NCBI GenBank assembly: GCA_013140985.1
Contig: JABFRU010000021.1
Span: 62,001 to 126,000, forward strand
Direction: 5' to 3'
Source: Chitinophagaceae bacterium
GTDB taxonomy: Bacteria > Bacteroidota > Bacteroidia > Chitinophagales > Chitinophagaceae
Length of the DNA: 64,000 nucleotides
The notes beneath the pieces were generated by a model that worked only from the letters and a program-made list of their open reading frames with translations, did not search any database and was not told where the DNA came from. Shown one piece after another: positions 1-64,000 of the stretch (the stretch's first letter is position 1; each line of letters opens with the position of its first letter). The position numbers and the translations under genes were made by a program.

Positions 1-46
1 GGTGTGGAATTTTTATAAAACAGCTTCTTATTCTCAAACAAATGTT

Positions 47-580
47 ATGACTGATATTGCTTCGGCGGTGAATGAGAACCGCAAAGCCGGAATACGGCAA
101 AAGAAACATAGTCTTAAAATAGATATGACGCCGATGGTTGATCTTGGTTTTTTGCTGATCAGTTTTTTTGTGATCACAACAGAAATGAGCAGGCCAAGGG
201 CAATGAAGCTTTTTATGCCGCATGATGGAAAGCCAACGCCATCAAAAGAATCAACAACGATCACTATTCTTACCGGCGCTGATGATAAACTGTTTTATTA
301 TTACGGCGAAGAAAAAAATGCCGGCACTAAAAACCCTATTATACAAACTTCATGGGATGAAGAAACAGGTATTGGAAAAGTTCTCAGTGATAAACAAGCA
401 GGACTTGATCAAACAAAAGCCGGAAGGGATGAAATGGTAGTGATCATTAAGCCAGGTAAGCGATCGAACTATAAAAACATGGTGGATATATTGGATGAAA
501 TGCTCATTCATCGGATAACCCGGTATGCGATCGTGGACCCGGGAGCTATTGACGCGGCCTTCCTGGAAAAAGCCGAGTGA
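47..580 (+). CDS. exbD: ExbD/TolR-family biopolymer transport protein (ORF opens at 2; ATG at 47 likelier)
   Basis: N-terminal region KIDMTPMVDLGFLLISFFVITT is the typical ExbD TM segment with the conserved Asp. Confidence 0.85.
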   Translation: MTDIASAVNENRKAGIRQKKHSLKIDMTPMVDLGFLLISFFVITTEMSRPRAMKLFMPHDGKPTPSKESTTITILTGADDKLFYYYGEEKNAGTKNPIIQTSWDEETGIGKVLSDKQAGLDQTKAGRDEMVVIIKPGKRSNYKNMVDILDEMLIHRITRYAIVDPGAIDAAFLEKAE

Positions 581-610
581 TCCTTTTTTATCTTCAACAA
601 ATTTTTTTAT

Positions 611-657
611 AAGCCTTTTTTCAGGCAAATAGCTGAAAAAGAAGGCTTTTGTTTTTG
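611..657 (+). terminator. Rho-independent terminator after exbD
   Basis: AAGCCTTTTTTCAG ... CTGAAAAAGAAGGCTT stem followed by TTTTGTTTTT. Confidence 0.7.
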
Positions 658-694
658 AGCTGAGTCCCAAGTCCCCGAGTTACTGTAAAAAATA

Positions 695-719
695 TGGTAC
701 TTTGTGTTGCATAGTACCA
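695..719. promoter_or_regulatory. Dyad operator upstream of padR (candidate PadR autoregulatory site)
   Basis: TGGTACT-N11-AGTACCA inverted repeat just upstream of the -7-like TATCTTTG. Confidence 0.5.
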
Positions 720-729
720 AACATCACCC

Positions 730-737
730 TATCTTTG
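730..737 (+). promoter_or_regulatory. Bacteroidota-type -7 element (TAnnTTTG) for padR
   Basis: TATCTTTG 27 bp before the padR ATG, with GTTG about 20 bp upstream. Confidence 0.45.
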
Positions 738-763
738 TTCCATAATTGATAAATTGAAAGGAA

Positions 764-1114
764 ATGAATATTGAAAATACACAGAGCCAGATGCGGAAGG
801 GGATATTGGAGTTTTGCATTCTTTCCATCATTCGTCGTGGCGAAGCCTACCCGAGTGATATCGTTGAAGAAATGAAAGCGGCCAATCTCCAGATACTGGA
901 AGGCACTTTATATCCCCTGCTTACCCGTTTGAAAAATGCAGAGATGCTTACATACCGGTGGGTAGAAAGTAATTCCGGTCCGCCGAGAAAATATTTCTCT
1001 CTGACAGAAAAGGGCCTGAGTTTTTATAAAGAGCTTGAACAAACCTGGAATGAACTTTCTAACGGAGTGAATGCACTTACCAGTAAAAAAGCAGATGAAC
1101 CATTGAATAATTAA
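764..1114 (+). CDS. PadR-family transcriptional regulator
   Basis: QMRKGILEFCILSIIRRGEAYPSDIVEEMKAANLQILEGTLYPLLTRLKNAEMLTYRW is a PadR winged helix. Confidence 0.9.
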   Translation: MNIENTQSQMRKGILEFCILSIIRRGEAYPSDIVEEMKAANLQILEGTLYPLLTRLKNAEMLTYRWVESNSGPPRKYFSLTEKGLSFYKELEQTWNELSNGVNALTSKKADEPLNN

Positions 1115-1144
1115 TCAACCAGTTTCAACCAAATAATTACAACG

Positions 1145-3313
1145 ATGAAAAAGATCATTAATATAAACTTAAGCGGCAGGGTGATACCGATAGAAGATTC
1201 GGCATACGAAAAGCTGCAGGCTTATATAGAAAGCTTACGCCGCTATTTTTCCAACGAAGAAAGTCGTGAGGAAATCATCAACGATATTGAAAGCCGTATT
1301 GCAGAATTGTTGCATGAGAAAATTCGCAAAGGTACATCAGCTGCAACGGATGCTGATGTGGATGAGATCATCGCCTCCATGGGTACCATTGAAGATTTTG
1401 AAGCAGCAGAAAAAGAAAATATCGCATCATCGGCAACAAGTTCTTCAACATCCGGACAAAGCCAGCAACAGCAATATACTTACTCCGAAAAAAAATCAAA
1501 AGGCAGGTTATACCGGGATTCCAATGATAAATTCATTGGCGGCGTATGCAGCGGCATTGCAAACTACCTGAACCTTGATACATCTATTGTAAGAATATTA
1601 TTTGCCATAATAACTTTTGGCGGATTCGGGCTCGGTATTCTTGCTTATATCATTTTATGGATAGTGTTGCCGCCAAAAGACCTGGAGGGTTCATATAGAA
1701 AAAGATTATACCGCAATCCTGACAACAGGATCATAGGAGGTGTGGCAGGTGGTCTTGCTGCTTATTTTGGCAGAAACGCAAACACTATCCGGCTGATATT
1801 TGCCGCACCGATCCTGTTGAGCATAATTATCCGAATCATTAACAGGATGTCATGGGACAATGATTTCGATCTCGCATTTAATATTGGTTTTGGTTCATTG
1901 ACAGGTGTATTTGTTTTAACCTATATCATATTATGGATCGTATTGCCCGAAGCAAACAGTGATTATGAGAAAATGGAAATGCGGGGAGAAAAGGTTGATG
2001 TAAACCGTATCCGCCAGAATGTAAAAGAGGGAATGAGTAATATGAAAGAACGAATAAAAGAATGGGGAGAAGAAGTAAAAACATCAGCAGAAAATATTGG
2101 CGCAAAAGGAAAAGAAATGGCAGGGGAGTTCAGGGAAAATACCCGTCGGAGGAGTAGTGGAATCGGGCATGCGATCGGTGTTATTTTCAAAGCATTCTTT
2201 TTATTTATTGCAGGCACCATTGCATTCTCATTGTTTGTTGCTTTGATGGCATTGCTGTTTAGCGGAGCGGCCTGGTGGCCGGTCAATAATTTTTTATGGA
2301 CCAGTAAATGGCAGCAGGTATTTGCATGGGGTACATTGATCTTTTTCCTGGCAGTTCCGTTGATAGGGTTTATAGTGTGGGTGATCAGGCGAATTATACG
2401 AACAAAATCGAGAAGTAATTATCTGGGCTGGACATTTGCCGGCTTATGGTTGATAGGATGGGTATGTGCTATATTGTTTGCATCAAGCATCAGTAAAGAT
2501 TTCAGATACAGGAAACAGGATGCCACAGAGATCTCTGTGAGTCAACCAGCGAATGGTAAAATGATCGTTGCTGTTTCAGAACCAGTATTGGAGAATACAG
2601 ATAATTTATGGTGGATGGATGACGAATGCAGGGGATGGAGTCTTTCTTCAGATACATTGCGGCTCTCTACAATTCACTTTGATGAACCAACAAAAAGTAA
2701 AGACAACCTGTACCATGTTATAATAAAAAGATATGGTTATGGCAAAACAGCTGATGATGCGATGGGCAGGGCCCGGAATATTCAATATACTGTTACATCA
2801 AAGGACAGCATACTTGACCTTGGAAGCGGTTATGCCATAAGCAGGGATAAAAAATTCCGTTTTCAGCAGGTACATATAGAAATACAGGTGCCCGTTGGTA
2901 AAAAGATCCGCTTTGATGAAACGGTGAAAGAAAAACTAAGCTCAGTCATTTTTAAGATCAGGAAAACCTATCGCAAGAACAGGGGTATGGATATAGAGAT
3001 CAATGATGACGATGACAGATTCCGTTTTTCTACAGGCGTTGATTACACCATGGGCGCCGATGGAAGATTGACAGGACCGGAAGGTGTTGTTATCCCTAAA
3101 AACGATAACGATTATCGTTATGAGCAAAACAATGACAGCATTGACTTGAAAAATGAGATCGAAAGAAGGGAAAAAGAATTAAAAGAGCTGAAGGAAAAAC
3201 AAAACAAACAGCAACCCGTGCCCGCTACCGGGATCAAAAAAATAAAGAGCATGAATAAAAAAGAAGATGTGGCGGCGGGCCCGACCTCTTTTTCTTTAAT
3301 ACAATATTTTTGA
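1145..3313 (+). CDS. PspC-domain membrane protein (two PspC domains)
   Basis: Two repeats RLYRDSNDKFIGGVCSGIANYLNLD... and RLYRNPDNRIIGGVAGGLAAYFG...; adjacent to padR. Confidence 0.88.
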   Translation: MKKIININLSGRVIPIEDSAYEKLQAYIESLRRYFSNEESREEIINDIESRIAELLHEKIRKGTSAATDADVDEIIASMGTIEDFEAAEKENIASSATSSSTSGQSQQQQYTYSEKKSKGRLYRDSNDKFIGGVCSGIANYLNLDTSIVRILFAIITFGGFGLGILAYIILWIVLPPKDLEGSYRKRLYRNPDNRIIGGVAGGLAAYFGRNANTIRLIFAAPILLSIIIRIINRMSWDNDFDLAFNIGFGSLTGVFVLTYIILWIVLPEANSDYEKMEMRGEKVDVNRIRQNVKEGMSNMKERIKEWGEEVKTSAENIGAKGKEMAGEFRENTRRRSSGIGHAIGVIFKAFFLFIAGTIAFSLFVALMALLFSGAAWWPVNNFLWTSKWQQVFAWGTLIFFLAVPLIGFIVWVIRRIIRTKSRSNYLGWTFAGLWLIGWVCAILFASSISKDFRYRKQDATEISVSQPANGKMIVAVSEPVLENTDNLWWMDDECRGWSLSSDTLRLSTIHFDEPTKSKDNLYHVIIKRYGYGKTADDAMGRARNIQYTVTSKDSILDLGSGYAISRDKKFRFQQVHIEIQVPVGKKIRFDETVKEKLSSVIFKIRKTYRKNRGMDIEINDDDDRFRFSTGVDYTMGADGRLTGPEGVVIPKNDNDYRYEQNNDSIDLKNEIERREKELKELKEKQNKQQPVPATGIKKIKSMNKKEDVAAGPTSFSLIQYF

Positions 3314-3387
3314 TCAACTAGGTTGAATTCCGCAATAGCGGAAGGTTGAAAAGAAAAGCTCTGTGATCAGGGCTTTTCTAATTTATG

Positions 3388-5208
3388 TCAACGGCATTTT
3401 TGTTCACTTAGCAACGCCGTTGCTTCCGGGTATCCCAACTGTTCTGCTTTCAGAAGATCATAACAATAATCGCCTTCGTTCAGCAGTATTTTTATCACAG
3501 CTCTTATATGATAGGCGTGGCCATTCTTTGGATCTATTTGTATCGCTTTATTGCAATCCGCCAGCGCAGCCTCAAGGTTATCTCTTTTCTCAATTGTTTT
3601 TTTCATTACCGGCAGATCAAACCGGACATTAATGTTTTTATCCCGGATACCTATATATGAACCGATCATACGGGTCTTGTAGGCAAGATTCATTTTGACC
3701 AATGCCCGGTTGATATAAGCAGGAACATAAGATGGATTTGCCTGGATGGCTTTATTAAAATAACTCAATGCATTTCCATTATCATTATCAGCAAGCGCAA
3801 CGATGCCGCAGGTAATATAAACGGTTTCTTTTTCTGGCATTTCTGCCGGCATCATTTTAAAGGCGGTCTCCGCATCCTGTTTCGCTCCTTTTACATCATC
3901 CATGTTTATTCTTGTTTCTGCACGGCTGGAATATGTAAAGACGATCATGGATGTTATATAATCTTTTTGCATCGCCGGTGTTTGATCCGCATAGTCGGTT
4001 GCGCCATCTCTTAATTCTCTGTCAAGGTTACCTGTAAGAAGCAGTGAAGCGGTGTAGTCATCATAGGCTTCTTTATATTTTCCCATTGCCAGGTGGGTAT
4101 TTCCCCTAAAATCAGTCATCATAGAATGACCGGGATATTTTTTTAATCCCTCTGTGTACCAATACGCCGATCGTTCAAACTGCTTTTTATTGTACTCGGC
4201 GATACCCCGTTGATAATAATAGCCTGCAAAATTTGTATCACAGTGGTTCTTTATTTTTTCTTCCATTTCTCTTTGCCAGGCTTTTGTTTCTTCATCTTCA
4301 GTATTGGCGGGCAGCTTTGCCTTCATTGTTTTTAAACAGGCGCAGCTTCCTTCCATATCTTCTTGCCGGTAAGCGGCAACGGATTTATAATAATGCGCTT
4401 CGAAGTTTTTATCATCCAACCGTATCGCTTTATTGTATTGATCATAGGCCTTGACCGGATCATTTAAATGCAAATAAACATTGCCAATGAAAGCCGGGTA
4501 GCTGCTGTTCAGCGTATCGGTTGCTGCTGCCTTGTTGAAATCATACAATGCTTTTTCCCATTGTTCATCATTTGCATAATAGATACCACGAAGATGCCAG
4601 GCAGATGCGATGGTAGAATCGAGCCGGATAACGGTTGACATATCATTGGCGCCTTCCTCATATCTTTCTATGGAATAATATAATCGTCCCCGGTAATAAT
4701 AGGCGATCGGATCTTCTTTTTTTATCCGAATCGCATTGTTATAATCCTGTAAAGCGAGGTCTTGTTTCTTTTCTTCGGCATGGATACGGCCCCGGGCAAC
4801 AAAAGCCTGGATATTGGCGCTGTCCAGCTTAAAAGCCTCATTGATAAATTTATGAGCAGCAATAATATTGTTTTGAGAAACCTTGATGACGGCGAGGTTG
4901 ATGTTACAAGAGGCACAGTTTTTATTTAACTGCAGCACCTGCATGTAATCTTTTTCTGCCTCCTGTATCTTTTCCCTTGAATAATAAATATCAGCTCTTC
5001 CTTTAAGCGCCTTATCATTCTTAGGGTTTTGCCTGATGATCTTATTATAAATATCCAGCGCCTCGGTCTTTTTACGGGCATCCATCAGGGAATCAGCTTT
5101 TTTCAGAAGGACGGCCTCGTTTTGTGCAAACAAACGACCAGAAAAGAATATCACAACAAAAAGAAACTTTATTTTCATAGCAGGCGAAATTATCAATATC
5201 GGTGTCAA
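3388..5208 (-). CDS. Tetratricopeptide-repeat protein, secreted
   Basis: Signal peptide and many TPR units (e.g. DNNAIRIKKEDPIAYYYRGRLYYSIERYEEG). Confidence 0.85.
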   Translation of the reverse strand: MTPILIISPAMKIKFLFVVIFFSGRLFAQNEAVLLKKADSLMDARKKTEALDIYNKIIRQNPKNDKALKGRADIYYSREKIQEAEKDYMQVLQLNKNCASCNINLAVIKVSQNNIIAAHKFINEAFKLDSANIQAFVARGRIHAEEKKQDLALQDYNNAIRIKKEDPIAYYYRGRLYYSIERYEEGANDMSTVIRLDSTIASAWHLRGIYYANDEQWEKALYDFNKAAATDTLNSSYPAFIGNVYLHLNDPVKAYDQYNKAIRLDDKNFEAHYYKSVAAYRQEDMEGSCACLKTMKAKLPANTEDEETKAWQREMEEKIKNHCDTNFAGYYYQRGIAEYNKKQFERSAYWYTEGLKKYPGHSMMTDFRGNTHLAMGKYKEAYDDYTASLLLTGNLDRELRDGATDYADQTPAMQKDYITSMIVFTYSSRAETRINMDDVKGAKQDAETAFKMMPAEMPEKETVYITCGIVALADNDNGNALSYFNKAIQANPSYVPAYINRALVKMNLAYKTRMIGSYIGIRDKNINVRFDLPVMKKTIEKRDNLEAALADCNKAIQIDPKNGHAYHIRAVIKILLNEGDYCYDLLKAEQLGYPEATALLSEQKCR

Positions 5209-5230
5209 ATGTTTAAAGCATGAATTGCTC

Positions 5231-5238
5231 TACATTTG
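5231..5238 (+). promoter_or_regulatory. TAnnTTTG -7 element for gcvT
   Basis: TACATTTG 20 bp before the gcvT ATG. Confidence 0.4.
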
Positions 5239-5257
5239 CGGAATATAAATTGATAGA

Positions 5258-6343
5258 ATGAAATTAACTCCTTTTACCGACAAACATATTGCCCTTGGCG
5301 CCAAGATGGTTCCTTTTGCTGGTTATAATATGCCCATTAGTTATACGGGCATCAATGATGAACATGCGGCGGTAAGAAAAAATGCCGGCGTATTTGATGT
5401 AAGTCATATGGGAGAATTTATTTTAAAAGGCCCTCATGCCCTTGATCTTATACAAGGAGTAACAAGTAATGATGCATCGAAATTAAAAACAGGACAAGCG
5501 CAATACAGTTGCCTGCCGAATAATGATGGCGGTATTGTTGACGACCTGCTGGTGTATTGTATCGAAGAGAATAATGTTTATATGCTGGTAGTAAATGCAT
5601 CAAATATTGAAAAAGACTGGAACTGGATAAAGCATCACAATAAGAAACATGCAGAGATGCATGACATATCGGATAAAACCTGTTTACTGGCGATACAAGG
5701 TCCGAACGCAACAAAGATCCTGCAGGCACTGACAGAAATGGATATTCTCAACCTGAAGTATTACACTTTTGTAAAAGGAAAATTTGCCGGGGTAGATAAT
5801 GTATTGATAAGTGCAACGGGTTATACCGGCGCTGGCGGAGTTGAAATTTATTTTGAAGATAAGGACGATGCTGCTGAGAAAATATGGAATGCCATTTTTG
5901 AAGCAGGTGCTTCGCAGGGAATAAAAGCAGTAGGCCTTGGCGCAAGAGATACCTTAAGATTGGAAATGGGCTATTGCTTGTATGGTAATGATATTGACGA
6001 CACCACTTCGCCATTGGAGGCCGGATTAGGATGGATAACTAAATTCACCAAAGATTTTACAGCCAAAGAAATTCTCTCCAATCAGAAATCAGAAGGAGTA
6101 GAAAGAAAGTTGGTGGGATTTGAAATGATAGAAAAAGGAATTCCCCGCCAGGGATATGAAATAAAAGATTATACGGGAGAGTTGATCGGGCATGTTACTT
6201 CCGGTACACAATCACCAAGTTTGGGTAAAGCTATTGGAATGGGATATGTACGAACCGCCTATGCTTCGATCGGCTCGGATATTTACATTAAAGTGCGGGA
6301 TAAATTATTGCAGGCAAAGGTGTCGAAGATACCTTTCGCATGA
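5258..6343 (+). CDS. gcvT: Glycine cleavage system aminomethyltransferase (T protein)
   Basis: [13 protein letters not shown]...[10 protein letters not shown]...VTSNDASKL...[13 protein letters not shown]. Confidence 0.95.
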
Positions 6344-6353
6344 TATTTGAGTG

Positions 6354-6441
6354 ATGAGGCCAGAAGTCCGATATCTGAGGTCAGAAAGAATCTGCTGATT
6401 GAAGACCCTGTCCGACTTCCGAACCCAGACCTCTGAAATCA
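6354..6441. repeat. Inverted-arm micro-tandem element, locus A
   Basis: Left GGCCAGAAGTCCGATATCTGAGGTCAGAAAG; right TCCGACTTCCGAACCCAGACCTCTGA (rc GGTCTGG GTTCGGA AGTCGGA, period 7). Confidence 0.8.
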
Positions 6442-6452
6442 ACCCCTGTTTT

Positions 6453-6929
6453 ATGCCAACTATTCATCTTACAACATTCATTGCGGCACCGCATCATGTG
6501 GTGTTCGATCTCAGCCGTCATATTGGTTTACACAAAGAGTCAATGGTAAAACATAAAGAAGAAGCGGTAGCCGGAACAAGGTTTGGATTAATTGAGAAAG
6601 ATGAAACGGTAACATGGAAAGCCCGCCATCTTTTTAAAACCCGTTTGCTGAGGGTAAAGATTTCAGAGATGAAAAAAAATGAAATGTTTACCGACGAACA
6701 ATTGCAGGGGGACTTTAAAGTAATGAAGCATGAACATTATTTCAAACCCTGCGATAATGGAACGATACTGATCGATCTTTTTCATTTTGAATCCCCATTT
6801 GGTATGCTGGGCAGGTGGTTCAACAGTCTTTATCTTACCAAATACATGAAACGCCTGCTGGAGCAACGCAATAAGACCATTAAAGAATTTGCCGAGAGTG
6901 AAAAGTGGAAGATGCTGTTAATAAAATAA
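6453..6929 (+). CDS. SRPBCC-family ligand-binding protein (track start 6399 lies in repeat A)
   Basis: MPTIHLTTFIAAPHHVVFDLSRHIGLHKES...DYFKPCDNG-like START/SRPBCC pattern; ATG at 6453. Confidence 0.75.
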   Translation: MPTIHLTTFIAAPHHVVFDLSRHIGLHKESMVKHKEEAVAGTRFGLIEKDETVTWKARHLFKTRLLRVKISEMKKNEMFTDEQLQGDFKVMKHEHYFKPCDNGTILIDLFHFESPFGMLGRWFNSLYLTKYMKRLLEQRNKTIKEFAESEKWKMLLIK

Positions 6930-6958
6930 ACTCCTCCTTTCATTAATTCCCGTTCCTT

Positions 6959-6966
6959 TATTTTTG
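6959..6966 (+). promoter_or_regulatory. TAnnTTTG -7 element for comB
   Basis: TATTTTTG 12 bp before the ATG. Confidence 0.3.
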
Positions 6967-6977
6967 TTGTTACTGAT

Positions 6978-7703
6978 ATGAGTAACAAACCAACGCTTCA
7001 TACATCTTTATCGCCGGCTTTATTGCATTTATATGATCTGAGCAGCAGTATTGTTGTGATTATAGATGTTTTCCGAGCCACTTCCACTATTGCGGCAGCA
7101 TTGCATAATGGTGCCAAATGTGTGATACCGGTTGATTCGGTTCCCAAAGCCATTGAGATCAGCAAAAGTATCGGAGGGATAGCAGCAGGCGAAAGAGACG
7201 GAATGATTGCCGAAGGATTGCAACATGGCAATTCACCGATCGAATATAACAGGGAATTTATTGAAGGAAAAACGTTAATACTCACCACTACTAACGGAAC
7301 AAGGTTACTGCAAATGGCGATGGATAATAATGCAGACACTATTATCTCAGGATCGTTTCCCAATCTCTCCGCTGTTTGTGATTTTTTAAAATCAGAAAAT
7401 AAAAATGTAGTGTTGGGTTGCGCCGGTTGGAAAGACCGTTTCAACCTGGAAGACACACTATTTGCCGGAGCTGTTATTAACCGGGTAAAAAAACAATTCA
7501 CTATCCATTGCGATAGCTCATTGATGGCAGAAGCGATGTATGATAAGAATAAAAAAGACCTGGTTGGTTTTGCTCCGAACCTTACACATTATCATCGGTT
7601 GGTTGAACGCTTCGGGCTGATAGAAGATATTAAATATTGCCTGACCCCTGATGTGGCCAATGTGCTGCCGGTGTATAATGACGGGAAGCTTGTTGTGAAA
7701 TAA
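6978..7703 (+). CDS. comB: 2-phosphosulfolactate phosphatase family protein
   Basis: VVIIDVFRATSTIAAALHNGA...GERDGMIAEGLQHGNSP...LTTTNGTRLL. Confidence 0.88.
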   Translation: MSNKPTLHTSLSPALLHLYDLSSSIVVIIDVFRATSTIAAALHNGAKCVIPVDSVPKAIEISKSIGGIAAGERDGMIAEGLQHGNSPIEYNREFIEGKTLILTTTNGTRLLQMAMDNNADTIISGSFPNLSAVCDFLKSENKNVVLGCAGWKDRFNLEDTLFAGAVINRVKKQFTIHCDSSLMAEAMYDKNKKDLVGFAPNLTHYHRLVERFGLIEDIKYCLTPDVANVLPVYNDGKLVVK

Positions 7704-7807
7704 AAAATCGTACAAGATACTTCATTTTCTTTTTATATTTCCTGATAAAATTTATTTTTTATTTATTCCGTTTTGCAAGGAAATCCGCTTCACATTCTTT
7801 TACATTT

Positions 7808-7900
7808 GCCGATTGCCCTTTTTTGAACAAATGGGCAATACACAATAGGCAATGAGCAAAAAGAATCTTGCCAATTGTCCATTGCAAATTGCAAATTGAA
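7808..7900. repeat. Inverted-arm micro-tandem element, locus B
   Basis: Left CAATACA CAATAGG CAATGAG CAA; right CCAATTG TCCATTG CAAATTG CAAATTG (rc CAATTTG CAATTTG CAATGGA CAATTGG); period 7. Confidence 0.85.
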
Positions 7901-7902
7901 CT

Positions 7903-10900
7903 ATGGCATTACCGCACCTTATTAAATATGTTTATACACATGGAACGGATGAAGTGATCCGGCGAGGAAAAAAAATCCATGCTATTGGTTTTGTGGAACT
8001 CGTTGAATATGATGACCTGTTTGGCTCCGCCGTATTCAGGGTGAAAGACGATAGCTACGCTACTTATTACAAAGTCTATATTCAAAAATTCAAAGACGCA
8101 GATTCTACTTCACTTCGTTGTGCATGTCCTTATAACCTCGGCGATATATGCCGCCATGAAGCAGCCGCTTTATTTCAATTACAGGAATTGATCGACAGGG
8201 GCCACTTGCAGGCAGATCATGTTGTCTATGACCAGCGGCATACAACGGTAAAGATGAAAGCCATTGACCTGAAAAGTCTTCGCCTGTTTTCATCGCCGGA
8301 AGTATTTGCTGAAGCAGAAAAATTTCTACGGACAAACAAAGCGGCCATTGAATCGGCAGGCAATGAAACGGTGAAGGCAAGTGTTACTTTGGATGGAAAG
8401 CCCTATAAAATCATCATCCGGAAAAATGAAGAAAGGAATTTTGATACCAGCTGCGATTATGAAGACACAGAACATCCCCTGTGTTTGCCCAAAGTAATTG
8501 TGCTATTACAGTTATTGAACACACATGGTGCTTCTTATTTCGATAGCATTCGCAACTGGGACAAGGAAAAAAATAAATTACTCGAAGCATACGGCTATTC
8601 ACTCAGCGATGATTTAAAGGGCAAATTTGAATTTGCTTATAAAGACGGCAAACCATTTTTACGGGTGCTGGATGCAAGCATCAAAAGAGTTGCCCAGGTC
8701 GCTGCTCCTGTAAAACCAGTATTAATACAACAAAAAGAAAAAGAAGTGGAGGCGCCGGTTGTAGAAGAAACCGCTGTTGCCAATCCATCACAACGACTAG
8801 GTGTTGTATTTAATCTTGGAAAAAAGACCTTTCCGCATTTTAGCCTGGATGTAGTCATCGGCGAACCGAATGATGATAATAATGCCTTTGTTGGCAAAGT
8901 AGAGAAAGCAGATATCAGCCGCTATGTAAACACAGACAATCTTTCTGAATCTGATAAAGAATTATTAACACTGCTTCGCAAACTGCAGGATTCGGAAGTA
9001 AACAAATACATCAGCCGCAATTCACCATTCTCTGGCATCTGGGAAAATATCGTTCACCAGGAAGAAGATGATCTGCCGGATGAAACGAAAGAATTGATGA
9101 CCGAATACCTGTTACCCAAGCTGAAAAAGCTTTTTATAGATTCTGCAGATAATTTTTTTATATTCCTGTTGCAGGATAAGAAAGCTTTCAAAACAAATAA
9201 TCTTGAATCATTTCAACTGCAGTCAGAAGAAGCAAGACCACATTTTATCATTAAGAAAAATTCTCATTATACTATACAATGCCGGGTGAAAGCCGGGGGT
9301 ATTGAATATGATCTCGGCGATAATGAAAGCAGCTCACCATTGTTCTTTATTTATAATCACCAGGTATGGCTTTGGAAGAACAACGATGTCATTCATCTTG
9401 TTGATAAATTTTTACCATCAGGAAAAATGCAGGTGACCGCAGACGAATGGAATAAAACACTGAACCAATTCATAATACCGCTGGCAAAAGAACATAAAGT
9501 TCATTTCGACAAATCGTTGGTGCATGAGATCAAAGACGGCAACCCGGAAGCCAAATTGTTTTTATTGGAAAAAGGAGATTATCTCGTCTTTCAACCCTCT
9601 TTTACTTATAAAGGATATGAGACCCGGCCAAGGGACAGGGATGAAATGGTAGTGCCGCAGGGAGATAAAGTAATCATCATCCACCGCAACAGGGAAAAGG
9701 AAAATGAATTCATACAGCAGTTGCAGAATCTTCATTCAGGATTTGCATACAATGAAGATGCCGCTACACTGGCATTGAAAGGAACCGATGTATTAAAGAA
9801 CAACTGGTTCTTTTTATTTGTAGATGCAATGAAAGACATGAAGACGCCGGTGTTCGGCTTCGAAGCGCTGAAGAATTTCCGTTTCAATACAGCCAAGCCC
9901 CAGACAAAGATCTTCATCAGCAGCAATACAGATTGGTTTGATGCGAGAGTGGATATTCTTTTCGGCGATCAGCAGGTAACCGTAGCAGAAGTAAAAAGGG
10001 CATTAGCGAATAAACAGCAATTCGTTCAATTGGGAGACGGCACACTTGGAATTTTACCGGAAGAATGGCTGAAAAAATATTCATTGCTTTTCCGTGTAGG
10101 CGAAGGGAAAACGGATACATTAAAATTATCCCGCTACCATTTAAGTGTGGTGGATGAATTATATGAAACGAGGGATGAGGAAGAGCTGGTAGTGCAACTG
10201 GAAGAAAAATACCAGAACCTCCGGGAGTTCAATGACATCAAAGAAATAGAACCGCCTTATGCATTGAAGATGATCCTGCGTCCTTACCAGGTGGCAGGCT
10301 ATCAATGGCTCAATTATTTAAAGGATATTAAATGGGGCGGCATACTGGCTGATGATATGGGTTTGGGTAAAACAGTGCAGGCTCTTTCATTTCTGGAATA
10401 TTATAAAAATGAAAAAGGAAAAATAAAAGCATTAGTGGTTTGCCCAACTACCCTGATCTATAACTGGGAGAATGAAATAAAAAAATTCACTCCCAAACTG
10501 ACCTGGCGCATTCATCATGGCGCTACAAGGACAAGAGTAAAAGAAGAATTATTAGATCATGATGTAACGATCACTACTTACGGCACTTTGCGAAGTGATA
10601 TAAAAATGCTGATGAGTATTGAATTTGATTATGTAATACTCGATGAAAGCCAGGCCATCAAGAATCCATCCAGCAAAGTAACAAGGGCTGCAGGATTGCT
10701 GAATGCAAAGAACCGTCTTTGCATGAGCGGTACACCGCTGCAGAATAATACGTTTGACATTTTTGCGCAGATGAATTTCCTGAATCCCGGAATGCTGGGT
10801 ACCATGGAATTCTTCCGGCAGGAATTTGCCATACCTATTGATAAATTCGGTGAGCAGGATAGAAAGGAACATCTAAAAAAAATTCTTTATCCATTCATAT

Positions 10901-11664
10901 TAAGAAGAACAAAAGAGCAGGTGGCAAAAGACCTTCCGGAAAAACAGGAGATGATATTATTCTGCGAGATGGAAGATGAACAACGTAATATCTATGACGC
11001 TTACCGCAATGATTTCCGCAACCAGATATTAGGAACGATCGAAACACAGGGCATACAAAAATCACAGCTTACCATTTTACAGGGATTAATGAAGCTGCGG
11101 CAGATATGTGATTCGCCGGCGATACTGAATGAACAGGAAAAATTTGAGAACCATTCTATCAAATTGGATGAACTGGCAAGAGAGATCACAGAGAATATCG
11201 GTAATCACAAGGCCTTGATTTTTTCTCAATTTCTCGGCATGCTGGCATTGATAAGAGCCAAGCTGGAAGAACTGGGAGTGAAGTATGAATATTTTGACGG
11301 AAGTACTTCAGCACCGGACAGGGAAAAAGCGATACAAAGTTTTCAGAACAACGAGGAAGTGAGAGTGTTCCTTATTTCATTGAAAGCAGGAGGTGTTGGT
11401 TTGAATCTTACGGCTGCCGATTATGTTTATATTGTGGATCCATGGTGGAACCCGGCCGTTGAGCAACAAGCCATTGACCGGACCCATCGTATTGGCCAGA
11501 CTAAAAATATTTTTGCTTACCGCATGATCTGCAAGGATACCATTGAAGATAAAATATTACAACTCCAGGAAAAGAAACGGGCACTTGCCAAGGACATCAT
11601 TTCTGACGATGCTACGTTTGTGAAGTCGTTGACGAGAGAAGATGTAGAATACCTCTTCTCATAA
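7903..11664 (+). CDS. SNF2/RapA-type DEAD/DEAH helicase with N-terminal SWIM zinc finger
   Basis: SWIM-like CACPYNLGDICRH; GGILADDMGLGKTVQALSFL, DESQAIKNP, GGVGLNLTAADYVYIVDPWWNPAVEQQAIDRTHRIGQ. Confidence 0.95.
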   Translation: MALPHLIKYVYTHGTDEVIRRGKKIHAIGFVELVEYDDLFGSAVFRVKDDSYATYYKVYIQKFKDADSTSLRCACPYNLGDICRHEAAALFQLQELIDRGHLQADHVVYDQRHTTVKMKAIDLKSLRLFSSPEVFAEAEKFLRTNKAAIESAGNETVKASVTLDGKPYKIIIRKNEERNFDTSCDYEDTEHPLCLPKVIVLLQLLNTHGASYFDSIRNWDKEKNKLLEAYGYSLSDDLKGKFEFAYKDGKPFLRVLDASIKRVAQVAAPVKPVLIQQKEKEVEAPVVEETAVANPSQRLGVVFNLGKKTFPHFSLDVVIGEPNDDNNAFVGKVEKADISRYVNTDNLSESDKELLTLLRKLQDSEVNKYISRNSPFSGIWENIVHQEEDDLPDETKELMTEYLLPKLKKLFIDSADNFFIFLLQDKKAFKTNNLESFQLQSEEARPHFIIKKNSHYTIQCRVKAGGIEYDLGDNESSSPLFFIYNHQVWLWKNNDVIHLVDKFLPSGKMQVTADEWNKTLNQFIIPLAKEHKVHFDKSLVHEIKDGNPEAKLFLLEKGDYLVFQPSFTYKGYETRPRDRDEMVVPQGDKVIIIHRNREKENEFIQQLQNLHSGFAYNEDAATLALKGTDVLKNNWFFLFVDAMKDMKTPVFGFEALKNFRFNTAKPQTKIFISSNTDWFDARVDILFGDQQVTVAEVKRALANKQQFVQLGDGTLGILPEEWLKKYSLLFRVGEGKTDTLKLSRYHLSVVDELYETRDEEELVVQLEEKYQNLREFNDIKEIEPPYALKMILRPYQVAGYQWLNYLKDIKWGGILADDMGLGKTVQALSFLEYYKNEKGKIKALVVCPTTLIYNWENEIKKFTPKLTWRIHHGATRTRVKEELLDHDVTITTYGTLRSDIKMLMSIEFDYVILDESQAIKNPSSKVTRAAGLLNAKNRLCMSGTPLQNNTFDIFAQMNFLNPGMLGTMEFFRQEFAIPIDKFGEQDRKEHLKKILYPFILRRTKEQVAKDLPEKQEMILFCEMEDEQRNIYDAYRNDFRNQILGTIETQGIQKSQLTILQGLMKLRQICDSPAILNEQEKFENHSIKLDELAREITENIGNHKALIFSQFLGMLALIRAKLEELGVKYEYFDGSTSAPDREKAIQSFQNNEEVRVFLISLKAGGVGLNLTAADYVYIVDPWWNPAVEQQAIDRTHRIGQTKNIFAYRMICKDTIEDKILQLQEKKRALAKDIISDDATFVKSLTREDVEYLFS

Positions 11665-11769
11665 GCCGTTTATCGGGAGAATAAGACCGTTTGCGGTATT
11701 CTTTTAAAAATTAGCAGCTTTCCGAAGGTTGTTTACACAGCTTACGTCTATTTTCGTACACTTATTTTA

Positions 11770-14700
11770 TTGATTATGAAGAAGATTTTTACGCTGACCC
11801 TTTTTATGTTCGGTTTACTGCTTGGGGCTCAGGCTCAAAAGACGGATGGTAGTATAAAAGGTAAACTGATCGATACCGCAGCCAAACAGCCAATAGGCGA
11901 TGCTACCGTGTCGGTTTTAAATGCAAAAGACTCATCCCTTTCCACCTTTACCTTATCCAATAAATCGGGGGTTTTTGAAATAAAAGGACTCGAGGAAGGC
12001 AGTTATCAACTGGTTATTACCCACCTCGGGTTTGAAACAGTTAAGAAAACAGTTGCTATAACAGCTACAGAAAAAAGTATTGACCTGGGCGAATTAAAAG
12101 TTCCTAAAGATTTCAAATCTTTGGAAGGAGTGACCGTAACCAATGATGCTCCTGTAATTATCAAAAACGATACGATCCAGTTCAAAGCCGATGCATTCAA
12201 AACAAAAGCAAATGCAACAGTAGAGGACCTGCTGAAAAAGATCCCCGGTATGCAGGTAGAAAAAGACGGAACCGTAAAAGCACAGGGCGAAACGGTTCAG
12301 AAAGTATATGTTGATGGCAAAGAATTTTTTGGCAACGACCCGAAACTGGCAACAAAGAATTTAACGGCCGACATGGTTGAAAGTGTGCAGGTATTTGATG
12401 ATATGAGTGACCAGGCCAAGTTTACCAAAATAGATGATGGCAGTAAGACGAAAGCAGTTAATATAAAACTGAAAAAAGATAAAAACAAAGGTGTTTTTGG
12501 AAGAGCATTGGTGGGTGGAGGCTATAACAAAGAGAATGGATTCCGGTACGAAGACAATCTCACCTTCAATAAATTCAACGGCAATCAAAGAATATCTGTT
12601 CTTTTCAATGCCAACAATATTAATAAACAAGGGTTTTCTTTTTCCGATATCATCAGTTCAATGGGTGGTTTCAGTGGATTTGGCGGAGGTGGCGGAAATA
12701 CCGGTGGCGGAGGTGGCGGAACGGGAGGTTTTGGTGGCGGCGGCATGCAAATGATGAGCACAAGAGGGGGCGGCGCCAGCATGTTTGGAATTGGCGGAAA
12801 CTCTTCCGGCATCACTAAATCACTTTCAACAGGACTTAATTTTAATAATGAATGGGGAAGAGTAAAATTGAGCGGCAGTTATTTCTTTTCTAACACGAAT
12901 AACAGCCAGGATCAAAATACATTCAGGCAAACTTTTTTCCCTAATGACTCTAATGCTTACCTGACAAAGAATGCGATCGTTAATAATAAGAACCAGAATC
13001 ACCGGTTCAATATAAGATTCGAATGGCAGATAGATTCTATGAATTCTATCTTATATACCCCGAGCCTTACTTTCCAGCATTCGGAGAATATGAATGAGGA
13101 TAGTTCTTCAACCATTTCAAAAACGCCTTTACAGGAATACCTTGCCCTGAGAAGCAGGACAACCAACACCAATGAAAGAGACGGACTGAATCTCAACAAC
13201 AATATATTATACCGGAAGAAATTTCACCGTCCCGGCAGAACATTGACATTAGGTATTTCAAATACTTATGGCGAAAGTGAAAGCGAAGGATTTAATATTT
13301 CTCCGATTACCTTCTATAAATCAGATGGCACTGTTCAAAACAACAGCAGCCAGAACCAGCAGAACAAGCAAAAAACATTTACGCACAATAACACTGCCAG
13401 TGTTTCTTATACCGAGCCCATTGGTTTAAATAAGATAATTGAATTCAATTATGCTTATACCAACAATGCAAGCACATCGGATAAGCGTACGTATAATTTT
13501 AATACGACAACAGGTAAATATGATATAACCAACCTGCCGTTGACCAATAGCTTTGAAAATACATTTGTGGCGAACAGGTTTGGGGCAAACTTCAGAAAGC
13601 AGGAAAAGAAATACAATTATCAATTTGGTATCGGTGTTCAACATGCAACATTGACAAGTGATAGTTACCGGGCAATGACTGGTAAAGACACAGTTACTTC
13701 ACAGAGCTATACAAACTTTTTTCCGGTCGCCAACTTTAACTGGACCCCCAGCCGTACAAAAGGATTGCGGATCAGCTATCGCGGAAGAACCAATCAACCA
13801 TCTATTTCCCAATTGCAGGATGTGCTGGATGTTACAAACCCTTTATATGTAAAAACGGGTAATCCTGAATTGAAACAAGAATTCAGTCACAATTTTAATG
13901 TTGGATATAATACATTCAACATCCTTACTTTCAAATTTGTGGCGGCAAACATCAGTTTTAGTACCACGCAAAATAAAATTGTGAACAGCATTGATACATT
14001 GAACAGGGCTATTCAGCTTACCAAGCCGGTGAATCTTGACGGAGCCTTTACCACTACATCTTTCTTCACCTTTGGTTTACCATTCAAGAATCCAAAGCTG
14101 AAAGGATCAAGCCTGAATTTTACAACAGTTGCTTTGTATAACAGGGATGTTAGTTTGTTATACAAACAAAGAAATATCGGCAACACCTGGACATTTACAC
14201 AAACGGCCGGTGCTAATTTCAGTTTGAAAGAAAAATGGGATCTGTCAGCCAATGCCAGCTTATCTTATTTTAATGTGAAGTATTCGGTGAATGAGTCATT
14301 GAATGAAGATTATCTGTCGCAGACTTATTCTGCAGACATTTCTTATACCTCTAAAAAAGGAACGATCCTTTCTACCGACATTGATTATTATGTGAATTCT
14401 GGCAGAACTGACGGATTCAACCAAAGTATTCCTTTGTGGAATGCAAGCGTCAGCCAGCAGTTATTCAAAAAGAAAAACGGGGAAGTGAAACTCTCTATCA
14501 ATGATATCCTGAACCAGAATCAAAGCATTACCCGCAACAATGGCGACAACTATATTGAAGATGTAAGCAGCATGGTATTGAAGCGTTACTTCATGGTAAG
14601 TTTTCTTTTCAACCTGAACAGGATGGGAGGAAAAGGAGCTCAAAATATGCAAGTGCCAAAATTCATGGAAAGAAATATGCGGAACATGAGAATGTACTAA
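11770..14700 (+). CDS. TonB-dependent-receptor-like outer membrane beta-barrel protein with CarboxypepD_reg domain
   Basis: Signal peptide, carboxypeptidase-regulatory-like N-terminus, plug-like [39 protein letters not shown], long beta-barrel. Confidence 0.88.
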
Positions 14701-14730
14701 CACGAATTACACTAGTTTATACGAATAAAT

Positions 14731-14762
14731 AAGGGGCTTTCAATATTGAAAGCCCCTTTACT
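14731..14762 (+). terminator. Rho-independent terminator (perfect 28-bp palindrome)
   Basis: AAGGGGCTTTCAATATTGAAAGCCCCTTta. Confidence 0.75.
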
Positions 14763-15057
14763 ATAGTGAGGGTTAGTAAATACTATTGCCAGAACTTATT
14801 TCGTCTTTGTATGATTGGCTGCCAATCCTGAGTTGGAAAAGAAAACAGCGAATACTGATCTGATGAACCGGAAAATATTAAAAGAAGATTTGTAATAATG
14901 CCGGTAGATCTTAGCCGACTGGTAATGATACCTGAGATTTTTGTTTTTCATTGGGTATGATTTACTATTTAACCTAACGGATAACAATCTCTAAAAGTAT
15001 GCAATAAGAATAATTTTTAATAATATTACACTCGTTACTAACCTATTAAATCCAACA

Positions 15058-15636
15058 TTGATGAAAAAATCAGTAAAATCACTTGTGCTGATTACTATAG
15101 CAGCACTTATTTTCAACAACAGCTCAGCGCAATTAAAACTTCCCGCCATTAATGGTGTGACCAGCGATGTGAAGAAGGTGATCGAAGACCATCCCAATCA
15201 TTTTGCTAACCTGAAAGGTGAAATAATATCACAATCAACGCAGACCACCGATTATGCCTGCACTTTTAATGCAAATGGCGCCGAGGAAACAACCATCACA
15301 CAGTACTCGTCTAAAAAAGAAGTGTATAGCTGGCAGGCGTTGATGCTCACAACGGAAAATTTTGACAAGGCGAAACAAAAATTCAGATCTCTTTTTAACC
15401 AACTCAATAACATTTCTGTTAAAAGCGGAGGCCTGAGTTATAAATTCAAAGGAGATTATGAACAGCCGGATGAAAAGAAGAAATTTTCATCGGTCATACT
15501 TTCCGCCGGGACAGAAAGCAAATTAAAAATTGAGATATCCATGCAAGCCTACGAACCGATGGACTGGAAAGTAAAGCTTATCATATATGATAAGGAAAGG
15601 GAGGATGTGGAGAAAGGAAGCAGAACGGAAGAATAA
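15058..15636 (+). CDS. Hypothetical secreted protein
   Basis: Signal peptide MMKKSVKSLVLITIAALIFNNSSAQ; intact ORF between two receptor paralogs. Confidence 0.7.
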   Translation: MMKKSVKSLVLITIAALIFNNSSAQLKLPAINGVTSDVKKVIEDHPNHFANLKGEIISQSTQTTDYACTFNANGAEETTITQYSSKKEVYSWQALMLTTENFDKAKQKFRSLFNQLNNISVKSGGLSYKFKGDYEQPDEKKKFSSVILSAGTESKLKIEISMQAYEPMDWKVKLIIYDKEREDVEKGSRTEE

Positions 15637-15808
15637 TGAACAGAAGAAGTAACGGTCTCAGCATACCCGGGTTTTCAACTTCTGCATTCCTTGTTCTGCT
15701 GTTTCCCGCACATTCGATATTCTTTAACCTTCATTAACATTAAAGCAAGCCCTTTTAACCCATAGTTTTGCTGACTCGGAATATTTTCGTAGCCGAAATG
15801 GATTAGCT

Positions 15809-18649
15809 ATGAGAAAAATTTACTTATCACTGCTCCTTGCTTGTTTTACCATTGTTGCAGAAGCACAAAAGAATGGCACCGTAAAAGGGATTGCTTTTGA
15901 CACCCTTAGTAAACAACCTGTAAGCGCAGCTACTATTACTGTGCTTGACAAAAAAGATTCTTCGTTGATCACTTTTACCATGACAGGCAATGACGGAAGA
16001 TTTGAATTGAAAGGGATCGCCAATGGTGAATACCGTATTATGATCAGCCATGTGAATTATCACAACAGTAATATTTTCTTCAGCATTAGTGACGATAAAA
16101 AAAATGCAGAGTTAGGGAATATTGTGATGAATGATAAAAACAAAGTGCTGGCAGAAGTGATAGTAAGTAATGAAGCGCCGCCGGTCACTTTGATCAATGA
16201 CACCATACAATACAATGCAGGGTCATTCAAAACACAGCCCAATGCAAGCGTTGAGCAATTGCTGAAAAAATTGCCGGGAGTAAAAGTTGAAAAGGACGGG
16301 ACGATCAAAGCACAGGGAGAAACAGTGCAGAAAGTTTTAGTGGACGGAAAAGAATTCTTTGGCAATGATCCCAAGATCGCTACCAAGAATCTTCCTGCTG
16401 ATGCGATAGATAAAGTGCAGGTATATGACAAGCAAAGCGACCAGGCACAACTGACCGGTTTTGATGATGGCAATACTGAAAAGACCATCAACCTGAAATT
16501 GAAGAAGGATAAGAAGAAAGGAGTGTTTGGAAAAACAAATGCAGGGGTTGGCGATAAAGAAAGATTTGAAGGAAAGTTCAATGTCAATTCATTTAAAGGA
16601 GCAAGACAATTCTCTGCGATCGGCATGGGAAATAATACCAATGCAGAAGGATTCTCTTTTATGGACATTCTCAACTTCACCGGCGAGCTGGCAAGAATGC
16701 AGCGGGGCGCAGGTGGTGGCGGCAATATTAATATCAACATAAGTAGCGATGATGCAGCCGGCATGGGAATGGGTGGCGGACGTAACAGCGGTATCAACAC
16801 TGCATGGGGCGGAGGATTGAATTACAATAATATTATTGGCAATAAGCTGGATTTCCAGAGCAATTATTTTTATAACAGGTTTAATCCAAAGTCGGAGAGC
16901 CATATTCAAAGAGAATATTTTTTTCCCTCCGGTTATTACTATAGTCAGAATTCATTCAGTAATAACCTGAACAATAATCATCGCCTGAACCTTAATACCC
17001 TGTACCAAATAGATTCGATGAATTCTATCCGCATCACTCCTTCCTTCAGTTATCAGAAAACAAACAACAGGTCACAGACAGATTACCAAACATTGTCTGC
17101 GAATAAAACATTGACCAACGAGGGCTTCAGCAATACGGCTAACAATAATGAAGGCTATACTTTCAGAAACGATATTACCTGGAGAAAGAAATTTGCCCGC
17201 AAGGGAAGAACATTCTCCCTTATGTTACAAACCACTTTGAATGAAAGTGATGGCGATGGAAGTCTTTCTTCTATCACCAGCTTTTATGATCCCGGTGGTT
17301 CGCTGCTGAAAAAAGACACACTGAACCAATTAAGCACTACTAGGGGAGACCTGAAAGGTTTCAATGCAAGAGCCGTATATACCGAGCCTTTGTGGAAACG
17401 TTCGCTGATAGAATTAAGTGCAGGAAGGAACAGCAGCAAAAGCACTTCGCAAAAGATAACCCATGATTATAATAAACAGAATGGCAAGTATGACCAGATA
17501 AATAATTTCCTCAGTAATAATTTTGAGAATACATATAGTTATACCAATGCCGGTCTTCGTTTACGTACACAAAAGAGAAAGTATAATTATTCATTCGGTG
17601 TATCGTGGCAGCAGGCAGAACTGGAAGGAAAAATAATCAGTGGCACCAAAGATTCTTTGATCAGCAAAACATTCACCAACTTCTTACCTAATGCAAGGTT
17701 CCAGTATAATTTTACCCGGTTCAAATCATTGCAGCTTAGTTACAATACTTCCACCAATCAACCTTCAATGTCGCAATTGCAACCGGTACCGGACAATACC
17801 AACCCGCTTAACATCAGGGAAGGAAATCCTGACCTGAAACAAGAGTTCATTCATTCTGTGATGGGGCACCTGAATTTATTGTCACCTTATAAGAACAAGA
17901 ACTTCTTTATGTATTTTACTATGCAGGCAACACGGAATAAAATAGTGAACTATGATTCGGTGAACCTGCTGACAGGCGTAAGAAAAACAAGACCTGTAAA
18001 TGTAAATGGGGTTTATAATCTTAGTTCAAGCATAAGCTACAGCATGCCGGTGAAATTTTTGAAAGGAAGTGTTGAAGTAAGCACGATGGGTGGTTATTTC
18101 AGAACAAAACAATTGAGCAATACTGCATCCGGTGTTGTTGCTTCGAATACGATCAGTACCACCACTCTTGGCCCTGATGTAAGAATTGATATGAACCCTG
18201 CAGAAAAGCTGAGCATTTCTCTTGGTGCCGGTATCAATTATAATAAAACAAAGTATTCACTACAGTCAACATTGAACACTCATTATCTTTCACAGGAATA
18301 CAATACCTCGCTTGACTGGGAATTGCCGAAAGGATTTTTCTTCAGTACAGAATTTACCTATACTATCAACAGCCAAAGAGCAGCCGGTTTTAATATCAAA
18401 GTACCGATATGGAATGCAAGCATCAGCAAACAAATGTTGAAGTTCAACAGGGGTGAACTGAAATTGGCCGTAAGGGACCTGCTGAACGAGAATATCGGCA
18501 TTAGCCGGAATACCAATAATAATTATGTCGAGGATTCAAGAGTGCTGACGCTGCAGCGTTTTTTCTTACTCAGTTTTACATATAGCCTTAGTAAAACGGG
18601 GCTAAACAATGCTGGCAGTGGCGGAGGAATGAGGATGATTATGCGGTAA
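15809..18649 (+). CDS. Outer membrane beta-barrel protein, paralog of 11770..14700
   Basis: Shares [42 protein letters not shown] with the upstream paralog; same layout. Confidence 0.88.
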   Translation: MRKIYLSLLLACFTIVAEAQKNGTVKGIAFDTLSKQPVSAATITVLDKKDSSLITFTMTGNDGRFELKGIANGEYRIMISHVNYHNSNIFFSISDDKKNAELGNIVMNDKNKVLAEVIVSNEAPPVTLINDTIQYNAGSFKTQPNASVEQLLKKLPGVKVEKDGTIKAQGETVQKVLVDGKEFFGNDPKIATKNLPADAIDKVQVYDKQSDQAQLTGFDDGNTEKTINLKLKKDKKKGVFGKTNAGVGDKERFEGKFNVNSFKGARQFSAIGMGNNTNAEGFSFMDILNFTGELARMQRGAGGGGNININISSDDAAGMGMGGGRNSGINTAWGGGLNYNNIIGNKLDFQSNYFYNRFNPKSESHIQREYFFPSGYYYSQNSFSNNLNNNHRLNLNTLYQIDSMNSIRITPSFSYQKTNNRSQTDYQTLSANKTLTNEGFSNTANNNEGYTFRNDITWRKKFARKGRTFSLMLQTTLNESDGDGSLSSITSFYDPGGSLLKKDTLNQLSTTRGDLKGFNARAVYTEPLWKRSLIELSAGRNSSKSTSQKITHDYNKQNGKYDQINNFLSNNFENTYSYTNAGLRLRTQKRKYNYSFGVSWQQAELEGKIISGTKDSLISKTFTNFLPNARFQYNFTRFKSLQLSYNTSTNQPSMSQLQPVPDNTNPLNIREGNPDLKQEFIHSVMGHLNLLSPYKNKNFFMYFTMQATRNKIVNYDSVNLLTGVRKTRPVNVNGVYNLSSSISYSMPVKFLKGSVEVSTMGGYFRTKQLSNTASGVVASNTISTTTLGPDVRIDMNPAEKLSISLGAGINYNKTKYSLQSTLNTHYLSQEYNTSLDWELPKGFFFSTEFTYTINSQRAAGFNIKVPIWNASISKQMLKFNRGELKLAVRDLLNENIGISRNTNNNYVEDSRVLTLQRFFLLSFTYSLSKTGLNNAGSGGGMRMIMR

Positions 18650-18796
18650 TATCAACATGTAAATCAGGCGCTTTAACTGAAACTATCAGTGCGTATAAAA
18701 AAGACTAATAAAATCATCCCGGAGTAAAGTTTATTATTCTTATCTTCAAAAAGAATTTTCATAGGATAAGGTTTAATGGTTAACAAAACCATTTAC

Positions 18797-18828
18797 GTCC
18801 CCGGTTTCTACCGGGGACTTTTATTTTT
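18797..18828 (+). terminator. Terminator hairpin overlapping the last codons of the convergent kinase
   Basis: GTCCCCGGT-TTCT-ACCGGGGAC followed by TTTTATTTTTTT. Confidence 0.75.
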
Positions 18829-20517
18829 TTGAAAAACAGGGATATAAAAACTAAACTTACTTCCTTTCCCGTATGCTGAATCGAGGGAAATAGCACCGCC
18901 CTGTGCTTCAATAAACTCTTTACAGATGGCAAGGCCAAGACCAGTTCCTTCTTTGTTGCCAGGCACCTTGAAATAGCGATCAAATATTTTGTCTTTGTAT
19001 TGCGGATCAATTCCTTTTCCAAAATCCTGTACAGCAAAAATGATATTGTTGTCCTGCTTTTGAACACTGATAATGATCTCAGAATTTTCAGGAGAATAGC
19101 GGATAGCATTGGTCAAAAAATTATTCAATACCCAGGTGGTTTTGTCTGCATCTGCTTTTATGGACGGAAGATCTTCCTGTATTTGTTTTTGAATAGTGAT
19201 ATTTTTTTGCCGGGCAGCATTTTGTACAGAAGCCAGCGCTTTGCCTACCAGTCCCCAGGGCTGCACGGTGGCTATATTCAATTGTATCTTTCCGCTTTCC
19301 ACCTGCGACATGTCAAGCAGCTCACTCAATATTCTCAATAACCTTTTATTATCTTCTTTCAGATTTTGCACTAATTCTTTTTGTTCGGCGGTTAACGTAC
19401 CCACTCTCTCATCTTCGAGCAGCTTCAAACTAAAATCAGAAGAAGCCAGCGGTGTTTTTAATTCATGCGAAACAGTAGCAATAAAATTCGTTTTGGCCAC
19501 ATCCAGTTCCTTGAAAGGGGTAATGTTTTTTAGTACGATCACACTCCCTGCTTTTTGATTGCCCTGGGTCAATTCTATAATTTCTTTTGTAAAAAAATTC
19601 TCCTTGCCTTCGACTACGATCTTAAAAGGCGTGCTGGTTTGTTCGCTGATAAGAAAACGGAAAAGATCATTTCTTTTTTTTACTTCATCCTGCGAAAGAC
19701 CAATGATCTCCTGTTCTTTCAAACTCAGCAATTGCAGCGCCTGCTGGTTGACAAACAAAACCACTCCTTTATTATCTATTCCTATGCTGGCATCTTTCAG
19801 TGAGTTGATGACAGCTTCGGCCCTTTGTTTTTCGAATAAGATCTTTGAAAGATTGCTGTGCTCATATTCATCCAGCCGTTCTGCCATGGTATTAAAAGCA
19901 TTGGCCAGGTCCCCAAATTCATCCTTGCGGTTAAGATGAATACGTTCTTTATAGTTTTTATTGGCAATCGCTTTGATTCCTTCTGTGAGTTTGGCTACCG
20001 GGGAAGCTACCAGCGAGGGAAAATTAAAAAGAAAGGTAAAACCCAGCAGGAAGCAAATAGTAACACAGATCGTGATAATTGTTTTTGCTTTTTGCGCTGC
20101 GTCCTGCGCAGCCTGGTTCTTTTTATCAATGGCCTGCAGGTTTACCTGCATAATGCCGCTGAGATCTTTTCGAACCGGGGAAGAAAGAGAGTCCAGCACT
20201 TTTTTTTCTTTTAATAAGTTAAAATGATTGCGCAGCGACTGTGTCATTTCTTTTTCTCCCGGCTCTGTAATATTATCTTCCTGCAAGGAAAGATTTTTTT
20301 CAAAGGCATTGAAGTCAGCAACAGCATCTGTATATCCGTCCAGCTCTTTGAGCATGTCCCGGGCATAGTTCAGCGATTCATAGTTATCCTGCACAATAGC
20401 TTTTGCATCATTACTTACTTTATTGAAATAAAAGAAGCTGATAGCCGCTACTGTAATAAGCAGGGCGAAAAGAAAAATACCCCCCAGGGCTACTTTGGTT
20501 TTTAGTTTAATGGCCAT
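18808..20517 (-). CDS. Sensor histidine kinase (TM, HAMP, PAS, HisKA, HATPase), last gene of the kdp cluster
   Basis: ANKNYKERIHLNRKDEFGDLANAFNTMAERL (HAMP), FIATVSHELKTPLASSDFSL (HisKA), FGKGIDPQYKDKIFDRYFKVPGNKEGTGLGLAICKEFI. Confidence 0.92.
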   Translation of the reverse strand: MAIKLKTKVALGGIFLFALLITVAAISFFYFNKVSNDAKAIVQDNYESLNYARDMLKELDGYTDAVADFNAFEKNLSLQEDNITEPGEKEMTQSLRNHFNLLKEKKVLDSLSSPVRKDLSGIMQVNLQAIDKKNQAAQDAAQKAKTIITICVTICFLLGFTFLFNFPSLVASPVAKLTEGIKAIANKNYKERIHLNRKDEFGDLANAFNTMAERLDEYEHSNLSKILFEKQRAEAVINSLKDASIGIDNKGVVLFVNQQALQLLSLKEQEIIGLSQDEVKKRNDLFRFLISEQTSTPFKIVVEGKENFFTKEIIELTQGNQKAGSVIVLKNITPFKELDVAKTNFIATVSHELKTPLASSDFSLKLLEDERVGTLTAEQKELVQNLKEDNKRLLRILSELLDMSQVESGKIQLNIATVQPWGLVGKALASVQNAARQKNITIQKQIQEDLPSIKADADKTTWVLNNFLTNAIRYSPENSEIIISVQKQDNNIIFAVQDFGKGIDPQYKDKIFDRYFKVPGNKEGTGLGLAICKEFIEAQGGAISLDSAYGKGSKFSFYIPVFQKNKSPR

Positions 20518-21638
20518 CAGGATAGTATAATAAGGTCCACATCATTATTTGAAAGAGTTTTTAATAACTGGTTAAAGACATTGGTGCGAAGGATGACCTG
20601 GAATAAATTCAAATGAGGTTTTCCGATGCAAACAGTGGTGATCTGCTTTTCTACAACGGTTTCCATGATGGCTTTGGCCACATTATTATTTTTTACCTGT
20701 ATCACCTCTGCGCCAAGTTCAGTCGCATTTTTAAAGTTATTGATCAAATGCCGTTGTGCAGCCAGCGGAATTTTTTCCATTGATTCACGGGGTGTCTGCA
20801 CATATAGTACATACCATTTACTATTATAGTAAGAAGCAAGCCGGGCTGTCTTCCGTATTATATTTTGAGCAATCTCATGACTGGATGAGATACAAGCGAG
20901 AAAATGTTCATGCCGCCATGTTTTTTCTTTGCCGGTCACTTCGTAATCCACTTTTCTTTCTACCTGTCCTGCCACTTCTTTCAGTGCCAGTTCCCGCAGT
21001 TGCAGAATTTTCTCTGGTTTAAAAAAATTCTGCAGCGCCTGCTGCACTTTACTGTGATCGTAGATCTTGCCTTCTTTTAATCTTGTGATCAATTCTTCTG
21101 CGGTAAGGTCAATGTTCACCACTTCATCAGCTACCTGTAAGATCTTATCCGGTACCCGTTCGGTCACTTCCACTCCGGTAATATCTTTTACATCTTCATT
21201 AATGCTTTCAATATGCTGAATGTTGATGGCAGAAATAACATTGATGCCCGCATCCAGAATGTCCATCACATCCTGCCATCTTTTTTCATTCTTGCTGCCG
21301 GGAATATTGGTATGCGCCAATTCATCTACGATCACTACTTCCGGCTGTAATAATAAAATAGCCTGGACATCGAGTTCATCCAATTCTTTGCCTTTGTAAA
21401 AAACTTTTCTGCGGGGTAATACAGGCAATCCTTCTATCAACGCCTGGGTTTCTTTGCGGCCATGTGTTTCTACATAACCCACTTTTACATTCACACCATT
21501 ACGAAGAAGGGTATGCGCCTCCTGCAGCATGCGATAGGTTTTTCCCACACCGGCACTCATGCCAATGTAAATCTTCAACTTCCCCTTTTTGGGTCGCTGA
21601 ATTTTTTCGAGCCATTCATTTGCTTCAAGGTCCGGCAT
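20517..21638 (-). CDS. kdpD: Stand-alone KdpD N-terminal (plus Usp-like) domain protein, no kinase domain
   Basis: KGKLKIYIGMSAGVGKTYRMLQEAHTLLRNGVNVKVGYVETHGRKET...VVIVDELAHTNIPGSKNEKRWQDV. Confidence 0.9.
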   Translation of the reverse strand: MPDLEANEWLEKIQRPKKGKLKIYIGMSAGVGKTYRMLQEAHTLLRNGVNVKVGYVETHGRKETQALIEGLPVLPRRKVFYKGKELDELDVQAILLLQPEVVIVDELAHTNIPGSKNEKRWQDVMDILDAGINVISAINIQHIESINEDVKDITGVEVTERVPDKILQVADEVVNIDLTAEELITRLKEGKIYDHSKVQQALQNFFKPEKILQLRELALKEVAGQVERKVDYEVTGKEKTWRHEHFLACISSSHEIAQNIIRKTARLASYYNSKWYVLYVQTPRESMEKIPLAAQRHLINNFKNATELGAEVIQVKNNNVAKAIMETVVEKQITTVCIGKPHLNLFQVILRTNVFNQLLKTLSNNDVDLIILS

Positions 21639-21639
21639 A

Positions 21640-22716
21640 TCAAAGCGAAACTGCAATTGATGAAGTAACAAAAGTATTGCTATTCGTAACACCCGACGGT
21701 TTTATGAAAACATCGTCCTTGCTACTAAGGTGCCTTATTTCCAGTCTAACCAAAATATTTTTAAAAGGACTGTGATCAATATTCACGGACATACCGGTTG
21801 TTTTAAAACCATTGGGTGTGCCTGTTGTAATAATTACACCGTTCTCATCACTATAATATTCGCCTCTTGCAGCAATAGCCCATTTATCATTGAATGCATA
21901 TTTTAAAATGATCACCGGGGAATACCAGGTATTCTTGTCTTCGCTAGCCGGAGTTTTTTCTTCGGTACCGATATCAAAACCAACAGTCACACCAAATTTA
22001 TCAGTGACATTGAAGATGCCATATATATTATGGAAGAATCTTGATAACCTTACACTGTCCGGCTTATCTGTTCCGATAAATGTGCTGTAATTCACCAATA
22101 CCTTGGATGATGGTTTGAACTGGATCTGTGTGCCCCAACTCATCAGAGAATTGCCGCTTACTCTTGTGATCCGCTGCCAGCCATTCAATGCCATACCGCT
22201 TAAAAACCATTTACCATCATCAGTGGTATATGAGATCTTTGCGCCTGCTTCAAAGTAGGGAGTATTATCTGCCAGTATACTTCTTGTCAGGTTCCAGCAA
22301 TCTTTGCTGATGGCACTTTCAAAACCAATATGAGAAGGCATGATGCCTGCATCGATCCATAAATTTTTCTTCTTGCTGATCTTTACACCGGCGTTGGCTT
22401 CAAAAATATTTTTTAATACACCAGGCTCTGCAGCATAGTTCGCATTCATATAAGTGCCAGCCGCCACTGCAAGATTGGCTCTTACTCTTTCCGCCGTATA
22501 GTTTGCTTTTATAAAACCAAGGTTCAGGTTAAATTCATTGTGCCGGTTATGGCTGTAAATAAAACCCGGACGGTTGTTGTCTGCTGGCTTATTAAAATCA
22601 TAGTTATAATAAGCTTCTGCATAACCACTGACAGTTAATGAACCGGTTGAATCCTGGCCGATTGATTGAATACCCATCAATAAGGCTGTTCCAAACAAAA
22701 TCTTTTTCATCTTCAT
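21640..22716 (-). CDS. Outer membrane beta-barrel (porin-like) protein in the kdp cluster
   Basis: Signal peptide; SGYAEAYYNYDFN..., alternating aromatic beta-strands. Confidence 0.8.
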   Translation of the reverse strand: MKMKKILFGTALLMGIQSIGQDSTGSLTVSGYAEAYYNYDFNKPADNNRPGFIYSHNRHNEFNLNLGFIKANYTAERVRANLAVAAGTYMNANYAAEPGVLKNIFEANAGVKISKKKNLWIDAGIMPSHIGFESAISKDCWNLTRSILADNTPYFEAGAKISYTTDDGKWFLSGMALNGWQRITRVSGNSLMSWGTQIQFKPSSKVLVNYSTFIGTDKPDSVRLSRFFHNIYGIFNVTDKFGVTVGFDIGTEEKTPASEDKNTWYSPVIILKYAFNDKWAIAARGEYYSDENGVIITTGTPNGFKTTGMSVNIDHSPFKNILVRLEIRHLSSKDDVFIKPSGVTNSNTFVTSSIAVSL

Positions 22717-22734
22717 TCAATTTTAATTGTTCTA

Positions 22735-23289
22735 TTATTTTAAGTTGTCTAATGCAATGTTCAGTTTTAATACATTAACGACAGAGGGGCCGAGGATCAT
22801 TTTCTCTATTTGCTGATCCACTAAAACCTTTACCTTTTCTTCTGATAAGTTGCGGATAGCGGCCACTCTTTTTACCTGTATATAAGCGGATGCAGAAGTG
22901 ATGTGCGGATCGAGGCCACTGCCACTTGCTGTTACCAGGTCGGCCGGGATCTCTTCTTTTTTTACTCCCGGATTATGCACCAGGAATGTATCGATCCTGT
23001 CTTTTACTATTTGCAGGTAATCCGGATTGGATGGTCCTTTATTGCTACCTGCAGATCCTGCTGCATTGTAATCAACAGCAGAAGGGCGGCCCTGGAAATA
23101 TTTATCGTCTGTGAATTTTTGACCAATATTCTCATAGCCGACCACCTTTTCATTCACTGAAACTGTTTTTCCTTTCCCTCCACCGGGAGTAGCTTTGCCA
23201 ATACCTGCAATGAGTAATGGATATAGTACAGCACAAAGAATGATCATTACGAGTGTCATCTTCAGCGATATCAATAGATTCTTTTTCAT
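22735..23289 (-). CDS. kdpC: K+-transporting ATPase subunit C
   Basis: LYPLLIAGIGKATPGGGKGKTV...FQGRPSAVDYNAAGSAGSNKGPSN...ASGSGLDPHITSASAYIQVKRVA. Confidence 0.95.
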   Translation of the reverse strand: MKKNLLISLKMTLVMIILCAVLYPLLIAGIGKATPGGGKGKTVSVNEKVVGYENIGQKFTDDKYFQGRPSAVDYNAAGSAGSNKGPSNPDYLQIVKDRIDTFLVHNPGVKKEEIPADLVTASGSGLDPHITSASAYIQVKRVAAIRNLSEEKVKVLVDQQIEKMILGPSVVNVLKLNIALDNLK

Positions 23290-23307
23290 TTAATTCCTGT
23301 TTGATGA

Positions 23308-25341
23308 TTACATAAATAAACCAAGCAGCATATCAATCAATTTTATCCCAATAAAAGGCGCAATGATGCCGCCTAAACCATAGACCAGTAAATTTCTTCT
23401 CAGCAATGCACTGGCACCGATCGGCCTGTATTGAACACCTTTCAAAGCCAGTGGAATAAGTATAGGAATGATCAGCGCATTAAAAATAATGGCAGATAAA
23501 ATAGCTGATTCAGGACTATCCAATCTCATTATATTTAATGATTGCAATGCCGGTATCGAAGCGATGAACAATGCCGGAACGATCGCAAAATATTTTGCCA
23601 CATCATTGGCAATAGAAAAAGTTGTAAGCGTTCCTCTTGTTATCAATAATTGTTTACCAATTTCCACAACCTCTATCAGTTTAGTGGGATCATTGTCAAG
23701 ATCCACCATATTGCCGGCTTCTTTGGCAGCTTGTGTGCCGCTGTTCATAGACACACCCACATCCGCTTGTGCCAATGCAGGTGCATCGTTGGTACCATCA
23801 CCCATCATCGCTACTAATTTTCCCGCCTGTTGTTCTTTACGGATATAATTCATTTTGTCTTCCGGTTTTGCTTCGGCAATAAAATCATCCACACCTGCTT
23901 TTTCAGCAATGTATTTTGCAGTAAGAGGATTGTCGCCGGTCACCATTACTGTTTTTACTCCCATCTTTCTCAATCTTTCAAAACGTTCCTGTATGCCGGG
24001 CTTGATGATGTCCTGCAGTTCAATTACACCCAGCACTTTTTCATTCTCACATACCACTAATGGTGTGCCGCCATTGGAAGAAATGGTGTTTACCTGTAAT
24101 GCTGTTTCATCCGGGAATGAATTGCCTGCCTTAACAACAATATTTTTTATTGAATCAAATGCGCCTTTTCTGATTCTTCTTCCACCTGCCAGGTCAACAC
24201 CGCTGCTTCTTGTTTCAGCAGTAAACTCAATGAACCTGGCATTATTTGTATCAAAGTTCTTTACATTGACATTGGCCAGTTCGATAATTGATTTTCCTTC
24301 CGGGGTCTGATCGGCAATGGAAGACAAAGCACAGGCTTCTATAAAAGTAGTTTTATCAACACCATTGGCAGGATAGAAATTTGTGGCCTTCCTGTTGCCG
24401 ATAGTGATCGTTCCTGTTTTATCCAATAACAACACATCCACATCTCCTGCTGTTTCTACTGCTTTACCGCTTTTGGCGATCACATTAGCTCTTAATGCCC
24501 TGTCCATTCCTGCAATACCAATAGCAGATAATAAACCGCCGATAGTTGTTGGTATTAAACAAACAAATAATGAAACGAATGCTGCAATGGTGATCGGCGT
24601 GTTAGCATAATCAGCAAAAGGCTTCAGCGTAACGCATACAATAATAAATATGAGTGTGAATGCTGCCAGCAATATGGTCAATGCGATCTCATTCGGGGTT
24701 TTTTGCCTGGATGCACCTTCTACCAATGCGATCATTTTATCCAAAAATGATTCACCGGGCTCGGTGGTCACTCTTACTTTTATCCTGTCACTTAAAACTT
24801 TGGTACCTCCGGTAACAGATGATTTATCACCACCCGCTTCACGGATAACAGGAGCAGACTCACCGGTGATAGCAGACTCATCAATAGTGGCAATACCTTC
24901 TACTATTTCACCATCCATCGGAATGAGGTCGCTTGCTTCGCAAATGAACAGATCGTTCTTTCTCAACTGGGAAGAAGAGACAATGGTAATTGATGATCCA
25001 CTCACTTTTTTTGCAGGAGTATCTTCTCTTGTTCTGCGCAGGCTTTCTGCCTGGGCCTTTCCTCTTGCTTCGGCAATACCTTCTGCAAAATTGGCAAACA
25101 AAACAGTGATGAACAGGATGACGAAAATGGTAATGTTGTACCACAATTCACCCTGCGACATATTACCTGTTACCATTTGCCAGATACAAACAGCCAGCAT
25201 TACGGCGGTGGCGATCTCTACGGTAAACATCACCGGGTTCCTGATCATCAGCCGGGGGTTCAGCTTTATAAATGATTGCTTAGCAGCTGTGCCAACCAGT
25301 GCAGGATCAAATAATCTTATTGTACGTTTATGCTTTGTCAT
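23308..25341 (-). CDS. kdpB: K+-transporting ATPase subunit B
   Basis: P-type ATPase [69 protein letters not shown]. Confidence 0.97.
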
Positions 25342-25353
25342 TTTCTTTAATCA

Positions 25354-27069
25354 TTAATACAGTGAAAAATATTCAGCCAATGGCCCGAGCGCCAATGCCG
25401 GTAAATAAGATAATGCAGTGACGATAATGATAACCGCCAGTGTCATTACTCCGAATGTATATGAGTCGGTACGCAATGTGCCGGGTGACTCAGGGATGAA
25501 TTTCTTATTGGCCAACAAACCGATGATGGCGATCGGCGCAATGATGGGAAGGAACCTTCCAATTAAAAGAACAATACCTGTTGTTACATTCCAGAAAATA
25601 TTATTATCACCCAATCCTTCAAAACCGCTGCCATTATTGGCATTGGAAGATGTGTATTCATACAACATCTCAGAGAAACCATGATAAGAGGGATTATTCA
25701 ACCAGGCACCGGGTTTCACTGCCCACCCGATCTCAGGATGATGAGCCACCATATAAGCTGCCAATGCTGTGAATCCTTTTATTAGAAAGGCAGATAGTAA
25801 TGTAATCAGGGCTGCGATCTTCACCTCTCTTGCCTCCACTTTATGCCCCATGAATTCGGGTGTTCGCCCTACCATTAGCCCGGACATGAAGACAGCAATG
25901 ATGATAAAGATGAAATAGTTCAATAGTCCAACTCCCACTCCTCCGTACAGTGCATTTATCATCATATCGAGTATCACTACACCGCCGGACATTGGGGTTA
26001 AGCTATCATGCATTCCATTCACAGAACCGTTGGAAGTAGAAGTAGTAGCCACACTCCACAATGCCGTAGCCGCTGCACCCAGCCGCACTTCTTTTCCTTC
26101 CATGCTTCCGGTTGTTTGTGCAATGCCAAGTTTGTCAATGGCCGGGTTGCCTTTTGTTTCATAATAAATATTGATGGCACAGAAGATGACAAAAAGAATG
26201 GTCATCACTGCGAAGATCACTTTCGCCAGTTTTTTGCGGTTGACATAAAAGCCCAATGCAAATACCAATGCGATCGGTATAAGCAGTATTGAAATGGTTT
26301 CAACTGCGTTGGTGATATAATTGGGATTCTCCAGGGGATGTGCAGAATTCACGCCGAACCATCCGCCACCATTGGTGCCTAATTGTTTGATGGCGATCAT
26401 TCCGGCCGCCGGACCTCTCGATACCTGCACCGTATCTCCCTGCAATGTGGTGATGGTATCTTTTCCGGCATAGCTGGTGGGTGTGCCATTGAAAGCCAAT
26501 ATCACCGCAACGATGATCGACAACGGTAATAATATTCTTGTAATACTTTTTACAAAATAGTTCCAGAAATTACCCAGGTTCTGTGTTGTCTTTTCTTTAA
26601 TGCCATTGAACAGGGCCACCAGCAGGGCAATACCTGTTGCGGCACTTACAAATTGTAAGAAAGTAATGACGAACAACTGTGTGAAATAGGTTAAACCTGA
26701 TTCACCGGAATAATGTTGCAGGTTACAGTTCACCAAAAAACTGATTGCCGTATTAAAAGCCAGGTCGGGTGTTTGCCCGGGATTGCCATCCGGGTTCATT
26801 GGTAATTTATGCTGGAAGATCAGCAACAGCATGGCATATACTAACCACAACATATTTATGGTAAGCATGGCTTTCAGGAATTGCTTCCAGTTCATGCTTT
26901 CGTTGGGGTTAATACCACAGACCCTGAAGAAGAATCGTTCAACAGGGTTCATAAAGTTGGTAAATGTCCTTTCTCCTTTAAAAACCCTTGCTATATACTT
27001 GCCCAGCGGGTAAGCCAGCAGCAGCGTAAAAAGGAAAATAAGCACAGTGCCTAAAATTTCGCCGTTCAT
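25354..27069 (-). CDS. kdpA: K+-transporting ATPase subunit A
   Basis: NTAISFLVNCNLQHYSGE, GTNGGGWFGVNSAHPLENP, LMVGRTPEFMGHKVE. Confidence 0.97.
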   Translation of the reverse strand: MNGEILGTVLIFLFTLLLAYPLGKYIARVFKGERTFTNFMNPVERFFFRVCGINPNESMNWKQFLKAMLTINMLWLVYAMLLLIFQHKLPMNPDGNPGQTPDLAFNTAISFLVNCNLQHYSGESGLTYFTQLFVITFLQFVSAATGIALLVALFNGIKEKTTQNLGNFWNYFVKSITRILLPLSIIVAVILAFNGTPTSYAGKDTITTLQGDTVQVSRGPAAGMIAIKQLGTNGGGWFGVNSAHPLENPNYITNAVETISILLIPIALVFALGFYVNRKKLAKVIFAVMTILFVIFCAINIYYETKGNPAIDKLGIAQTTGSMEGKEVRLGAAATALWSVATTSTSNGSVNGMHDSLTPMSGGVVILDMMINALYGGVGVGLLNYFIFIIIAVFMSGLMVGRTPEFMGHKVEAREVKIAALITLLSAFLIKGFTALAAYMVAHHPEIGWAVKPGAWLNNPSYHGFSEMLYEYTSSNANNGSGFEGLGDNNIFWNVTTGIVLLIGRFLPIIAPIAIIGLLANKKFIPESPGTLRTDSYTFGVMTLAVIIIVTALSYLPALALGPLAEYFSLY

Positions 27070-27073
27070 AGCA

Positions 27074-27154
27074 TCAGAATTTTTCAGGTTTAATTAATAC
27101 GTACAGCAGGTAACAAAACACCGCTACGGATAAAACAAATAGTGCTATTATCAT
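27074..27154 (-). CDS. kdpF: KdpF-like small membrane peptide (26 aa)
   Basis: Manual translation MIIALFVLSVAVFCYLLYVLIKPEKF*, immediately upstream of kdpA; absent from the ORF track because of size. Confidence 0.8.
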   Translation of the reverse strand: MIIALFVLSVAVFCYLLYVLIKPEKF

Positions 27155-27158
27155 ATCA

Positions 27159-27242
27159 TCAGATTTTTTCGAACCAGTCAATTGATTTAAAGAATAGCCC
27201 AAAGCAGATAAGCCCGGCGATGAGTAAAATGATTGTCAGCAT
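27159..27242 (-). CDS. 27-aa single-TM micro-ORF upstream of kdpF
   Basis: MLTIILLIAGLICFGLFFKSIDWFEKI*; 4 nt before kdpF; likely real start of the 83-aa track ORF 27159..27410. Confidence 0.6.
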   Translation of the reverse strand: MLTIILLIAGLICFGLFFKSIDWFEKI

Positions 27243-27268
27243 GGTTATAATTTTTTGTACAGCAGTAA

Positions 27269-27284
27269 GCCAAAAGAAGTGCCT
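27269..27284 (-). promoter_or_regulatory. Weak sigma-54 -24/-12-like element upstream of the kdp micro-ORFs
   Basis: Minus strand AGGCACTTCTTTTGGC vs TGGCACGN4TTGCW; -12 GC is imperfect. Confidence 0.3.
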
Positions 27285-27370
27285 GAACAGGTGAGAAATA
27301 AAGGATAGAGACGAAATGTAGTGCTGGCAAGGGTTTGGGATGAATCGTAGACTTACGAAGCTACCACAGC

Positions 27371-27400
27371 AATTAAAAAACCCTTCCAAAATGGAAGGGT
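27371..27400 (-). terminator. Terminator after the NtrC-type regulator
   Basis: Minus strand ACCCTTCCA-TTT-TGGAAGGGT followed by TTTTTTAATT. Confidence 0.75.
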
Positions 27401-27422
27401 GGATTTTCAAAATGAAATGCCA

Positions 27423-28754
27423 TTAATGCAGTTGAAATTCTTCGATCTTCCGGTACAACGTTGTCAACCCGATATTCAGCAGCCTCGCTGCTTCGGTCTT
27501 ATTGCCATTCGTATGCTGCAATACTTTTTGGATATGTGCTTTCTCGGCTCCGGCCAATTCAAAAACAGAAAATGCATGACCGGATGTATGTTGTAACTCA
27601 AGGGGCAGATCTTTTGCGGTGAGATGGCCGTCATCATTTAATATTACCGAACGTTCAATGATATTTTTCAGCTCCCGGATATTACCCGGCCAATGATATT
27701 GCTGCAGCGCATCGAGATAATCTTTTTGCAGAACAGGAACCGGCTTGTTTGTTTTAGCAGCAAACATCAAAGCAAAATGATTCGCCAGTGCAGGAATATC
27801 CTTTACTCTTTCACGAAGAGCAGGCAACATAATTTGAAAAACAGATAAACGATAAAAAAGGTCGGAACGGAAATGACCTGCTTCCATTTCTTTCTGCAGA
27901 TCCCGGTTGGTAGCAGCAATGATGCGGATGTTTACCCTGATCGTTTTACTTTCACCTACTTTAATGAATTCACCGGATTCCAAAACCCGCAACAATTTGG
28001 CTTGCAGTTCAGGAGGCATTTCACCGATCTCGTCTAAAAAAATAGTTCCGCCATTGGCTTCTTCAAACAACCCCTTTTTTTCTTTTATAGCCCCGGTAAA
28101 AGCACCGGCTTTGTGTCCGAACAATTCGCTTTCCAACAACTCTTTAGTGAAGGCACTGCAATTGACGGCAATAAAAGCCCTGTTGCTGCGGTTACCTGCC
28201 TGGTGAATGGCCTGTGCAAAGACCTCTTTACCCGTACCTGTTTCGCCAAGCAATAAAACGGTGGCATCAGTGGCAGCTACTTTTTTTGCAGCTATTATTG
28301 CCTGTTGAATAGTTGAGGATTGTCCAATTATACTTTCGAAAGAATATTTATTTCCGACTTGTTTTTCCAGTTGCGCTACTTTTTTTGCGAGATGGACTTT
28401 ATCAATAGCCCGGTGCAGCAACGGGATGATCTTATCATTGTCATCGCCTTTGGTGATATAGTCAAAAGCCCCATTGCGCATGGCCTGCACACCATCGGCA
28501 ATATTGCCATAGGCGGTAAGCAAAATGATCTCAACGGAAGGATGCTCTCTTTTTATTTGTTTTACAAAATCTACACCATTACCATTGGGAAGTTTTACAT
28601 CGCAGAGAATAACATCTATGGATTCTTTTTCTATAATTTTTTTTGCGTCTTTCAGCGAACCGGCTTCAGTCACATCAAATCCTTCAAGGCTGATGATGCG
28701 TCTAAGTAACTGCCGGAGTTTTTCCTCATCGTCAATGATCAGTATTTTATTCAC
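27423..28754 (-). CDS. Sigma-54-dependent NtrC-family response regulator
   Basis: REC DVILCDVKLPNGNG; AAA+ GETGTGKEVFAQAIH, ESELFGHKAGAFTGA; Fis HTH NKTEAARLLNIGLTTLYRKIEEF. Confidence 0.95.
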   Translation of the reverse strand: MNKILIIDDEEKLRQLLRRIISLEGFDVTEAGSLKDAKKIIEKESIDVILCDVKLPNGNGVDFVKQIKREHPSVEIILLTAYGNIADGVQAMRNGAFDYITKGDDNDKIIPLLHRAIDKVHLAKKVAQLEKQVGNKYSFESIIGQSSTIQQAIIAAKKVAATDATVLLLGETGTGKEVFAQAIHQAGNRSNRAFIAVNCSAFTKELLESELFGHKAGAFTGAIKEKKGLFEEANGGTIFLDEIGEMPPELQAKLLRVLESGEFIKVGESKTIRVNIRIIAATNRDLQKEMEAGHFRSDLFYRLSVFQIMLPALRERVKDIPALANHFALMFAAKTNKPVPVLQKDYLDALQQYHWPGNIRELKNIIERSVILNDDGHLTAKDLPLELQHTSGHAFSVFELAGAEKAHIQKVLQHTNGNKTEAARLLNIGLTTLYRKIEEFQLH

Positions 28755-28786
28755 GGCCGAAAGTTAAGACAGTTTATTTCATTGAA

Positions 28787-29563
28787 TTAACTTTTTACCT
28801 TCTTAAAATATACCATCGCCCTTTTCTCCGCCAACTCCTGCAATTTCACTTTATCAGTAAATAATTTTCTCCGCAGCATTTTATAGATGCTGATCGTATT
28901 GTCCAATGCTTTTAAGATTGAAGTCTTGTTGTATTGGGGAACAGTGATCTTCAGGTCTTCGAGATCGGGGAGTTTTAAAGTCTTTTCTGCTTTGCGTAAA
29001 CCTCTTACCGGCATTTTATTTTTTTTCTGCATCAATGGAGCCAATACTCTTGCTCTTATAAAACCCAATCCATCCATGCATTCAAAATATTCGCCACGGG
29101 CTGCTTTAGATGCAATGTAATGTACCCATGTCCACATACGGTCTTCGATCCATTGAAAGTCGGGCTGCGGCCATTCTGCTTTTGTAAATTTAATGATATC
29201 AGTAAGCTGGTCATCTCTTTCAAATAATACAATGGGGTTTTCAATACGATCATGAAACTCTGGTAATGTCAAAAACTTTATATCAACATGGAGCAACGGA
29301 TCATCATATAAACAAATTAGCAAACGGGGTTCTCCTACATGCTCACCAGTAAAGCCGGAAATAAAATTGCCAAAGCTCTTTGCATATTTCATCATCTTTT
29401 CTCTATCATCACTTATCTTATTTTTAGTGATCAAAACAAGATCGAGATCGGAATATTCATCCAGCTCATCGGTGATCCATGAGCCTGCAACCGCCAATCC
29501 AATTACATCCGGGTTTTTTTTAACGATCTCCACTACTTTATCTGCAAATTCTTTTTGTATCAT
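28787..29563 (-). CDS. Nucleotidyltransferase-domain protein
   Basis: GLAVAGSWITDELDEYSDLDLVLIT matches the GS-x-DLD nucleotidyltransferase motif. Confidence 0.75.
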   Translation of the reverse strand: MIQKEFADKVVEIVKKNPDVIGLAVAGSWITDELDEYSDLDLVLITKNKISDDREKMMKYAKSFGNFISGFTGEHVGEPRLLICLYDDPLLHVDIKFLTLPEFHDRIENPIVLFERDDQLTDIIKFTKAEWPQPDFQWIEDRMWTWVHYIASKAARGEYFECMDGLGFIRARVLAPLMQKKNKMPVRGLRKAEKTLKLPDLEDLKITVPQYNKTSILKALDNTISIYKMLRRKLFTDKVKLQELAEKRAMVYFKKVKS

Positions 29564-29599
29564 ATTTCTAAAGATAAAAATTGCGGGAGCTATTCCAAT

Positions 29600-29632
29600 A
29601 AAAAACCCGCCTCGTTTTAAACGAGACGGGGC
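29600..29632 (-). terminator. Terminator downstream of the GLPGLI gene
   Basis: Minus strand CCCCGTCTCGTTTAAAACGAGGCGGGTTTTTTA. Confidence 0.8.
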
Positions 29633-29653
29633 AATTCATGACTATAATCTTTT

Positions 29654-30454
29654 TTATTGCATCCTTATCACCCGGTGACCACCCTGGTTATTCTGCTGCA
29701 TTTCACCCATCATCTTATCTCTTTCTTTTTTGAATTCTTCCTGTGTATAATGTTTTTTGCCAGTCGGTTCTTTGATAACAGTAAGATCGGCTTTTTCGGA
29801 AATGCTGGTAGCAATATATGCCTGCCGGCCATTCGCTACATCCATTTCCAGTATCAATCCCGGTAATTGACCCTGGTATTCGCCGGGGCCTGCAGAAACA
29901 GGAATGCTGCTCGTAAACCATGCAATGATCGTTGCAGTATCCTGCACTTCTTTGCGTTCCATTTTTCCATTATCCATATTCATCATTGTTCTTGTAGTAA
30001 TATTGGTAGCAACGGCCTTCATGCAGGGCTTATCCAAAATGGTTTTAGTTTCACCAGTCATTTTCCATTTCAACGAACGGACACTGTCATCAATGATAAA
30101 TGTTTTATCAAGAAATTCTTTTTTCTCTGTTTTTTTACCTGTTTCAAAATTGGTGTACAGCACATCGTTACTGCCGGCCACTATCATCCTGATCTGTGCG
30201 CCACCTTCGCTGGTAAAAGAGCCACCATCGTCATCATTTTCCAGTTCAGCAGCCTTCCACAAGGATTGATTGTTACCAAACACAAGTTCAAAATTATCTT
30301 TTCTTGTTTGCGGCACCACCTGTTCTTCGCCATTGATATTAAAACGGGCCTGCATCTGGCTGGTACGCTGGTAAACAACTTTACCTTCTTTTTGCTGTGC
30401 CTGCACAAGACTTACAGATAATACAAGGCAGCCGGCGATCAATATTCTTTTCAT
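29654..30454 (-). CDS. GLPGLI-family protein
   Basis: Signal peptide, KVVYQRTSQ, GQLPGLILEMD motif. Confidence 0.85.
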   Translation of the reverse strand: MKRILIAGCLVLSVSLVQAQQKEGKVVYQRTSQMQARFNINGEEQVVPQTRKDNFELVFGNNQSLWKAAELENDDDGGSFTSEGGAQIRMIVAGSNDVLYTNFETGKKTEKKEFLDKTFIIDDSVRSLKWKMTGETKTILDKPCMKAVATNITTRTMMNMDNGKMERKEVQDTATIIAWFTSSIPVSAGPGEYQGQLPGLILEMDVANGRQAYIATSISEKADLTVIKEPTGKKHYTQEEFKKERDKMMGEMQQNNQGGHRVIRMQ

Positions 30455-30570
30455 GTGTTTTAGTTTTTATGTTGACCAAAGCTATGGCCGTGGCTGCGCA
30501 AGATAAGTTAAGCCACCTTTCATTTAGGTTAATAAAGGTTAATGCCCTGTAAATGCCCGGTTCATTGAAT

Positions 30571-30578
30571 TACTTTTG
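30571..30578 (+). promoter_or_regulatory. TAnnTTTG -7 element for the kinase/regulator pair
   Basis: TACTTTTG 18 bp before the kinase ATG. Confidence 0.4.
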
Positions 30579-30595
30579 TTGCCTAATTATTTTGC

Positions 30596-32053
30596 ATGAA
30601 CAGGCTTCGCTGGCTGGCATTATTAATGGGTATTACCATCCTCGGTATTACCGGTTTCCAGTTATACTGGTTGAAGCAAAGCTATGAACGGGAAAAAAGG
30701 ACACTGGACATAAAAACAGCCATGCTCTTCCGGGAAAGTATCATGCACCTGCAGATGGCCAAATTAAAACTGGACGGATTTGAATGGGGTGACAGCGCCA
30801 GGAAGGGCAAAGTAAAAATGGTAATGGAAAAAGGGACAGACCGGGTCAGCGTACGGTTTGCACCGAAGCAAGAGATCGTTTCTACTATCAATGTCATAAG
30901 AGATAAGCTGACCGATTCGCTGAGGCAGACAGTAACATCATCAGGAATGGTGATCGCAACCGGCAAGGATTCGCTTTTTGAATTCAACCGGCAGGTGGTG
31001 CCGGGTGGAAAGGGCGGACGAGATCATGTTATTAGTTTATTATACGGAGTGGATTCTTTACAGGATTCAATTAGAGTGGGAGAAATTGATACCGCTTACC
31101 GCATGACGCTTAAAGCAGAGAAACTGGATATCCCTTTTTCTATTCTGCGGCAAGAGAATGTAATGACGGAAGAGCCAACAGCCGGTGCAGTAACGATCGG
31201 GTTTTCCAAACCGGTTACATATAAATTAAACCTTGGAAATACTTTCCCTTATTTGCTAAAAAAGATCAGCCTGCCGATATTGTTTTCTGTTATCCTGCTT
31301 GGCATCACCATTCTTTCGTTTGTATTACTCTACCGGAATTTACTAAGGCAGAGAAGACTGGCAGCATTAAAAAATGAATTCATCAGCAATATCACACATG
31401 AATTAAAAACGCCGATAGCAACTGTTGGAGTAGCTATTGAGGCATTGAAAAATTTTAATGCCATCAATGATCCGCAGCGGACAAAAGAATATTTAGATAT
31501 TTCTTCCAATGAATTGCAACGGTTGGGATTGTTGGTTGATAAAGTGCTGAAGCTTTCCATGTTTGAAAAGAAAGAAATTGATTTGAAATTTGAAACGATC
31601 AATTTAAAAACAGTGGTGGATGAAGTAGTAGCTTCTTTGCGGTTACAACTGGAAAAATATCATGCAAGGGTTACCGTGACAAGCCAGGGCGATACAATTA
31701 TGAAAGGGGATATGCTGCATTTGCAAAGCGTAGTATTCAACCTGCTTGATAATGCATTGAAGTATGGAAAAAAAGAACCAGCCATTGATGTAACAGTAAA
31801 ACAGGAAAGCGAAAACATTGTATTATGCATAACGGATAACGGTATCGGTATGGCACAGGAATACAAAGACAAGATATTCGATAAATTCTTCCGCATACCC
31901 CATGGCGATACGCATAATGCAAAAGGATATGGATTGGGATTGAGTTATGTGGCGCAGGTGATCCAAAAACATAACGGAACTATTTCTGTTGACAGCCAAC
32001 CGGGTATCGGAACGAAATTTACCATCACATTACCAACAAACAGCAATGAGTAA
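30596..32053 (+). CDS. Sensor histidine kinase
   Basis: FISNITHELKTPIATVGVAIEAL, NLLDNALKYGKKEPAIDV, YGLGLSYVAQVIQKHNG. Confidence 0.93.
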   Translation: MNRLRWLALLMGITILGITGFQLYWLKQSYEREKRTLDIKTAMLFRESIMHLQMAKLKLDGFEWGDSARKGKVKMVMEKGTDRVSVRFAPKQEIVSTINVIRDKLTDSLRQTVTSSGMVIATGKDSLFEFNRQVVPGGKGGRDHVISLLYGVDSLQDSIRVGEIDTAYRMTLKAEKLDIPFSILRQENVMTEEPTAGAVTIGFSKPVTYKLNLGNTFPYLLKKISLPILFSVILLGITILSFVLLYRNLLRQRRLAALKNEFISNITHELKTPIATVGVAIEALKNFNAINDPQRTKEYLDISSNELQRLGLLVDKVLKLSMFEKKEIDLKFETINLKTVVDEVVASLRLQLEKYHARVTVTSQGDTIMKGDMLHLQSVVFNLLDNALKYGKKEPAIDVTVKQESENIVLCITDNGIGMAQEYKDKIFDKFFRIPHGDTHNAKGYGLGLSYVAQVIQKHNGTISVDSQPGIGTKFTITLPTNSNE

Positions 32054-32732
32054 GACAACAGTTTTATATGTAGAAGATGAGTTGTTTTTGGGCAAGATCG
32101 TTAGAGAAAGTCTTGAAAGCAGGGACTTTGAAGTGATCATGGAGAGTGACGGCGCTAACGTTATTGACCTTTTCAAAAAAACAAAGCCCGATATATGTGT
32201 GCTGGATATTATGCTGCCGAATAAAGATGGTTTTACTATTGCTGATGAGATAAGAAACCTGGATGAAGAAGTGCCCATCATATTTCTTACCGCCAAAACA
32301 CAAACAGAAGATGTGGTGAAAGGGTTTTCGTTGGGCGGCAATGATTATGTCCGTAAACCGTTCAGTATGGAAGAGCTCATCGTTCGCATTCAGAATTTAC
32401 TTCGTAACAAATCGGAAGGGGGAAAGATCAGCGGCGGCACTGCCACCATGGGTAAATTTAATTTCCAGGTGAACCGCCAGGTATTGAGTAACGGAAAAGA
32501 CGAAAGAAAACTTTCTTTCCGGGAAAGTGAGCTACTGAAATTATTATACGAAAACAGGGATAAGATCATTGATCGCAAAGACATATTGAATCTCTTATGG
32601 GGGAATGATTCATTCTTCAATTCCCGCAACCTGGATGTTTATATTACTAAGCTCCGCAGCTATTTAAAAGAAGATCCTTCGCTGGAGATCATTACGATTA
32701 AAGGGATCGGTTATCGCTTCGTGGCCGGGTAA
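32046..32732 (+). CDS. OmpR/PhoB-type response regulator (track start 31989; ATG at 32046 overlaps kinase stop by 8 bp)
   Basis: MSKTTVLYVEDELFLGKIVRESLE...CVLDIMLPNKDG; Trans_reg_C LDVYITKLRSYLKEDPSLEIITIKGIGYRFV. Confidence 0.93.
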   Translation: MSKTTVLYVEDELFLGKIVRESLESRDFEVIMESDGANVIDLFKKTKPDICVLDIMLPNKDGFTIADEIRNLDEEVPIIFLTAKTQTEDVVKGFSLGGNDYVRKPFSMEELIVRIQNLLRNKSEGGKISGGTATMGKFNFQVNRQVLSNGKDERKLSFRESELLKLLYENRDKIIDRKDILNLLWGNDSFFNSRNLDVYITKLRSYLKEDPSLEIITIKGIGYRFVAG

Positions 32733-32737
32733 AGCGA

Positions 32738-35700
32738 TCAATTTTTTGTTATCACTTTTGCAGCGGCGCTATTCAGTAATAAAATAAATGAATTGTTTTG
32801 CTGCATTGGAACTATTCTTCTTACTTCACCTTCGGCCGGTAAGCCGCTTTTCATATCTGAAATAAAATTCCCTTTGCCATCTCCTTTTAAATAAAGAGCA
32901 GCCATGGCGTCATAATTCCCGGTGCTTACATCTGCATCATACGAATTGCCGACAACAACGAGATCATTCATCCCGTCTTTGTCAATGTCATCTACTACCA
33001 GATCATTGATGGTTGAAAGCTGTGCCATTTCAGGAAATGCTTCGAAACGAAAACGCATATTTCCTTCATTAATGAATACACCGGATTCAAAACAGGTAGT
33101 TTTATAAATATCCATTCCCTTTTTCTGTTCTGAAGTGAAAATATCATCCATGGTTTTTCCAGCATACATTTTATAGCGGTAAAAATTCTTCCGCATAAAA
33201 GGCATCTGGTCTATCAGCTGATCCCGGTGATACATCGGGTAACACTTACCATATATATAATAACCCAGCAGGGCATCATAACTACCGCTGTTGTCAAAAT
33301 CCTTTCCATAAATGGTGCAAGGCTCAGCCAGCGTAGCCCTGATCTTGGAATTGATGCCGCGGTTCCCTGCAATGATATCGAGATCGCCGTCTTTATCAAT
33401 ATCGTTTAACTGGATCGTATTCCACCAGCCGGAGATATCACTTAATGATGCCGTTCCTTTTTTGTCAACGAGGCTGTTCATGGTTACCGCAGCATCAGTT
33501 TTTGTCCATTTATCGCCGGTTCTTTTGTAGATCATTACAGGCATCCATTCTCCTGCTATCAACAATTCATTTTTTGAATCGCCATCCACATCACCCCATG
33601 CTGCGTAGTTAACAATACCCTGGTTGTTGTTAATCCCTTTAGCTTCTATTTCTGTTACATCTGTAAATTTTCCTTTGTCATTGCGAAGCAACATATTGTT
33701 ATCATGCAGGGGAAATTTACCGGGCTTTACTCCACCGCCCACAAACAGATCCATATCACCATCTTCATCCATATCTGCCGCTATTACATGCGAGCCATTA
33801 TTCGTTTCTTTGGGCAATGAAATTAGAGAACGAATAAAATTCCCCTTGCCATCATTTATATACAAACGATCCTGGTATAATGTATTACCGGCAGAAAATT
33901 GGGCGCCGCCGCTTACTACATAAAGATCATTATCCTTATCTCCATCGGCATCAAAGAAAACAGCACCACCATCTTCAAAGGCTTTGTCTTTTGTAAAAGC
34001 AGCCTGTATCTTTTTTGTAAAACTTCCATCAGCATTTTGCATCATCAGGGTGCCTTCAGTCCCGGCCGGGCCGCCAACATAAATATCTTCACGGCCATCG
34101 CCATTCACATCTGCTTTCGCATAAAAAGGTCCTTTGCGACTGCATTTGTAGGGGATAAGCGGCTCCCTTTTGAAATCAATAAAATCATTTTCCTTATGAG
34201 TGTAATTGAATTTGGTTTTCGGCGCATCGGCAAATAATATTTTTCTTCTTTCTGCTACAGGAGTGGCGGGTACTGCATCCGATTCATATAAAGTGATCAC
34301 CTGTCCCGCAGCAATATTATTGAGTACAATTTGTTTGCCAGAAGGAAAAGTGATCTCAGCCATCGGCACTGTTGTTTCTTTACCCAGGCCAAAATGCAAA
34401 AAATGTTCATTGGTTGACATATAACCCCGCTGCGGATCATAGCGCATCATTTGAAGGCCGCCTTTTGCATCGTATAATTTTACAACGGGGCCATATATTT
34501 CTTCAGGAGAACCTTTTCTTTTATAGAATTTAAAGCGGATATACGTTGATGCATCCATTTCATTCAAATTGTTGCGAAGTATGAAAGCTTCATCATCAGC
34601 ATTATTGATGATGATATCCAGATCGCCGTCATTATCCAGGTCGGCATAAGCAGATCCATTGGAAAAAGAAGGCGGCGCATCGCTCCATTTGTCGGAGAAA
34701 TTATCAAAACGCAGAGAACCATTATTGCGATAAAAACAATTCTTTACCCGTATAGAAGGGATCTGGCTGAACCATTTCATCATGTCCACCGGCACCCCGG
34801 CAGCTATAAGGTTTTTCATCGAGTCGATAAAATATCCTCTATAATCCCAATCATTCACATCTCTTTTATATCCGTTCGCTACATATATATCTTTCCAGCC
34901 ATCGTTGTCAAAATCAGCAATCAATGGTCCCCAACTCCAGTCTGTTTCTGCAAGACCGGCATAATAGGAAGCTTCGCTGAAACTCCCGTTACCATTATTC
35001 AACTGGAGTGTATTGTGATTATATTGCCAGTACAGGCCGAGTTGAATTGACAGCATGAACTTATCGTAATTCAAATGCTGGGTAAATAATCTTTTTTGAC
35101 GATCGGGATCTTCAAAGGCCATATCAAGAATAAAAATATCTTCCAGCCCGTCATTGTTGATGTCAGTTATATCTAATCCCATTGAAGACTGACTGATATG
35201 CCGGAAATAACTAGTGAGCTTATCGGTAAATGTCCCGTTCTTATTATTGATATAAAGAAAATCAGGTTTTTTAAAATCATTGGCTACATAAATATCCGGC
35301 CAGCCATCTTCATTAATATCTCCTACAACGGCGCCCAGGCCAAATGTATGGGTAGAGATGCCGGCTTTTTTACTTACATCAATAAAATGGCCATTCCTGT
35401 TCTCATACAAACGAAGGCTTACATATTGTCTTGACGTATCATCGATCATCACAATTTTTCCATTCTCCATTTTTGCATTGATCACCATGTTATTGGTGAA
35501 ATCTATGGAGTGATTGACAAGGAATGCATCCATATCACCATCTTTATCATAGTCGAAAAATTGTGTTTGAGTAGTGTGGCTTGCATCATCGAGCCCATAT
35601 TCCTTTGACTTGTCTGTAAATGTGAGGTCTTTATTATTTATATAAACGATCTTCTTCCGGTATTCTGGTACAAAGGGCCCAGATTTTGAAACAATAATAT

Positions 35701-36076
35701 CCATCCATCCGTCATTATTAATATCGATCATATTCACCCCCGTCTTGATACCCATTCCGCCATTTACACCGGCCTTATCAGTAATATCCATGAATTTCAT
35801 ATTGCCGGTATTCATATATAGTTTATTGAAACCAGTGGTGGAGCTGAAATAAATATCCTGGAGTCCATCATTATTAATATCACCTGCAGCAGCGCCAGCA
35901 CCATTATATAGATACATATAATCATAATAGAAAAATTTATTGTCTTCATAAATATCATTGCGGAAAGTAACGCCTGTATAGGAAGAGGGCAATGTTGAGA
36001 ATAATTTTTTTTCCTGCGCCAGCAGGCTGGTAATGGTGAGAAAAAAAGATAATAATGCAATAAAGGCCTTATACAT
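32738..36076 (-). CDS. VCBS/FG-GAP repeat protein, CRTAC1-like, with ASPIC/UnbV-like segment
   Basis: Repeated D-x-D/N-x-DG calcium-binding propeller repeats (DINNDGLQDIYFSS, DFDNDGWKDIYVANG). Confidence 0.88.
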   Translation of the reverse strand: MYKAFIALLSFFLTITSLLAQEKKLFSTLPSSYTGVTFRNDIYEDNKFFYYDYMYLYNGAGAAAGDINNDGLQDIYFSSTTGFNKLYMNTGNMKFMDITDKAGVNGGMGIKTGVNMIDINNDGWMDIIVSKSGPFVPEYRKKIVYINNKDLTFTDKSKEYGLDDASHTTQTQFFDYDKDGDMDAFLVNHSIDFTNNMVINAKMENGKIVMIDDTSRQYVSLRLYENRNGHFIDVSKKAGISTHTFGLGAVVGDINEDGWPDIYVANDFKKPDFLYINNKNGTFTDKLTSYFRHISQSSMGLDITDINNDGLEDIFILDMAFEDPDRQKRLFTQHLNYDKFMLSIQLGLYWQYNHNTLQLNNGNGSFSEASYYAGLAETDWSWGPLIADFDNDGWKDIYVANGYKRDVNDWDYRGYFIDSMKNLIAAGVPVDMMKWFSQIPSIRVKNCFYRNNGSLRFDNFSDKWSDAPPSFSNGSAYADLDNDGDLDIIINNADDEAFILRNNLNEMDASTYIRFKFYKRKGSPEEIYGPVVKLYDAKGGLQMMRYDPQRGYMSTNEHFLHFGLGKETTVPMAEITFPSGKQIVLNNIAAGQVITLYESDAVPATPVAERRKILFADAPKTKFNYTHKENDFIDFKREPLIPYKCSRKGPFYAKADVNGDGREDIYVGGPAGTEGTLMMQNADGSFTKKIQAAFTKDKAFEDGGAVFFDADGDKDNDLYVVSGGAQFSAGNTLYQDRLYINDGKGNFIRSLISLPKETNNGSHVIAADMDEDGDMDLFVGGGVKPGKFPLHDNNMLLRNDKGKFTDVTEIEAKGINNNQGIVNYAAWGDVDGDSKNELLIAGEWMPVMIYKRTGDKWTKTDAAVTMNSLVDKKGTASLSDISGWWNTIQLNDIDKDGDLDIIAGNRGINSKIRATLAEPCTIYGKDFDNSGSYDALLGYYIYGKCYPMYHRDQLIDQMPFMRKNFYRYKMYAGKTMDDIFTSEQKKGMDIYKTTCFESGVFINEGNMRFRFEAFPEMAQLSTINDLVVDDIDKDGMNDLVVVGNSYDADVSTGNYDAMAALYLKGDGKGNFISDMKSGLPAEGEVRRIVPMQQNNSFILLLNSAAAKVITKN

Positions 36077-37404
36077 TATTTAGCAGTTTTTACAGGTGAT
36101 AGTAGTTTGCTTAAAACATATTTTCCAATATCTCTTCCTTGTTTGCCACTGATACGGGCGGTCTCCGGATAGTGAATGCCTCCATATACACGGCTCATGG
36201 AAGACTCCTCCGCCGCTTTTAAAAATGAAGGGAATGTGCGGGGCTTAATGCCAAAAGGAATTTCTGTATTATCGGTGAAAGAATAATTATCACCAAACAA
36301 GCCGGTCAATACCCGGGCAGCCGCATTGCTGATAACAGCATGACCGCTGGTGAATTCAGGGAAAGGGGGTGTTTGAATATAGGGCTCCCATTTTTCATCA
36401 ATATGTCTTTTAATAACAGTGACGGGGCGGATAAGATCAGTTTTATATTTTTCATCCCAACAGGAAATGAATGCATCGTACAAAGCGATCGTAGTAAGCG
36501 CATAGGCCTGTGATGCCCTGATCAATGAAACATTTTTTTCCAAACAGGCCTGGCGGGCTATCATTACCCAATGGCCGGCTGGAGAGATCTTGTGAATGTA
36601 ATAAGTCAGGTGTCCCCGTTCCACAGTAATATTCGGGTTATCATCCCAGTATAATGCAATGGATTTTTTTACGCTGTCCAATGTGTTGCCGATCGTATAT
36701 ACTTCCATTACGTTTTTATAGAACAAAGAATTTTTCGCCATACTGTAGGTCAATTTTTCTTTCGGCGAAAACTGTGATGATGTTTTTAATGTAAGCGGCC
36801 GCATATACATCCAGTTGGGTTCTAATGCAGGAGTAAAATCAACAGGTGTCGGCTGCCAGTGTCCGTCTTTTTGCGTGTAGGTATATCGCTGCATCGCCCT
36901 TGTCTCGGCATACTGATCCTTTTTCACCCAGGCAATGATAGCCGCAGAAAATTTATTCCCATATTGAACTGACCTTTCAACAACAACGGTGTCTGTAATA
37001 CTTTTTATCGAATCAAGAAAAATTTTGCGCCAGTCCTCGAACTTATATTCAGAACCGATCAGCGCCTGCCCCACTTTTGAAAAAGCAACTGCAGCTGCAA
37101 TAAAATGATCGGTACCTTTTTCAGCTACAGGTAATGATGTTAACCCTGTTAGTTTGCCGGTTAGTGCAGGAAAGGAAGAATCTTCCTGCCTGATACATTC
37201 ATAGAAAGCAATATTGGGATAAGTATAAATGCGGCTTGATACTACAGGACTAAAAATATCATCCATCACTGCATTGATGAGTAAACTATTCAGTTCATGC
37301 AGGATCTTTTCTTTGGGTTGCGCTGATATAGTAAAAGAATTTGCAAAAAGAAAAGCGATCAAGGCAAATACCCGGCACCTTTTAAAATGCATAGTAACTC
37401 TCAT
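36076..37404 (-). CDS. Vanadium-dependent haloperoxidase / PAP2-superfamily protein
   Basis: KYKTDLIRP (K-x6-RP), EFTSGHAVIS (SGH), SRVYGGIHYPE (SR-x3-G-x-H). Confidence 0.85.
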   Translation of the reverse strand: MRVTMHFKRCRVFALIAFLFANSFTISAQPKEKILHELNSLLINAVMDDIFSPVVSSRIYTYPNIAFYECIRQEDSSFPALTGKLTGLTSLPVAEKGTDHFIAAAVAFSKVGQALIGSEYKFEDWRKIFLDSIKSITDTVVVERSVQYGNKFSAAIIAWVKKDQYAETRAMQRYTYTQKDGHWQPTPVDFTPALEPNWMYMRPLTLKTSSQFSPKEKLTYSMAKNSLFYKNVMEVYTIGNTLDSVKKSIALYWDDNPNITVERGHLTYYIHKISPAGHWVMIARQACLEKNVSLIRASQAYALTTIALYDAFISCWDEKYKTDLIRPVTVIKRHIDEKWEPYIQTPPFPEFTSGHAVISNAAARVLTGLFGDNYSFTDNTEIPFGIKPRTFPSFLKAAEESSMSRVYGGIHYPETARISGKQGRDIGKYVLSKLLSPVKTAK

Positions 37405-37523
37405 CGGGGATAAAATTGATTAAAAACATGAATGTACAACATTTATATAGGCGGGGTTCATTTGGACTTTCCAAAAAACTTATTATCTTTTGTTTCTTTT
37501 TTTAAACCAAAACCAACACTAAC

Positions 37524-38477
37524 ATGAAAAAAATTCTTGTTATGACAGCCATTCTTATATCAGCTGTCGCAGCCTTTAACATGAGTTCATGTAAGGGTAA
37601 AAAATCTGAGCCGCAGGCGAATAACAAAGAGGATTCATTGAAAATGATGGTTGCCAGAGGCGAATACCTGGCGCATAATGTGACTCAATGTATAGACTGT
37701 CACAGCATCAGGGATACAGGAAGGTTTTCGATGCCGGTGGTTCCGGGAACTGAAGGGGGAGGTTCCGGCTTTCCATTTGGTAAAGCAGAAGGAGTTCCCG
37801 GAGAAGTTACTCCGCCCAACATCACCCCTTTTGCATTGAAAGATTGGACAGATGACGAAATTATAAGGGCTATCACAAAAGGGATCAACAAAAAAGGAGA
37901 TACGCTGTTTCCTCTTATGCCTTATCATTCTTTCAGCAGGATGACAAAAAACGATATTCTTTCCATTGTTGCTTATATCCGTACATTAAAACCCATTGAA
38001 CGTACAACAGCGCCAAGAAATCTTGAGATACCAGCAAGTATGTTTGGTCCATTACCGGAAGGCAATCTGGATAATAATATGATGCCCGATCCTTCTGATA
38101 AAGTTAAATACGGACAATATTTAACAACGGCTGCTGTCTGTTCAGAATGTCATACACCAATGGGCCCACAGGGACCTGATTTTTCAAAAATGTTCTCGGG
38201 CGGTTTTGTTTTTGATATACCAATGTTCAAAGTGGCAGTAGCTAATATTACTCCCGATACAGCTACCGGTATCGGTGCATGGACAGAAGAGATGTTTGTA
38301 AATAAGTTTAAAAACAATGCATCGGATGAAGTTGTGAACAGGCATCCCGGAAAAGAAAATACGATCATGCCCTGGGCTACATATGGTAAAATGACGGATA
38401 CCGATCTGAAGGCCATTTACGCTTTTTTAAGAACAGTACCCCCGATCAATAATAAAGTAGAAAAGTACCCGAAGTAA
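37524..38477 (+). CDS. Diheme cytochrome c lipoprotein-like
   Basis: CIDCH and CSECH motifs; signal peptide with SSC lipobox-like site. Confidence 0.85.
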   Translation: MKKILVMTAILISAVAAFNMSSCKGKKSEPQANNKEDSLKMMVARGEYLAHNVTQCIDCHSIRDTGRFSMPVVPGTEGGGSGFPFGKAEGVPGEVTPPNITPFALKDWTDDEIIRAITKGINKKGDTLFPLMPYHSFSRMTKNDILSIVAYIRTLKPIERTTAPRNLEIPASMFGPLPEGNLDNNMMPDPSDKVKYGQYLTTAAVCSECHTPMGPQGPDFSKMFSGGFVFDIPMFKVAVANITPDTATGIGAWTEEMFVNKFKNNASDEVVNRHPGKENTIMPWATYGKMTDTDLKAIYAFLRTVPPINNKVEKYPK

Positions 38478-38498
38478 TAAAGCAATAAATTTTTACTG

Positions 38499-38528
38499 AA
38501 CGTCCCGTCATCGACGGGACGTTTTTAT
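38499..38528. terminator. Bidirectional terminator between convergent genes
   Basis: AACGTCCCGTC-ATC-GACGGGACGTT with flanking A/T-rich tracts. Confidence 0.75.
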
Positions 38529-39505
38529 TTTATTTTTTCCAGCATCCACACATCATTGCTGTAAACAAATTCAGTTTCTGTTGTCCCGTTTCTAAAACCT
38601 CCGTATTTACCCCCGGTCATGTATAATTTTCCATTGTAAACAGCAGCCGCAATACCACCTCTCGGCGACCAGGGTGCATCCTGTTCCTGCCAGTTGATAC
38701 CATCACCGCTTACATATACTTTACTCGCAAACTGCCCGTTCCTGTTGCAACCCAGCAACCATATCTTATTATCAAACACAACGGAAGCATAACCAAAAAG
38801 GGTTGCATTAGTTATTTGATCGGCTATTTTTTCCCAATGTATTCCATCGTCAGAAACCCACACATCATTGTCCATCATATATAGCCTGTTGTTAAAGACA
38901 ATGAATTGTTGCCCGCTTCTTTCCCCAAATGGCAAATGTTCAGCCTCTTGTATCCATTGCACACCATCAGCAGAGCTCCAGGCATCATCTAAACTTTTTT
39001 CACCGTCAGCGGTGCCACCGAATATCCATATCCTGTTTTTGAAAACTACAGGATGATAAAAAAAACGTTTGGGCAAATTAGTTTTTGTTGCAAGGGTTGT
39101 CCATGTTTTAAGATCTTTTGTTTGTGTGACCGGTGTTCTTAATTCATATTGCTCAATATTACCCTTGAAATATCCAAGACCAAGAATTGAGTTATCGAAC
39201 TGCACATAATCAAGAAAAGCAAGATTATGAATGCTGTTAGTCAATGCAGATATTGTCCATTGCTTACCATCGGTGGAATAATAATTTCCTTCGGGGTGAA
39301 AAGCCCAGAGCAAATTATTCTGACTGAACAGCTGAAAGTTGTAGCTCTTGCGGAAAGCAGCATTATCTGTCAGCCTTGTCCATTTATAACCAGGAGATGC
39401 AACAGGTATGTTATTGGCTTTTTTATTGTCCAGCGTAAATGCGGCTAATGCAGTACAAACAGCAAGGCCGATAAAAAGTACTGGCTTTACGATATGCTTG
39501 TTCAT
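38525..39505 (-). CDS. Kelch/sialidase-like beta-propeller protein, secreted
   Basis: Repeating WxxxDGxxW motifs (SSADGVQWIQE, VSDDGIHWEK, VSGDGINWQEQ). Confidence 0.75.
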   Translation of the reverse strand: MNKHIVKPVLFIGLAVCTALAAFTLDNKKANNIPVASPGYKWTRLTDNAAFRKSYNFQLFSQNNLLWAFHPEGNYYSTDGKQWTISALTNSIHNLAFLDYVQFDNSILGLGYFKGNIEQYELRTPVTQTKDLKTWTTLATKTNLPKRFFYHPVVFKNRIWIFGGTADGEKSLDDAWSSADGVQWIQEAEHLPFGERSGQQFIVFNNRLYMMDNDVWVSDDGIHWEKIADQITNATLFGYASVVFDNKIWLLGCNRNGQFASKVYVSGDGINWQEQDAPWSPRGGIAAAVYNGKLYMTGGKYGGFRNGTTETEFVYSNDVWMLEKIK

Positions 39506-39593
39506 GTGATAAATTTTGAAGCAAGCTATAACGACAATAAGCCGGGAAGAAATTGTTTACTTCAACGGTTCGGGATGCTTGACGAAAGGAGTT

Positions 39594-40046
39594 TTATTCA
39601 CCTTTAAAATTGTCCCTCTTCAGCACCGCCGGGGAAGCATGATCGCCTTCTTCAAAATCAAAACTCACATACCGGATGCCGGGTATTTCGGTCAAATTAT
39701 AAACCACATCTGCGAAATAGATCTGCGGGCCGGAAGAACCCATTTGCTGGGTAAGATAAGTGGCTTCAGGAATGGACATATATAATGTATCGCCTGATGT
39801 TCTTACAATCTGTAATTGAACATTGGGGTATCTCTTGTTCAGAAAACCGGCAATAGCTTCTGCTGATAATGAATCAGGTCCGGGTTGTTCCGATCTCTTT
39901 ACTTCAAGTTTTCCGGAATCACTCAACGTTGCTTCCCAACTGTACAATGTAGCCAGGGTATCTTCTTTTTCTTCAGGACCATCAGCGCTATTATTACAAC
40001 AAACAAAAAATAAGGAGGTGGAAATGATAACTATATATTTTTTCAT
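39594..40046 (-). CDS. Hypothetical lipoprotein (track start 40139 overlaps next gene; start 40046 or 40052 likelier)
   Basis: MKKYIVIISTSLFFVCCNNS lipoprotein-like signal. Confidence 0.65.
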   Translation of the reverse strand: MKKYIVIISTSLFFVCCNNSADGPEEKEDTLATLYSWEATLSDSGKLEVKRSEQPGPDSLSAEAIAGFLNKRYPNVQLQIVRTSGDTLYMSIPEATYLTQQMGSSGPQIYFADVVYNLTEIPGIRYVSFDFEEGDHASPAVLKRDNFKGE

Positions 40047-40108
40047 GCTCATAGTTTGATAAGAGAATATGAAGGTAAGAATTTGTCGGGGCAAGACGTT
40101 GTCAACAG

Positions 40109-40411
40109 TTACGACGCAGCCATCTCTTCTTTCTTCCAATACCTATCCATATAAAAAGTGCCAAAAGGCAAAATGGAAGCCAGCAACGCTTTAGCCATCC
40201 ATATCCAGTCTTTTTTGTAATTACTTTTAACTTCTCTTGCCAGTATTACAAAAGAAATGAACAATGCCCCATGCAAGCCACCAACAATAGTGACGGCAAG
40301 CGGCATGTCTGCAAAGTATTTTAAGGGCATAGCAATAAATAATAATACCAGGAATGAAACCCCTTCTGCAAAAGCGACCTTTCTGAACCAGCTGAATGTT
40401 TTTTTCATCAT
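40109..40411 (-). CDS. DUF3817-type small membrane protein
   Basis: FRKVAFAEGVSFLVLLFIAMPLKYFADMPLAVTIVGGLHGALFI. Confidence 0.8.
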   Translation of the reverse strand: MMKKTFSWFRKVAFAEGVSFLVLLFIAMPLKYFADMPLAVTIVGGLHGALFISFVILAREVKSNYKKDWIWMAKALLASILPFGTFYMDRYWKKEEMAAS

Positions 40412-40447
40412 GTTTTTTTCTTTCTTGTACCCCGAACCTTGTGTATT

Positions 40448-41572
40448 TTAATAATCTATCACCTGCTCCTCGATCATTTCAGGAATTTCTCTCCATTCAT
40501 ATTGCTGGTTCCTCAGTTGAGGTTTGAAGCCAGCTTCACGGATGGCATCTTGTATTGACTTGTATGTAAAACGATGCGGCGCCCCGGCTGCACTGACAAC
40601 ATTTTCTTCCAGCATGATACTTCCGAAATCATTGGCCCCGGCATGTAAACAGATTTGCGCTGTTTGTTTGCCAACAGTCAGCCAGCTGGCTTGTATGTTT
40701 TTTACATTGGGCAGCATGATCCGGCTGAGAGCTATCATGCGAATATATTCTTCCGGTGTTGTCAGATTATGCACACCACGGATTTTTGCAAGCAGCGTAT
40801 CCACATCCTGGAACGTCCAGGGAATAAAAGCAAGAAAACCTTTTGACTCTTTTGGTTTGCGGCTTTGCACTTCTCTTATTTTTATCAAATGCTCAAAACG
40901 TTCTTCAATAGTTTCTACATGACCAAACATCATGGTGGCAGAAGTGGTGATATTTAATTTATGCGCTTCATGCATGATATCGAGCCATTCCTGCGCACCG
41001 CATTTTCCTTTTGATATCAACCGGCGAACCCGGTCAATTAGAATTTCTGCACCTGCACCGGGTAATGAATCCATACCCGCATCTTTCAATGCCATTAATA
41101 CCTCACGATGTGTTGATCTTTCTAATTTGGTAATATGCGCTACTTCCGGCGGACCGAGTGTATGTAATTTTATTTGCGGATATTCTTTTTTGATCTGTTT
41201 GAATGTGTCAACATAAAATTGCAAACCCAGTTCAGGATGATGTCCGCCCTGTAATAATAACTGGTCGCCGCCCCATTTCAATGTTTCTTCTATTTTTTTC
41301 CGATAGGTTGGCATATCAGTGATGTATGCTTCAGTGTGACCTGGTATGCGATAGAAATTACAAAACTTGCAATTGGCGATACATACATTGGTAGTATTTA
41401 CATTGCGGTCAATCTGCCAGGTCACTTTTCCATGCGGCACCTGTTTTTTTCTTAACTCATCAGCAACAAACATGAGATCGGCCAGCGGGGCATGATGATA
41501 AAGATGAATCCCTTCTTCTTTGGTTATACATTCAAAGCCAAGGGCCTTTTGGTAAAGATCATTTAACTGCAT
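40448..41572 (-). CDS. mqnC: Radical SAM cyclic dehypoxanthinyl futalosine synthase
   Basis: NTTNVCIANCKFCNFYR CxxxCxxC; LLQGGHHPELGLQFYVDTFKQIKKEYPQIKLHTLGPPEVAHI; start set at MQLNDLYQKAL. Confidence 0.88.
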   Translation of the reverse strand: MQLNDLYQKALGFECITKEEGIHLYHHAPLADLMFVADELRKKQVPHGKVTWQIDRNVNTTNVCIANCKFCNFYRIPGHTEAYITDMPTYRKKIEETLKWGGDQLLLQGGHHPELGLQFYVDTFKQIKKEYPQIKLHTLGPPEVAHITKLERSTHREVLMALKDAGMDSLPGAGAEILIDRVRRLISKGKCGAQEWLDIMHEAHKLNITTSATMMFGHVETIEERFEHLIKIREVQSRKPKESKGFLAFIPWTFQDVDTLLAKIRGVHNLTTPEEYIRMIALSRIMLPNVKNIQASWLTVGKQTAQICLHAGANDFGSIMLEENVVSAAGAPHRFTYKSIQDAIREAGFKPQLRNQQYEWREIPEMIEEQVIDY

Positions 41573-41737
41573 ATGGCAAAGGTACAATGACAATGAAAAA
41601 GGCTGAACGGTTATTTGGCCGGATAAAGTGGTCAAATACGATACAAAATGAACGATATATTTATGTAATTGAAGACAGGCGTTGCATCTTTACACCCGGA
41701 AAAACTGTCTTTTGAGAAAATTAACCTGACCGGCGTA

Positions 41738-42934
41738 ATGAAAAGGCTCATTGTTTTATTCCCATTGGCATTCTTATTATTTGTGTCCATTCCTTCGGTG
41801 GCCCAGGAAGAATTTATTGAACCACCTTCCAAACAAATAACTACCATTCCATTTATACAATTAACAGGAGGTATTGTAATAGTGCAGGCAAAACTGAGTA
41901 ACCACCCGGATACTCTCAATTTTGTACTTGATACCGGGAGCAGTGGTATTTCGCTTGATTCTGCTACCGCAGATTACTTAAAAGTAAAGCCGGTACCTAC
42001 TGACAGGACCATCCGGGGTATTGCCAGTGTTCACAAGGTTAGTTTTTTATATAACCAGGAATTGCATTTTCCGGGACTAACCATTGATAGCCTTGATTTT
42101 CATATTAATGATTATTCCATATTAACGGCCGTATATGGAGAACAGATAGACGGTATCATTGGTTACTCTGTTTTCAGTCGTTATATCCTGAAAATGGATT
42201 ATGACAGTAACAGGGTTTCTTTCTGGACAAACGGAACGATCAGGTACCCCAGGGGGGGATACTTGTTGAAGCCAACGATCAACAAAATGGTGGCACAAAC
42301 AGCAAGAGTAAGGGACGTGGAAGCAGTTACATCAAGATTTTTATATGATATGGGAGCCGGCGTTTGCATGTTGCTGACAAGAGATTTTGTTACCGATAGT
42401 TCTTTTATTGATAAAAGGAAAAAAACATGGACCAAGGAAGGAGAAGGATTGGGAGGGAAAATAGACATGGAGCTGATGGTGATCAGAGAAGTAAGAGTGG
42501 GCCCTTACCGGTTCAGGAATGTACCTGTATTTATTTTCGACGATGAAACCAATGTTACCAGTTATCCTTATATGGGCGGCCTTCTGGGCAACGATATTCT
42601 TCGCCGGTTCAATGTCATACTTAATTATGCCAAAAGCGATATTCATATAATGCCCAATTCTCATTATACAGATGCTTTTGATTATTCTTATTCCGGGGTG
42701 GAATTATATTATATCAACGGACTGATATTGATCGGCGATGTGGCCAAAGGATCACCGGCCGAAGCGGCAGGATTGAAAGAGGGAGACGAAGTGATAGGAA
42801 TAAACAAGAATTTTTCTCTGAACCTTAATCAGTATAAAGTTGCCCTGCAAACACCGAATGAAAAAGTAAAGATCATTTACCGGAGAAATGGAGTGATCAG
42901 CGATGTTGAGTTCAAGATAAAGAGCATCTTTTAG
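41738..42934 (+). CDS. Retropepsin-like aspartyl protease with C-terminal PDZ domain
   Basis: NFVLDTGSSGISLD, VAKGSPAEAAGLKEGDEVIGINKN; start at MKRLIVLFPL. Confidence 0.85.
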   Translation: MKRLIVLFPLAFLLFVSIPSVAQEEFIEPPSKQITTIPFIQLTGGIVIVQAKLSNHPDTLNFVLDTGSSGISLDSATADYLKVKPVPTDRTIRGIASVHKVSFLYNQELHFPGLTIDSLDFHINDYSILTAVYGEQIDGIIGYSVFSRYILKMDYDSNRVSFWTNGTIRYPRGGYLLKPTINKMVAQTARVRDVEAVTSRFLYDMGAGVCMLLTRDFVTDSSFIDKRKKTWTKEGEGLGGKIDMELMVIREVRVGPYRFRNVPVFIFDDETNVTSYPYMGGLLGNDILRRFNVILNYAKSDIHIMPNSHYTDAFDYSYSGVELYYINGLILIGDVAKGSPAEAAGLKEGDEVIGINKNFSLNLNQYKVALQTPNEKVKIIYRRNGVISDVEFKIKSIF

Positions 42935-43007
42935 CTAGTAGGGATAAGACCCTGCATAATCAAGCTTTTCTATCCTACTTGCTACTCCCTACTTCCTACT
43001 CGCTATC
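42934..43007. repeat. Inverted-arm micro-tandem element, locus C
   Basis: Right arm CTACTTG CTACTCC CTACTTC CTACTCG (period 7, 42975..43002); shorter left arm GCTAGTAGGGATAAGAC. Confidence 0.75.
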
Positions 43008-43043
43008 TTTACAACCTTATTTCCATCTAATTGTTATTTCAAC

Positions 43044-44282
43044 ATGATCCAGTTCGAAAAATTCACTTTATCAAACGGCCTTCGTGTCATCGTTCACCAG
43101 GATTTGAGTACCCCAATGGCAGTGATGGACATCTTATATGATGTAGGAGCAAGGGATGAGGATCCTGAAAAAACGGGATTCGCCCATTTGTTCGAACACC
43201 TGATGTTCGGAGGCTCTGTCAATATTCCCAATTATGACGAGCCCTTGCAAATGGCAGGCGGTGAGAACAATGCTTACACGACCAATGATCTTACTAATTA
43301 TTATATTCAGATACCGGCAGATAACCTGGAAACAGCTTTCTGGCTGGAAAGCGACCGCATGCTTTCATTGGCCTTCAGCGAGAAAAGTTTGGATGTGCAG
43401 CGCAAAGTAGTTTGTGAAGAATTCAAAGAGCACTATCTCACCAAGCCTTATGGTGATGTGTGGCATAAGATGAGAGAACTGGCTTACAAAAAACATCCAT
43501 ACCGGTGGATGACGATCGGCAAGGAATTATCACATATAGAAAATGCAACATTGCAGGATGTACAATATTTTTTCTTTAAACATTATCGTCCTGTGAATGC
43601 GGTATTGGTAGTGGCAGGAAATGTTACCGTTGAAAAAGTAAGAACATTGGCAGAAAAATGGTTTGGAGATATTCCTGCAGGAGAAAAATACAAACGCAAC
43701 TTACCGGCAGAGCCCGAACAAAAAGAAGAAAGAAAGCTGGAAATAAAAACCAATGTGCCATTGGATGCTTTGTATAAGTGCTGGCATATGGGCAGCCGGC
43801 TAGACAGAAAGTATTATATCACCGATCTGCTCACAGATATTTTAAGCGGCGGCGGTTCATCAAGATTATACCAGTCATTGGTAAAAGAAAAGCAATTGTT
43901 CAGCAATATCGAATGTCATCATTTCGGAAGTACCGATGCCGGCCTGGTAGTCGTGGAAGGCAAACTGGTGAAAGGAATAAAAATGGAACAGGCGGAAAAA
44001 GCAGTGGAAGAAGAACTGGATAAAATGAAACAATCACTGGTTAACGATACGGAATTGCAGAAAGTAAAGAACAAAACAGAAAGCATGATCGCTTTTGAAG
44101 ATATGAGTGTGATGAGCAGGGCCAATAGTCTTGCTTATTATGAAACACTCGGCGATGCGGCCTGGATGAATTTTGAATTGGAAAAATACGGATCGGTGAC
44201 CACAGAGGATATTTTACAGGAAAGCCGGAATATTTTTCGTAAAGAGAATTGTAATACACTTTACTATTTATCTTCTAATTAA
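43044..44282 (+). CDS. M16 family zinc peptidase
   Basis: HLFEHLMFGGS (HxxEH) with downstream E. Confidence 0.93.
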   Translation: MIQFEKFTLSNGLRVIVHQDLSTPMAVMDILYDVGARDEDPEKTGFAHLFEHLMFGGSVNIPNYDEPLQMAGGENNAYTTNDLTNYYIQIPADNLETAFWLESDRMLSLAFSEKSLDVQRKVVCEEFKEHYLTKPYGDVWHKMRELAYKKHPYRWMTIGKELSHIENATLQDVQYFFFKHYRPVNAVLVVAGNVTVEKVRTLAEKWFGDIPAGEKYKRNLPAEPEQKEERKLEIKTNVPLDALYKCWHMGSRLDRKYYITDLLTDILSGGGSSRLYQSLVKEKQLFSNIECHHFGSTDAGLVVVEGKLVKGIKMEQAEKAVEEELDKMKQSLVNDTELQKVKNKTESMIAFEDMSVMSRANSLAYYETLGDAAWMNFELEKYGSVTTEDILQESRNIFRKENCNTLYYLSSN

Positions 44283-44305
44283 TTATTGAAGCCGGAAGGA
44301 ATTTT

Positions 44306-45580
44306 ATGACAGACAGGAAACAGTCCCCCGCCATAGTGGATGCAGTGAATTTTAAACTGCATCTGAAACCTTGTCAAAAGATCGTTTTGAAGAACGGGGT
44401 TGAAGTATATGCTGTGGATGCGGGTGCAGAAGAAGTGATGTCATTGGAATGGGTATTCTTTGCCGGCAATTGTTTTGAAGAAAAAAATTTGATTGCCGCT
44501 ACCACCAATTTTTTATTACGCAATGGAACATCTTCCAAAACCGCTTTCCAGGTCAACGAACATTTTGAATATTATGGCTCTTATTTGAACAGGGCTTGTT
44601 ACAATGAAACGGCTACTATCACCCTTCATTGTCTTACCAAACATATTGAAGAATTATTGCCCGAAGTAAAAGAGTTGATCGTTGATTCTGTTATGCCCCA
44701 GGATGAGCTGGATATTTATAAACAGAATATGAAACAGCGGCTGAAAGTGAATTTGAAAAAAAGTGATTTCATTGCCGGCCGGTTAATTGATTCGTATTTA
44801 TTCGGCAAGGATCATCCTTACGGCAAATACAGTAACCTTGAAGATTTTGATGATGTACAAAGAGAAGAGTTGCTGGCGCATTATAAAAAATATTACCAGC
44901 AAGGGAAACTGATCATATTTGTTGCCGGTAAATTGCCCGCCAATCTCGAACAATTGTTGAATCAGCATTTTGGTGACCTGGCCGGGAAGAAAGTAGAACT
45001 GATAAAGACAAAGCCAACACATGCGTCCGAAAAAAAATACAGGGTCACCAATGATACAGAAGGTGTACAGGGTTCTATCCGTATCGCAAGGCCATTTCCC
45101 AATCGTCATCATCCGGATTTTTTAAAAACACATGTGCTGAATGTGTTGTTCGGCGGGTATTTTGGATCAAGGTTAATGAGCAATATCCGGGAAGACAAAG
45201 GTTATACCTACGGCATCCATAGTTTTTTGCAAAATCATGTTCAGCAATCGGCATTAATGATAAGCACCGAAGCGGGTAAGGATGTTTGCGAAGCAACAAT
45301 TGCCGAGGTGTACAAAGAAATGAAAGACCTGCGGGAAAATTTGGTGGATGAAGAAGAGTTGTTGCTGGTAAGAAATTATATGATGGGCAGCATCCTCGGA
45401 GACCTCGATGGCCCGTTCCAGATCATTGCCCGATGGAAAAATATTATTCTGAATGATCTGGAAGAACAATACTTCTACGACTCTACCAATACTATTAAAA
45501 CTGTTTCGGCAGAAGAGCTACGGCAACTGGCCAATAAATATTATAACCCGGAAGAATTTTATGAGTTGGTAGTGATCTGA
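44306..45580 (+). CDS. M16 family peptidase-like protein without HxxEH
   Basis: M16 fold-like sequence; FFAGNCFEEKNLIAATTNFLLRNGT at the active-site position lacks the zinc motif. Confidence 0.85.
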   Translation: MTDRKQSPAIVDAVNFKLHLKPCQKIVLKNGVEVYAVDAGAEEVMSLEWVFFAGNCFEEKNLIAATTNFLLRNGTSSKTAFQVNEHFEYYGSYLNRACYNETATITLHCLTKHIEELLPEVKELIVDSVMPQDELDIYKQNMKQRLKVNLKKSDFIAGRLIDSYLFGKDHPYGKYSNLEDFDDVQREELLAHYKKYYQQGKLIIFVAGKLPANLEQLLNQHFGDLAGKKVELIKTKPTHASEKKYRVTNDTEGVQGSIRIARPFPNRHHPDFLKTHVLNVLFGGYFGSRLMSNIREDKGYTYGIHSFLQNHVQQSALMISTEAGKDVCEATIAEVYKEMKDLRENLVDEEELLLVRNYMMGSILGDLDGPFQIIARWKNIILNDLEEQYFYDSTNTIKTVSAEELRQLANKYYNPEEFYELVVI

Positions 45581-45584
45581 TCCG

Positions 45585-46739
45585 TCATTCGATCTTCATT
45601 TTCACCCGACCCACCTGTTCTCTTATGATTTTTTCTATTTCAGATTCCAGCGTCCGGGGTTCTTTTAGTCTTTCCTTTTCTGCTTTGATATATTTTTCCT
45701 GTTTTATCGATAACTCAACAATCCGGGCTCTTATGTGGTTTCTTTCAAAACCCCGTTGTTTTACGATCTGCTTCAACTCTTTTCTGCTTTTGTTTTTCAA
45801 ACTATCATCGAGAGTATTCATGTCAAGGGTGTCGATGATCATTGGATTTTTTTCAATTGCGTCGACAAGATCCCACTTAGGATTGCTGACCAAATTGCTA
45901 TTTGCCTTTACAATTACATATTGTGTGATCTTGGTTGGATCATTGAGATTATATACTGCCATCGTATCAGATTGCATCATTGAATTATAGTAGTGCCTCC
46001 CTTCTATTCCATATACGATGAGTGTTTCGTTAAGAGAATCTTTCAACCTGATTATTGAATCATCATAGGGACTCTTAATAGAGAGTGGTTTTGCATTATG
46101 GTCGATATTCGAAAAGCTTCCGTTACCGCACTCAGCGCCAAGATCCCAATGTTCGGCGATCCCTTTGCTCCTTTCCCCACAATAAATAGTATTAACGACC
46201 ACTCCTTTCTGTTTTGCTTTTTCGCAAGCTTCGGTAAATGAAATATTTCCCTGAAGAAAACTTTCATTACCGGCAATGAATATAACTTTATAACTATTTC
46301 CAACCGTATCCCAATCTAATTGAGTAAGGGAATTATACATTACATGACCGCAATACTCATCGCCACCGTTGGTTTTTAATATGATCAACTCGGAAAAAAG
46401 TTTATCGAGATCATTGGTAAAAACACTGATCTGTTTTATATATCCGCCAGCAGGATCATTGGCAGACCGGCCATATTCATACAAGGCAATTTCTATCTTT
46501 GGGACTACTCCACTGCATCTCACTTTACTTAGGATGTTCACCATATTCCACAGCTGATTTTTAGCCTGGTCGATCAAGCCATTCATACTGCTGCTGACAT
46601 CAAGTAAAATGGCTATCTGTATTTTAGGATTATTGTTGCTTTTATTTTTTGATTGATCAGTATCGACAGGAGATTGTAAAATGACGAAACTTAACAGCAA
46701 GGAGCATACCGCTGCCGTTCGGCGTAGTGGTCGTGGCAT
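45585..46739 (-). CDS. VWA-domain protein
   Basis: IAILLDVSSSMNGLIDQAK (MIDAS DxSxS). Confidence 0.85.
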   Translation of the reverse strand: MPRPLRRTAAVCSLLLSFVILQSPVDTDQSKNKSNNNPKIQIAILLDVSSSMNGLIDQAKNQLWNMVNILSKVRCSGVVPKIEIALYEYGRSANDPAGGYIKQISVFTNDLDKLFSELIILKTNGGDEYCGHVMYNSLTQLDWDTVGNSYKVIFIAGNESFLQGNISFTEACEKAKQKGVVVNTIYCGERSKGIAEHWDLGAECGNGSFSNIDHNAKPLSIKSPYDDSIIRLKDSLNETLIVYGIEGRHYYNSMMQSDTMAVYNLNDPTKITQYVIVKANSNLVSNPKWDLVDAIEKNPMIIDTLDMNTLDDSLKNKSRKELKQIVKQRGFERNHIRARIVELSIKQEKYIKAEKERLKEPRTLESEIEKIIREQVGRVKMKIE

Positions 46740-46844
46740 AGTAGTGTGTTTATGGTGAAGAAATATGATAACGCCGCTAGGAAATAGATTAGTTTATCCT
46801 TTTGTCTATTTAACAAAACAGAAAGGGGATAACTGTTTATTTTA

Positions 46845-46852
46845 TAGGTTTG
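46845..46852 (+). promoter_or_regulatory. TAnnTTTG -7 element directly before the E1 ATG
   Basis: TAGGTTTG ends 5 bp before ATG 46858. Confidence 0.35.
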
Positions 46853-46857
46853 CAATT

Positions 46858-48876
46858 ATGACTTTTGACAGAAAGGAACTATCCAACGAACAGCTTATTG
46901 ATCTTTATAAAAAATTGCTGTGGCCCCGCATGATAGAAGATAAAATGCTGGTGCTGCTGCGGCAGGGAAAAATTTCCAAATGGTTCAGCGGGATAGGACA
47001 GGAAGCAATATCTGTTGGCGCTACATCGGCATTGCAGGAAGATGAATGGATCATGCCCCTGCACAGGAACCTCGGCGTTTTTACTACCCGTAATATGCCA
47101 TTGAATCAATTATTCAAACAATGGCAGGGCGCACAGGAAGGTTACAGCAAAGGAAGAGAGAGAAGTTTTCATTTTGGCAATAAGGAACATCATATCTGCG
47201 GGATGATCTCTCACCTGGGTCCGCAGCTCGCCATTGCAGATGGGGTTGCATTGGCGTATAAATTAAGAAAGGAAAAAAAAGTTGCTCTTGCTTTCACTGG
47301 TGATGGCGGAACAAGTGAAGGTGATTTTCATGAAGCAGTAAACGTAGCAGCGGTGTGGGACCTGCCCGTCATTTTTATTATTGAGAACAATGGTTACGGA
47401 TTAAGTACACCGGTCAATGAACAATACCGTTGCATCAGTTTAGTGGATAAAGCCAAAGGATATGGCATGGAAGGAGTGGCGATTGACGGTAATAATATTT
47501 TATCTGTGTATGATACTATAAAAGGTGTCCGGGATTATTGTATCAGGCATCAGAAGCCTTACTTAATTGAATGTCTCACTTTCAGGATGAGGGGACATGA
47601 AGAAGCCAGCGGAACGAAATATGTACCACAGGACCTGTTCCGATTGTGGGAGCAAAAAGATCCGATCAAGAATTATGAAAGATATCTTATTGAAGCCGGT
47701 GTGATCAATGAAATGAAAGTAGCGGATATAAGAAATGAATTCAAAGAAAAAATCGAAAGTGAATTAGCCATTGGATTTGATACAAAACCTGTCGTGGCAG
47801 ATACAGAAGAGGAATTGGAAGATGTTTATGCAAGAACAGAAGTCAGGGGTCAGAAGCCAGGGGTCAGAATCGTTGATAACTCAGCATCCAATTCTGACAT
47901 CGGGCATCCGACTTCAGACCTTCGCCTCATTGATGCTATTAGCCAGGGGCTGAAACAATCAATGCAGCAACACACAAACTTGATCCTCATGGGCCAGGAT
48001 ATTGCAGAATATGGCGGTGCATTTAAAATAACAGAAGGATTTGTGCAGGAATTCGGAAAAGAAAGAGTGAGAAATACTCCATTATGTGAAAGTGCAATCG
48101 TTGGAACAGCATTGGGATTATCGCTGGAAGGTTATAAGAGCATGATGGAAATGCAGTTTGCTGATTTTGTTACGGTGGGGTTTAATCAAATTGTAAATAA
48201 TTTGGCGAAGATCCATTATCGCTGGGGACAAAATGCAGATGTTGTAATAAGAATGCCGACTGGTGGCGGAGTCGGCGCCGGTCCTTTTCATTCGCAGAGC
48301 AATGAAGCATGGTTCACCAAAGTGCCGGGTCTGAAAGTAGTTTATCCATCTACACCTATTGATGCAAAAGGATTGCTGATCGCTGCGATCAATGATCCAA
48401 ATCCAGTCATGTATTTTGAGCATAAAGCATTGTATCGTTCTGTGAGCGGCCCTGTGCCGGAAGATTATTATGAAATTGAAATTGGAAAAGCAAGACATGT
48501 AAGAGAAGGCGATGAGGTTTCCATTATTACTTATGGAGCCGGCGTTCATTGGGCGGAAGATTACGCTGCCGAGCATCCTGAAATTTCTATCGATATACTT
48601 GACCTTCGAACATTAGCCCCATTGGATTATTTATCAATCCGGGGAGCAGTACAACGAACGGGAAGAGTATTGATATTGCATGAAGACAGCCTGATCGGTG
48701 GTATCGGCGGAGAGATCGCAGCCTGGATCGCTGAGAATTGCTTTGCTATTTTAGATGCACCGGTGATGCGATGTGCGTCGCTGGATACTCCAGTTCCTTT
48801 TTCCATAGAGTTGGAGCAGAATTTCCTTGCTAAATCAAGATTGGATGAGGCCGTTCAGAAACTGATCTCCTATTGA
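46858..48876 (+). CDS. Fused alpha/beta 2-oxoacid dehydrogenase E1 component (track start 46765)
   Basis: TPP motif GDGGTSEGDFHEAVNVAAVWDLPVIFIIENNGYG (alpha) followed by beta half GQDIAEYGGAFKITEGF...LCESAIVGTALGLSLEGYKSMMEMQFADF. Confidence 0.92.
   Translation: MTFDRKELSNEQLIDLYKKLLWPRMIEDKMLVLLRQGKISKWFSGIGQEAISVGATSALQEDEWIMPLHRNLGVFTTRNMPLNQLFKQWQGAQEGYSKGRERSFHFGNKEHHICGMISHLGPQLAIADGVALAYKLRKEKKVALAFTGDGGTSEGDFHEAVNVAAVWDLPVIFIIENNGYGLSTPVNEQYRCISLVDKAKGYGMEGVAIDGNNILSVYDTIKGVRDYCIRHQKPYLIECLTFRMRGHEEASGTKYVPQDLFRLWEQKDPIKNYERYLIEAGVINEMKVADIRNEFKEKIESELAIGFDTKPVVADTEEELEDVYARTEVRGQKPGVRIVDNSASNSDIGHPTSDLRLIDAISQGLKQSMQQHTNLILMGQDIAEYGGAFKITEGFVQEFGKERVRNTPLCESAIVGTALGLSLEGYKSMMEMQFADFVTVGFNQIVNNLAKIHYRWGQNADVVIRMPTGGGVGAGPFHSQSNEAWFTKVPGLKVVYPSTPIDAKGLLIAAINDPNPVMYFEHKALYRSVSGPVPEDYYEIEIGKARHVREGDEVSIITYGAGVHWAEDYAAEHPEISIDILDLRTLAPLDYLSIRGAVQRTGRVLILHEDSLIGGIGGEIAAWIAENCFAILDAPVMRCASLDTPVPFSIELEQNFLAKSRLDEAVQKLISY
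47837..47925. repeat. Inverted-arm micro-tandem element, locus D, inside the E1 ORF
   Basis: AGTCAGG GGTCAGA AGCCAGG GGTCAGA (47841..47868, period 7); GTCAGAAT/ATTCTGAC 8-bp perfect stem. Confidence 0.85.
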
Positions 48877-48921
48877 TCTAAAATAAATAGCCGCAACCTG
48901 CGTTTCATAAAAAACTATTTT

Positions 48922-49863
48922 ATGCGGACGCTGCTCCTTACCTGCCTGGCATCAACCCTGGTTTTATCTTCTTTTGTTCCAAAGAAAAAAAATAAGGTCA
49001 AACTGCCAGAAGAATTTGCCTTCATCCCGCAGGGATCATATTACACAGCAACACCGGAAGAAGATCCTTATTATTACGGCCGAAGCAAAACAATAAAACC
49101 GATGGATTCTTCCAAAATAATATCTGCCGGAAACTTCTATATGTCAAAGTATGAAGTGAGCAATTTGCAATACAGGAATTTTTTTAATGAAGTGGCCCCG
49201 GGATTAACAGGGGAGGAGGTAAAAAAGATCATTTGCGATTCAACCGGCTGGAACAACAGGCCCTATTCTTATGGTGAACCAATGGTGTTGCATTATTATA
49301 CTCATCCTGCTTTCAATAATTATCCAATGGTGAATGTGAGCTATGAAGGCGCCATGAAATATTGTGAATGGCTGCAGAGTACAATACAAAAAGACAATCC
49401 TGATTTTATCATTGAAGTAAAACTTCCTGAAAGAGAACAATGGAGATGGGCTGCGATGGGAGGAAGAGCACAAGCTATGTTTCCCTGGACCAATTATTAC
49501 CTGCGAAATAAAAAAGGAGAGTTGATGTGTAATTTTAGAAAAATAGAAGATTGGAATGTTTACAGGAACAGAACTACCGGTGAAGCAGAAGTAGCAGATA
49601 GGTATTATGCAGGCAGCGTAAGCTTATCTGATAAAGTGTATTATACAGCCAATGTAAAAAGTTTTTACCCCAACGATTATGGTCTTTATAATATGTGCGG
49701 CAATGCTGCTGAAATGATAAGCGAAAAAGGAATTTGTGTCGGTGGCAGTTGGAACGATTATGGCGGCGATGTACATATAAGGGCAGAGGCAACTTATGAC
49801 AGATCGGCGGTTACTGTTGGATTCAGGCCGATCATTATCGCAAAAGAAAAAAAACAGGAATAA
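48922..49863 (+). CDS. SUMF1/FGE-sulfatase-domain protein
   Basis: FYMSKYEVSNLQYRNF, LPEREQWRWAAMGG, GLYNMCGNAAEMI, GGSWNDYG. Confidence 0.85.
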   Translation: MRTLLLTCLASTLVLSSFVPKKKNKVKLPEEFAFIPQGSYYTATPEEDPYYYGRSKTIKPMDSSKIISAGNFYMSKYEVSNLQYRNFFNEVAPGLTGEEVKKIICDSTGWNNRPYSYGEPMVLHYYTHPAFNNYPMVNVSYEGAMKYCEWLQSTIQKDNPDFIIEVKLPEREQWRWAAMGGRAQAMFPWTNYYLRNKKGELMCNFRKIEDWNVYRNRTTGEAEVADRYYAGSVSLSDKVYYTANVKSFYPNDYGLYNMCGNAAEMISEKGICVGGSWNDYGGDVHIRAEATYDRSAVTVGFRPIIIAKEKKQE

Positions 49864-49867
49864 ATTA

Positions 49868-51433
49868 CTATTGATTTTTTAATGCTATCCCGGCTCTTGC
49901 TCCTGTATGTTTTTCATTATCTACGGTCAACACACCATTGACTATTACAAAATGAAAACCTATTGAATAAGCATGAGGTTTATCATAGGTAGAAATATCC
50001 TGCACTTTGTTTTCATCAAAGATCACAATGTCGGCGGCATATCCTTCACGGAGAAGTCCCCGGTCTTTCAATTGGAATTTTTGTGCGGGTAGTGATGTCA
50101 TTCTGCGTATCGCTTCTTCAAGAGAAATAATTTTTTCTTCCCGCACATATTTGGCAAGCACTCTTGCATTAGTGCCGTACCCTCTTGGGTGTGGCATACC
50201 AGCTCCCATTATTCTTATAGTGGCGTCGCTGGCAAACATGTTGAAAGGATATTGCATGATGCGTTTTACATCACTCTCACTCATGCCATGAAATACTGCG
50301 GAAGCGCCACCATTCATCATGATATCAATAACGGTCAGTGCTTCTTCTTTGGCTTTATGTTTTCTTCCTTTCATCAAATTGATCTGCTCAATACTTTTGC
50401 CATTATAGCTTGTGTCGGGAGCATAATAGGCAACAACGGCATAGCCAAAATGTTTCAGCTTTCTTTTTTTCAACCTGGCCAGCATAGAATTGATGACATA
50501 TTTTTTTATCTCCGGTCTTTGCAATCTTGCTTTGATAGAATCCTGCCCATCAGCTAAGATCTCATCCGGTATCAAGGTGCTGATAGATGTGCTACTGGCA
50601 GTATAAGGATATTGATCGATCGTTACTTCGATACCATCTCTTCTTGCCGCTTCGATCATCGGTACTGTTTCTTTACTTCTTCCCCAGTTATGTTGACCGC
50701 TTAGTTTAAAATGCGAGATCTCCACGGGGATCTTTGCTTCTCTTCCTATTGTTAATGCTTCATTGATAGCATAAGTAACACTGTCACCCTCGTCCCGCAT
50801 ATGCGTAGCATATACTCCATTATACTTTGCAGCTGTCTTTGCCAGCTCAACTATCTCCGGGGTTTTTGTATAAGTGCCGGGTATATATATCAAACCTGTT
50901 GATAAACCAACAGCTCCGTCCTTCATCGCTTTATCAACAATGTCATCCATCTTTCTCATTTCATCGGGGCTTGCATCCCTGTTGGCCCTGCCCATTACTG
51001 CTTTACGAACATCGTTGTGGCCAATAAGAGAAGCTACATTGATAGAGAGTTTTAATGAATCTATCCATTTAAAATATTTACCAATATCAACGTTGGAAGA
51101 ACCGCAGTTACCGGTGATACAGGTGGTGACACCATCATAGATAAAACTTTGTGCTTTGGGGTCCCTGTCCTCATCACCTTCGAGATGCGTATGCACATCG
51201 ATAAAACCGGGAGCAACGATCATTCCTTTGGCATCAATGATTTTTTTAGCAGCAAGATTTACATCACGACCGATCTTAATGATCTTGCCATCTTTGATTG
51301 CAATCGTTCCATTATACCAGCTATTGCCGGCGCCATCAATTATTTTTCCGTTTGTGATCAGGATATCACAAGTTTGCTGTGCCTTGCCGGCAAAGAAAAA
51401 AAGAAATAAAAGGCATGTAAAATATAACCGCAT
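49868..51433 (-). CDS. N-acyl-D-amino-acid deacylase-like amidohydrolase
   Basis: VAPGFIDVHTHLEGD, GLSTGLIYIPGTY, ATHMRDEGD, SDATIRIMGAGMPHPRGYGT. Confidence 0.9.
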   Translation of the reverse strand: MRLYFTCLLFLFFFAGKAQQTCDILITNGKIIDGAGNSWYNGTIAIKDGKIIKIGRDVNLAAKKIIDAKGMIVAPGFIDVHTHLEGDEDRDPKAQSFIYDGVTTCITGNCGSSNVDIGKYFKWIDSLKLSINVASLIGHNDVRKAVMGRANRDASPDEMRKMDDIVDKAMKDGAVGLSTGLIYIPGTYTKTPEIVELAKTAAKYNGVYATHMRDEGDSVTYAINEALTIGREAKIPVEISHFKLSGQHNWGRSKETVPMIEAARRDGIEVTIDQYPYTASSTSISTLIPDEILADGQDSIKARLQRPEIKKYVINSMLARLKKRKLKHFGYAVVAYYAPDTSYNGKSIEQINLMKGRKHKAKEEALTVIDIMMNGGASAVFHGMSESDVKRIMQYPFNMFASDATIRIMGAGMPHPRGYGTNARVLAKYVREEKIISLEEAIRRMTSLPAQKFQLKDRGLLREGYAADIVIFDENKVQDISTYDKPHAYSIGFHFVIVNGVLTVDNEKHTGARAGIALKNQ

Positions 51434-51468
51434 ACTGCAATTTCGAGTATTTATTTATAATTTGGAAT

Positions 51469-52098
51469 ATGCCTTTTGAAATAGCGGAGATAAAATCTTA
51501 CCTGCCGGCTTTTGGCAATGAGTTGCTTGCTGAAATTGCTGCTGCGGGTTCTATTATGGAAGTGCCGGAAGGAAAAGAAATATTAAGAGAAGGGCAATAT
51601 ATCAAAACAGTGCCGATCGTATTGCTGGGCCTGGTAAAAGTATTTACAAGAACAGAAGAAAAGGAATTACTGCTTTACTACATTGGTTCTGCACAAAGTT
51701 GCATTATGTCATTTTCGGCAGGACTAACTAATTCGCCCAGCCGCATATTTGCGATTACAGAAGAGCCGACTACCCTGTTGCTGCTGCCGGCAGCTAAATT
51801 GAATAAATGGATAAAACAATACCCCGCATTGAATGAGTTGTTTTACCAGCAATATAACCTGCGTTATACCGAAATGCTGAATACCATCAACTCGCTTTTG
51901 TTTGAAAGAATGGATCACCGCCTGCATAATTATCCGCAGGAGAAAAGTAAACTGAAAGGAGAAAAAATACTGAATCTTCGCCATAAAGAAATTGCTGCAG
52001 AATTGGGAACTGCCCGTGAGGTGATTACCAGGGTGTTAAAAAAACTGGAACAGGAAGGAAAAATCAGGCACCGGCCCGGAGGAATAGAAATTATCTGA
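51469..52098 (+). CDS. Crp/Fnr-family transcriptional regulator
   Basis: cNMP-binding-like N-domain; HTH KEIAAELGTAREVITRVLKKLEQEGKI. Confidence 0.92.
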   Translation: MPFEIAEIKSYLPAFGNELLAEIAAAGSIMEVPEGKEILREGQYIKTVPIVLLGLVKVFTRTEEKELLLYYIGSAQSCIMSFSAGLTNSPSRIFAITEEPTTLLLLPAAKLNKWIKQYPALNELFYQQYNLRYTEMLNTINSLLFERMDHRLHNYPQEKSKLKGEKILNLRHKEIAAELGTAREVITRVLKKLEQEGKIRHRPGGIEII

Positions 52099-52101
52099 AC
52101 A

Positions 52102-52117
52102 GGTGACCATAGTCACC
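52102..52117. promoter_or_regulatory. CRP-like operator GGTGA-N6-TCACC
   Basis: Perfect dyad GGTGACCATAGTCACC 4 bp after the crp-family stop and upstream of two small membrane ORFs. Confidence 0.5.
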
Positions 52118-52165
52118 GCATTTCACCTGCCAACCTTATTAGTTTTACATTCAAAACCCGGGACA

Positions 52166-52255
52166 ATGAAACACAAATGGATCAGGGTACTGTTGGTTTG
52201 TATTCTTTGTGCTGCCATCGTAACCGGCATTGTCTTGCTGGTAAGATTTTTTTAA
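52166..52255 (+). CDS. 29-aa single-TM micro-ORF
   Basis: Manual translation MKHKWIRVLLVCILCAAIVTGIVLLVRFF*. Confidence 0.4.
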   Translation: MKHKWIRVLLVCILCAAIVTGIVLLVRFF

Positions 52256-52273
52256 TCATTTAAATTAATTTTT

Positions 52274-52483
52274 ATGAAACCTAACATGGGAACCGCCGAT
52301 CGTATTATCAGGGTATTATTAGCTGCTGTATTTGCGTACTTGTATTTCAGTGGCACCGTAACCGGAATACCGGGAATTGTATTGATAGTGCTGGGTGCAG
52401 TATTTGTATTAACCAGCCTGGTAAGTTTTTGCCCGTTATATACACTGGTGGGTCTGAATACCTGTCCAAAAAAACAGGCCTGA
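52274..52483 (+). CDS. DUF2892 / YgaP-like membrane protein
   Basis: MKPNMGTADRIIRVLLAAVFAYLYFSGTV...SFCPLYTLVGLNTC. Confidence 0.88.
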   Translation: MKPNMGTADRIIRVLLAAVFAYLYFSGTVTGIPGIVLIVLGAVFVLTSLVSFCPLYTLVGLNTCPKKQA

Positions 52484-52503
52484 TGAAAAAAGGATAAAAA
52501 AAT

Positions 52504-52530
52504 AAGGCGGTGATCGCAAGCCGCCTTTTA
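52504..52530 (+). terminator. Terminator after the DUF2892 gene
   Basis: AAGGCGG-tgatcgcaag-CCGCCTTTTA. Confidence 0.6.
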
Positions 52531-53073
52531 CGTTTCTTTACTTCCCTTCTCTCCAATAAAATACTGCTCTTTGTTTTTAAACAAAACATTGAATGTAGTG
52601 AGTGAGCCATAGCAGCGGGTAATATACTGCTGGATATTTACCTTTTCTTCATCACTCAGGTTCTTGCTGCTGTTGATGTTTTGTTCCAGCACCCTTAATC
52701 TATCCCGTAGCATTACGATCTTGTGAAAAAAATCTTCGATAGGAATTTCTTTTGGCTTCAGGGTTTTGTCAAGCGGCTGCAATAACATCATTCCTTTTAT
52801 CCATTTATCGCCCAGCGGAACATTTTCTGTAATGCCGCCCCACATCTTTAATATCTTGAGCAAAGATTTTTCTACTTCGCTGGTAGTTTCAATTTCTGCG
52901 GAAATATCAGCAGGAATAATTTCTTCCAGGCCGGTATCCGTTTTATCAATTTCTTTAATGCCTGTATTGATAAAAGAGATAAGATAAGTGGCGTATTTAA
53001 TACCGATGATCACTCCCGGACCATGCTGGGTGTGTTGTAATCTTGTGCCGATACCCAATGTTGTTTGATCCAT
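52528..53073 (-). CDS. Conserved hypothetical protein (start at MDQTT; track start 53094)
   Basis: Intact ORF; N-terminus GTRLQHTQHGPGVIIGI resembles a beta-barrel/CarD-like start. Confidence 0.7.
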   Translation of the reverse strand: MDQTTLGIGTRLQHTQHGPGVIIGIKYATYLISFINTGIKEIDKTDTGLEEIIPADISAEIETTSEVEKSLLKILKMWGGITENVPLGDKWIKGMMLLQPLDKTLKPKEIPIEDFFHKIVMLRDRLRVLEQNINSSKNLSDEEKVNIQQYITRCYGSLTTFNVLFKNKEQYFIGEKGSKET

Positions 53074-53079
53074 ATTAGA

Positions 53080-53182
53080 AAATTTAAAACTCAAATAGCA
53101 AGTTCCAAATAAATTTCAAATTTAAATAATCAATACTGTGCATAGGCATCAGCGATTGGAATTTTGTAATTGGGATTTAAAA
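53080..53182. repeat. Inverted-arm micro-tandem element, locus E
   Basis: Left CAAATAG CAAGTTC CAAATAA ATTTCAA ATTTAAA; right rc CCAATTA CAAAATT CCAATCG; period ~7. Confidence 0.65.
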
Positions 53183-55393
53183 TTATTCTCCCGGATGATA
53201 TCTTCTTTCCACATGCTTCAACACATCTTCTTTGTAAAATAGAACATCTTTGAATACTCCTTTGCTGTACATCAGCCCCTGGTCAAAAAAATGTTTTGAT
53301 TGCGGATCGCCGTTTTGACCGCCGGCCAGCAATGATCTTGCTTTTATTTTTTTTCCGAACTCTACTGCACAAATAAAACTATTGCCATGTACCCCATATC
53401 TTTTAGTGGTATTAGAAAATGTACGGCTGGTATAAGAAGGCAGACAGCCCCATTGTGCTGAGGCAAAACCTACCGGGATACTTGGCTGCGTATCCTCAAA
53501 CTTATTATCTATATCAGAATATATCCGTTGAAATCGATTGATCCTCCCCCAGGGTATTTGCCAGCGACCAAAATTTTTATCAAGATCATTGACAACAGAT
53601 AATAATGGTAATAAAAGCTCCTGTGCTGATGCAGTAGCAGCAAATTGTTTGGTTTTTCCCACCTGGTCATCATCGCCGGGAGGAACAACTTTAGTGAGAA
53701 GTATCGACGGTAATAATTTTTGTCCCCATTCAATAGCTAATGTAGTGGCAATTGAATTTTCAGTGGAGCGGTAGTCCCAGCTCTTCAAAACATGCACAGG
53801 CCCCACCAGCAATGCGTATAAAGAATCCTCATACCCGATATTTTTTTCAAATGCATTTACAAGAGCCGGGACCAATATTTCAAATGCCGAAAGCCTTGTA
53901 TCATAACCGGCTTTGATCACTTTATCAATAGTATAATTATTCCCTTCGTTCAATACTCTTACTGCATTGAGACCACGAAAATTTTCTCCATCAGGCGCCA
54001 TATAAGCAGGATAGTTTGTTTTGACCGGGCTGCTTATTCCGGCCGCAGTAAAAGGAGTAGAGTTGCAATTCTGCAACCAGCCATTTATAGGATTGATGCT
54101 TTGCACTATTTCATTTATATCATGATAACCTTTCCATTCGGTAGCGGTAATACTTCCATCTACCGCTTTACTCCAGTCATATTTTGCATCCCTTTCAGGA
54201 ATGCGGTTACCATGCCAGTAAGCAATATTTCCTTCTGCATCGGCATAGACGGTGTTATTGGAAATATTTCCTTCTAAATCTAATGTTTTTTTGAAGTTTT
54301 CAAAACTGGTTGCTTTGTTGCGGAGCCAGCATTGCGCCAGACCATTCGCTAAACGATTATCAGCTTTTACACTCAGCCAATGACCATTTTTTTTAGCCAT
54401 TACCGGACCATGATGGGTGAACCATGCCCTGGTAATGATCGTTCTCATGGCTTCGCCATCCTTGTAATCAATATCAATCATCTTATACGCTACAGGTATT
54501 TCTTTGTTATTGTATTCATACACCCATTTACTTTTTTTAAGAAAAATTTTTTCAATATAGGTGTCAGCAGCATCAACAGCGCTGGAAGTGTGCATCCATC
54601 CGCAATGTTCATTGAAACCCTGGTAAATAAAAAATTGTCCCCAGGTAACAGCTCCGTAAACATTCAGACCTTCTTCACTCACCATATGTACTTCCGGCCG
54701 GAAATAAAAAGTTACATGGGGGTTGATATAAAGAATAGCATTGCCCGATTCTGTGATCTTTGGAGAAAAAGCAAAGCCATTTGAACCAGTTGATTTTTCT
54801 TCAGGAGAAGCCGGAGAGAGCGATGCAGGATCTGGATTTGCCTGGCTAAGGTCGTTCGGATTGCCATAAAGATTTTTCACATCCACAGCAGTAATATCTG
54901 CTGTATTGATCGCACCAATGCTTCCGTCTGTCCACAAAAAAGGATACCATGGTTCAAACTTTGTCAGCAGCGCCGGTTTGGTGGCAGGATGTTTATGCAA
55001 ATAATAATTGATGCCGCCTGCAAAAGCGTTGCAGAGTTTTTTCAGCCAGTCGGGGGCCTTTTCATAATCTTTTTTTGCATCACCTTCATCAATGATCATC
55101 CTTATCAGCAGGTCATGGTACAGTTCGCCTTTGCCTTTTATTTCAGCCATGCGGCCCAGCTTCTCCACATAATTCATCTCTACTCTTTTATAATCATCTT
55201 CGCATTGTGCATACAATAAACCAAACACCGCATCGGCATCTGTTTTTCCATAAATGTGCGGCACACCATAATTATCCCGGATGATAGTAACATCATTGGC
55301 TTGTTTTTGCCAGCGGGTAATTTCTTCTTTGGAAAAAGTTTGTGCAAATAATTGCAGCGGAAGAAAAAAAATGGATAGGAGAAAAAATTTCAT
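53183..55393 (-). CDS. Penicillin-acylase family (S45) protein
   Basis: VTIIRDNYGVPHIYGKTDADAVFGLLYAQCEDDY; GSNGFAFSP (autocatalytic-Ser region). Confidence 0.9.
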   Translation of the reverse strand: MKFFLLSIFFLPLQLFAQTFSKEEITRWQKQANDVTIIRDNYGVPHIYGKTDADAVFGLLYAQCEDDYKRVEMNYVEKLGRMAEIKGKGELYHDLLIRMIIDEGDAKKDYEKAPDWLKKLCNAFAGGINYYLHKHPATKPALLTKFEPWYPFLWTDGSIGAINTADITAVDVKNLYGNPNDLSQANPDPASLSPASPEEKSTGSNGFAFSPKITESGNAILYINPHVTFYFRPEVHMVSEEGLNVYGAVTWGQFFIYQGFNEHCGWMHTSSAVDAADTYIEKIFLKKSKWVYEYNNKEIPVAYKMIDIDYKDGEAMRTIITRAWFTHHGPVMAKKNGHWLSVKADNRLANGLAQCWLRNKATSFENFKKTLDLEGNISNNTVYADAEGNIAYWHGNRIPERDAKYDWSKAVDGSITATEWKGYHDINEIVQSINPINGWLQNCNSTPFTAAGISSPVKTNYPAYMAPDGENFRGLNAVRVLNEGNNYTIDKVIKAGYDTRLSAFEILVPALVNAFEKNIGYEDSLYALLVGPVHVLKSWDYRSTENSIATTLAIEWGQKLLPSILLTKVVPPGDDDQVGKTKQFAATASAQELLLPLLSVVNDLDKNFGRWQIPWGRINRFQRIYSDIDNKFEDTQPSIPVGFASAQWGCLPSYTSRTFSNTTKRYGVHGNSFICAVEFGKKIKARSLLAGGQNGDPQSKHFFDQGLMYSKGVFKDVLFYKEDVLKHVERRYHPGE

Positions 55394-55418
55394 ACCGTAA
55401 GTTAACGAAATGAGAGAA

Positions 55419-55473
55419 GCCGGGAAGTCCGGAAGTCAGAAAGACTGCTTCCGGACTTTCTGACTTCCGGCCT
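55419..55473. repeat. Inverted-arm micro-tandem element, locus F
   Basis: AGCCGGGA AGTCCGGA AGTCAGAA; 15-bp perfect stem CCGGAAGTCAGAAAG (55429..55443)/CTTTCTGACTTCCGG (55456..55470). Confidence 0.85.
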
Positions 55474-55477
55474 ACCT

Positions 55478-56668
55478 CTACAAATAACTCAACCACTTTT
55501 TTTCTTTGTGCCTTGTTTTGTAATTGTCGTACCACCTGCAAAGAGGATATAAGATAATTACAACGGCGATCCATACCAGGTAAACACCCCATAGCGGAAC
55601 GCCTTCTCCGGGGACAACGAACAATACACCTAAATTGGCTGAATTGCTTTCCGATAAAGAATGCCCATTGATAAAAAACAGGATGACGCAAACAAGATGA
55701 AGGATGAAGAAATGCAGAATATAATAAAAGAAAGCCACTCTTCCATATACCGAGATCATTTTAGCGATTCCGCTTTTTGCTTCGTTAAAAAAAGCCATGA
55801 AGATCAGGGCAGGACCTATTGTAGCACACATATATAAAAGAGAAGGCGGATACTTGGTCACATTCATATAAGAAAGAAAAGTAAAGAGGCCATTCTTTTG
55901 CTCTGACCATAATGCCGGGTCACCATATTCATTACTATATCTCAATACAATAAAAAGAAGGATCAGGCTGAAACCTGTAATGAGCAGTAATTTTTTTCTT
56001 GCGGCACCCTGGCGATCAGATACTAATTTTCCAAAGCAATAACCGCAAAACATCAGGCCCAGCCAGGAAAGAAAGGGGTAGAGTATTAATAACCGGGTGT
56101 TTCCAACAAAAGGAACATTAAAACCGGGCCGGTGCAATAATTCATACCAATGATTGAATGGGCCTTTATGATCCTTTTCATAAAAATCCAAAGCATTATG
56201 TCCAAGAACGATAAGTATGCCAATAGCAAAGATGACAGGGAAAGGAAGCCATATAGCAAGCCCTAATAATAACATGCTGATACCAATGGCCCAAATGACC
56301 TGCAGCCCGATGACTGAAAAAGAAATATCGAATGTGAAGATCAGGTTGACGATGAATATTTCAACAAGGATTAGCCAAAAACCTCTTGTGACCAGGAAGA
56401 CACTTAATTCTTTTTTTGTTTTGCGTTTGCTTTGCAAAAAAGCAGACATGCCGGAAAGAAAAACAAAAACGGGTGCACAGAAATGAGTGATCCATCTTGT
56501 AAAGTATAAAACGGGTGTTGTTGTTTGCATAGAAAGCGGATCTTCTGTCCATGCTGTTGTATGTGTAAAATCCCTTGTATGATCCAGCGCCATGATGATC
56601 ATTACCAACCCACGGAGCAGGTCAATGGATGCGATGCGTTTTTTGTCCAGCGTTAATGATTGTGTCAT
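55478..56668 (-). CDS. DUF1624/heparan-alpha-glucosaminide N-acetyltransferase-like membrane protein
   Basis: RIASIDLLRGLVMIIMALDHTRDF; multiple TM segments. Confidence 0.85.
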   Translation of the reverse strand: MTQSLTLDKKRIASIDLLRGLVMIIMALDHTRDFTHTTAWTEDPLSMQTTTPVLYFTRWITHFCAPVFVFLSGMSAFLQSKRKTKKELSVFLVTRGFWLILVEIFIVNLIFTFDISFSVIGLQVIWAIGISMLLLGLAIWLPFPVIFAIGILIVLGHNALDFYEKDHKGPFNHWYELLHRPGFNVPFVGNTRLLILYPFLSWLGLMFCGYCFGKLVSDRQGAARKKLLLITGFSLILLFIVLRYSNEYGDPALWSEQKNGLFTFLSYMNVTKYPPSLLYMCATIGPALIFMAFFNEAKSGIAKMISVYGRVAFFYYILHFFILHLVCVILFFINGHSLSESNSANLGVLFVVPGEGVPLWGVYLVWIAVVIILYPLCRWYDNYKTRHKEKKWLSYL

Positions 56669-56676
56669 GAAAAAGA

Positions 56677-57438
56677 TTATTTCAGGTGATATTCTTTTTT
56701 TATTAGTGTGATTAAATTGGTAGCACGCTTCGTCATTCTTTCTATCCAGCTATTCATGTCCATCGCAAAACCAATATGTGTCGTACAGGCATTATAGTGA
56801 TGAAACAGGGTTTTTGTGTCGGTTGTCAATAAATGAACCGGCCATAGGTTCGCCTTTTTTAAACTGTCCATGTTCAGGATCCTGCTGTTTTTTTCTGCAT
56901 ATTTAAAGACGATCATCACCTCCAGAATATCTTGCTGTAATTCGATCAATTTTAGCCGGCTTTCATACAGCGCATCATAATTTTTTGAAAAAGTACCTCT
57001 CATCCGGATGTCATAGGCAATCAGGCTGTCTGTTATATTTTTTTTTCTTATTAGCCTGTAATTTCCTGAACTACGGAGCTGCTCTACTGTTCTTCCATTG
57101 TAAGAATACGATCTCATATTGAGCATCAGCTCTGCTTCTCTATAAAACTGCGGGACCCTTGCTGCGGCAATGGGCGGGCGGAGGTATTGCGTTATAGAAT
57201 CCCGCCTTGCTATTACCTCATTAAGTGTTCTCTTTAATGCACCCATATCAGTTGTATCAATTTCAAGGTCTTCTACCAAAGTGATCATGTATTTTTTTTC
57301 CCGTCGATGTTCTACGATATGCTCCCTTTTATTTTCCGCTAAAAACCCGCAGAACACAGCCAGGAACAGCATTAAAAACTCCCAGAAATAATGTGTCCAT
57401 TTTTTTCTTGAAGTGTGTGAATGGTGGTGTATTTCCAT
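56677..57438 (-). CDS. Hypothetical single-TM protein (DUF6090-like)
   Basis: WTHYFWEFLMLFLAVFCGFLAENKREHIVEHRREKKYM. Confidence 0.65.
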   Translation of the reverse strand: MEIHHHSHTSRKKWTHYFWEFLMLFLAVFCGFLAENKREHIVEHRREKKYMITLVEDLEIDTTDMGALKRTLNEVIARRDSITQYLRPPIAAARVPQFYREAELMLNMRSYSYNGRTVEQLRSSGNYRLIRKKNITDSLIAYDIRMRGTFSKNYDALYESRLKLIELQQDILEVMIVFKYAEKNSRILNMDSLKKANLWPVHLLTTDTKTLFHHYNACTTHIGFAMDMNSWIERMTKRATNLITLIKKEYHLK

Positions 57439-57443
57439 AAAAT

Positions 57444-58973
57444 TTATTTCATTTTTATAAACTCATATGGAGTGAATTCTACAAAATCAGCTACTCTCAC
57501 CGTTAATGATCTTATTTTTTCTCCTTCAACAGTAAATTCCAATTTTTTCATTCCAAATAAAGGATCGCTGTAGGTGCAGAAGAAACGATTACCACCCAAT
57601 GGTTCCATCGTTCCATATCTTCCTTTGTGGTGTTCAAAACGCATAATGAGTTTGCCATTTTCTACTTCAATACTCATTTTACCATACACCTCATGCATAT
57701 ATTCCCCTGCATACGCAGTTAATGGTAATGCCGGTTTTGGCCCCATGGCAATGGAATCCCGTATCTCTTTATACTGTTTTGCTTTTTCTTTCTCATCTGC
57801 CTGCTGAAAACCGAGGTAAACATTACTGTAATTACGATAAGGTAAACCGAGGTAGGCATCCTGTATCTCATTGCGCAACGCTTCGTAAAAACCATTTGCA
57901 TCCGTATTGGTTAATACGATGATGCCCAGGTTTTCTTCCGGGATCAAACAGACACTGGTCACAAAACCATTCACGCCACCAGTATGTGCTACAATTTTTC
58001 TTCCTGCATATTCTTCGAGGAACCATCCCAATCCATAGAGAGCAAAATGTGCCTTGTTGAACATATGCCCGCCATTACCAAGAATCGAATGAGGCAATTT
58101 AGTCTGACCTAATGCTGATGCCGGTACAATTTGTTTATCACCCAGCTTACCGCCATTCAATTGCATCAGCACCCATTTGCTCATATCATTCACAGATGAT
58201 GAGATACTTCCGGCTGCGGCGAGATTATCAATATTTCCGTAAGGAATTTTTCTCAACTCACCCATTACTACTGTATGTGCTGCGCATATATTATTGGCAT
58301 TCTTTATATCCCCGGATAAAGCAAGACTATTATTCATACCAAGCGGCTTGAAAATTCTCCCGGTAATAAAATCGGCCCAATTTTGACCGGTCACTTTTGG
58401 AATGATCTCGCCGGCCGTCATAAAAGCAGAATTAGTATAACCCCATTTACTGCGGAATGAATACATCGGTTTCAGTTTACTCATTTTGTCTCTCACTTCT
58501 TCTGTAGTAAGATCAGAATCGAAATACATGAAATCTCCCTGGAATGTTTCAAAGCCGAGACGATGACATAAAAGATCCCGTATGCTGGTTTCTTTCGCTA
58601 CCCATGGATCGTACATCCGGAAATCAGGCAACCATTTTTGTACTTTATCATCGAGGGACAATTTTCTCTCTGCATCGAGTATGGCCAGCGCCGTACCGGT
58701 GAAGGCTTTGGTATTACTGCCGATCATGAATAAAGTGTTCTCATCTACTTTATCATTTGTTCCCATTTCTTTTACACCATAGCTTTTCATCACTGCGATT
58801 TTTCCATCTTTCACCACACATACTGCCACACCCGGGATCTTCCATTCGGACAATGCCCTGTTCACATAATTATCCAAGCTGTCTTTGATAAAAGAAGGAG
58901 CAGCATCGTTTTGTGCATGGGCAGCAGTTATTAATAAGCAGCCGCATAAAAAAAGAACAGCGATCTTTTTCAT
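57444..58973 (-). CDS. Serine hydrolase, class C beta-lactamase-like
   Basis: FMIGSNTKAFTG (SxxK), WGYTNSAF (YxN), HTGGVNGF (H-x-G). Confidence 0.9.
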   Translation of the reverse strand: MKKIAVLFLCGCLLITAAHAQNDAAPSFIKDSLDNYVNRALSEWKIPGVAVCVVKDGKIAVMKSYGVKEMGTNDKVDENTLFMIGSNTKAFTGTALAILDAERKLSLDDKVQKWLPDFRMYDPWVAKETSIRDLLCHRLGFETFQGDFMYFDSDLTTEEVRDKMSKLKPMYSFRSKWGYTNSAFMTAGEIIPKVTGQNWADFITGRIFKPLGMNNSLALSGDIKNANNICAAHTVVMGELRKIPYGNIDNLAAAGSISSSVNDMSKWVLMQLNGGKLGDKQIVPASALGQTKLPHSILGNGGHMFNKAHFALYGLGWFLEEYAGRKIVAHTGGVNGFVTSVCLIPEENLGIIVLTNTDANGFYEALRNEIQDAYLGLPYRNYSNVYLGFQQADEKEKAKQYKEIRDSIAMGPKPALPLTAYAGEYMHEVYGKMSIEVENGKLIMRFEHHKGRYGTMEPLGGNRFFCTYSDPLFGMKKLEFTVEGEKIRSLTVRVADFVEFTPYEFIKMK

Positions 58974-59083
58974 GTTTGTTATTTAAGGTTAAAAAAAGAG
59001 AACGGACGATGTTGTTTTGCAAGGGGTGAATGCAAAAAGGATAAGAAAAAGGAAATTACTTTTCTTTTTTGAATTGACGAAGC

Positions 59084-59842
59084 TTATTCTTCATCCGGTT
59101 CCTGTTTCATCATGGGATCAGGAGGTAATCCTTTTTTGAAACGATAGAGAGCTATTTTAATGTATTCCTGGAATTCGTAATCACTGGTGACCTGTGTAAA
59201 AAAATAAGAAGGACGAAAGACACGCATGAAGCTGTCTAGTCTTGAGCTGTCCAGCAGCGTCAGACGCCGGACCAATGCTTTATTGAAACGATGATCAACA
59301 GATTTATCTCTTTCTTCCTGCAGCAATCTTTCTTTGAAGGCGGCAATACTGCGGTTTCGCCGGAAGCGGAACATATTGATGATCTCATTCAGATCAAAAC
59401 CCATAGCGGCGCCGTATTGGGGTGTCACCGGTTTTAGCTTTGGCTTTTCTGAATTAAAGATCTTGGCATAGTCGATCCGGTTTTGAATAGAATCCAGCTT
59501 ATAATTCTTCGGCCGCACTTTTACTTCTTTCAGCATCGGCACATTTACCTGCAATGAAATATCAAATTCAAAAGGGTTGGCGATCTTCAGCACCGGGAAT
59601 TTCATGGTTGGTTTGTTCAGATAGCTGAACCAGATAGAATCTTTTTCTACTACATCAATTTCATAACGGCCGTCGGAATTAGTGATGGCGCCTCTCCCGG
59701 AAGTAGTCAGCACACTTACAGCTTCCATTGGAAAGTTGCGGCTGCTGTCATATACAGTGCCTCTTATTTTATACAACTGTGATGAGGCAGATGAAGAAAC
59801 AAGCAATAAGGCGGTAACTAATATGAGGAAAGTAAATTTCAC
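59084..59842 (-). CDS. Carboxypeptidase-regulatory-like domain secreted protein
   Basis: KIRGTVYDSSRNFPMEAVSVLTTSGRGAITNSDGRYEIDV. Confidence 0.82.
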   Translation of the reverse strand: MKFTFLILVTALLLVSSSASSQLYKIRGTVYDSSRNFPMEAVSVLTTSGRGAITNSDGRYEIDVVEKDSIWFSYLNKPTMKFPVLKIANPFEFDISLQVNVPMLKEVKVRPKNYKLDSIQNRIDYAKIFNSEKPKLKPVTPQYGAAMGFDLNEIINMFRFRRNRSIAAFKERLLQEERDKSVDHRFNKALVRRLTLLDSSRLDSFMRVFRPSYFFTQVTSDYEFQEYIKIALYRFKKGLPPDPMMKQEPDEE

Positions 59843-59847
59843 TAATG

Positions 59848-59909
59848 GTTGACATGTTTAAAAGTTAACGAGTCAACATTTTAACTTGTTAACCTGTCAA
59901 CTAATCAAC
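59848..59909. repeat. Inverted-arm micro-tandem element, locus G (period 8)
   Basis: GTTGACAT GTTTAAAA GTTAACGA GTCAACAT then ATTTTAAC TTGTTAAC CTGTCAAC TAATCAAC. Confidence 0.85.
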
Positions 59910-59944
59910 GGCAAGTAACAAAAGAAAATGCAAAAGGGATGATA

Positions 59945-60050
59945 AAGTCAGAAGAGGTCAAATGGGTCATATAAGTCAAATTAGTCAAAGACCGCTTTAT
60001 GAAAGCTGCAGGATATGACCAGTATGACCTGCATGACTTATGTGACTATG
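59945..60050. repeat. Inverted-arm micro-tandem element, locus H (period 9)
   Basis: AGGTCAAAT GGGTCATAT AAGTCAAAT TAGTCAAAG (59955..59990) and ATATGACCA GTATGACCT GCATGACTT ATGTGACTA (60013..60048). Confidence 0.9.
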
Positions 60051-60941
60051 CTACTTTAATAAACTTTCAATTACTTGGGAATAGTGCTCATGCTCCAGCT
60101 TATGAATACGCTGAGCCAATGATTCTGCCGTATCGGATGATAGTACAGGACAACGGGCCTGGAAAATGGTTTTTCCATGATCATACACTTCATCCACATA
60201 ATGAATAGTGATGCCGCTTTCATTTTCCCCTGCATTGATGACGGCCTGGTGCACCGCCTTTCCATACATTCCTTTGCCGCCATACTTAGGTAATAATGCC
60301 GGGTGAATATTAATGATCTTGCCGGGGTACATAGTTATCAATGCAGCAGGTATCTTCCAGAGAAAGCCGGCGAGTACTATAAAACCGATTGTATGTTCTT
60401 CCAACTCCTTTATATATGCATCACCCCGGATGAATCTTTCTTTTTCTATCAATAAAACAGGAATTCCTTCTTTGTTGGCTATCTGCAAAACACCAGCCGA
60501 TGGATTGTTGCAAACAATAAGCGATACATTAATAGAGGGATGACTACGGAAATGGTCAATGATCTTTTGTGCATTGGAACCTGCACCGGAAGCGAACACG
60601 GCAATATGAGAAGTAAGAGTCGATAGATGAGACTCCTCTGACTTCTGACTCCTGACCCCTGACCTCCCGATCCCCATTCTTCTACCGATCTTCTTTATAT
60701 ACTTACAGAAAAACGGAAATTGACCGAATGGAATGCTGACAAGCAGAACAGCCAGCGGCCAAAGCAATGTAACCAGTAAAATATAAACAATAACCCATAG
60801 CCAGGTGGGGCCGATCGGAAAAATCGGCATTAGTTTTTTGCCAATAAAGCCGGTAGCACTGCCGCCAATAGCAAAAGTGGCTATGATCAGCACAAACTGC
60901 CAACCTTTTACCTTCCATTTTTTTTGTAATCGTTCAAACAT
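60051..60941 (-). CDS. purN: Fusion of a DUF6787-like membrane domain and phosphoribosylglycinamide formyltransferase
   Basis: C-terminal HIAVFASGAGSNAQKIIDHF...INIHPALLPKYGGKGMYG...GITIHYVDEVYDHGKTI (PurN); N-terminal ~90 aa two-TM domain. Confidence 0.88.
   Translation of the reverse strand: MFERLQKKWKVKGWQFVLIIATFAIGGSATGFIGKKLMPIFPIGPTWLWVIVYILLVTLLWPLAVLLVSIPFGQFPFFCKYIKKIGRRMGIGRSGVRSQKSEESHLSTLTSHIAVFASGAGSNAQKIIDHFRSHPSINVSLIVCNNPSAGVLQIANKEGIPVLLIEKERFIRGDAYIKELEEHTIGFIVLAGFLWKIPAALITMYPGKIINIHPALLPKYGGKGMYGKAVHQAVINAGENESGITIHYVDEVYDHGKTIFQARCPVLSSDTAESLAQRIHKLEHEHYSQVIESLLK
60606..60673. repeat. Inverted-arm micro-tandem element, locus I, inside the DUF6787-PurN ORF
   Basis: CTGACTT CTGACTC CTGACCC CTGACCT (60638..60665, period 7) plus short opposite arm GAGAAGTAAGAGTC. 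Confidence 0.85.
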
Positions 60942-60950
60942 TATTTTAGA

Positions 60951-60985
60951 AATTCCGCCGGCGGTTTAAAACCCCGGCGGCAATT
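60951..60985. other. GC-rich dyad 10 bp upstream of the purN-fusion start codon
   Basis: AATTCCGCCGGCGGTTT/AAACCCCGGCGGCAATT imperfect inverted repeat. Confidence 0.5.
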
Positions 60986-61235
60986 GCGGCAAAAGTGAGT
61001 AAAAAACAACCAACAAATTCGCATGTTCAAAATCTTGTTGAGGTTTTTAATTGTCTTTACTGATTTATGACAAACGATTTTCAAACAATTTTGAAAATGG
61101 CCATAAATCCTCTGAAACGCAGTCTGGTAGCGGATCAAAAAAAAGTTAAAGAGGCTGACTTTTTATTGAGTTCCTGACTTATTTTTGCGCCTGACGCAAG
61201 GATTTATCCACATTTTTACAGTTTCAATCGAGTCT

Positions 61236-62492
61236 ATGATTCCATGTAAACCAATCGGCCAAAGACTTACCACTTTATTCCTTTCTGTTTTTGTTTTTTC
61301 ATTCATCAATATTGTTTCAGCACAGGACGGTAAAACTATTTTTAATAACAAGTGTGCCAGCTGCCATACAATGGGTAAGGATGCTATTGGCCCGAACCTG
61401 CAAGGAGTGGTAAGCAGGTGGGAGAGCATGGATATGTTACGGATGTGGATCAAAGATTTTAATAAAGCAATTGCTGCTGGTTCTCCAAGAGCTAAAGAAG
61501 TAGTTACTTTTTCACCTACCTCTATGCAGATGTTTGATGGCAACATTACAGAGGATGAATTGACTGCTGTTATTGACTATGCAGATAAATGGCAACCTCC
61601 GGTAGTTCAAACACCAAATGGGGAACCCCAAAAAGGAAATGACAACGCCGTCATCTTCGGAGTCATCTCTCTTGTTCTTGCCATCATTGCATTGATCTTA
61701 ATGCAGGTGAACAGCAACCTGAAAAAACTGAGCGATGATGCAGAAGGTATTTCCCGCCCCGATCCTGTTCCTTTTTACAAGAACAAAGTATATATAGCCA
61801 TGATCGCTATCCTCTTTTTTATTGTGGGAGGATATTATGTTACCAAAGGTGCAATAGGTCTCGGCCGGCAAAAAGGTTATCAGCCTGTGCAGCCTATCTA
61901 TTATTCTCATAAAGTTCATGCCGGCATCAACCAGATCAATTGTTTATTCTGTCATGGCTCTGCATGGGAAAGTAAAACAGCCGGTATTCCCTCTGTGAAT
62001 GTTTGTATGAACTGTCACAAAGGGATCAATGAATATATAAAAGGACCAAAATTATATACTGAAGACGGTGAAGAAGTAAACGGTACTGCAGAGATCGCCA
62101 AATTGTATAAAGCAGCAGGATTCGACCCTAAAAATCCGGCTGCATGGGATCCTTCCATGGCCAAACCAATAGAATGGATCAAGATCCACAATCTTCCTGA
62201 CCATGTTTATTTCAACCACTCACAGCATATCAAAGCAGGAAAAGTACAATGCCAGACCTGTCATGGTGAGATTACTGAAATGGATGAAGTGAAGCAGGCA
62301 TCCGAGCTGAGCATGGGCTGGTGCGTGAACTGTCACCGCAATACCAAAGTGAACTTTAATTATACTGACAGCACGGGTAATAGGTTTTACAGCATTTATG
62401 AGAAATTCCATAATGATATTAAGACCGGCAAGATGGATAGTGTGACGGTAAAAGATATCGGCGGATTGGAATGCCAGAAATGCCATTACTAA
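61236..62492 (+). CDS. actA: Alternative complex III ActA-like multiheme cytochrome c with an N-terminal monoheme domain
   Basis: Six CxxCH: CASCH, CLFCH, CMNCH, CQTCH, CVNCH, CQKCH; TM between the first and the other five; followed by actB. Confidence 0.82.
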   Translation: MIPCKPIGQRLTTLFLSVFVFSFINIVSAQDGKTIFNNKCASCHTMGKDAIGPNLQGVVSRWESMDMLRMWIKDFNKAIAAGSPRAKEVVTFSPTSMQMFDGNITEDELTAVIDYADKWQPPVVQTPNGEPQKGNDNAVIFGVISLVLAIIALILMQVNSNLKKLSDDAEGISRPDPVPFYKNKVYIAMIAILFFIVGGYYVTKGAIGLGRQKGYQPVQPIYYSHKVHAGINQINCLFCHGSAWESKTAGIPSVNVCMNCHKGINEYIKGPKLYTEDGEEVNGTAEIAKLYKAAGFDPKNPAAWDPSMAKPIEWIKIHNLPDHVYFNHSQHIKAGKVQCQTCHGEITEMDEVKQASELSMGWCVNCHRNTKVNFNYTDSTGNRFYSIYEKFHNDIKTGKMDSVTVKDIGGLECQKCHY

Positions 62493-62629
62493 ATGAGAGA
62501 ATGTGAGAGTGTGAAAATGTGAGAATGAACATTGAAAGAATATAAATTAATGTTTTAATAAAAGATAATGTAAGAAAAGTCGGTGATCGCTATTTTCACA
62601 TTTACCACATCTTCACATTATCACATTAG
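62492..62629. repeat. Inverted-arm micro-tandem element, locus J (period 8)
   Basis: AATGAGAG AATGTGAG AGTGTGAA AATGTGAG (62492..62523) and TTTTCACA TTTACCACA TCTTCACA TTATCACA (62593..62625). Confidence 0.85.
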
Positions 62630-62638
62630 ACAATCACT

Positions 62639-64000
62639 ATGAGCCAAAACAAGTACTGGCAAAGTTTCGGAGAGGTAAATGACCCGGAAGATTTTCAAAA
62701 GAAATCGCAGGATGAATTCCAGGAGGAACTGCCTTTTGAAGGTTTTGATGATAAAGGATTGGCAGATGCAAAAGCTCCCCGCAGAGATTTTCTAAAATAT
62801 CTCGGCTTCAGTACAGCAGCAGCAGCGTTGGCCGCCAGTTGTAAGGTGCCGGTAAGAAAAGCAATTCCTTATGCGAACAAGCCGGAGAATATTATCCCGG
62901 GTGAAGCAAAATATTATGCTACTACTTATGTGCAGGATGGTGATGTGGTGCCGGTAATTGCGAAAGTAAGAGACGGGCGCCCTATCAAGCTGGAAGGAAA
63001 TGTGATTGAAGGAAGTAATTATGCATTGGGCGGAACATCAGCAAGAGCACAGGCTTCGGTGCTTGATCTCTATGATATGCACCGGCTTCGCTTTCCGCAG
63101 CACAGGGTTGTAAAAACAAATGCAGAGAAAAAGGAAGAAATAAAATTTGAAGAAGTTCCTTCATTTGAAAAATTTGATGAACTGGTTGGTAATGCTATGA
63201 AAGCAGCCGGTGGTTCGGTGGCGCTGCTTACTTCAACAATTGTTTCTCCTTCTACAAAAGATATTATTTCCAGGTGGCCGAATTTAAAACATGTTCAATA
63301 CGATGCCGTTTCTTACAGCGGTATGCTGATGGCGAATGAAGCCAGTGGTTTTGGAAAAAAACTGCCTTCTTACAAATTTGATGCAGCCAAGGTGATCGTA
63401 AGTCTTGGTGCAGATTTTCTCGGTACATGGTTAAGCCCTGTTGAATTTGCAAAAGCGTATTCAAAAGGAAGAAAGATCGATGAGAAAGATCCGGCTATGA
63501 GCAAGCATTACCAGTTTGAAAGTTTCCTGAGCATGACAGGAAGTAATGCAGATGAAAGATTCACTCACCGTCCTTCTGAAACAGGCGCAGTCGCATTGAG
63601 TTTATTGAATGCTGTTAGTGGAGGAAGCTCGGCAACCGGCAATGCAACATTGGATGCCGGTATCAATAAAGTAGCCAAAGACCTGAATGATCATAAAAAT
63701 CAGGGTTTGGTTGTTTGCGGAAGTAATGATAAAAATTTGCAGATCATTGTTAATGCCATCAACAATGCCATCGGCGCTTATGGCAGTACGATCGATTGGG
63801 GAACTACTGTAAACTATCGCCAGGGTGTTGACAGCGGTGCAAACAGTATCGAGGAATTGCTGGCAGAAATGGAAGCCGGTACTGTTGGTACATTGATGGT
63901 CTATGGAGCTAATCCTGCTTACGACTATTATAATAAAGACAGGTTCATAGCGGCACTGAAGAAAGTAAAAGTTACTGTTTCTTTCAGCGAAAAAATGGAT
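62639..64000 (+). CDS. actB: Alternative complex III ActB-like molybdopterin-oxidoreductase-family protein, TAT-like signal; truncated by window end
   Basis: Manual translation MSQNKYWQSFGEVNDPEDFQ...APRRDFLKYLGFSTAAAALAASCKVPVRKAIPYANKPENIIPGEAKYYATTY; no stop before 64000. Confidence 0.82.
   Translation, partial: MSQNKYWQSFGEVNDPEDFQKKSQDEFQEELPFEGFDDKGLADAKAPRRDFLKYLGFSTAAAALAASCKVPVRKAIPYANKPENIIPGEAKYYATTYVQDGDVVPVIAKVRDGRPIKLEGNVIEGSNYALGGTSARAQASVLDLYDMHRLRFPQHRVVKTNAEKKEEIKFEEVPSFEKFDELVGNAMKAAGGSVALLTSTIVSPSTKDIISRWPNLKHVQYDAVSYSGMLMANEASGFGKKLPSYKFDAAKVIVSLGADFLGTWLSPVEFAKAYSKGRKIDEKDPAMSKHYQFESFLSMTGSNADERFTHRPSETGAVALSLLNAVSGGSSATGNATLDAGINKVAKDLNDHKNQGLVVCGSNDKNLQIIVNAINNAIGAYGSTIDWGTTVNYRQGVDSGANSIEELLAEMEAGTVGTLMVYGANPAYDYYNKDRFIAALKKVKVTVSFSEKMD

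Follow-up and report, generated by a model that had tools for sequence, protein, structure and literature searches.

A membrane-domain DUF6787–PurN fusion recurrent in Chitinophagaceae and a seven-nucleotide repeat within its linker

In the window, the 64-kb stretch of Chitinophagaceae DNA that was analysed, the GAR transformylase PurN shares one open reading frame with an N-terminal DUF6787 domain, and four tandem 7-nt repeats lie at the junction of the two. The reading that best accounts for the evidence jointly, and in which we place considerable confidence, is that the gene would specify a membrane-held DUF6787-PurN chain, that fusion occurred repeatedly by loss of a stop codon, and that the heptamers are a later passenger.

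The reading frame runs for 296 codons without an internal stop, and both of its domains score above curated cutoffs, which bears out the first-pass annotation of a two-TM N-domain and PurN in a single ORF. DUF6787 (PF20584) was matched at residues 18-91 with 33.2 bits against a Pfam gathering cutoff of 27.5, Formyl_trans_N (PF00551, Pfam) at residues 112-291, and the NCBIfam PurN equivalog TIGR00639 at residues 112-295 with 154.5 bits against a curated cutoff of 150.1. The C-terminal part resembles known PurN/GAR transformylases (TIGR00639, PF00551, 3av3) in sequence, fold and catalytic Asn-His-Asp: when aligned to PDB 3av3, the formyl transferase fold and the catalytic triad are both present, and N211, H213 and D254, which we take to be the equivalents of E. 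coli N106, H108 and D144, are invariant in all 20 fusions compared. It differs from known PurN in carrying the N-terminal two-TM domain, and matches in the PDB cover the PurN part only. DUF6787, a two-TM domain of ∼80 residues, forms a small protein of its own in many relatives, from a gene immediately preceding purN, whereas in the window it lacks a terminating stop and runs on into PurN. A literature search for DUF6787 found no paper naming it, and nothing relevant to a membrane-tethered PurN or to Chitinophaga heptamers appeared in the literature searched, although absence from it is not proof of novelty.

The fused gene is the sole PurN-level match in its genome, all remaining matches being weak formyltransferase relatives, and no purT scored over the cutoff in that genome, suggesting from sequence that the PurN of the fused protein is probably the only GAR transformylase of the cell. 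Between this genome (G000) and its relative G021, differences per codon position number 27/16/47 in the N-domain and 37/29/98 in PurN, a pattern indicating purifying selection on both alike.

An AlphaFold2 model based on 20 of the fused sequences had a mean pLDDT of 83.5. Helices at residues 13-40 and 47-69, a third helix at 75-89 and the PurN fold that follows were all modelled with confidence, and the top Foldseek match of the model was GAR transformylase 3av3. The first two helices likely form a membrane hairpin, with the third helix next in the chain. Across residues 93-107 pLDDT falls below 50, so that the residues encoded by the heptamers lie inside a predicted flexible linker. The hairpin is rich in Lys and Arg at both ends which, by the positive-inside rule, suggests that both ends and PurN itself are cytoplasmic. 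In the predicted product, a single chain, DUF6787 would form a two-helix hairpin whose ends are both cytoplasmic and which bears a normal PurN on a disordered linker; as a consequence, GAR transformylase would be kept against the cytoplasmic face of the membrane.

Table 1. Positions in the window of the fused gene, its parts and a second heptamer array.
Feature	Position	Strand	Basis or remark
Fused gene DUF6787-PurN	60051..60941	minus	296 aa, stop codon included; ORF and both profile matches
DUF6787 membrane domain (putative), residues 1-91	60669..60941	minus	Pfam PF20584, hydropathy, AlphaFold2 model
M89, possible secondary start	60675..60677	minus	sole in-frame ATG between TM2 and PurN; not kept as ATG elsewhere
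Flexible linker (predicted), residues 93-110	60612..60665	minus	low pLDDT; length and sequence hypervariable among fusions
Four tandem heptamers RGTCAGR, R93 to first base of E102	60638..60665	minus	pattern search; genome-wide family
PurN (GAR transformylase) domain, residues 111-296, with N211, H213, D254	60054..60611	minus	TIGR00639; PDB sequence and fold matches, 3av3 best
Locus D, second in-ORF array of the same heptamer family	47833..47868	plus	linker joining fused PDH E1-alpha and E1-beta

The four CTGACYY heptamers that had been reported between the N-domain and PurN were confirmed. Their plus-strand units, CTGACTT, CTGACTC, CTGACCC and CTGACCT, have starts at 60638, 60645, 60652 and 60659 and correspond to RGTCAGR in sense. 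The peptide that they encode is RSGVRSQKSE; the claim that the whole of a longer quoted peptide was heptamer-encoded did not hold, as ESHLSTLTS lies outside the repeats, which cover only about residues 93-102. Nowhere else in the window do three or more GTCAG cores follow one another at 7-nt intervals, and no such run arose in 100 order-3 Markov simulations. The likeness noted earlier between this peptide and that of locus D is real, the array at locus D being of the same heptamer family and also situated in a linker. G021 shares the locus D array, after which comes a partly inverted arm that encodes SDIGHPTSDLR. Other short repeats were also observed in the window. A 7/14-nt tandem array at 42974-43005 (CCTACTTCCTACTC) has a unit unlike the heptamer, and two 8-nt tandem arrays at 62491-62528 and 62592-62628 (AATGTGAG; ATTATCAC) are located directly past a multihaem cytochrome-like gene ending at 62492. 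Between the purN stop and the next gene (59945-60050), 9-nt-spaced GTCA (from 59957) stands opposite 9-nt-spaced TGAC (from 60016), and this inverted pair might fold into a hairpin or serve as a terminator.

Arrays were surveyed across genomes by pattern only (RRGTCAGRRGTCAGRRGTCAGR, up to 3 mismatches, with the reversed pattern as control). In the genome of the window 49 matches were obtained, against 1 for the control, in about 26 places: 19 arrays in sense-strand ORFs, one antisense at the selD start, and six at gene ends or in intergenic DNA. The arrays within ORFs are in frame and on the sense strand, and occupy loops or linkers of conserved enzymes. By NCBIfam, the carriers comprise an RluB/RluF-type pseudouridine synthase, DprA, QueE, the fused PDH E1 alpha-beta of locus D, two ABC-F proteins, an ECF sigma factor (at its C-terminus), an IcmF-type mutase, PaaZ, the B12-dependent ribonucleotide reductase NrdJ, MiaB, MutS, a GsiA-like ABC ATPase, PDH E2, UvrA, MazG, the TIGR00275 flavoprotein and CysS. 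G021 and G027 also carry arrays, G027 with fewer in ORFs. The pattern was found in 18 of 59 genomes, 15 of them in the genus of the window and all 15 of at least 2.6 Mb; members of the genus of about 1.5-2.1 Mb all lack arrays, which are present in 15 of the 20 larger ones. The unit, RGTCAGR / GAGTCRG, has dialects by genome, with GAGTCGG in G027 and AAGTCAG commoner in G000 and G021.

Read in sense, GTCAGRR is stop-free in all frames and gives the peptide V-R-S-Q-K-S-E, whereas the reverse orientation contains TGA, which is enough to account for the sense bias. We propose that the heptamers belong to a 7-nt repeat family specific to the lineage, one that would accumulate, presumably neutrally, in unconstrained sequence, and that in-frame copies survive in loops and linkers because they are stop-free in sense and encode a soluble, flexible peptide. 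Rickettsia palindromic elements are selfish, long palindromic insertions that are tolerated in frame within conserved genes. The heptamers share this in-frame tolerance but differ in being 7-nt tandem units, usually without a significant fold, and in not being clean insertions, since there is no consistent gain in length relative to orthologs. When 32 arrays were folded against shuffles, most z values were between -2 and 2 (-0.8 at the fused gene of the window), and a palindromic element was rejected. Strong predicted folds were confined to a few arrays, among them the intergenic L262 (G021:C3:826016-826058), with a hairpin (z -5.7) of GTCAGAG heptads on the left and CTCTGAC heptads on the right.

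Parallels can also be drawn with the TAACTGA tandem heptamers of Beggiatoaceae, cyanobacteria and five Bacteroidetes, of which 24 sets in one genome lie in or overlap ORFs, chiefly at the ends of proteins (MacGregor 2015, PMC4679880). Both families consist of tandem 7-nt units dispersed in many copies per genome, with a patchy spread and some stop-free copies in ORFs. The repeats described here differ in their unit, which is not TAACTGA, and in position: TAACTGA arrays are mostly intergenic, before start codons, whereas most of those in G000 fall within ORFs and occupy loops inside conserved enzymes.

How arrays come to occupy coding loops was approached by comparing 17 in-ORF arrays with their orthologs in four same-genus genomes. 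In 25 of the 67 comparisons the lengths did not differ; in the remainder both longer and shorter loops occurred, and in QueE, PaaZ and the TIGR00275 flavoprotein loop length was essentially constant while the DNA had turned heptameric. Since ortholog loops are often equal in length, the arrays are not simple insertions; they may have arisen by slippage followed by trimming, or by copying from other arrays. A tentative possibility is that active copying, through template switching or gene conversion between arrays, spreads heptamers over loops with length kept, as the unchanged lengths and the differing dialects of the genomes would favour. Against this, loop length may be held by selection once an insertion has occurred, neither a donor nor an enzyme or target motif for copying was found, and the array-free orthologous loops of G009 and G027 show no general pre-adaptation to the heptamer. 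Attraction by microhomology was rejected, as loops of distant orthologs are not generally heptamer-like. Several of the arrays, in DprA, PDH E1, PaaZ, UvrA and ABC-F, are shared with G021. Active copying concerns the origin of the arrays and is compatible with the explanation of the fusion preferred here. A wider form of the idea, in which a 7-nt repeat that is stop-free one way actively rewrites loops and linkers of conserved enzymes, in many cases at constant length, and so spreads through coding DNA as a tolerated passenger, with the PurN linker as a recurrent landing place, is likewise conceivable but doubtful.

To place the fused gene among its relatives, 111 PurN loci were collected from a scan of named genomes and relatives; five split loci proved to be duplicate contig copies, leaving 106 distinct loci. 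DUF6787 is fused to PurN in 41 (that of the window included), separate in 34, and not found within the stretch examined in 31; the stand-alone adjacent orthologs that the first-pass annotation suggested looking for thus exist. Among named genera, one-frame fusions occur in Flavihumibacter, Pseudoflavitalea, Sediminibacterium and Ferruginibacter. In the genus of the window the two are mostly separate adjacent genes, with one frame also in G021, G028, G009 and G007, whose linkers (for example IPPLKLSLSPV, VKAPAAPEVSEPV, GRQAADSVHR and AGGSKLEVTTKQPENSVFR) are heptamer-free and unrelated. Fusion linkers vary in length, from a few residues to about 60, and have no sequence in common. The DUF6787-PurN fusion is old and common in Chitinophagaceae, and sequencing error as the source of the single ORF is excluded because the same fusion recurs in many assemblies. 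A separate lineage was also seen to have array-like linkers, in L083 (REKSGVGSRESGVTPATSNLKPQTSEP) and L085 (SRKPEAGGQKPGITSNPRPQTSDP), the DNA of the former showing a second heptamer arm of CTCAAAC type.

It is improbable that PurN is translated instead from an internal start, at M89 or a non-standard codon, with the upstream frame accidental or DUF6787 a mere by-product. M89 is in frame, 22 residues ahead of the first PurN strand, and a strong Shine-Dalgarno is not required in Bacteroidota; but M89 lies in the tail of DUF6787 and is not conserved, and in the stretch that leads from TM2 to the first strand of PurN 21 of the 41 fusions contain no ATG and five contain none of ATG, GTG and TTG. 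As no stop ends DUF6787 alone, the long product would be unavoidable if DUF6787 is translated. The internal purN start raised in the first-pass annotation accordingly fails as a general rule; an extra start at M89 is possible in the gene of the window and may add a second product.

Joining by stop-codon loss is the reading favoured by the distribution of fused and split loci. In 29 of the 34 split loci the two genes are on the same strand with a gap of at most 140 bp, and gaps are mostly 14-140 bp, so that loss of the intervening stop codon offers a simple route to fusion. On a PurN tree of 105 rows, the support values of which are rough because the bootstrap was unsettled, the fused state requires about 21 changes, at least four of them forced by well-supported branches, indicating that fusion or fission happened repeatedly. 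G000, G021, G028 and G030 group together with support (98/84), yet in G030 DUF6787 and purN are 1.4 kb apart, and this split inside a fused clade makes the history of the fusion uncertain. Most likely, the fusion arose several times by stop-codon loss between neighbouring genes, an event that would have been repeated (or reversed) among adjacent co-oriented genes in Chitinophagaceae. Since G021 and G028 are fused yet heptamer-free within the clade of G000, parsimony suggests that the heptamers postdate the fusion; they would have entered the linker later in the G000 line, as passenger rather than creator.

The first-pass annotation had instead proposed that read-through of a former intergenic heptamer element gave rise to a membrane-tethered PurN. 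One polypeptide with a membrane domain is supported; the heptamer element as its origin is not, and we regard it as very unlikely, because many fused relatives, in and beyond the genus, have heptamer-free, unrelated linkers, two of the four same-genus examples falling in the same tree clade. This is the observation that the first-pass annotation itself had named as refuting its proposal. The repeats do sit exactly at the DUF6787/PurN junction and are stop-free in sense, the linker of L083 bears the same kind of array and that of L085 a more loosely related peptide, and in the split locus of G031 DUF6787 ends in a heptamer-like tail, GSRKSEES, that reaches its stop codon, making heptamers at a gene end before fusion conceivable in principle. 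Nevertheless, none of the 34 split loci has two or more heptamers in the DUF6787-purN gap, and heptamers are found mid-protein in many proteins without recent fusion.

Taken together, these findings suggest that many Chitinophagaceae may tether one step of purine synthesis to the membrane, with implications for enzyme clustering and for the role of DUF6787. Simple repeats can, it appears, build up inside essential genes if they are stop-free in one orientation, and the heptamer arrays, as natural recurrent linker sequences, would provide a clean system for studying the spread of short repeats.
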